From positions 1-32,137 of IMG/VR virus record IMGVR_UViG_3300032087_003428: a stretch of 32,137 nt of DNA; one strand, given 5' to 3'. The notes under the pieces were generated by a model, which was not told where the DNA came from, made no database searches, and saw only the letters and a list, made by a program, of their open reading frames with translations. Every line of letters begins with the position of its first letter. Positions within the stretch are counted from its first letter, which is position 1. The translations under genes were made by a program, and so were the position numbers. The DNA comes from a virus. Shown here piece by piece: positions 1 to 32,137 of the stretch.

Positions 1-190
1 CTTTTAGAATAATATTAAAACGATAATCGCGGAAGTCTTTTAAAAGATCCTGCTGATAATCGAATGCTTTGAAAGGAATTAGACCTTTCTGTGGGTGTGA
101 GATACGGCAGTAGTTTGTTGTAAAGTAAACCGGATCTTTACCGGCTTTAACAATCTCTTTTAGAATCTCTTGCTTTGTAAGCGCAGCCAT
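1..190 (-). CDS. Terminase large subunit (gp17-like), N-terminal fragment
   Basis: The packaging motor ATPase/nuclease that loads DNA into the prohead; only the first 63 residues lie in the window and the gene continues beyond base 1. The reading frame starts at ATG 190, one base after the TAA of the preceding gene, with GAAGAGC just upstream as a ribosome binding site. Visible features are the DPVYFTTNYCRISHP segment at about residues 19-33, the GLIPFKAFDYQQDLL stretch at 36-50 (an aromatic-x-Q pattern like the adenine-binding Q motif) and RFNIILK at 57-63. In the family this last segment leads directly into the Walker A region, which is cut off here. The order and spacing match T4 gp17-type terminases of marine myoviruses. 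The family call is confident; ATPase and nuclease residues cannot be checked. Confidence 0.85.
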   Translation of the reverse strand, partial: MAALTKQEILKEIVKAGKDPVYFTTNYCRISHPQKGLIPFKAFDYQQDLLKDFRDYRFNIILK

Positions 191-191
191 A

Positions 192-734
192 TTAGCTCTT
201 CACGTTTGAAGGCTTTTTGGCTTTGTCTCTCCCTAATGCAAGAAAATCTCTGATTGCTTTATCAACGCGCTCTTCATCAGAGCCGCCGTTAACCTCAACA
301 ACGTCAGTCAAACCGCCGATGCGATAATCACAATGAGCCTGTACGTCGGTGCGGTAGTTGGAAATACGCTGCACTAAAACGTGTGGCTCACCTTCCTTTG
401 TTAAGGCTAGTGTATCACCCGTGACGGCTTTGTATTCTTTCTTTAGGAAGCTGGCAATGTCTTGTAAACGCTGCTCGATCTCGCCTTCAAAGCCTTTGTC
501 TTGGACTTCTTTAATTCTTGTCTCTGCTTGGTATGTAATACGTAGAATCGGACCGTGGAACTTAACACCAAAACCATCCATTACGCGACGATCATGAATG
601 TAGTGCCCGTTCTCTCTTTTAAGACCTACTTCTCTTGCTTTATCGTCTGCCTGTAACGTAGCGTCATGCGCTCCGTCATAAGCATTAGCAGCCGCTTGGC
701 TGATTCCTTTTACAATGTCGTATACTGATGCCAT
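192..734 (-). CDS. Unknown 180-aa protein immediately upstream of terminase
   Basis: A soluble, charged protein of 180 residues that I do not recognise. The frame is open 30 codons further upstream, but the ATG at 734 is preferred: it sits one base after the TAA of the preceding gene and is preceded by CAGGGAACAATAAC, a good ribosome binding site, whereas the extension would overlap that gene by about 90 bases. There are no membrane segments or cysteine clusters. The N-terminal 50 residues are helical and alanine-rich, the middle (about 75-130) mixes strands with a basic helix, and the tail is lysine-rich. Its position directly before the large terminase suggests a packaging role such as small terminase or a head-completion protein, but that rests on context alone. 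Confidence 0.6.
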   Translation of the reverse strand: MASVYDIVKGISQAAANAYDGAHDATLQADDKAREVGLKRENGHYIHDRRVMDGFGVKFHGPILRITYQAETRIKEVQDKGFEGEIEQRLQDIASFLKKEYKAVTGDTLALTKEGEPHVLVQRISNYRTDVQAHCDYRIGGLTDVVEVNGGSDEERVDKAIRDFLALGRDKAKKPSNVKS

Positions 735-735
735 G

Positions 736-1119
736 TTATTGTTCCCTGTTTGGTCTCCATCCTTCTGTCCATCTTTCTTCTCTTCCTTCGATGTAACGAA
801 CATAACATTTAAAGCAAGCTTCAAATTTATTCATATACAAATCATCGCGAGAATGAAAAGAATATTTGGAACATACAGGACAAGTCCTTTTATGATCTCT
901 ATTAAGTAGTTTTTTGTTTATTAAAAATCCGTCTGCTTCTATTTTGTCTTGAGATTCAGCATTCTTCGCAAACTTCTGCTGCTCTTGAATGGACTGCTGA
1001 AGATATTCTTTCTCTTTATCTTCATCCCAAAAGCGTTTTGGATTGTGTGTGGCTTCCTCACCATACTTTTGCGAAATGGCTTTTTCTAATTTAACGATAT
1101 AATCTTGTTTGTCGCTCAC
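736..1119 (-). CDS. Zinc-ribbon protein, unknown function
   Basis: A 127-residue protein with a GTG start at 1119 that overlaps the TGA of the preceding gene (GTGA), so translation is probably coupled. The N-terminal 60 residues are highly charged and helical with coiled-coil character. The C-terminal third carries two CxxC knuckles, C80-P-V-C83 and C102-F-K-C105, separated by 18 residues, the layout of a four-cysteine zinc ribbon, followed by a tryptophan-rich tail ending WRPNREQ. Zinc ribbons of this size commonly bind nucleic acid or partner proteins. The gene lies two positions before the large terminase and is a candidate DNA-recognition factor for packaging, though it could equally be a transcription factor. 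No specific family was recognised. Confidence 0.65.
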   Translation of the reverse strand: MSDKQDYIVKLEKAISQKYGEEATHNPKRFWDEDKEKEYLQQSIQEQQKFAKNAESQDKIEADGFLINKKLLNRDHKRTCPVCSKYSFHSRDDLYMNKFEACFKCYVRYIEGREERWTEGWRPNREQ

Positions 1120-1565
1120 TGTTTCGCAATCTCCGCTGAAAGTGCAAAAATCCCTAACGAAGTAAGGGTTCCGATACCAAAGCCGAGAGCAACCATGAAA
1201 GGCTCAGATCCTGGCTTTTGTTTTGTAACCAACTCCATAAGGCGGTCGTTCTCTGCAGCCTTAAGAATCATCATTGATTCGTACTTATCTTTCCAAGCAT
1301 TAATCTCAATGTCTTTGTAATCTAAGCGAAGCTCGTAGTTTTCTTTCTGTAGCTTTAATTCATACTCTACGCGAACATCACATTCTTCGTCCGAGAATCT
1401 CTTATCGTTTAATACTCTTGCCGCAGCATCCAGAGACAGTAGAACTCCGTCAAACGGAACAGGGTCACCTTTCTTGACAGAAAGGACCGTGTTTTCTTCG
1501 GCGTATGCTATATTTGGTGCTAATAATGAAAAAACCAAACAAAAGAATAATAATTTTTTAGCCAT
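1116..1565 (-). CDS. Spanin-like envelope protein (signal peptide plus C-terminal membrane helix)
   Basis: A 149-residue protein with a clear Sec-type signal peptide: basic MAKK, a hydrophobic core at about 5-19, and a likely cleavage site after A22 (AYA-EE). The mature part contains the KKGDPVPFDGVLL segment (31-43), a charged helical stretch at about 60-115, and a hydrophobic helix at about 123-144. This layout, exported coil tethered by a C-terminal helix, recalls unimolecular spanins, but no lipobox is present, so outer-membrane lipid anchoring is not supported. It begins inside the end of the preceding gene (8-base overlap) and ends in a GTGA overlap with the next. I have seen this family beside the following coiled-coil membrane protein in other phages; a lysis role is inferred, not proven. 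Confidence 0.6.
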   Translation of the reverse strand: MAKKLLFFCLVFSLLAPNIAYAEENTVLSVKKGDPVPFDGVLLSLDAAARVLNDKRFSDEECDVRVEYELKLQKENYELRLDYKDIEINAWKDKYESMMILKAAENDRLMELVTKQKPGSEPFMVALGFGIGTLTSLGIFALSAEIAKQ

Positions 1566-1965
1566 TTCTCAATCCAAAAGCGTCAGCAATATCTCTTGCT
1601 AACTTTTCTGGATCATTATACCCTTCGTCTACAAGCTTTTTAAGTTCTGATTCTTTGCGCTTGTCTAGAAGTTTGCCCTCTTTCTCGTACTGGTCTTTAA
1701 GATCTTTTGTAATCTTTAGGTGCTGCTCAAGTCTAAGGTTTTTCTCTGTCACTTCCGTATTGTGGATATGGGAGAGTGTCTCCATTTCTTGATCGTGTTG
1801 GTCTCTCTTGGCATCAAGTAAGTCTAAAACACGAGTTATCAAGACGGCATTGCGCATAAGAGCAGAAGCCAACGCTGCACCTATAAACAATAGGACAATA
1901 ACGATTGCCCACCAAAACTTTTTAGCCCAAAGCCAAGCTTGTTTTGCTAGTAATTTAATTTTCAT
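1558..1965 (-). CDS. i-spanin-like protein (N-terminal anchor plus coiled coil)
   Basis: A 135-residue protein with a short basic cytoplasmic start, one strong membrane helix at about 17-38 (FWWAIVIVLLFIGAALASAL), then a long charged helix with heptad character from about 45 to 115, ending DPEKLARDIADAFGLRNG. A type II inner-membrane protein with a periplasmic coiled coil is the standard layout of inner-membrane spanins (Rz type), which fuse the inner and outer membranes in the last step of lysis of Gram-negative hosts. It starts in an ATGA overlap with the holin-like gene and its stop lies within the start of the next membrane protein, as in Rz/Rz1 arrangements. Other membrane-anchored coiled-coil roles are possible. 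Confidence 0.55.
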   Translation of the reverse strand: MKIKLLAKQAWLWAKKFWWAIVIVLLFIGAALASALMRNAVLITRVLDLLDAKRDQHDQEMETLSHIHNTEVTEKNLRLEQHLKITKDLKDQYEKEGKLLDKRKESELKKLVDEGYNDPEKLARDIADAFGLRNG

Positions 1966-2177
1966 CGGTCACCAAATCCTTTTAGTTTTGTAACGGCATC
2001 AATCACTGTTTGACCGCCAATATAAACTGTCGTAATTATAACCCAATCAGAAGACTGTAAATCAGAAAAAATTAGCAGCCCTGTGGCGGTTGCCCAAGCC
2101 AATAACTTTCTGGACACTAGCTTGTCCAAGCCTCTATCTAGTATATGCTGTACTCTGCTGTTTTCGTTCTCGGCCAT
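1962..2177 (-). CDS. Small holin-like membrane protein
   Basis: A 71-residue protein starting at ATG 2177. This start is chosen over one 22 codons upstream because GAGGGAGC lies six bases before it and because the longer form would run into the divergent gene's coding region. After a charged N-terminus come two hydrophobic segments, about 26-41 (LLAWATATGLLIFSDL) and 45-62 (DWVIITTVYIGGQTVIDA), and a short basic tail, which is a two-helix hairpin typical of small holins. Holins form inner-membrane lesions that time lysis. It heads a run of overlapping membrane-protein genes that look like spanins, supporting a lysis cassette. No endolysin is adjacent in the window, which keeps the call tentative. 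Confidence 0.5.
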   Translation of the reverse strand: MAENENSRVQHILDRGLDKLVSRKLLAWATATGLLIFSDLQSSDWVIITTVYIGGQTVIDAVTKLKGFGDR

Positions 2178-2191
2178 TTGTTTGCTCCCTC

Positions 2192-2199
2192 TATAAATA
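2192..2199 (+). promoter_or_regulatory. T4-late-type promoter element (TATAAATA)
   Basis: A perfect match to the T4 late promoter box TATAAATA lies in the 37-base divergent gap, 15 bases before the ATG of the only plus-strand gene. Late genes of T4-like phages are read by a gp55-type sigma from this box without a -35 element, and no convincing sigma70 -35 is present here. Against it, a start site about six bases downstream would leave a leader of only about ten bases. An identical octamer occurs antisense inside a coding region at 12063-12070, so chance matches do happen. Confidence 0.35.
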
Positions 2200-2214
2200 G
2201 GTTCATAGATCTTT

Positions 2215-2970
2215 ATGTCTAAACGTATAAAACTTAAATTCAAGAAAATGCTGAAGAAAGCAGAGTTTGTTCATGCTGATTTAGAGTATCACGAAGAGTT
2301 GGTATTTGAAGCAAAAGCGGATTTCAACGAAGCATTCCTAGAAAGAATTCAAAAAATGTCAAGGCTAAAGAAAAGAGCCTGGGAAAGACACTTGAAGAAG
2401 GTCAATAACGAAAGAGCTAAACAACTTTTAGAGCAAGCTGAAAAAGAAAGAAAAAAGAAATCAGAAGGTGGACAACTTCCTGAGCAACTAGAAGGGGACT
2501 TGAGCCTTGCAAAGAATAAAGAAATCTTTGTTGATGGTGAGACAAAAGAAGAGTTTTACCTCAATCCCGACGAAATAGAAAACAATGATGATAATAAATC
2601 AAGCGTAATTAAAAAACTTTATCGCAAAATTGCAAGTGATACACACCCCGACAAACTTCAAGCTTCTGGCTTTTCGGAAGGCGAAATAGCGAGAAAAGAA
2701 AGTATCTTTAAAAAAGCGAAAGAAGCATACGAAAGAGATAACTGGTATACCCTCTACTCTATAGCAATTGATCTAGGAATATCTCCTGGCGATATTGACG
2801 ATAAGCATATAGATTGGATTGAGGAAGACATCAAGCTAACAATGGGTCGTATTTCCCGCATAGGTCAATTGTTTGTGTGGGTGTGGTATACATCCACCGA
2901 TGAAGGCAAAGAAAGAGTGATGGACCAATACTTTAAGCAAATTTATAAATGGCCACCTGAAAAGACTTAA
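2215..2970 (+). CDS. J-domain (DnaJ-like) protein
   Basis: A 251-residue protein, the only plus-strand gene here. The first 85 residues are very rich in Lys and Glu and look like a long helix or coiled coil. The J domain lies at about 128-190: helix II KKLYRKIAS, the HPD signature at H144-P145-D146, then helix III with FKKAKEAYERDNWYTLYSIA. J domains stimulate the ATPase of Hsp70 (DnaK), so the protein probably recruits a host or phage chaperone, with the N-terminal helix or C-terminal part choosing the client. There is no glycine/phenylalanine linker or zinc domain as in full DnaJ, so it is a class C type. It is divergent from the lysis genes and convergent with, and overlapping by four bases, the 21-aa ORF that follows the nuclease fusion. 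Confidence 0.8.
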   Translation: MSKRIKLKFKKMLKKAEFVHADLEYHEELVFEAKADFNEAFLERIQKMSRLKKRAWERHLKKVNNERAKQLLEQAEKERKKKSEGGQLPEQLEGDLSLAKNKEIFVDGETKEEFYLNPDEIENNDDNKSSVIKKLYRKIASDTHPDKLQASGFSEGEIARKESIFKKAKEAYERDNWYTLYSIAIDLGISPGDIDDKHIDWIEEDIKLTMGRISRIGQLFVWVWYTSTDEGKERVMDQYFKQIYKWPPEKT

Positions 2971-3032
2971 TTCTTCTTTTTCTTTTTAAATGCCAAGCCG
3001 CCTAGAAGCGCTTCCCAGAATGCTGCGTTCAT
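2967..3032 (-). CDS. Tiny 21-aa ORF, hydrophobic helix with lysine tail
   Basis: Reads MNAAFWEALLGGLAFKKKKKN. Its ATG overlaps the TGA of the nuclease fusion (ATGA) and GAGGA stands eight bases upstream inside that gene, so translational coupling is likely. The stop overlaps the stop of the convergent J-domain gene by four bases, so the ORF exactly fills the gap. The first 15 residues form a small hydrophobic or amphipathic helix and the last six are five lysines and an asparagine, a plausible membrane- or nucleic-acid-binding peptide. Function unknown; the strong ribosome site argues that it is translated. Confidence 0.45.
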   Translation of the reverse strand: MNAAFWEALLGGLAFKKKKKN

Positions 3033-6000
3033 TGATTAATCCTCGCGTATCCATTATTCTTGTCAATGGAAATCTCCATATCAACGATGTCCTTTAGAGA
3101 ATCCAAGTGAGAAATAAGAATAACTGTCTTGAAATACGTTTTAACTAGATCAAGCATCCGAATAAAGCCTTCCATATTCTCTGCGTCCAAAGCCGTTCCT
3201 GGCTCGTCTAAAATAAAGATGTTGCCCTTTGGTAGCGAGGACACAGATAGAAGCGCCAAACGTATGCCCATTGATGCTAGAGTCTTCTCTGCACCCGAGC
3301 CCATCTCAATAGGTCGGGCTTCGTAGTTGGGATGCTTGATAAGCACATCCAACTTATTACCAGACTCTTGGAAGAAAACTTCAAAGTCAACAATGTTTGA
3401 GATTGTCTTTGCAATCTCTTCGTTGATGACAGGCAGTCGTCTCTTGATAATATCATAAGCAATACCGTTGGAATGCATACAACGCATAAACAAATCATAA
3501 GCAGCATACTCGGCACGAATATCCAACAATTCTTGTTTCTTCTCTATCAGAGATTCTACCTTCTGCTCAAGAGAACCGATCGTTCTGTTGTGAGTTGATA
3601 GCTTTGCCTCAAAAGATTCTATATGCTTCTTGGTATCAGCAATCTTCTTTTCAACCTCATCGCGAGAAGAAATGAGGTTTTCTATATTCTGGATTGTTTC
3701 TTTGTTGTCTTCATACAAAGCAATCTTATCATTGGTCTCGTTAAGTTCGGTAGTTAGCGTCTTGATCTTCGCAAACAACTTTTCAATAGAAACTTTATTA
3801 TCGCGCTTTTCAATCTCAATACCGTTTTTCGCAACGATAGTTTCGTTGTAACTATCAATCAAAGCAACCATCTCCGCAGAATCTACGGACACGAACTTCT
3901 GCTTGTAGCCCTTTGCTTCTTCAATCTTTTTTATGATTGCCTTTTCAAGCATAGGCATATCAACAGAAGCGCTGTGCGCATCTGAGATAAATTTACAAGA
4001 TGTAACATACGCGTTTCCGCAAGGAACCTCGTCAAGAAGTGTGAGCTTCTTTGTCATTCCCTTGTAATCATTATCCATTATGCGAGCACGATTAACAGTT
4101 TCATCATAACGACGCTTAAAAATATCGTATTGCTTTTTCTCTTCCAACAAATCTTCAATATTGATGGTCGTCAAAAAATCGTCATAGCGGCTCAACATTT
4201 TGTCGAACTCTGTTATCTCTTCTTTTAATTCGCTGATGTTAGTTCTTGTATCCTCGATATTATTCGTTAGCTGCGTCCTTCTTTCAAGAAGCTTCTTGAT
4301 ATTTAAACGCTCTGTTGGAATAGAATCAATCTGCTCTGTTAAGCTCTTGTGGTCTTCCTCATGAGTTACAAGGCGTTTACGAAGCATAGAGCAAGTAGTG
4401 TTATCTATTTCAAGTTCCTTCTGTGCCTCTTCGCAATGAACCTCCGCAATTGCTATGTCTTTATCGTAGTCTACGTCACCGATACGTCGAAGAACGGCTT
4501 TTAGGTCAGAAGAGTCTTCTTTTGCCAGCTTAAACTTCTTCTCAAAGATCTCTAAATCCAAGAACTTAGCAAGGATCTCCTTACGTTTTGTAGACCCTTC
4601 CTTAATAAAGCTCAAAGAATCAAGCTGACTAGCCATAGACGTCAGCAAAAAGTCTTCAATCGTGCCAAACTGCTTGCGAATGTTGGCATCAGTTTCGTTA
4701 CGGGTTGTGCCGTTGAGACTCAAATCACCGTCCTGTGTGAAGTCCAAGAATGTTCTGGCCTCATTAGTTTCTACACCCTTGAGGCGCTTTACATACTTCT
4801 CTGACTTTCTCTCAATGGTATAAGTCTTCTCGCCAATCTGAAGCTCTATCGTACCAATACAGTTCTTTTTGTTTTGATTGATGATGTTATAGTTCTTGCG
4901 CTCGTTCTTTGACGTTGTATTGAACATAGTGTAAAGCATACCATCAATAACAGATGACTTACCTGAATAGTTCTTACCAAAGATTCCCACAATACCGTTA
5001 AGGTTTGTAAAGTCAAGGGTGTTGTCATCGCCATAGTTGAACAGATTGTCCCACTCAAAGCGATTAATATTCCAATTTACGTTTCTCGCAATGTCTTCGT
5101 TCTCTTCAATGTGAGAGTTATACTTGCGGTTTAGCTCGTAGATCTTCTGGATTGTGTCTTCTGTGGGCTCATAGTCCTCTAAATACTCGCGCATTAGACG
5201 TTCCTGAACCGCAACGTCTCGTAGATTCTCAACCTTAAAGTTCTTTCCAAGACTAATCTCGCCTCTTTCGCCTGCTGCTCTGTTCAGGAACGAGATTGAT
5301 TCAGGCTTGAAGCGAGACTTTGCAACCTCAACAGCCTTGCGCATTACGTCTAGAGGCAGGTTGTTGTTACTTACAAGACGCAGGCGCGCACCAGAAGGAA
5401 TATTTGTACCCTTTGGCATCCGACCCTTTGGTGTTAGTTCAATAGTGACGAAAGGCTTAGGGTTTAGGAGAACGTGATGTTTGACAGTAAAGTCATCTTT
5501 ACTACGAATTTCCCAAGTTAAGAATCCTTTATCATTGGTTTCGCCGTGGTTCTGTTGGACAGTGGAGCCGCAATAACGCACACGACCTTCTGTGTCAAGA
5601 ATTTGGTTTGTCTTGTGAATGTCTCCGAGCATTGCAAAGTCGTGACCAGCGAACACTCCAATGTCATGATCGCCGTGATCCATAACCCAACCAACGTCAG
5701 TGGATACTCCACCGATCGCACCGTGATACAAAGCAATGTTAATCCGAGATTGGTCACTTGGCGCAACCCAGTTGTCCTCGTCAAACACAGATAGCACATT
5801 GAGCGCGAGATCGGGCTCTAGAACGGTTTCACCCGCGTTCTTGAGTAGGTAAAGGTTTGGAAGATTCAAAGCGCTTACAATGGGCGACAGAGCGTCCTGG
5901 CGGCTGCTGTTCTTCAAGTTGCCGTCGTGGTTTCCGCAGATCACGTATGTCGGCGCGATCGCTTCAAGATTTCTGAAAAAATCTGAGCATAGTGCTACGA

Positions 6001-6169
6001 ACTCCGGAGAGATTTGGGTTTTTGTGTGGGCAATATCGCCGCAGTGAACAATGTAATCTACGTTTTCCTTACGAAGAATCTCGTAAAGCTGTTCGAATAC
6101 TTTCTTGTATTCATAATGATATTTTAAATTCTTTATATGCGTATCCGCAATGTGAGCAATCTTATACAC
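3029..6169 (-). CDS. Mre11-Rad50 (SbcD-SbcC, T4 gp47-gp46) fusion nuclease-ATPase
   Basis: One 1,046-residue polypeptide carries both halves of the recombination nuclease that T4 encodes as gp47 and gp46. Residues 1-240 are a metallophosphoesterase: D9-T-H11, G44-D45-IAH, G79-N80-H81-D82, H149 and GHDFAMLGDIH at 175-185. From about 385 comes the Rad50/SbcC ATPase: Walker A GIFGKNYSGKSS at 395-406, long coiled coils at about 540-910, ABC signature GSGAEK at 957-962, Walker B IFILDEP with D988-E989, and the H-loop histidine at about 1021. At the coil apex the usual CxxC zinc hook is replaced by C717-x7-C725. The complex resects double-strand ends for recombination-dependent replication and host DNA breakdown. 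The start is GTG, with AGGGGAT upstream. It follows a likely promoter/operator and is coupled to a 21-aa ORF. Confidence 0.92.
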   Translation of the reverse strand: MYKIAHIADTHIKNLKYHYEYKKVFEQLYEILRKENVDYIVHCGDIAHTKTQISPEFVALCSDFFRNLEAIAPTYVICGNHDGNLKNSSRQDALSPIVSALNLPNLYLLKNAGETVLEPDLALNVLSVFDEDNWVAPSDQSRINIALYHGAIGGVSTDVGWVMDHGDHDIGVFAGHDFAMLGDIHKTNQILDTEGRVRYCGSTVQQNHGETNDKGFLTWEIRSKDDFTVKHHVLLNPKPFVTIELTPKGRMPKGTNIPSGARLRLVSNNNLPLDVMRKAVEVAKSRFKPESISFLNRAAGERGEISLGKNFKVENLRDVAVQERLMREYLEDYEPTEDTIQKIYELNRKYNSHIEENEDIARNVNWNINRFEWDNLFNYGDDNTLDFTNLNGIVGIFGKNYSGKSSVIDGMLYTMFNTTSKNERKNYNIINQNKKNCIGTIELQIGEKTYTIERKSEKYVKRLKGVETNEARTFLDFTQDGDLSLNGTTRNETDANIRKQFGTIEDFLLTSMASQLDSLSFIKEGSTKRKEILAKFLDLEIFEKKFKLAKEDSSDLKAVLRRIGDVDYDKDIAIAEVHCEEAQKELEIDNTTCSMLRKRLVTHEEDHKSLTEQIDSIPTERLNIKKLLERRTQLTNNIEDTRTNISELKEEITEFDKMLSRYDDFLTTINIEDLLEEKKQYDIFKRRYDETVNRARIMDNDYKGMTKKLTLLDEVPCGNAYVTSCKFISDAHSASVDMPMLEKAIIKKIEEAKGYKQKFVSVDSAEMVALIDSYNETIVAKNGIEIEKRDNKVSIEKLFAKIKTLTTELNETNDKIALYEDNKETIQNIENLISSRDEVEKKIADTKKHIESFEAKLSTHNRTIGSLEQKVESLIEKKQELLDIRAEYAAYDLFMRCMHSNGIAYDIIKRRLPVINEEIAKTISNIVDFEVFFQESGNKLDVLIKHPNYEARPIEMGSGAEKTLASMGIRLALLSVSSLPKGNIFILDEPGTALDAENMEGFIRMLDLVKTYFKTVILISHLDSLKDIVDMEISIDKNNGYARINQ

Positions 6170-6188
6170 GTTATCCCCTAAAACAAAA

Positions 6189-6218
6189 CTCTATCACCAG
6201 TATACACCAGTGATAGAG
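6189..6218 (-). promoter_or_regulatory. 9-bp inverted repeat over the -10 region: operator candidate or terminator
   Basis: Perfect 9-base arms CTCTATCAC (6189-6197) and GTGATAGAG (6210-6218) are separated by 12 bases; arm centres lie 21 bp apart, two helical turns, so both face the same side. The arms bracket the -10 hexamer, an ideal place for a dimeric repressor. Read as RNA from the upstream gene, the same sequence is a 9-bp stem followed by UUUUGUUU, an acceptable intrinsic terminator for the 192-aa gene. Both roles could hold: stop read-through from upstream while controlling the new promoter. No repressor gene is visible in the window. Confidence 0.5.
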
Positions 6219-6226
6219 CCTGTCAA
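6199..6226 (-). promoter_or_regulatory. Sigma70-type promoter for the nuclease fusion
   Basis: Reading the minus strand, TTGACA (6226-6221) is followed after a 16-base spacer by TATACT (6204-6199), a perfect -35 and a five-of-six -10. Initiation would fall near 6192, giving a leader of about 22 bases that contains the AGGGGAT ribosome site (6179-6173) before the GTG at 6169. It lies in the only sizeable non-coding gap of this block, directly after the preceding gene's stop. This predicts early expression by host RNA polymerase, apart from the late virion genes. Confidence 0.6.
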
Positions 6227-6242
6227 GTGTTATTTTAGATTA

Positions 6243-6821
6243 TTATTCTACCGGATCATACATTCTATTGGAAAGGATATGACGAAGTGTAGCAACCATC
6301 GACGCGTCCAAATCTGTAGCAAGATCTTCCAACTCGGCGCGGGTCATATTACCCAGAGCTTCCCGGGCTCTGATAAGAGTAAGAAGACGTCCTTCCGGAG
6401 AGTCGAATGCTCGGTCAACAGTCTCCTCATCCTCTGGCTGAGGAATGTCTTCAATGCCGGCGCCGGGGCGAACAGCACCGCGCATGGCATCTTCTTCTGA
6501 TTCCTTAACAGCCTTCTTCAAAGAGCCGCGACTAACTTTAATGCTCTTACCGCGACCTGTGTCCTTCTCAAACTTAACAGCAACATCGGTGTTCTTTGTT
6601 CCTGGGTGGGTCACAACACCGTCGCCATACTCGTCGTGAGTTATCTTCTCACCAGACTTGAAACCTTCTTCAAGCTCTCCACGGTCTTTCATACTCAAAG
6701 CAATAGCGACAGCGCGATCGTGCTTTTCACCTTCCTTATCCATAAGATAAGAAATCTTTTTGCTTACCTTATCCTCGCCTTCGTTGACGAACTTTCTAAA
6801 GTTTTCCAATATGAGCTTCAT
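6243..6821 (-). CDS. 192-aa protein with prohead-type leader and Tudor/SH3-like segment
   Basis: Unknown overall. The start MKLILENFRKFVNEGED resembles short capsid-targeting leaders of T4-like internal head proteins, with a V12-N13-E14/G15 site similar to the L/I-x-E cleavage rule of the gp21 prohead protease. Residues 21-50 carry SYLMDKEGEKHDRAVAIALS, a motif I associate with small phage proteins of unknown role. Residues 56-103 (GEKITHDEYGDGVVTHP and a strand-rich continuation to RGSLKK) resemble the small barrel at the C-terminus of UvrD/PcrA helicases. Acidic residues dominate 105-140 and a helical domain closes the protein. GAGGA lies ten bases before the ATG, inside the end of the 25-aa ORF. 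A hairpin with a T-run follows the stop. Functional inference is weak. Confidence 0.6.
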   Translation of the reverse strand: MKLILENFRKFVNEGEDKVSKKISYLMDKEGEKHDRAVAIALSMKDRGELEEGFKSGEKITHDEYGDGVVTHPGTKNTDVAVKFEKDTGRGKSIKVSRGSLKKAVKESEEDAMRGAVRPGAGIEDIPQPEDEETVDRAFDSPEGRLLTLIRAREALGNMTRAELEDLATDLDASMVATLRHILSNRMYDPVE

Positions 6822-6832
6822 TTTTTAATCCT

Positions 6833-6910
6833 CTAGCAGCAGCTTTCTGTGCAGCAGCAGCCAACAACTAGTCGTCTTACTCTATCCCACAATTTTCTTA
6901 GTAGTCTCAT
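6833..6910 (-). CDS. Tiny 25-aa cysteine-rich basic peptide
   Basis: Encodes a basic amphipathic start (MRLLRKLWDRVRRLVV) and a tail GCCCTESCC, so five cysteines fall within the last eight residues. Its ATG overlaps the TGA of the 39-aa ORF (ATGA), and GGAGAG stands eight to thirteen bases upstream. Its own end contains the ribosome site of the next gene. The cluster could bind metal, be acylated, or form disulfides, while the arginines could bind membranes or nucleic acid. No family recognised. Coupling and the ribosome site support real translation. Confidence 0.45.
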   Translation of the reverse strand: MRLLRKLWDRVRRLVVGCCCTESCC

Positions 6911-7026
6911 TTTTTGCTCTCCATGTTTTCTAGCAAGTCTTCGCCCATATAGCGAATCTCGTAAACCATGACAGCTCTCAAATGCAACACTTTCTCAATC
7001 ATCTCTAATATACGGTCACGGGACAT
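6907..7026 (-). CDS. Small 39-aa helical protein
   Basis: A 39-residue ORF starting at ATG 7026, four bases after the stop of the primase gene. It reads as one continuous charged amphipathic helix (MSRDRILEMIEKVLHLRAVM then VYEIRYMGEDLLENMESKK). No good ribosome site is visible (TAAGATT only), so it may depend on coupling with the primase. It ends in an ATGA overlap with the 25-aa ORF. Function unknown; possibly a small regulator or simply a translated spacer. Confidence 0.4.
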   Translation of the reverse strand: MSRDRILEMIEKVLHLRAVMVYEIRYMGEDLLENMESKK

Positions 7027-7030
7027 AATC

Positions 7031-7966
7031 TTACACAGACATTGCTAATGTCAACAGTAAATAGTTGTCTGATGTGATAAGGGTCGCTTTGTTCAAACAT
7101 TTCTGGAAGTTGTCCTTTGACATTGACCCAACATCTTCGTTCTCACCAATATCAACTTTCCATACTTCAATATCAAAATCTAACAAAGTTTTGATGATCT
7201 CCAACTCTTTCTTCTTTGCGTCGGGATCCAAAGCGATGTAAACGCCTGCGTCTTCCTTAACAATCTTTTGTAGAAGAGAAGAGTTCTGATTTAGTGTGGA
7301 TCCAAGAAGAGGTACAGAATTACGACCGGCAACCACAGCATCAAACACCCCCTCCACCAAAATAATGTCCGAACTCCAATCCACAAACAAATCGTTGAAT
7401 ATAATATTCTTGCTTGCCGGCGGGTTCTTATACTTTGGATACGCCTTCTTGTCATAGGACCGAGAGATAAAGTAGTTCAAATCCCCTTCATCATCAAACG
7501 AAGGAATTACAACGCGCCCTTCGTACTCTCCACTGCTACAATAGCCCATTTTCCACCAAACAATATCTTGCTTGGAAATGCCGCGCTTTCGTAGATAGTT
7601 TCGCGCAGCAAATCCGGTCGGTGGAATATCTTTATTTGCCAAAGACACGAAACCTTCAGGCATCTCAAGTATTTGTTTTTCTTCTACTTTCTCGGCAAAT
7701 AAATCTTCAAGTCTGTTATAATCAACTGTCTCAGTGATGTCACGCCATTGTGACTTGTCGTGGTTAGATCCAAAGCGTCGAATAACACGATATATGTTCT
7801 TACCTCGTGTATCACAGACCCAGCACTTGTAGTAGCCTTTGTCTATGTTAACGGAGAACTTGCGTTTGTGGTGCTTGCAGTAAGGGCAGGTAAATAGAAA
7901 CTCGTCGTTGGAGCGATAAGATGCTCCAAGAACGTTTGTTAAAATCTTAAGTTTCTTTGCTTTCAC
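7031..7966 (-). CDS. DnaG-type DNA primase
   Basis: A 311-residue primase that would lay RNA primers for lagging-strand synthesis. The N-terminal zinc-binding domain has C27-P-Y-C30 and C48-W-V-C51. The core shows GYCSSGEYEGRVVIPSFD at about 141-158, the RNA-polymerase-like part of primases. The TOPRIM fold follows: IILVEGVFDA with catalytic E205, the metal-binding ALDPD with D247 and D249, and NEDVG at 277-281. It is similar in size to T4 gp61 and lacks any helicase-binding extension or helicase domain. The start is GTG 7966, with CAGGATTAATTC upstream, 20 bases inside the end of the resolvase gene. It is co-transcribed with the resolvase. No replicative helicase is present in the window. 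Confidence 0.88.
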   Translation of the reverse strand: MKAKKLKILTNVLGASYRSNDEFLFTCPYCKHHKRKFSVNIDKGYYKCWVCDTRGKNIYRVIRRFGSNHDKSQWRDITETVDYNRLEDLFAEKVEEKQILEMPEGFVSLANKDIPPTGFAARNYLRKRGISKQDIVWWKMGYCSSGEYEGRVVIPSFDDEGDLNYFISRSYDKKAYPKYKNPPASKNIIFNDLFVDWSSDIILVEGVFDAVVAGRNSVPLLGSTLNQNSSLLQKIVKEDAGVYIALDPDAKKKELEIIKTLLDFDIEVWKVDIGENEDVGSMSKDNFQKCLNKATLITSDNYLLLTLAMSV

Positions 7967-8468
7967 GAATTAATCCTGCCTTTGCTATCACATAACTATC
8001 CGAGCGGTCAGCGTAGCCAGCCTTCGGATTTCCATATCTTGTGTATTCTATAACAAAGGAGGGGACATTGTCAACAACAAATTGAAGCGTGACGTCTTTT
8101 GCCTTCTGTCCCTTGGGAACCTTGATACCACATAGTTTGCGGGCGGATGTAGCTGCAAGATACTCAGGCTGTAAACCAAAAGTCTTATAGCATTGCCAAC
8201 AAACTATACCATTAATTTTTGATAAAAGCGACAGAGTTTGTGCTGATGAAAAACCTGAACGGAATGATTGAAGCGATTGCTCTACATAAATTTTGCTTAT
8301 ATGAAACCGATATGATAAATAATTGAGTTTCTCCTCAATCATATCAGCCTTCTTAAAGAAGTTCTTTTCTTTTCTAAGATCTATGTGATCGCAAAGAACG
8401 ATATTGCCGTCATTATCTAATATAGTGTAACCAGTGATGCTGGTTGAGATGTCAAGTCCTAAAATCAT
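7947..8468 (-). CDS. RuvC-like Holliday junction resolvase
   Basis: A 173-residue nuclease of the RuvC/RNase H fold that cleaves four-way junctions and branched DNA, probably before packaging, where T4 would use endonuclease VII (gp49). The acidic catalytic set is visible: D6 in ILGLDIS, E63 in KIYVEQSL, and D154 and D157 in GYADRSDSYVIA. The motif FRSGFSSAQTLSLLSKINGI (about 69-88) matches the helix that follows strand five in phage RuvC-like proteins. The start is ATG 8468, 12 bases after the previous stop, with only a weak ribosome site (CGGAT). It overlaps the primase gene by 20 bases, which ties junction resolution to replication in one unit. Confidence 0.85.
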   Translation of the reverse strand: MILGLDISTSITGYTILDNDGNIVLCDHIDLRKEKNFFKKADMIEEKLNYLSYRFHISKIYVEQSLQSFRSGFSSAQTLSLLSKINGIVCWQCYKTFGLQPEYLAATSARKLCGIKVPKGQKAKDVTLQFVVDNVPSFVIEYTRYGNPKAGYADRSDSYVIAKAGLIRESKET

Positions 8469-8480
8469 ATCCGAATGATA

Positions 8481-9758
8481 TCAGATGTCAAGCTTAATTT
8501 TAAATGTGAAGTCACGCTCCACGGTTTTCTTTACTGGTGTTGCGACCTTAGCGATACCGATAAGGTTTTTGTCTTCATCGTAGATACCGATCTTTGAGAT
8601 GTATGTTGTTTTCTCGAATGATCCGGTTGGGTCGGGATAGGACGAACTAACAATGTTCTTAACTTCAATTGTATCGCTTTCTATGTATCCAAGCGATCCA
8701 GTAGATATTAAAGTCTCGGCGCCGTTAGTTAAGAACGATGGATTATTGGAGTGGTTTAGTTCGCCTTTAGGGGCGTTTGCAAACATGGTTAGGACTTGCG
8801 TATTAGTCGTACCACTCATCACCATATTAAAAGCAGAGCTAGGAGCCGTTATTGATCCTGAGATAGATTGCCCAAAATAAGTCCAGTTTGCAGTGCTTAA
8901 GCCAACTGAGCTAGTATAGTAATCCTGATTTACCGAGAGATCTGCCGAGCTTGTTAGAATAATAAAGCCCTCATTGTAAAGCACCAAACCTACAACTGTA
9001 TCTGTCAGGGATGAATCGCCATATGTTTGTATTAGCTCTCCATTTCTTTTAGTATCTTGGGCCCGGGCAATAAGAGATCCAGTGTAATAAAACTCTAGGT
9101 TTACAGAGCCTTTCTTTATTTGGCTACCGTAGAATATACTTGGCATAGAAACCAAGCCCAATGAAGAACTATCAAAATCTCTATTGTGTATTCCAGCAGT
9201 TACCGAATCAACTGAGGATGAATATTCAAAATGAGGTGATATATTCCTGTAGTAGTTAATCGTGGTTTTCAGCGCTCGGATATTTGATATAGATCCATTA
9301 CTAGTAATTGTAGGTCCTGTTGCAGACTGGCCTATAACGGCTGATACAAATCTAGCATCTGTTGCTGAGTAGAACTCTTTTGATATTGAAGCTGTATAAG
9401 GATAAAGACTGCCCGTGATAACATCTCCTGGGTCTTTTAGATTAAAGGCTTCAGATGTGCTAGTTCTAAAATTTAGTCGCGAACCGTCCTTGACAATCCA
9501 AGGATATATAATCCCGCGATCTTCGATGCCGTCAGGGCCAATTGTTTTGCCTGTTGAAGAATCAACGCGATCAACATTTAGTTCATATAAAGAAACATTG
9601 CCAGCGTCAGTTAATCTGATCGGGTCTGCATACGCACCGGAAATGTTGGGCGTGTTGTTGTAGTAAGCTGAACCGCTATAAATTACAAATTTAACTTCTG
9701 GAAATAATTTTAGAGTATTGGTAAATACGTCGTTCCTGTTAAACTTGTAAAAAGACAT
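8481..9758 (-). CDS. Virion structural protein, paralog of the 353-aa neighbour
   Basis: A 425-residue protein rich in Ser, Thr, Tyr and Asn with alternating strand patterns, typical of tail or baseplate proteins. The C-terminal 70 residues (YISKIGIYDEDKNLIGIAKV followed by a basic strand ending KIKLDI) align by eye with the end of the preceding gene's product (YATTVGLYSPDNELMAVAKL, ending RVRLDY). Both have an N-x-S-x-NP-[ST]-[FY]-L motif about 70 residues before the end, and similar openings (F-x-N-x-x-D-V). This C-terminal signature recurs in marine phage virion proteins as I remember them. Start ATG 9758 with GGGCG upstream. The precise location in the particle is unknown. It is the last gene of the virion block. 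Confidence 0.7.
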   Translation of the reverse strand: MSFYKFNRNDVFTNTLKLFPEVKFVIYSGSAYYNNTPNISGAYADPIRLTDAGNVSLYELNVDRVDSSTGKTIGPDGIEDRGIIYPWIVKDGSRLNFRTSTSEAFNLKDPGDVITGSLYPYTASISKEFYSATDARFVSAVIGQSATGPTITSNGSISNIRALKTTINYYRNISPHFEYSSSVDSVTAGIHNRDFDSSSLGLVSMPSIFYGSQIKKGSVNLEFYYTGSLIARAQDTKRNGELIQTYGDSSLTDTVVGLVLYNEGFIILTSSADLSVNQDYYTSSVGLSTANWTYFGQSISGSITAPSSAFNMVMSGTTNTQVLTMFANAPKGELNHSNNPSFLTNGAETLISTGSLGYIESDTIEVKNIVSSSYPDPTGSFEKTTYISKIGIYDEDKNLIGIAKVATPVKKTVERDFTFKIKLDI

Positions 9759-9776
9759 TTAACGCCCATAACATTA

Positions 9777-10838
9777 TTAGTAATCTAATCTTACGCGAAC
9801 TGTAAACTCTGTTGTTGGATCCTTTTTAAGAGGCTCCGACAACTTAGCAACAGCCATTAGTTCATTGTCTGGCGAGTATAGCCCAACAGTGGTAGCATAA
9901 GACACCGGAACATCAGCAGAGTCATTCTTGACAACTAACTTACTGGCACTTAAATATGTTGGGTTTGCCGAATAATTAAACTCATTATGATTAGCACGGC
10001 AGAAATATATTGTCGAATTCAATTCAACTGAGTTATTGAAGGATAGATCATAAATTCTATGCCTAAACTCATTGCAGTTAACTTGAATTGTCGACCCAGT
10101 GAGGACAGCATCAACATCTTCTCCGGAAGAATTCATTTCAGCACTGGCACTAAGAAGACCTGAGAATACTGATGCCGTAACAACTGCGACACCCGCTTGG
10201 TAATAAATTAGGCCAGCAGGCTGCTGGGTTGAGCCTGTAATACCATCTAGTGGAACATTCTCGGAATTTGTGGCATACAAAATTCCATACTCACCAGCGG
10301 GTGAATTAACTTTATAAGAATTGACACCGTCTGTATCTCGTAGTTTGATTCGATCTACAAATGGGTTCGCATAACCACCAGTTACGCCCAATTCAAGAGT
10401 AAATGATCCTTTTTTAACCTCATCCTTAGTAAGAAGTCTTGTAAAATTAACCACATAAGCTTCATTAATTTTTGTTCCGCCATCAGTTAGATTACCGTCT
10501 TCATCAAATTGTCTAACATCATTGTTTTCATCAAACCCAACAAGGACCTGAGCCATCTGATTGTAGATATTGATCTTTTTGTCATTTTGGGATGAAGCGG
10601 CGCCCGAAAGGCCAGACACGCTTGTATAACCAGCTGTTAGATCAAAAATGTGGTTGGCAGAAGAACTTAGATAAGGGTAATCATAAACAGACTGGAAGAT
10701 ACCATGAGAAAAGTTCTTAATGTTTTCGTCTGCATAAGTTCCAGATACAATCTGCCCAGTAATAGGAATGGCCTCGTGAAGAAGGTTCCTTGTAGAAATT
10801 ACATCTTTTGCATTTAAAGTCTTGAATGTTGTAGCCAT
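9777..10838 (-). CDS. Virion structural protein, paralog of the 425-aa neighbour
   Basis: A 353-residue beta-rich protein sharing with the next gene the segments FNYSANPTYLSASKLVV (about 283-299), YATTVGLYSPDNELMAVAKL (about 315-334) and a terminal FTVRVRLDY. The central part (about 120-260) is more divergent and shorter than in its paralog by about 70 residues. Start ATG 10838 preceded by TAGGAATAAAAA. It lies 9 bases after the 319-aa gene. Tandem paralogs with diverged cores are common among receptor-binding or decoration proteins; a tail-tip role is likely from context, but no residue-level evidence shows it. Confidence 0.7.
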   Translation of the reverse strand: MATTFKTLNAKDVISTRNLLHEAIPITGQIVSGTYADENIKNFSHGIFQSVYDYPYLSSSANHIFDLTAGYTSVSGLSGAASSQNDKKINIYNQMAQVLVGFDENNDVRQFDEDGNLTDGGTKINEAYVVNFTRLLTKDEVKKGSFTLELGVTGGYANPFVDRIKLRDTDGVNSYKVNSPAGEYGILYATNSENVPLDGITGSTQQPAGLIYYQAGVAVVTASVFSGLLSASAEMNSSGEDVDAVLTGSTIQVNCNEFRHRIYDLSFNNSVELNSTIYFCRANHNEFNYSANPTYLSASKLVVKNDSADVPVSYATTVGLYSPDNELMAVAKLSEPLKKDPTTEFTVRVRLDY

Positions 10839-10847
10839 TTTTTATTC

Positions 10848-11807
10848 CTATACCGATTTAATAAATCTAATTGGGACATCTACACGATATCCTGTGTTAA
10901 CACCTGTTACGCGAACTGTTGAATCAATAAATCTCCACTGATTTGCTGATAAGTCATTCCCCGATGGATTAGAGAAAGTCGTGGTAGCCAAGGAGCCTAT
11001 CTGAGTAAACAAGAAATCACTTGTTCTCAGATCCAGCGAAGATCCAATTCTAAACTGGAACCTAGTTCCTCTCGGGCCGGCAACTGAAGATTCGGTTGTT
11101 CCACCCAGGTTAGTTACGTAGCCTGTTCCGGCAGTCAAGTTAAAGAAGTAAGAAGCAATGCTGTCATCATCTATAAAAGATGGAGTAGCTCCTGGGATAG
11201 CTGTATCCGTACTTAGTCTAGTATTAGTTGCTGTCGGTGATGACGGAGGCGGGAATATTTGCCCCAACCGATTATCAAGCTCGACAATGTATTGAGTTTC
11301 AATCAAATCTCTTGCTAGTGTTTCTTCGTTGGAGACCTCAGTTGTATCTAGCCCCTGGTCTGTTGCGATGTGGGATATGTCATCGTTAGGCTTGTAACCA
11401 TTTAGGATGCCCTCGGATAGAGTTCCTAGGTTGTCAACTGTGGTTTTATCTACCGGGATGACGAATGTTCCAGAAGAGTGCTTCGCTGAGCCCTGTCCTG
11501 CTGTTGTGAACAACTTAACTACCGGTAAGTAAAGTAGGTCGTTTCTGTTAACAGTCAAAAGCTTAGACTTCATAAGAGAGGTATTGTTTGTAAATGCTTC
11601 TAGAACTGGGGACTGAAGAATAGTAATATCGTAGTAAGCAGAACCACTGGTGTTGTTCTTATCGTAGAGACCGTAATCAATCTCATCATCACCTAGAGCG
11701 AACTTAGAAATTCTAAAGGTACCATCACCTTTAGCTAGTCGCATTCTGCCTGTGTCTGTTAGAACGGCGTCCAATATAATGTCGCCTGAATTGTCTAGAA
11801 ATCCCAT
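10848..11807 (-). CDS. Virion structural protein (319 aa), paralog of the 326-aa protein
   Basis: A 319-residue protein opening MGFLDNSGDIILDAVLTDTG, then R-M-R-L-A-K-G-D-G-T-F and KFALGDDEIDYGLYD. The same pattern (M-x-F-x-D, then L-x-L-T-x-x-G, a basic L-x-x-G, then F-x-D-D) opens the 326-aa protein at 18680-19660, so the two share an N-terminal domain, probably for assembly into the baseplate or tail. The rest is low in recognisable motifs; a Pro/Ser/Thr-rich linker occurs near 185-200. Start ATG 11807 with CGAGAGGTAA upstream. It follows a 46-base gap, the widest in the virion block, that carries a hairpin and an AT-rich motif. Confidence 0.7.
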   Translation of the reverse strand: MGFLDNSGDIILDAVLTDTGRMRLAKGDGTFRISKFALGDDEIDYGLYDKNNTSGSAYYDITILQSPVLEAFTNNTSLMKSKLLTVNRNDLLYLPVVKLFTTAGQGSAKHSSGTFVIPVDKTTVDNLGTLSEGILNGYKPNDDISHIATDQGLDTTEVSNEETLARDLIETQYIVELDNRLGQIFPPPSSPTATNTRLSTDTAIPGATPSFIDDDSIASYFFNLTAGTGYVTNLGGTTESSVAGPRGTRFQFRIGSSLDLRTSDFLFTQIGSLATTTFSNPSGNDLSANQWRFIDSTVRVTGVNTGYRVDVPIRFIKSV

Positions 11808-11822
11808 GTGTTTACCTCTCGT

Positions 11823-11836
11823 TATTTAAATAGTTG
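11823..11836 (-). promoter_or_regulatory. AT-rich element CAACTATTTAAATA, possible late promoter
   Basis: The minus strand reads CAACTATTTAAATA just before the ribosome site of the 319-aa gene. It contains TTTAAATA, one base from the T4 late box, and CAACTATTTAA, which recurs exactly upstream of the gp25-like gene (31907-31897), with a ten-base match near 7067-7058. It sits in the largest gap of the virion block, where a new transcription start would be expected. Its closeness to the ribosome site is a caution. Confidence 0.3.
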
Positions 11837-11853
11837 TTTGTTTTAAATAAATC

Positions 11854-13098
11854 CTATGGAGTTACAACTCCAGTGTTTTTGAATGTGACGTTTAAGTCTA
11901 CTTTTCTGCCTGTCTTTTTGCTTGTTACTCTAATTTTTAAAGTCTTATCCCAGCAATCAGCGTCACCTTCGGGCCCAAGAATGTTATTAGAAGGTGCTTG
12001 GTTGGATGACTGTTCTGGGTCAATTGAAGCATTGTAAGCAACGTTTCGTAATGAAGGCTCAATATAAATATATCTTCTGCCGGCCTTTGTTTGAGAACTT
12101 TCTAATTTTTCTTCAAAATAAATAGTTTTTAAAATCAAATAAATTTGACCCTCGTTATCAACAAGTTCTGCCTCAAAAACGTGGGTTGGATTTGAGAAAT
12201 TGTTATGTACATCAATTGCTCTTACGCAATAATAATATTTAGTGTTTGGACGAACATCATCAATTAAATGTGCGCCTGACGCTCTTTTGTCTATTGTGAT
12301 TCTGCCACTAACTGTTTGGTAAGGCGCTTCCGCCAAGGCAAAATCTGCATACGAATTTGGTTTAGTTGTTGTTCTAAAAATTTCATATCGATCAATAGGG
12401 TCATCGTTCTTGTAAGTTATTTTTAAAGTCCGATTATTAATTTTTTCCTGCGCATCTTCAATAGTAATTGGATTATTTGTCTGCGCAACATACTGATTTA
12501 CAACTGATTCTAAATCACTTTCTTTTATCAAAACCGGCGTTGCGTCAAACTCTCCCGTACTAGAGTTAAGGAGCAACAACAAACGGTTACTAACACCGCT
12601 GTATGGAACAATCCTAAAGTCTGGTGGGACCGGTGGCTTATCCAGTATCGTATTAACGTGTGACGAATAAGGAATAACTGCGGCGCGTGTATCCATATCG
12701 GTCTTAATTGTAATCTCGCCACGTGGGACTGGAGCATCATTGGCATACACTGGCACATTAAAACCATGCGGACCGTTTCTAAAAGATATTTTGTATTCAC
12801 TTAAGCCGCCATACAAAGAGCCTCGTGAAAGCACAGATATTGTGTACTTAATTGCAAAATTGTCTTGAGGTTCAGCGTTATTGTAGTATCCTCCAAAAAC
12901 TCTAGCTTCTATCGAATAGAGAGGATACCCGCCTGTTCCGTTCCGCTGAATGAATTTAGAGTTTATGTCAAACAAAAACTGGTTGACAGAAATGTTCTCA
13001 TTAATATCATAGTCAAAAGGACCATACGATGCCTGAAGGACCGTACCATTGGTATAAATTTCTTCAAAGTCCAACCACCAGTTAGTTAGTGTACTCAT
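11854..13098 (-). CDS. Fibronectin type III-containing virion protein
   Basis: A 414-residue beta-rich protein. Residues of about 215-312 look like a fibronectin type III domain: a first strand LKITYKNDDPIDRYEIFRTT, a central segment, then the hallmark HLIDDVRPNTKYYYCVRAID and a closing NFSNPTHVFEAEL strand. The N-terminal half (about 1-150) is rich in aromatic strands and may be another beta-sandwich; the last 100 residues contain a basic strand pair near the C-terminus (LKIRVTSKKTGRKVDLNVTF). FN3 modules are common on phage tail and baseplate surfaces, where they mediate weak carbohydrate or protein contacts. Start ATG 13098 with AGAGGGTAAACG upstream, four bases after the previous stop. 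Its partner is probably the 916-aa protein just upstream. Confidence 0.75.
   Translation of the reverse strand: MSTLTNWWLDFEEIYTNGTVLQASYGPFDYDINENISVNQFLFDINSKFIQRNGTGGYPLYSIEARVFGGYYNNAEPQDNFAIKYTISVLSRGSLYGGLSEYKISFRNGPHGFNVPVYANDAPVPRGEITIKTDMDTRAAVIPYSSHVNTILDKPPVPPDFRIVPYSGVSNRLLLLLNSSTGEFDATPVLIKESDLESVVNQYVAQTNNPITIEDAQEKINNRTLKITYKNDDPIDRYEIFRTTTKPNSYADFALAEAPYQTVSGRITIDKRASGAHLIDDVRPNTKYYYCVRAIDVHNNFSNPTHVFEAELVDNEGQIYLILKTIYFEEKLESSQTKAGRRYIYIEPSLRNVAYNASIDPEQSSNQAPSNNILGPEGDADCWDKTLKIRVTSKKTGRKVDLNVTFKNTGVVTP
11857..11872 (-). terminator. Weak hairpin at end of the FN3 gene
   Basis: TGGAGT and ACTCCA arms enclose TGTA, a six-bp stem covering the last codons before the stop at 11856-11854. 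On the minus strand it is followed by TAGGATTTATTTAAAAC, which is T-rich but not a clean run, so termination would be partial at best. Its position at the mouth of the widest gap in the block is the main support. Confidence 0.3.
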
Positions 13099-13101
13099 CG
13101 T

Positions 13102-15852
13102 TTACCCTCTTCCGCCTACGCTCTTGATCGTCTGAACTATGTTCTTTGCTGTAGCCCTGCTGCTAGATGTAGTCTTGCTAGAAGCAGTTTTACTAGAAGA
13201 ATTTTGATACGTTTGGGATGTTGTTGCAGAAGCAGCTGCTACTTCAAATGGATCATTGTTCGTTGCAGTCTTCGAAGGTGGTGTGCTAGGGGCGGCAGGT
13301 TGTGTACCGCCGGTGCCTGTACCTCCGGTGCCGCCAGTGGAACTCTGTGGAATTGGCTCCTCATCACCTTCTACACTACCATTTTGCCCTGGTGAGCCTG
13401 GGTCTGCTTGTTGGCCTTGCCCGCCTGTCTGACTAAAGCTGCCACCTAAAGTAAGCTGCGGTGTTGGACCGCCACCCCCGGTGGTGTCGACCAAAGTTAC
13501 ATCAAAGGTGGACACGCTACTACCAGAAGCCGCAACTCCAATCGCGCCGCCATCTAAATTACCATCAAGACCATCGCCTCCTTTGATGTTTATTAAAACC
13601 AAATTTAAATCAAATGCAGCTGGGGGGTAAGTTGCGCTCCAAGTTGAGCTAATAATCGGCGCGAAGGGTGGCGCGCCAAAAATATCATTAATATCACCAA
13701 TCGCCGCAGTGCCATCGAGGCGACCAGTTGTGCTCAGCGGGATTTTATATACATAGTATCCTACTTGTGTAGCATCCCAAGCCACAAATGGTGTTTCCTC
13801 ATCTTCTGGTAAGTAAGTAAACCCATTTACGTCTTCTAAGTTGTTAGCAATTTGGAATGTCTGAGTTGATGTAATATCAACATTTTCTTCCGCATAAAAT
13901 CCTAGGGCATTGCCTATTGCACGACCCTGGTGAATAGAGCCAGAGTTGGTAATCGACACATAGTCGTGATAATAATATTGTTCGCCAACAACCAATCTAA
14001 TTTGTTTGATATCGTATTGATACCGAACACCATACTTGATCTGTGTGTCGTAGTAAGTAATTCCTTTTTCGCCGCCAGTTATGTCTCTGCCAAAGAATAG
14101 CCGTTGCACCACTGTGCTAGGATCATTTGCATCAACTGATAATTGCCCAACTGGTATCGCTCTCTTCTCAACCATGTACATTATGGGAGTGTCTTGGTGA
14201 TTTGAGCTATTGTCTTCTGTACTGCGATATATATTTTCGAAATTTTCCCCGGAGGACAACACTCCGTTTCTAAATAAGCCAAAGATGTTTTTAGCGGCAT
14301 TCAATTGAGCAGGATTGAGATCGTCATACCATTGAGAAAAGTTATTAAAAAAACTATCAGCTGCACTTGGATCGCCATAATTCTGTATGAATGATGCACC
14401 GGACTGCGGCAAGCCATCACCAGTAAAATAATCAATTCCGTCTGAAAATATGAACTCTATATCTTGATACAAGCTATTGCTTGTATCTTGATCTATCAAC
14501 GCATTTAACACATCTTCCACTCTTATCGCCAAGTCCACATTTTGACTTTGAGAGACGACTTTGTTTCCATCATTGGTATCGTATATCACAAAAGGTAGGG
14601 AAGTAGCCGGTGTGTTTGAACCATCCTCAGTCAATTTATATTCTTTGATAATTAACAGTTCCAATAAGGTAATAAAATACTGTGTCCATTCAAGCCCCAA
14701 AACACTACTGATTACCAATGCTTCTATAATAGGATTTCCAGCCCATTGGTTGATATATGGGATTGTTATCTTGTTATAGAACGGGTAGGTTTCAATAGCA
14801 TAGAAATCGTCCTGCTCTGTGCTAGTTCCTCTATCGTCTCTTATCGTTCCATTAATGACATTTAAAATCCCATCTGCCACATCGTGCGATAAGACCGCGA
14901 CGTTTCCAAAATATGTTTTGTAGTTTGGAGATAAGTTGTTTATATTGTTGCAATAGAACTGTAGGAAACCCTGAGAGGTTGAATCGTTCTCAGCTATGTT
15001 CGAAGAACTTAAACTACCTAATAGAACATTAATGTAATCTTCATTATTAATTTGTGCATTGTCAAATACATTGTATGCCGGTATCACAGAACCATCATTT
15101 TCTGCTGTGCTGATTGATGTTTCAATGTGATAGAAGTTTGGTATTAAAACTTCAGATACATCAGAAATAGCCGATTCATAATCAGGGTCTGTATCTAAAA
15201 ACAAATTGTAAATTGATTCTATCTCAATATTGTATTCAGACTGCTCTAATGTTCGATCATAGTAACGATAATTGAATTTGTGATTAAAAATTCGATTGGC
15301 GGGCTTAAGACCGGAAGTCCAGTCTTGTTGCATTATGGGCTTAATATTTCTGGTGGCGCCCGCCATTCTCGCATCTGTTGTCAGCAATCCATATGGTATA
15401 TCATCCTCAGTCGGCGGGACGTTTACATTAAAAAACTTTTCAAAATAAGGAATTCCAGCGAAAGGACCGTTGGGATTATTTTGTTCTAAAAGGTTCTCCA
15501 TTGCAGGAACATTATTGATGTTCCCCTCATTCCAATCTAAAAGATAGTTTTCTGCTTTAAAGGTTATGGTGATTGTATCAAAAGAATTGTTGCCACCCGT
15601 TTGAGTATAGGTTGCGCCAACAAAGGGCCTAAAGAATGACGAATCGTCAACAGCCACGCGCTCATCAACTATCAGATCCCCATTAGCATTGGTTGTTAAC
15701 GCTGGAACATTACCTTGCAGATCTCTATATTTATCGACTGATTTCCAATCATCTCTTATTAGAGGATGAAGCTGATAGTTTCCCGATCTTCTCTCGTCTT
15801 TGTTTAATCCGAGCAAGTTCGCATTTACAGCTTCATATACTTTAAAATACAT
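13102..15852 (-). CDS. Large virion protein (916 aa) with Gly/Ser/Thr-rich tail
   Basis: Unrecognised. Residues 1-760 look folded, with many aromatic residues and acidic loops; the opening is MYFKVYEAVNANLLGLNKDE. From about 765 to 905 composition shifts sharply to Gly, Ser, Thr, Gln, Pro and Ala, with runs such as STGGTGGTGTGGTQPAAPST and SSSKTASSKTTSSSRA, ending with a basic IKSVGGRG. Such tails act as flexible linkers, as sites of modification, or as spacers. There are no membrane helices or signal peptide. Start ATG 15852 with CTAGAGG upstream, two bases after the previous stop. Size and position between baseplate-type genes suggest a tail or baseplate component. Confidence 0.65.
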   Translation of the reverse strand: MYFKVYEAVNANLLGLNKDERRSGNYQLHPLIRDDWKSVDKYRDLQGNVPALTTNANGDLIVDERVAVDDSSFFRPFVGATYTQTGGNNSFDTITITFKAENYLLDWNEGNINNVPAMENLLEQNNPNGPFAGIPYFEKFFNVNVPPTEDDIPYGLLTTDARMAGATRNIKPIMQQDWTSGLKPANRIFNHKFNYRYYDRTLEQSEYNIEIESIYNLFLDTDPDYESAISDVSEVLIPNFYHIETSISTAENDGSVIPAYNVFDNAQINNEDYINVLLGSLSSSNIAENDSTSQGFLQFYCNNINNLSPNYKTYFGNVAVLSHDVADGILNVINGTIRDDRGTSTEQDDFYAIETYPFYNKITIPYINQWAGNPIIEALVISSVLGLEWTQYFITLLELLIIKEYKLTEDGSNTPATSLPFVIYDTNDGNKVVSQSQNVDLAIRVEDVLNALIDQDTSNSLYQDIEFIFSDGIDYFTGDGLPQSGASFIQNYGDPSAADSFFNNFSQWYDDLNPAQLNAAKNIFGLFRNGVLSSGENFENIYRSTEDNSSNHQDTPIMYMVEKRAIPVGQLSVDANDPSTVVQRLFFGRDITGGEKGITYYDTQIKYGVRYQYDIKQIRLVVGEQYYYHDYVSITNSGSIHQGRAIGNALGFYAEENVDITSTQTFQIANNLEDVNGFTYLPEDEETPFVAWDATQVGYYVYKIPLSTTGRLDGTAAIGDINDIFGAPPFAPIISSTWSATYPPAAFDLNLVLINIKGGDGLDGNLDGGAIGVAASGSSVSTFDVTLVDTTGGGGPTPQLTLGGSFSQTGGQGQQADPGSPGQNGSVEGDEEPIPQSSTGGTGGTGTGGTQPAAPSTPPSKTATNNDPFEVAAASATTSQTYQNSSSKTASSKTTSSSRATAKNIVQTIKSVGGRG

Positions 15853-15854
15853 TA

Positions 15855-18680
15855 CTAATAACCTCTAGAATTAGTAGAGCGCGCTGCGGCGATAATAGCC
15901 TGACCTTCGGAACTACTTGCATTATCGGTAGTTGAGCGACCAGCTAATCTTTCGAAAGACATAGCTTGGCTTGTTAGATATTGACTCATAACGGCGCCGC
16001 CTGCTAACTTATTATTCAAATTACTACTAAATAGTTTCGTAACATTTTTCTTTATGGTATCCATTAGTCTATCTGGGCTAATATTGCTTGTTCTTGTATT
16101 CAGATCTTCATCCCCCAATACAAACAGCTGATCATATCTTTCAAGCTTAAACTTATTAGATACATTTAAAACATCATTCGGTTTTGTAATTCGACACAAT
16201 ACAGATGTATTTGAATTCTTTATATCATTAAATTTTTCAGAGTTTAAGATTTCCCAGTTATCACCACTACCAACAGAATATTCTACCTTCACAACAGAAT
16301 TGAAGTTTATATTTTTTTCCAAGACGTTAAGAGACTCAAAACTATCTGGGGCTTTTGTTACCTGTACATAAGCTAGTGATCCAGAAATTTCTCCTATATT
16401 CGGAGCCTTTACACTTTTAAAGTCGGCTGCTTTTTGCTGCAGCATAAACTGCACTAAATTACTATCAACGTATTTTTCTCTTTGTGATGAATCTTGTTTG
16501 AACTTTATTTCTTTACTTCCAGAAACTTTTGTTTCAGCATCTCTATTTTCTTTAGTGAACCCGCTGGTGTTTGATAAGAATTTAGATGAGTCAAGCGAAT
16601 TTACTTCTATTTGAGCTTTTCTTAAATTTGATAGCTTCAAAACTTTTGGCGCCAACATAACCCCGCTCAAGCCCAGCAAGTCTCCAGCTGCATCAGCCTG
16701 ACCAGATTTTATATCAGAGTTTGTCTTAAAATTCTTAGACATTCCAATAGGGCTTTCATTGGCTTGTAACAAGTCTAAAGATTTATTAAAATCTATTTGT
16801 TTTTCTACTTTGATATTTGTAGTATTTGTTTTAATTTGGCTTGGTGATAAGTAACCAAATTTGTTTATGTCTAATGAATTTTGAGAAGATACATCATATT
16901 TTTCTGTTTCTTCTATTATTCGATTTTGAAATTGATTCAAACTTATTCTGCTAAATCCTAAATCAGATACTCCCACATCGGGGCCTAAATAATCATAACC
17001 ATTATTTCTTGTTAAGCTATTGAAATAATTTTGTTTTGTATCGTAAACATACTTCAATTTTCTGACTAGCGGTACGGCACTAGCTATAGCAGAGTTAAAT
17101 CTTTGCTTCTTTTGAATACTGCCGGTTGTTTTTGAGACAGTCTCAAACAATATCTGCACAAAGGTATTCAGAATATTGTTAAATTCTGCCAATGACTCTT
17201 CGCTGGCCGAGTACGGACTAGCGAAAGAAAACATATTTCTTGCTAGAAGAGCGACCGGAATTGGACCAACTTGCGACCCAAACATAAACTGCAATATAGA
17301 GGCATACTCTTCTAACGCAGATTTCCAACTATTATCAGATTTTAATTGAACTTCCCGTGCTACAACATTGGCATCTACATCGTAGTTTCTTTTACCATAG
17401 TTATTAAACTTAAGATTATAAGATTGAGCTTCCGTGATTTTGTTTTGTAGCTTTGTAGCCATCTCTGACACAATCTTAGCCGAGTTGTCATTAATGACAA
17501 TCTCGATCTCGTAACGATAGTACCCTTCTAGCTCGTCCTTAATTTGACTATCGATTATTAATATCGGCAAAACTTCCAAACTCAAATCTTCAGAGTTTTT
17601 TTGTATTAACTTTACTGATCCATCCGATAAAGTTCCTACCAATCTTCTAGGGGAGTGTTCAGATATGCTTTGATTTTCTAGTCTTTGGACAGAAGTTAAA
17701 AAGTTACCGTAGTTTGCCGTATCTGATCTATTACGATAAACTTTAATATCAAGCAGTTCTGCCGTTGATAGCAAGGCCGTATCATTATCAAAAAGATATG
17801 ATAGGGCTCCCTCATCTCTTATATACTGCAGGAAACTGAAGTTAGTGTGGATTTTTAGCGATCCATCTTTAGATCTAGAATACTCAGGTGCTGTGATGTA
17901 CTTCTCTACAGCATCCGAAAGGCGAGGCCGATTCTTAATAATAGAATTAACAATATTTGTTCTGTAATCTTTTATTTTTTGATTTGGCACTTGAAATACT
18001 TCTAACCTGGGATGGGGGCTATTTACATGTACTTTCTCGGCCATTAAGCCAGTTTCGGGATGCATATGTACTGGTCCTACCCAAACATCTCCAACATTAC
18101 CATACCCTGGAATAGTGTCTAGAAGCTTATAAATTAACGATGTTCTGCTTATAGCGCCAGCGGTCTTTACTTTCTCTATTACATGACGGCTAACATCAAT
18201 CTGATTTCCGGTCAAGGTTAGCCCCGAAGTCTTTGTATCTTCGGTTTCATCAACACTATTGGTAAAGCATAAAATTGATAAATACTCAAGACTTCCGATG
18301 CTTGGTATGGTCATAGGAACATCAATAATTTTTGTATATAATCTTGAATCCTCCGTCTTGTTGTAATAAGAAAGAGTTCCCTCCTTTGAGAGATTATTGA
18401 TTTTTACATTTTTAACCAAGTTTGACTGGCTTGATACATAGCTTTTAATGCCGTCAGGATTTAAACTTAGGATACTTTCCTCTTGCGGAGTAGTAATAGC
18501 CGTGACATTAAGATTAAAAGATCTGTTGTAATTTTCTCTAACGGTCTGCAAAAGAACTTTAACAATAATATTAAATTGTTTGATTTGCTCTTGTTGAACT
18601 TCAGAAGGTAAAATGATAATTTCCTTAATCAAAGGAACTGGTAGACGAGATTTAAATACTCCTTTGGCTACATTTAACAT
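15855..18680 (-). CDS. Large virion protein (941 aa), unknown
   Basis: Unrecognised 941-residue protein. ATG 18680 is chosen over the in-frame TTG at 18686 because GAGGAG is well spaced before it and it overlaps the TAA of the previous gene by one base (TAATG). The protein is rich in Asn, Ser, Lys and Leu. The first 60 residues (FKSRLPVPLIKEIIILPSEV and a following charged helix) look like an assembly segment. Mixed strand and helix follows to about 500, then long helical, Lys/Gln-rich stretches at about 500-780. There is no signal peptide or enzymatic motif. Context between other baseplate-type genes suggests a wedge or tail-fibre-connector role; confidence in function is low. Confidence 0.65.
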   Translation of the reverse strand: MLNVAKGVFKSRLPVPLIKEIIILPSEVQQEQIKQFNIIVKVLLQTVRENYNRSFNLNVTAITTPQEESILSLNPDGIKSYVSSQSNLVKNVKINNLSKEGTLSYYNKTEDSRLYTKIIDVPMTIPSIGSLEYLSILCFTNSVDETEDTKTSGLTLTGNQIDVSRHVIEKVKTAGAISRTSLIYKLLDTIPGYGNVGDVWVGPVHMHPETGLMAEKVHVNSPHPRLEVFQVPNQKIKDYRTNIVNSIIKNRPRLSDAVEKYITAPEYSRSKDGSLKIHTNFSFLQYIRDEGALSYLFDNDTALLSTAELLDIKVYRNRSDTANYGNFLTSVQRLENQSISEHSPRRLVGTLSDGSVKLIQKNSEDLSLEVLPILIIDSQIKDELEGYYRYEIEIVINDNSAKIVSEMATKLQNKITEAQSYNLKFNNYGKRNYDVDANVVAREVQLKSDNSWKSALEEYASILQFMFGSQVGPIPVALLARNMFSFASPYSASEESLAEFNNILNTFVQILFETVSKTTGSIQKKQRFNSAIASAVPLVRKLKYVYDTKQNYFNSLTRNNGYDYLGPDVGVSDLGFSRISLNQFQNRIIEETEKYDVSSQNSLDINKFGYLSPSQIKTNTTNIKVEKQIDFNKSLDLLQANESPIGMSKNFKTNSDIKSGQADAAGDLLGLSGVMLAPKVLKLSNLRKAQIEVNSLDSSKFLSNTSGFTKENRDAETKVSGSKEIKFKQDSSQREKYVDSNLVQFMLQQKAADFKSVKAPNIGEISGSLAYVQVTKAPDSFESLNVLEKNINFNSVVKVEYSVGSGDNWEILNSEKFNDIKNSNTSVLCRITKPNDVLNVSNKFKLERYDQLFVLGDEDLNTRTSNISPDRLMDTIKKNVTKLFSSNLNNKLAGGAVMSQYLTSQAMSFERLAGRSTTDNASSSEGQAIIAAARSTNSRGY

Positions 18681-19660
18681 TAGCAAGGCTCCTCGTTATC
18701 AGAAGTATATAGGTTTCTTGAAAGCTGTGTTCTAGCAATTGTTCCCTTAAGGGTGCTTTCCTGAATGTTTAACCTTGTTATAACTTCTTCAGGCATCTCA
18801 GAATCAACAAGAATATTTGTAAAGAATTCAACTTTTTGATCATCTAAAACTTCGCCTAGATTCTGCGTTGTTAGGAATGTTTTCTGCGCATAAGTGCCAT
18901 CAGAGCCAGACAAGTATACCTCTATTTCAAAGTTTTCTTTTAAGTTGCTTGTATTTCTTTCAACGACATCCAAAACTAAATAATTTTCCTGTAAGTACAA
19001 AGCAACACCAGCAACATTATCTTGTGTTAGCCGAATGATTTTTTCTGCCTCTTCACCAGTAAAGTCATCTAACTCATCGTCTGATGAATAAAAAGATTTG
19101 TAGTCCACTGTAACATCAATCTGAGGAATGTTTCTAACAATTCCGTCTGCTAGTCCAGTGTTGCTGGCTGTAAGATTAACGGTCTGATAATACTGACTTG
19201 ATGATACCTCGCCTTCTAGAGCGTTAATGTGCCATGCTGGGGCGTACTGTGTCTTAAGGTCGCTGGTTCCAAGCGGGTCGGATCCTAAGAAAAACTTTTG
19301 TGCAAACTGCGGCGTATCTTGGAAAGCGTTTACAAACTCAACAGAATTTTCAGAAATAACATATTGGCCTGTGCTGTCTGTCTCTTGTAGCGAGCTTGAG
19401 ATTGCGTCCAAAAACTGATTAACTCTTGTCTCTGCCCCAGTGGTACTTTTTTGAACTTTAAGAGTTGGCGTATCAAAGCGAATTCTTCTATCAGCATCAT
19501 TCTGATCTTCAGAAAACCCAGCAGCTTCTGTGTTATATAAAACATCGTCGTCAAAGAAAGCATAAAAAGCTGGCTTCAGCCTACCAAGCTGCAGCTTTCT
19601 TTTTCCATACTCAGTTAATTTAAACTCTAGAACTTCTTCTTTTTTGTCGAAAAAACTCAT
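18680..19660 (-). CDS. Virion structural protein (326 aa), paralog of the 319-aa protein
   Basis: A 326-residue protein opening MSFFDKKEEVLEFKLTEYGK, then R-K-L-Q-L-G-R-L and FYAFFDDDVLY. This domain matches the start of the 319-aa protein at 10848-11807 in spacing and hydrophobic pattern. Middle residues are strand-rich and acidic; residues of about 220-280 (GVALYLQENYLVLDVVER and a following hydrophobic-charged alternation) look like a beta domain. The start ATG 19660 overlaps the giant gene's TGA (ATGA), and the stop overlaps the start of the 941-aa gene, so these three are translationally coupled and probably needed in fixed ratio in the same structure. Confidence 0.7.
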   Translation of the reverse strand: MSFFDKKEEVLEFKLTEYGKRKLQLGRLKPAFYAFFDDDVLYNTEAAGFSEDQNDADRRIRFDTPTLKVQKSTTGAETRVNQFLDAISSSLQETDSTGQYVISENSVEFVNAFQDTPQFAQKFFLGSDPLGTSDLKTQYAPAWHINALEGEVSSSQYYQTVNLTASNTGLADGIVRNIPQIDVTVDYKSFYSSDDELDDFTGEEAEKIIRLTQDNVAGVALYLQENYLVLDVVERNTSNLKENFEIEVYLSGSDGTYAQKTFLTTQNLGEVLDDQKVEFFTNILVDSEMPEEVITRLNIQESTLKGTIARTQLSRNLYTSDNEEPC

Positions 19661-22600
19661 TCTTCTATGTCACCCGAGATGTACCTGACTGTTTCATCAA
19701 TCTTAACTAGTTCTACAAGTGAGAAGTAATCATATGGCCAGTTATAGCTGTAGTTACCTATAGTTTCTGGGAACGCCGATGTATCTTCGGAGATAAGCGA
19801 TCTTCTGTATTTGTCGTAATTCTTGACTGCCTTCTTTTTGACCTTAAATACCATCCACTGAATTTCATCAGACTGATCAAAAATGTAATCTACTAATTCT
19901 CTCTCCTCAATCAAAACTTCTTTTTGCTCGAATTTCTCTCCAGCCTCTGGTGGCAAGTTTTGCCACATATCCGTAATATCTTGCTGCGTTACTGATTTGA
20001 AGAACTCAAAAACATACATTAAAATAGGCTCTACAGTTTTATTGGTTACAAAATCAAATTTCGGTGGGAAAACATATTTTTCCATATGCTGCTTTATTAC
20101 ATCATAATTTGAGCTTCTTTCGCTTATGCCGAAAAATTCTCTTCTATTTTTATTTGTTTTGTAAGGAATTGCTACAACTGCTTCTTCTAGTATGTTCGCT
20201 TCCTTTGGCTTACCAATTCTTATAGGAATACCCGCGTCGAAGCCAAGAACTTCTGCCAACTGATTGCTGCCAGCGGACTCGTCTTGTCTAATTCTCAAAA
20301 AGACACCCTCATTAGAAGAGGTTATCTGACTTCCATACTGGTGCCACATGCCGTTAATTTTAATATCTTGAGCATTAGTAAGGCCGGCTTCTACAGAGCT
20401 AGTTGCTGTCTGCGTATAAGAAGCATCAGCAAAGTTTAATATTGGAGTTTCAAACTTGGTCTGGAAGAACCAAGTTCTAAACTGCTCGTTCGTACCCTCG
20501 GGCACCTCCGTGAGGAAATCCGTAGTAATGACACTGTCACTCAACTTCATAAGATAATCTTCCCTCATCGTGTGAGGATAGGTAGTAGTGTCTTCTACAG
20601 TAATGTTCCCAGCAATCTCCTCAATTGTAGGTAGACCTGATCTTGGTGCTGTGAAAGTAATCTTGCTTGTTGTGTTGCCGTGATAGTAAGGCGGTACGAC
20701 GTGCCCGAAGGAAGCCGATTGCTCTGGGTTTGTAGAGGGGTCAAGTCCCTGCCCAAGAGGATATCCAAATGCCGATTCTCTTGCGTATAAGTCAAATGCC
20801 GCTCTGTCAACCTCCAAGTTGCTATCAAGTGTTCTAAAGACCTCAAGCGTCATTGAATATGAGGACCCGCTTCTTACAGATTGAAATTGATCTTCACGCT
20901 TTGATTTCAAATAAGCCAAACCATCCATAAAAAAGTTTGTTGTTTCACACAAGAAGTTATCAATAGCCAACTCATAAAGTTTCTTACCAGCGTTTATCTT
21001 TACGTAATCCGAACCCGTAACAGCCGGAGGGCCGGCGCGGCTGACAAGTTCATCATATTCACTAACGCCTGTATCGTAAAAGGCGCCGGAGCCAGTTAGT
21101 AGATTGGTATCCAAGTATGACAATGGTCTCTGTAGAGCTTCAAAAGGCAACTTTTTAAGTATGTATCCATTTTGGTTCGGGCCATCAACAAGATTTATCA
21201 TTTTTTTGTATTGAACGGTTCCTTCCGGCAAGTCAGTAGGCGCACATGAAGCCGTAGGGATACCCTCTGTTACCCTAACCGTCTCGGCGTCGGTCCCTTG
21301 GTTGGTGAGTATCATGTTACTAACTGCTAACCCAGACTTAATCGTGTTATACAAAATACCCGGAGCCATAAGAGGCTCCATAAATGCTCTATATGCCGCC
21401 CCTTGTCCTGTAAATGTGATATCACTACCTGTTGCATTAATTTCTATGTAATCGCCATAAGACTTAGATAACAACGTTGCTAATTCAAGTGTGCGCTCAA
21501 CAGGATAGAAGCCCTTGTAAGGTAGGAATTTAAGAAGGGCGTTACAACGTAAAGAGATCTTATCTCTCTTGATCTTAAGATCTCCCGATCTTTTATCATT
21601 AAGACCTTCATCTATAACGCTGAAGTACTTAATAAAGTCAGAGTTTGTATATGTCTTGAAGAAGTTCGCTTCAGAGCTATCGTAAATTGTGGCTCCTGTT
21701 AAGTTAAATATATTATCTACGTCTGCCAGGAAGTCATTTGCTTTATCTTGTGTATAAGTCTCTATTAACTCACTTATTCTAAATTCTGGAACAATTGAAT
21801 GATCTTTGCCAGCCAAAGCAATTCTCTCAGAATAAGATGTGTAACTTTGGTGTGGTACCTTGCCAGATTGTGAGCCGGCTTCCCACAAAGCGTCACCAGC
21901 AAATACTAGATCGCCGCCGGCACTTGATGAGCCTGCTGGCACTCTAGCAGCATACGTTGGCATTCCAGCAACACCCTTAAATCCATCGGGCTGGCGATAG
22001 AATCTAGAGCGCGAATTTAATAACTCTCCCTCACCTTCAGCGCTAGCCAATGATGAGGTGACAAAAGGCCCAATAGATTGCGTAGTTGCAAAGTTTATGT
22101 GCGGATCTAATGGCCAAATACTTGTTGGCGTACTATTGGTAGTACTATCAAAAACATACCCTTGAGAGTTTCGCAAACCACCATATTTTATTGATCTGTC
22201 AGCTCTGTTGTCATCCCAAATATTGGTGATAGTAAAATCTGTTCTTCTTCGGACAATATTCTTATATGCGTTAATTTCAGCTGGGTACACTCTTTCTTTG
22301 TAGTCAATAATCGTGCTCAGCTGACTTGAAGTAACATATTCGAAAACCTTGTTCAAGGAAGTGTTGGCTAAATTAGGAGCAGGAATATTTAGACGATTGT
22401 TTAAAGGCTCATTAGAGAAGAAATCCAATTCATTGCCAAACGTCACTTTTAAAGACACGTTGTTTAGAGTATCGGAGTTTTCTGTATTATCCTCCAAGAG
22501 CACGCTCGTTGGAGCATAGCGGCTACTAATTGGCTGTTCCGTATAATCGACAAAGTCATTTGACTTTAATCCTCTTACATATTGATACGTTGTTCCGTCA

Positions 22601-25600
22601 GTCAAAGTAACCGGAACTTGAGGTGGGGGCGTTATTAAACCAATCTGGTTTGTTTCGCGTAGTTTTCTAGCAACCTTTGTTTCGCCAGTTCTGATCTGCT
22701 TCCAAGTTGGATACCCCCATGGGCCATTTCTCATTGATGTTAGAACATTAAAGTAATCTTCGTCGTTGTCCAGGGCTGGAGATGCCCAATAGTCAGCATT
22801 AATATAAGAAGCAATTGCATCTGAAGATAATGGAAACCCTTCAGTGTGTGTAGAAGCTGTTAGAGCATCAAGTACCGCTGTATTTAAGTCTGCAAAGGTT
22901 GTATCTTCATAAGCGCCTGAGACTATAAGTTTGTTTAGTACACTAGCACTGTAATATGTTGGAGGCTGTAGTCCGAATATCGCCTCTCCTGACTTTAATG
23001 AAGCTGTTACCCAAGAGTATTGTTGTGTAGAGCGCGGGATTGCGTGCTGAACAAAGAGGTTATCGTATACCGACGCCGTAAAGTACCCAGCCGACGAAGA
23101 CTCAATTCTTCTTAAAGAGTTTCTGTTTGTCTTGTGCCAGGATGGCGTTGTAACATAAGTTAGTTCTGGCACGGACCCGAATACTGGATCATGACCAAAA
23201 GCTCCGGCATGTAATGTCGCTAATTGGTTTAGACCTCGTGGCTTGTTAATGTGGTCATTAACTCTGATCGACCCAGTTAGACTATTGTCTGTATTGGAGC
23301 CTGAAAGCCCTCTATTGATAATTCCCAGGTTTCTGTACGGAAGGGCGTTGTAGACAGACAATTCCTCGTGTGCCGGATCTCTATAGCCTCTTGACAGAAC
23401 CTCATAAGAGCCCGGAGACGAGAATAGGTTAACAAATACTGTTTTATTAGAATTGGCGCCTATTCTATCCGGTAATGCGTAATCCAAATCACCACCAGTG
23501 TTTTCTGTAGTATCTGTTGTTAGCGGGAAGCGTCCTCTTGTCGCGAGTGTTTCCGGGTTTGGTGCGAAACTAAATGACTGATCTTGGAAGAATGGGTCGT
23601 TAATAGAGCGACCAGATGTCTGAACAACTTGATAGTTCTTTTGGTAGTTGCCGATTTGGTTGTGAACAATCGTTCCCGAAAGACGCGTTCCAACCGAAGC
23701 AGTCGTCATCAAAATGTTCTTAATGTTTACAGGACGCTTTGCAGTTTCGTCGCGAAAGCGTTGTGCCGTAGGAAGCTCTGGAAGCCATCCATGCGGCGCT
23801 GAGCCTGCCGGCGAATCAAGGAACGGATAGTTTGGCGGAATAATACCAAGAGCACCAGAAGCGCCTACAGGGATGTTAGAACTTCCAGTATTAAGGCCCA
23901 GCGCTAATCGGAAACCTTCTGCGCGCGTATCTCTGCTATCTGAACCAGCATTTAACTCAGAGTGGCGATAATATCTACCACCAACAAACTTCTCTGTAAA
24001 TGGACTTTGCGCCGCAATATCAGTATCAATAACTAAATCATGATGAAGATTGGTGATTGTTACACCCGGCTTATAAGAACTAGAGATGATGGCGTTAAAA
24101 GTCGACTGCTCTGTTGTTTCATAGAGGCTGAACGGTGCCAACTTGTTGCCGTTCATTTTTAATTTGTTGTCATTATTTCTGTTGATGTCCGGGTTGAGGC
24201 CAAATCCTAATCTTTGTTTATAAGTTGGGAAAAATTCATCGTCTGTGTCTAACAGCCTTTCCACATCGGCATCAAACGACAGCATAATGTTAATTGGTAT
24301 GTTGGAAGACTCACTAACCGGTCCGTATGGCTGTGTTGCTTGGAATACGAAATTGACATCTTTATTTTGATGTTGCCCGACACCACCGAGGATTTTATTT
24401 CCACCAATTGAAAAACGATAGGGCCTAAATGCTTCGCGCACAGATATCTGATCAATTACGCTTAATATTGCGCCTCTTGAATTGTTTACATCGCTGTTCT
24501 CTGAGATGGTCGGATTGTCTCTCTCAGCCTTATTCTTCCACCAAAGATAATTCTTCTTTTGGTCCGCATCTTCAGGCGCGTGATCATACTTCCACTTTTT
24601 TACTAATTCTCTAGCTGATAAACCTACCGTTCTTCTTCTTGGAGCGTGAGCAGGATAAAAACCAGTTCCTTGCAAGTCATCATCAGGAGATGAAATGGCA
24701 TCTCCGTAGTCTACGTTTGAAGACGCTGTTGCTTCGAAAACCGACTTTTCGCTATCAATGAATGGGAAAACATTCCTGTACTTGCTTCTTTCTAAAGCGT
24801 GGCTTTCTACAACTGTTCGAACATTGTCGGCAAATTCTGCCGATGCTGGAACAAGTTGCCCCAACATGAACGATAATGACGAATCAAACCATTTATAGAA
24901 CTCATAGAAACGATCAAAATCAATCTCATCGTTTCCAACCTTCTCAAAGAACTTTTGTCTTACAAACTTAAGAGTCTTATATTCATCGCGGTATCTGTTG
25001 ACGCCGTCGCCAATTAGGTTATTAAAGTCTTTAAGACTTCCGAATGTATTAATCATCTCCTCGGAAATAACCTTGCTCATGCTTTTTTCAAAAGCAAAGA
25101 AGTAATTTATTGGTCGAGAATCGATCTTAAACTCTTTTTGATCTTGAGCACTTAGAACTTGTACTGTCTCTGATGGGGCGATTGTTTCAAGCTCGTTCAA
25201 TCTAGCGGCTACAATAAAATCTTTTTTGATAGGCGATGTAGAAGAAGCCTCAAACCCATAACCCTTTGCGGTGACTTGTTTATTTACAATATCACCAATC
25301 CAGCCAAATCTAGTTGAAGCAAGTGTAGCGGATCCAGAAGACTCATCTTCGACCGTAAATTCACCGGATGCATTAGAGCCTGTGTTCTGACTAAACTCCC
25401 AATTAAATGCTAAGGTGTCTAATTTAGAAACTTCACCATACAAAGCATTAGCTTCCCACGGGAATGCGTATAAGCTTGGTCGAAGAGCGCCGTGATTTTC
25501 GGTATCTAGAGCGTGCTCCTGTAAAGCCTTATCTTCAACATAATCTAGCCAGAAACGGCAAGAATTAATCTTAACATCAGATGTCTGTAGAACTGTTCCG

Positions 25601-28128
25601 GTAACATTTGTTCTATGGGCCCCCAAGAATACTCTTCTAGAGCCACTAATAAACGAGTCCGGTGGAGAATTGATAGTTTCCGAGACAGAGAAAGTATTGA
25701 CGATCTCGCCAGACCGAACCTCAACACCGCTAAATACAACAGTATAATTTCCTGAATCGGCACCATCAGCAAAGTAGGATAAAGGATACTTTTCTGGCTT
25801 AATTCTAACTGACAGGTTCCAAGTAGAATCTGTGTATAAATCCTCATAAAGTGAGGAGGTTAGTTCCGGAACGTACCCTCCAGCAGTCCCCGTAAGCATG
25901 AAGCGAGCGTTATCAGAATTTAATTCATCGCGGATTGACAGAACTTGGAAATTAACCGCATCTTGTGCGTCCCAAGTTGTATCAGTCTGGTCTGCAAGAG
26001 CGCTGTGAACACCAAAAATAGAAGAGCTAATAGCATTTGTAAAAAAGTATCCACCATCTTGAGATTCCAGAGGTTTTGTTGGGAAAGTCACATCTGCTTC
26101 AAGCGTAATAGCATAGCCGCCTGTAAGCTCAGTTGCTGCGGCTATAACACCAGTTGAGTCTGGATTTACAGATGAGGAAAAAGAATATACAACTGCGGAC
26201 TTATTAATATTATTATTGAAATTAATTAACTTATCATTAACAAGAATAGTTCTTCTGTTTTCTCGGAATTCATACTCAGTATTCTGAGCATACATATTCA
26301 GTTTGATTAACTCATCATCAATACCGAACGAACGAATAAGATTTCTAAAAGACTTTTCAGTACCCTTTGTTTTGTAAATGTAAGTTAAGTTATTGTAAAT
26401 GTTTTGGTAAATGATATTTTTTATATCATTCAAAGACTTATCATAGATCCTATCTTCACTTCTATCAGCGAGCTTCTCTAGGATGTCAGCATCCAAGAAA
26501 ATCTCTGGAGCCACAAAGCCGTGAGAGTTAAGCTTCTTATAAGAGAAAGGAAATGGTTTATCGCTTCCACTTACATATTCAATATTTTTTAGATTATTTA
26601 AATCCGAAGCTTGAATGTGTAGAGTATCAAAGTAGCTAGAAATAATTTGTGTTAGATACTTTGTTTGTTTCTGTCCCTCTGAATCTTGTTCTGTAATCCA
26701 AGCAGGAATTGAGTTGTATATAGAAGCATTGTTGCCAACATCATACGCTGAGCCTGAGTTTGCTAAGTTAGCTCTAAGCGTTATAACATCAGGATGGTTT
26801 GATCTGATAATTGGGTCTAAAAATTCTTTTGTTGCTGCGTTAGAAAGAACTATCGCTGACCCAGTATTTCTTGAATTTGTTCCGTACCCGGTCCACGCTC
26901 CGTTTGTAACACGACCAGCATAATCCAACACAACACTGTCTGTTGAAGATACGCCAGTAATTCCCTCATTAAACTTGTAGTAAACACCGAGCTTTGTATT
27001 AACGTCTTCTTGTGTATCTGTAAACGGCTCTGGGTCTGTGTTAGTACCACCACCAACTTGGCTGATAAAATATCTGCCCACATCTTTTGAACTTCTTTGG
27101 GTCTTCCAATATCTGAATTCGTCTAAAGAGCCAGACAATTTACCTGAGTAAGCAGGAGCAGATGTGCCGGCTGGACTGGTAATCGCAGCAGCTAAATTTG
27201 CTCGTAAAGCTCCGGTAACTTCGTTAATTCCAGATGAGCCTTGTGTAATTGTGCTTTTTAAGGAACCATCAACATAAAATTTTGTTTCAATGCCTGCGGA
27301 CGCTGATATAAGGCTAACAGCATAATGGTGCCAATTGCCATCAGCAACAGACGCTGTTGTAAAAGTAGAATCATTTGTTAATGTCTGTCGTGTAATACCA
27401 GTTGTACCAGACAGAGCAGTAATCAAAAATGGATTCTGCCCATCAGCGGCGCCGGTAAGCTCAATTGTTAAGCGACCATAGGTTGGAGTGTTGTATGTTT
27501 CTCCATTCCAGAGGTCAAAAATTATTTCTTTCTCTGTAAGAGATGTAAGGAACTCGTCTTTTTCTAGCCAGAACTCAACTGTTACACCATCATTTTGAAG
27601 ATCATATTTAAGATTACTTTCGCGGTTTGTACTTGTATCATAATAATTTGAGCCTGTGAAGTTAGTAGAGAAAGGACTCATGCCATTAGGGTTGGCATGC
27701 GGCCCTCCTTCAAAGTATACGTATTCTAAATCGCTTGATAACCCATAAGTCTCTGTTATAGATGAGGTTCCCCAACCGTCTGCTGAAAAGATGGCATAGC
27801 CATTTGTTCTAGGATATAGATTGTTTAAAATATATAAATCAATGTAAGTTGATTGATTTTCCCATTGTAGCTTCTCTCTTAAAGAGCCATCATAAGGATA
27901 AGTATCATAAATCCTATCTATTGATTGAATGTAATATTCTTCCGCTGAACCGTAACGAGCAAAATTAGCTGGATCAGAGAAGTCTACATTCGGTATAAAC
28001 CGCTTTTCGTGCTTTATGTCTTCTTTGTGGTATCCAACCGATTCGACTTCTCCACCAATATCCTTTGCGGACTTGTTAGAGAGAGAACTGACTTTTGTAG
28101 CTTTATCAAATAAGGTTTTGAAACTCAT
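19657..28128 (-). CDS. Giant 2,823-aa baseplate/tail protein with two LamG-like domains
   Basis: The largest gene here, 8.5 kb. Residues of about 175-355 form a LamG/pentraxin-type jellyroll: GVTVEFWLEK, later GNWHHYAVSLISASAG, TKFYVDGSLKSTI and GSLDEFRYWKTQRSSKDV. A second, more divergent copy lies at about 660-880, ending with KINSCRFWLDYVEDKALQEH. These folds usually bind glycans. The remaining 1,900 residues are Asn/Ser/Thr/Tyr-rich with no recognised motif. A run of charged helices near the C-terminus (about 2,670-2,823: KKKAVKNYDKYRRS and others) may anchor it. It lies 10 bases after the DNRLRE gene and overlaps the next by four. The gp6-adjacent position suggests it takes the place of T4 gp7/gp10-type wedge or fibre-anchoring proteins. 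Start ATG 28128; the ribosome site is weak. Confidence 0.8.
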   Translation of the reverse strand: MSFKTLFDKATKVSSLSNKSAKDIGGEVESVGYHKEDIKHEKRFIPNVDFSDPANFARYGSAEEYYIQSIDRIYDTYPYDGSLREKLQWENQSTYIDLYILNNLYPRTNGYAIFSADGWGTSSITETYGLSSDLEYVYFEGGPHANPNGMSPFSTNFTGSNYYDTSTNRESNLKYDLQNDGVTVEFWLEKDEFLTSLTEKEIIFDLWNGETYNTPTYGRLTIELTGAADGQNPFLITALSGTTGITRQTLTNDSTFTTASVADGNWHHYAVSLISASAGIETKFYVDGSLKSTITQGSSGINEVTGALRANLAAAITSPAGTSAPAYSGKLSGSLDEFRYWKTQRSSKDVGRYFISQVGGGTNTDPEPFTDTQEDVNTKLGVYYKFNEGITGVSSTDSVVLDYAGRVTNGAWTGYGTNSRNTGSAIVLSNAATKEFLDPIIRSNHPDVITLRANLANSGSAYDVGNNASIYNSIPAWITEQDSEGQKQTKYLTQIISSYFDTLHIQASDLNNLKNIEYVSGSDKPFPFSYKKLNSHGFVAPEIFLDADILEKLADRSEDRIYDKSLNDIKNIIYQNIYNNLTYIYKTKGTEKSFRNLIRSFGIDDELIKLNMYAQNTEYEFRENRRTILVNDKLINFNNNINKSAVVYSFSSSVNPDSTGVIAAATELTGGYAITLEADVTFPTKPLESQDGGYFFTNAISSSIFGVHSALADQTDTTWDAQDAVNFQVLSIRDELNSDNARFMLTGTAGGYVPELTSSLYEDLYTDSTWNLSVRIKPEKYPLSYFADGADSGNYTVVFSGVEVRSGEIVNTFSVSETINSPPDSFISGSRRVFLGAHRTNVTGTVLQTSDVKINSCRFWLDYVEDKALQEHALDTENHGALRPSLYAFPWEANALYGEVSKLDTLAFNWEFSQNTGSNASGEFTVEDESSGSATLASTRFGWIGDIVNKQVTAKGYGFEASSTSPIKKDFIVAARLNELETIAPSETVQVLSAQDQKEFKIDSRPINYFFAFEKSMSKVISEEMINTFGSLKDFNNLIGDGVNRYRDEYKTLKFVRQKFFEKVGNDEIDFDRFYEFYKWFDSSLSFMLGQLVPASAEFADNVRTVVESHALERSKYRNVFPFIDSEKSVFEATASSNVDYGDAISSPDDDLQGTGFYPAHAPRRRTVGLSARELVKKWKYDHAPEDADQKKNYLWWKNKAERDNPTISENSDVNNSRGAILSVIDQISVREAFRPYRFSIGGNKILGGVGQHQNKDVNFVFQATQPYGPVSESSNIPINIMLSFDADVERLLDTDDEFFPTYKQRLGFGLNPDINRNNDNKLKMNGNKLAPFSLYETTEQSTFNAIISSSYKPGVTITNLHHDLVIDTDIAAQSPFTEKFVGGRYYRHSELNAGSDSRDTRAEGFRLALGLNTGSSNIPVGASGALGIIPPNYPFLDSPAGSAPHGWLPELPTAQRFRDETAKRPVNIKNILMTTASVGTRLSGTIVHNQIGNYQKNYQVVQTSGRSINDPFFQDQSFSFAPNPETLATRGRFPLTTDTTENTGGDLDYALPDRIGANSNKTVFVNLFSSPGSYEVLSRGYRDPAHEELSVYNALPYRNLGIINRGLSGSNTDNSLTGSIRVNDHINKPRGLNQLATLHAGAFGHDPVFGSVPELTYVTTPSWHKTNRNSLRRIESSSAGYFTASVYDNLFVQHAIPRSTQQYSWVTASLKSGEAIFGLQPPTYYSASVLNKLIVSGAYEDTTFADLNTAVLDALTASTHTEGFPLSSDAIASYINADYWASPALDNDEDYFNVLTSMRNGPWGYPTWKQIRTGETKVARKLRETNQIGLITPPPQVPVTLTDGTTYQYVRGLKSNDFVDYTEQPISSRYAPTSVLLEDNTENSDTLNNVSLKVTFGNELDFFSNEPLNNRLNIPAPNLANTSLNKVFEYVTSSQLSTIIDYKERVYPAEINAYKNIVRRRTDFTITNIWDDNRADRSIKYGGLRNSQGYVFDSTTNSTPTSIWPLDPHINFATTQSIGPFVTSSLASAEGEGELLNSRSRFYRQPDGFKGVAGMPTYAARVPAGSSSAGGDLVFAGDALWEAGSQSGKVPHQSYTSYSERIALAGKDHSIVPEFRISELIETYTQDKANDFLADVDNIFNLTGATIYDSSEANFFKTYTNSDFIKYFSVIDEGLNDKRSGDLKIKRDKISLRCNALLKFLPYKGFYPVERTLELATLLSKSYGDYIEINATGSDITFTGQGAAYRAFMEPLMAPGILYNTIKSGLAVSNMILTNQGTDAETVRVTEGIPTASCAPTDLPEGTVQYKKMINLVDGPNQNGYILKKLPFEALQRPLSYLDTNLLTGSGAFYDTGVSEYDELVSRAGPPAVTGSDYVKINAGKKLYELAIDNFLCETTNFFMDGLAYLKSKREDQFQSVRSGSSYSMTLEVFRTLDSNLEVDRAAFDLYARESAFGYPLGQGLDPSTNPEQSASFGHVVPPYYHGNTTSKITFTAPRSGLPTIEEIAGNITVEDTTTYPHTMREDYLMKLSDSVITTDFLTEVPEGTNEQFRTWFFQTKFETPILNFADASYTQTATSSVEAGLTNAQDIKINGMWHQYGSQITSSNEGVFLRIRQDESAGSNQLAEVLGFDAGIPIRIGKPKEANILEEAVVAIPYKTNKNRREFFGISERSSNYDVIKQHMEKYVFPPKFDFVTNKTVEPILMYVFEFFKSVTQQDITDMWQNLPPEAGEKFEQKEVLIEERELVDYIFDQSDEIQWMVFKVKKKAVKNYDKYRRSLISEDTSAFPETIGNYSYNWPYDYFSLVELVKIDETVRYISGDIEE

Positions 28129-28138
28129 ACTTTAATTA

Positions 28139-29665
28139 TCATTCAACTCGAAATTTAAACGTTTGAGGTTGCTCTTGCCAGTCACCAATACTGTCGTTGT
28201 AATAAGACAATCTTATCTCATACATATAATCTGGCTCTAGAAGAGACATATCTAAATCAAAGAAATTTCCTTCCTTATCGTAAGACAAGTAGGTGCTTAA
28301 ATCTGACCCGGTGCCATACGGGATAGCTGCCAAATTATCTGTGACACGATAAATGCTGTATGAAGCACTCTCGATAATATCAGTTGGATTGTTTGCTGTT
28401 GCAACTGTGTAGATGGTTGGAGACCAGTTTCTGTCGCGAACAAAAAATCTAAATCTTGCTGTGTCTTGTATAGAGTATTTCTTTTTAAGATTCTTGCAAG
28501 ATGTAATTCGGTTAAACGTTGGAGCGCTGTCATAAGTTGGCATCAATTCAGGGAAGAACGAACCGGTAAAGTATTCAACTCCTCCAGAATGCCACACATC
28601 ATGTATCTCTTGCAGGGGCGTAGCAGCCGCTGTAAGGGCGATTTCGCAAGAATAGATGCCAGTGCTCACATAACTGCCAGTAGCGTCTGTATCGCCAGTA
28701 GAGACGACGCTACCACCAGCCTGGAGAGATAGCTTGGATCCTGCCGGAGTACCGAATGAACTTGAGTAGAACGAAACAAGTATATTGTTTGTTCCAATAG
28801 CCGGAACATTATTCAAGCCACGTCGACCATAGTTATAGAATTGCAAAGTGTTCAGGTTATCTGCTGCTGGTGCTCGCGAAGAAGAGAAGAAAAAGTTCTC
28901 TCTATCATCCATTGTGCGTGAGTCCCAACGTGCTTCGATAACAGGGCGCTTAAAAAAGAACTCTGTTGAGCGAGCAAAGAATTTCTTTGTGTAGTATGAC
29001 TGTGTTGCGCCTACAGTATTTTGAATTACAGAACCTGAATCAGTTCCCAAAGACGAGGAAAAATAAGCTTCTTGTGAAGCCGTTAGACGTATACCAAAAC
29101 CGTAGTTATTGTATTCTCCTCCGGAAAATCCCTTGATCCAGTTTTCTACAACTTCAGAAACATCTAATTCCAAATTTTCATAACCCTGCTCAAATCGAAC
29201 GTTATAGTTGTCTTGGGCTAGGTAGTCGCCGCCAACATTTGTCCATCCAGCTGTAGAAGAAGCAGATAGCCAGTTTGAAACGCCGATGTCCTGATACTCG
29301 TCCATGTCAAGGCCGGCGCCCTCCGTCCAAGATTGTGATACAGGGGCGACAACCAAGTTGAAGTCTTGCGGAAGTGTGAATGGATGCTCAGCATTGAACA
29401 TCTTGAGATAGAACGATACAGAGCCAGATGCCGGGATTGTGCCAGCAGTTCTGTCGGCAGAAATGGCTGATACTGGGAACTGAATTAGAATTCTTGAAAG
29501 CTCTTGTGATTGGCCATTAGAGCCCGACTCTTGACCATAGATTGAGAAGACTTCAAGCGAATCAGCATAGCCCATATTGGCACCGGTACCTCTCGTAACC
29601 AAGTTGGCTTCATATGCATTTGTGATTGTATTATCAGCACTAGCTGTATATCTGAGAATTGCCAT
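28139..29665 (-). CDS. DNRLRE-like beta-sandwich virion protein
   Basis: A 508-residue protein. Residues 1-240 fit the DNRLRE/CBM96-type pattern: ADNTITNAYEANLVTRGTGA at 10-29, MGYADSLEVF, ELSRILIQFPVSAI, then SWTEGAGLDMDEY and an asparagine-tryptophan-rich loop, and LELDVSEVVENWIKG. Such domains are beta-sandwiches found in secreted surface or carbohydrate-binding proteins. The C-terminal half (about 250-508) is another strand-rich region ending with DYMYEIRLSYYND and FKFRVE. It begins by overlapping the gp6 stop (TAATG) and precedes the giant protein. A baseplate-periphery or host-adhesion role is inferred from its domain and neighbours. Confidence 0.75.
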   Translation of the reverse strand: MAILRYTASADNTITNAYEANLVTRGTGANMGYADSLEVFSIYGQESGSNGQSQELSRILIQFPVSAISADRTAGTIPASGSVSFYLKMFNAEHPFTLPQDFNLVVAPVSQSWTEGAGLDMDEYQDIGVSNWLSASSTAGWTNVGGDYLAQDNYNVRFEQGYENLELDVSEVVENWIKGFSGGEYNNYGFGIRLTASQEAYFSSSLGTDSGSVIQNTVGATQSYYTKKFFARSTEFFFKRPVIEARWDSRTMDDRENFFFSSSRAPAADNLNTLQFYNYGRRGLNNVPAIGTNNILVSFYSSSFGTPAGSKLSLQAGGSVVSTGDTDATGSYVSTGIYSCEIALTAAATPLQEIHDVWHSGGVEYFTGSFFPELMPTYDSAPTFNRITSCKNLKKKYSIQDTARFRFFVRDRNWSPTIYTVATANNPTDIIESASYSIYRVTDNLAAIPYGTGSDLSTYLSYDKEGNFFDLDMSLLEPDYMYEIRLSYYNDSIGDWQEQPQTFKFRVE

Positions 29666-31458
29666 TATCTAATAGATCCCTTAATATCAACATTTGGATA
29701 CTTTAATTCAAACACAATATTAGGTTGCGCCTCAATCATCCTGCCATCTGACGACAGTGCAGCATCAAAATCATAGTTAGATTCGGAGTAGATCCCACCA
29801 GACTTAAGGCCGACATCTACAGATGTTACATCAACTACGCCATTTACTTTCTGAAGCTCACGATATATGTCAGTTATTTTTATTGGCTCACCAATGTCTT
29901 GCTTCATAATAAATTTGGATGTCAATCTTTCGTTGCAACTATTAATCACATCAAATCTATTGGCATTAATATCGGTCAGTATCTCATAGCTAATGTCAAA
30001 ATTAACAATTTCAGCATCTAAAATATCTACCGTATCCGATATCATTTTATATTGAGTAATCCAATTTTTTAAGTTATTCTTAAGAGTTGTATTAGCTGCA
30101 GTTAATTTACCAGAACTATTTTCTGAAATTACGTAAATGTTAACATTTCTTTTAAATTCATCCGGATCTTTAAGAATTGCTGCGCGCTTTATCATTCCAA
30201 ATTTTGCCGGCATTCCATAGCAAATGGCCTGATAGTCCTGTGCAGTAACGGCTCTGTTTTGTGTCGCGAAGTAACTAAATGCTCTTTGGCGGATCTCTTC
30301 TGAGGATGGAAGGGAAACACTTCCAACAAACTGCTCCTCATTTGTAACTTCTAAAGAATTGATTACAGAGTTTCTGTTCGCAGGAGAAAGACTTCCTTGA
30401 TTGTTAAATTTAAAGTTAGCATTTGCTACACCATTGATTGTATCAACAGCTGCATTAACATCAGAAGTTGTATTAAAGCGATACTGAACTGTCAAGGTTG
30501 TATTTGAAGGTCCAATCCCAAATTTGTCTGTATCTATTAGCTTTGTTGGATCAAAATCCGAATCTGTTGTGTAAGTGCGACCATTAAGATCTAGAACCAC
30601 TTCTGTGGGGTCAACAACTGGATTTGTGAGAGAGTTTGAATCAGACCCATAACCAAATTGAAGAAAAGACAAGCCATTTAAGGTTTCCACAGTAAACCTT
30701 CTTGCTACTGGAACCGCTTTTAACAAATTAGGCACTGTTTCTCTGGTTGTAGTTGTGTTCCTAATTGCTTTGTAGATTATGTTTTGAGAAAGATGGTCTA
30801 CTTCAAAATACTCATTTCCCTCGGAATCAGTAACTTTTACAATGTTGGAGACGTTAGAAATTTCCAACGGTACTCTTCTAAACCTAACAAAATCTCCAAT
30901 CGAGATTTGTTGATTTCCTAGTCTACCTGAAACGGCTATTCCAGTGGCACGAATAACATACGTTAATGGAATTCCTGTTGCCGAATCAGCAGAGCCAACA
31001 ACAATCTGGTTGCCTTCTAGAGAAAAGTCTACATCACCCAACAAAGTGTAGAAACCACCACCTGTCGAAGAAAAAGTAGATCCTGCTTGAAGAACCGGTA
31101 TTAAAGTAGCCTCTGGCCCTAGTCCTAAAGGAGAAGCCGGGACTTCAACAAAGAAGGTTAGTCGTCCATAAGAAGAAGGACTAGTTTGAAGCTTATATCC
31201 TAATTGTCTTGCCAGCTTAACAACGTTGTCATACTCGACAGCGCTGTCCAAAAAAGTTTCATTCATTTGGTAGTCTAAATAAAATGAAAGAATGTCACCA
31301 ACATACGAAACCGTATCTAACATTAATGAGCCAAACGATGCTCTATTAAAGTCCTTATAAGTATTAGGATAGTATCTCTTTGCGAAGTCTTCTAAATCTC
31401 TACGAATTGATTCAAAATCACGACTTGTATAATTAATTGCTGTGTTTTTCTTGGACAT
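29665..31458 (-). CDS. Baseplate wedge protein gp6-like (baseplate J family)
   Basis: A 597-residue protein. The start carries the family signature INYTSRDFESIRRDLEDFAK at 8-27, then YKDFNRASFGSLMLDTVSYV and ILSFYLDYQMNETFLDSA at about 55-75, and VVKLARQLGYKL. The later segment RQRAFSYFATQNRAVTAQDYQ (about 387-407) is the conserved gp6/J-type motif, followed by the domain that reads IYVISENSSGKLTAAN. In T4, gp6 forms the ring that holds the baseplate wedges; T4 gp6 is 660 aa, so the size is right. It lies 21 bases after the gp25-like gene, with AAGAGGT upstream of its ATG. Gp25-gp6 adjacency is the expected order. This is one of the most secure calls in the window. Confidence 0.9.
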   Translation of the reverse strand: MSKKNTAINYTSRDFESIRRDLEDFAKRYYPNTYKDFNRASFGSLMLDTVSYVGDILSFYLDYQMNETFLDSAVEYDNVVKLARQLGYKLQTSPSSYGRLTFFVEVPASPLGLGPEATLIPVLQAGSTFSSTGGGFYTLLGDVDFSLEGNQIVVGSADSATGIPLTYVIRATGIAVSGRLGNQQISIGDFVRFRRVPLEISNVSNIVKVTDSEGNEYFEVDHLSQNIIYKAIRNTTTTRETVPNLLKAVPVARRFTVETLNGLSFLQFGYGSDSNSLTNPVVDPTEVVLDLNGRTYTTDSDFDPTKLIDTDKFGIGPSNTTLTVQYRFNTTSDVNAAVDTINGVANANFKFNNQGSLSPANRNSVINSLEVTNEEQFVGSVSLPSSEEIRQRAFSYFATQNRAVTAQDYQAICYGMPAKFGMIKRAAILKDPDEFKRNVNIYVISENSSGKLTAANTTLKNNLKNWITQYKMISDTVDILDAEIVNFDISYEILTDINANRFDVINSCNERLTSKFIMKQDIGEPIKITDIYRELQKVNGVVDVTSVDVGLKSGGIYSESNYDFDAALSSDGRMIEAQPNIVFELKYPNVDIKGSIR

Positions 31459-31479
31459 CTATTAAACTACCTCTTGTAA

Positions 31480-31881
31480 TTAGTTTATGTTGTTATTAAC
31501 CTCTACGTTTAAAGCAGCGTTTGTTCTAAGTGGAATAATATTAAAGTATATCGAAACAGATAAATTATTTGGAAATAGATCCGGGTTGTCTTCGGGGACT
31601 GCGAAATCTATTCTTTCTATTCCAATGTAAGGTAAATATTTCTGAACTTGTTGTCTTATCTTACTATCAATTTCAGAGTACGTTGATGGGGTGTTCTGCT
31701 CAAACAAATAACTTTTTAGCCCAACACCAAATTCAGTATCCATTATCCTCTCACCCGGATTGGTTAGAATGAGCATTTTTAAATTTTGTGTTGCTAAAGT
31801 TCTAAAGTCTGTAATCAACCCATACGGGCCATATACATCGTCAAATACTAACGGTAATCGTGGAGCTAATCCAGAAGCCAT
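31480..31881 (-). CDS. Baseplate wedge protein gp25-like
   Basis: A 133-residue protein, essentially the length of T4 gp25 (132 aa). The hallmark runs from about residue 29 to 61: LATQNLKMLILT followed by NPGERIMDTEFGVGL and KSYLFE, which is the conserved lysozyme-like gp25 fold segment (ILLT-PGER-M-P-FG-GL). The C-terminal half carries RQQVQKYLPYIGIERIDFAV and a final strand. Gp25 joins wedge to tail tube and is not catalytic in phages. Start ATG 31881 has AAGGAGGAGG upstream, the strongest ribosome site in the window, consistent with high late expression. It is first in the visible gp25-gp6 baseplate run. Confidence 0.93.
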   Translation of the reverse strand: MASGLAPRLPLVFDDVYGPYGLITDFRTLATQNLKMLILTNPGERIMDTEFGVGLKSYLFEQNTPSTYSEIDSKIRQQVQKYLPYIGIERIDFAVPEDNPDLFPNNLSVSIYFNIIPLRTNAALNVEVNNNIN

Positions 31882-31896
31882 GTGCTGCCCTCCTCC

Positions 31897-31918
31897 TTAA
31901 ATAGTTGATTTATTTATT
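31897..31918 (-). promoter_or_regulatory. Possible late promoter upstream of gp25-like gene
   Basis: The minus strand reads AATAAATA (31918-31911), one base from the T4 late box TATAAATA, then after three bases CAACTATTTAA (31907-31897) and the AAGGAGGAGG ribosome site. A start near 31904 would leave a leader of about 23 bases. CAACTATTTAA is repeated exactly before the 319-aa gene. It lies in the 37-base gap between the preceding gene's stop and the gp25-like start. Confidence 0.3.
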
Positions 31919-32137
31919 TTAGCACTCCTCTGGTGGGGGAGGTTCAGTTGCATCAACATCTTCTTCCGCTAGTCCCTCATCTATCTTTACCTTTAGAAGC
32001 TCAATTAGCAGATATAGAATTCCCAACGGAGAAGGAGGGGCCATAAACATGCCAGCGACTGTTCCCTTGAAATCAACTCCGTCAAGAGTAATTCTAGGTC
32101 CGAATAGAGGCTGCTCTTCAGCATCTGAAGCTAATGG
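31919..32137 (-). CDS. C-terminal fragment of an unknown virion-associated protein
   Basis: The last 72 residues of a gene whose start lies beyond the window edge; the stop is TAA at 31921-31919. Readable segments are EEQPLFGPRITLDGVDFKGT, then a hydrophobic stretch with M-F-M-A-P-P-S-P-L-G and ILYLLIELLKVKI, and an acidic proline-rich tail ending TEPPPPEEC. The hydrophobic stretch, Pro/Leu-rich, could be a helix packed in a hub or tail-assembly context rather than a membrane helix. Position directly before gp25 suggests a baseplate hub or tail-associated protein. No family recognised from so short a piece. Confidence 0.55.
   Translation of the reverse strand, partial: PLASDAEEQPLFGPRITLDGVDFKGTVAGMFMAPPSPLGILYLLIELLKVKIDEGLAEEDVDATEPPPPEEC

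Follow-up and report, generated by a model that had tools for sequence, protein, structure and literature searches.

Gene context of the cassette

The window analysed here is the whole 32,137-nucleotide stretch of the IMG/VR virus record IMGVR_UViG_3300032087_003428. On its minus strand, a gene coding for a fused Mre11-Rad50 (SbcD-SbcC) nuclease is preceded by a compact cassette of promoter-like and hairpin sequences (Table 1). The 1046-aa protein consists of an N-terminal phosphoesterase domain followed by an SbcC/SMC-like body, which agrees with the fusion named in an earlier sequence-only reading of this DNA, and fused Mre11-Rad50 proteins are already known (PMC3175470). The same reading placed the cassette in the only sizeable gap of the replication block. 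The 73-bp intergenic gap (6170-6242) is real, and the statement is roughly right since the longer ORF-poor stretch further upstream, which it passed over, holds two short ORFs. The nuclease gene faces a convergent, solitary gene on the plus strand (2215-2970), which has a weak DnaJ-domain match. The window also encodes a gp25-type baseplate protein and, downstream of the baseplate genes, a 2823-aa protein (19657-28128 on the minus strand) with no Pfam or PHROG match. An S77 prohead protease is found in six of eight relatives, and among named phages neither a DNA match nor a close relative was found.

The gene just upstream of the cassette belongs to an array inserted between the primase and nuclease genes. 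In the phages that carry the promoter described below, with or without the stem (states S and P), 0.4-2.6 kb of small, fast-changing ORFs separate the two genes. Most array ORFs start with the tag MKIxxxRLKEIIKEE or MKLIMENFKKFINE and continue with unrelated sequence; such tagged ORFs are present in the window (6243-6821, minus strand) and in L013 (3263-4927), L015 (523-2742), L019 (2629-4932) and L022 (564-1559). The two tags are found again next to the T4-type (S77) prohead protease of relatives, in genes of L261 (513-1007 and 2037-2432) and L263 (2038-2472). The internal proteins of T4 carry a capsid-targeting sequence (PMC5694885), which the array tags resemble, and the array may possibly code for head-packaged proteins. 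Residues 88-106 of the 192-aa cargo protein encoded next to the cassette give a marginal match to the Pfam BRCA2 repeat (20.5 bits against a cut-off of 20.3), which, as one hit among 37 proteins scanned, is probably due to chance.

Table 1. Features of the cassette and of the neighbouring genes in the window
Feature	Position	Strand	Basis or remark
Fused Mre11-Rad50 (SbcD-SbcC) nuclease, 1046 aa, GTG start	3029-6169	-	Gene predicted to be driven by the promoter
AGGGGAT	6179-6173	-	
Ribosome-binding site AGGGG	6175-6179	-	Predicted from sequence
U-tract TTTTGTTTT, last part of the putative intrinsic terminator	6180-6188	-	T-rich tail tracks the stem in relatives
Predicted transcription start	near 6192, within the stem 3' arm	-	Predicted from the -10 box
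9-bp inverted-repeat arm GTGATAGAG	6197-6189	-	
Putative terminator stem, 3' arm ACTGGTGATAGAG	6189-6201	-	Folding and covariation
-10 box TATACT	6204-6199	-	Invariant in 10 of 10 distinct stems
Tetraloop GUAU	6202-6205	-	Folding
Putative terminator stem, 5' arm, 13 bp, CTCTATCACTGGT	6206-6218	-	Folding and covariation
9-bp inverted-repeat arm CTCTATCAC	6218-6210	-	
-35 box TTGACA	6226-6221	-	Read from the sequence; TTGAC kept among relatives
Cargo gene upstream of the cassette, 192 aa, N-terminal MKLILENFRKFVNE tag	6243-6821	-	Transcript predicted to be terminated
Remainder of the inserted primase-nuclease array, two short ORFs	6822-7030	-	
Primase	7031-7966	-	Adjoins the nuclease gene in most relatives without an array

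Structure of the element

Read from the -35 box, the cassette consists of TTGACA, GG, CTCTATCACTGGT-GTAT-ACTGGTGATAGAG (6218-6189), TTTTGTTTT, AGGGGATAAC and the GTG start codon of the nuclease gene (6169); 5' of TTGACA lie the stop of the 192-aa ORF (6243) and a short AT-rich run ending in AATAACAC. The elements named in the sequence-only reading are present in full, namely TTGACA and TATACT with a spacer of 16 (6226-6199), the perfectly matching arms around the -10 box, with 12 nt between them and centres 21 bp apart, and the leader AGGGGAT before GTG. The hairpin exceeds the 9-bp repeat reported there, with 13 pairs, internal G.U pairs and a GUAU tetraloop, and the -10 box TATACT overlaps three loop bases (TAT) and the first three bases of the 3' arm (ACT). 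In the window, the fold of the sense-strand RNA has a free energy of -24.9 kcal/mol (z -4.05) and that of the opposite strand -13.5 kcal/mol (z -2.51). No Rfam family was matched in the window.

Taken alone, the 9-bp repeat is not above chance: four perfect 9-bp inverted repeats with loops of 3-20 are present in the window, as against 3-7 in five sequences simulated with a first-order Markov model. Likewise, sites matching the sigma70 consensus at 11 of 12 positions occur four times in 20 kb, and promoter-like sites of all kinds are not enriched in the window (45, compared with 49.5 in shuffles). The combination of a promoter with an interleaved hairpin and U-run is found once in the window, once in each of two relatives and never in 1.78 Mb of simulated sequence, or once in 0.74 Mb under looser criteria; this joint signature of promoter and terminator, and its conservation among relatives, exceed chance.

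Distribution among relatives

A first search for the nuclease located it at 80 IMG/VR loci; with two additional scans, 212 loci were usable, and their 5' flanks comprised 104 distinct sequences. These flanks fall into three states: state S, with promoter, stem and U-tract (13 flanks); state P, with the same promoter and neither stem nor U-tract (13 flanks, and one more in which the promoter is displaced); and state N, comprising the remaining flanks, which have none of the three. A search of IMG/VR with a degenerate cassette pattern returned 12 matching stretches, all 12 in front of the nuclease gene. States S and P together make up a single clade of the protein tree (support 100/100), within which state S requires 3-4 changes.

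The promoter follows the array in part. Array-bearing relatives within the clade of the window have it, and in array-less relatives the primase gene mostly abuts sbcCD and the promoter is absent; among the state N flanks whose upstream stretches were examined, the primase directly adjoins the nuclease in many. The correspondence is broken by L217 and L241, which are array-bearing, lie outside the clade and have no such promoter at the nuclease gene, and by L208 and L232, which are nearly array-less, yet carry a plain promoter. In L012, a GIY-YIG/NUMOD3 homing-endonuclease-like gene (4315-4998) is situated between the nuclease gene and the conserved promoter, which lies about 790 bp upstream. 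The promoters of stem-less relatives, L013 and L016 for example, have in common a conserved ATACTAGTAT palindrome that overlaps the -10 box and the predicted start.

Conservation of the promoter and of the stem

Of the flanks, 26 distinct ones retain the TTGAC and TATACT boxes with the spacing TTGACN-16-TATACT (the spacer is 18 in two), and the boxes outlast the stem, which is lost in 13 of the 26. Across ten distinct versions of the stem, whose letters drift, TTGAC-17-TATACT is fixed. This pattern of conservation supports a role of the two boxes as a promoter, as the sequence-only reading proposed, and the promoter presumably uses the host sigma70.

The hairpin was assessed in a gapless alignment of ten distinct stem sequences, in which 99.2% of the cells over the 13 pairs are paired. 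Four pairs have changed on both sides, in 9 cells (e.g. C-G to U-A and A-U to G-C), the sequences sharing ancestry and the counted changes not all being independent events; a further seven of the 13 pairs are invariant and uninformative on covariation. Neither the pairing nor the covariation score of the real alignment was matched in any of 500 shuffles, and at most 54% of cells were paired in slid-partner controls. In most versions, U.G and G.U occupy two inner positions of the stem; these can pair in the sense RNA but neither in the complementary strand nor, at the DNA level, as a palindrome, so that the sense fold is more stable than the antisense fold in all ten versions.

A T-rich tail is present in 13 of 13 stem-bearing flanks and in none of the 13 stem-less ones (Fisher p 1.9e-7, with related flanks counted as independent). 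Scored as hairpin plus tail with a formula after d'Aubenton-Carafa, all tested versions are positive except L205, which scores negative and whose weak hairpin has, in the fold, two unpaired positions on each side. The covarying stem, and a U-tract present or absent together with it, thus support the suggestion made at first sight that the repeat could act as an intrinsic terminator for the upstream gene. In the stem-less half of the promoter clade no good replacement terminator was found within 150 nt, which suggests that termination is dispensable there. Relatives that keep the stem by compensation and lose the -35 and -10 boxes were not seen, whereas the opposite loss, of the stem with the promoter kept, was.

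Proposed function and alternative readings

We hypothesize that the cassette is a host-type sigma70 promoter nested in an intrinsic terminator, at which the array transcript would end and a new transcript, for the nuclease gene, would begin; we hold this to be probable from the comparative sequence evidence. RNA polymerase that comes in from the upstream array would transcribe both arms, and the 13-bp hairpin together with the U-run would release the array RNA near 6180-6188. On the same DNA, the -35 box would be offered just 5' of the hairpin and the -10 box across its loop. A new transcript would then start in the 3' arm, at about 6192, and carry a ribosome-binding site of its own into the nuclease gene; as it begins in the 3' arm and lacks the 5' arm, the new RNA could not form the hairpin. 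Both the initiation and the termination at the cassette are predictions of this kind, and their net effect would be to insulate the variable gene array from the core recombination gene. Natural variation points to two separate selection pressures on one short stretch, one for a promoter that is retained where the stem is lost and one for a terminator whose stem is retained although its letters change. A true relay, in which the polymerase stays after releasing the array RNA and is re-used at the nested -10 box, seems rather unlikely; if it occurred, nuclease expression would be coupled to array traffic and not insulated from it.

The sequence-only reading had gone further and taken the palindrome for the operator of a repressor, in which a dimeric regulator bound to CTCTATCAC/GTGATAGAG across the -10 box would shut off the nuclease gene. 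Perfect arms, two DNA turns apart and flanking the -10 box, would suit such a protein, and the outer CTCT/AGAG pairs are invariant in all ten versions, beyond what a terminator needs. However, the arms drift by compensatory change at four positions, the inner part of the stem pairs in the sense RNA alone, and in L087 a one-sided T.G change breaks the DNA symmetry and keeps the RNA pair. The U-tract is found only alongside the stem, and in half of the clade the promoter persists where the palindrome is gone. No regulator candidate was identified, the pattern is confined in IMG/VR to the front of the nuclease gene, and a search for further operator copies found the palindrome only once in the 148-kb and 88-kb genomes of relatives. 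We consider the operator improbable and, with it, the proposed switch.

It is more improbable still that the element is a terminator only, with an incidental -35/-10 match and a nuclease gene read by leakage from upstream. Most versions do have good terminator features, and the window holds no excess of promoter-like matches; but the two boxes do not change while the stem does, and 13 flanks retain them without stem and U-tract. We give equally little credence to the idea that the cassette owes its conservation chiefly to a role as a homology patch, at which phages exchange the array and the nuclease allele, its effects on transcription being secondary. The 3-4 changes of the stem on the tree fit such a recombination point, as do L010 and L176, in which a cassette identical to that of the window precedes a mosaic nuclease; its first 200 residues are window-like and its body is closer to the stem-less phages, which suggests recombination at the cassette. 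Shuffling of this kind is reportedly credited to promoter-early stem-loop (PeSL) cassettes (as cited in PMC4503421). Against it, compensatory change favours selection on the stem itself, and a single copy per genome leaves no room for within-genome shuffling. Also rejected were a hairpin promoter like those of the N4 virion polymerase, since the sigma70 boxes stay without the hairpin and the 2823-aa protein of the window matches no family, and a leader attenuator, since the predicted start falls within the 3' arm. A palindrome of such size is unlikely to be cut directly by the encoded nuclease.

Relation to known systems

The element is of an ordinary, known kind, with unusually clear evolutionary evidence. 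Its closest counterparts are the PeSLs, promoter-terminator composites of T4-like phages (PMC4503421 and PMC3950731, citing Arbiol 2010 and Comeau 2014). As described there, PeSLs share with it a strong sigma70-type promoter, a stem-loop terminator, a short gap and a position beside variable (hyperplastic) genes, here the array. The window phage is, moreover, contractile-tailed and has relatives with a T4-type protease. By analogy, the element appears to work like PeSL cassettes. It differs in that its promoter is nested within the hairpin, whereas most composites found in coliphage RB49 are tandem, terminator then promoter. In addition, the window cassette is single-copy, whereas PeSLs are described as dense in shuffling regions. 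Several similar recombining copies per genome were not found in the 148-kb and 88-kb relatives and, the palindrome being single-copy, the element is not filed as a strict PeSL.

A literature search on promoters nested in terminators found nothing direct. An interleaved promoter-terminator is, however, present after gene 39 of RB49 (3201-3152), besides several tandem terminator-promoter pairs, and at the same place in the GEC-3S record the annotated promoter (3175-3202) overlaps the annotated terminator (3164-3191). The element of these Krischvirus phages resembles the cassette in its TTGACA-16-TATAAT boxes, in AAGGGAGATTCTC/GGGAGTCTCCCTT around the -10 box and in a U-run followed by a ribosome-binding site and a gene. 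Its sequence and genes are unrelated, and transcription of a topoisomerase gene is stopped there and that of a small unknown gene started.

RNA polymerase can remain on DNA after intrinsic termination and reinitiate at a nearby promoter (PMC6978380, PMC11347151). This was shown in vitro with a separate terminator and promoter; the zero-distance layout of the window cassette would suit such re-use. Polymerase recycling could be tested on the cassette, in which terminator and promoter are naturally at zero distance, and the RB49 equivalent makes such a test easy. The cassette also marks the border of the variable gene array in these large environmental phages, which form a widespread group. In the 148-kb relative, two tandem hairpin-then-promoter composites (contig G001, 138171 and 141146, minus strand) are dissimilar in sequence to the window cassette.
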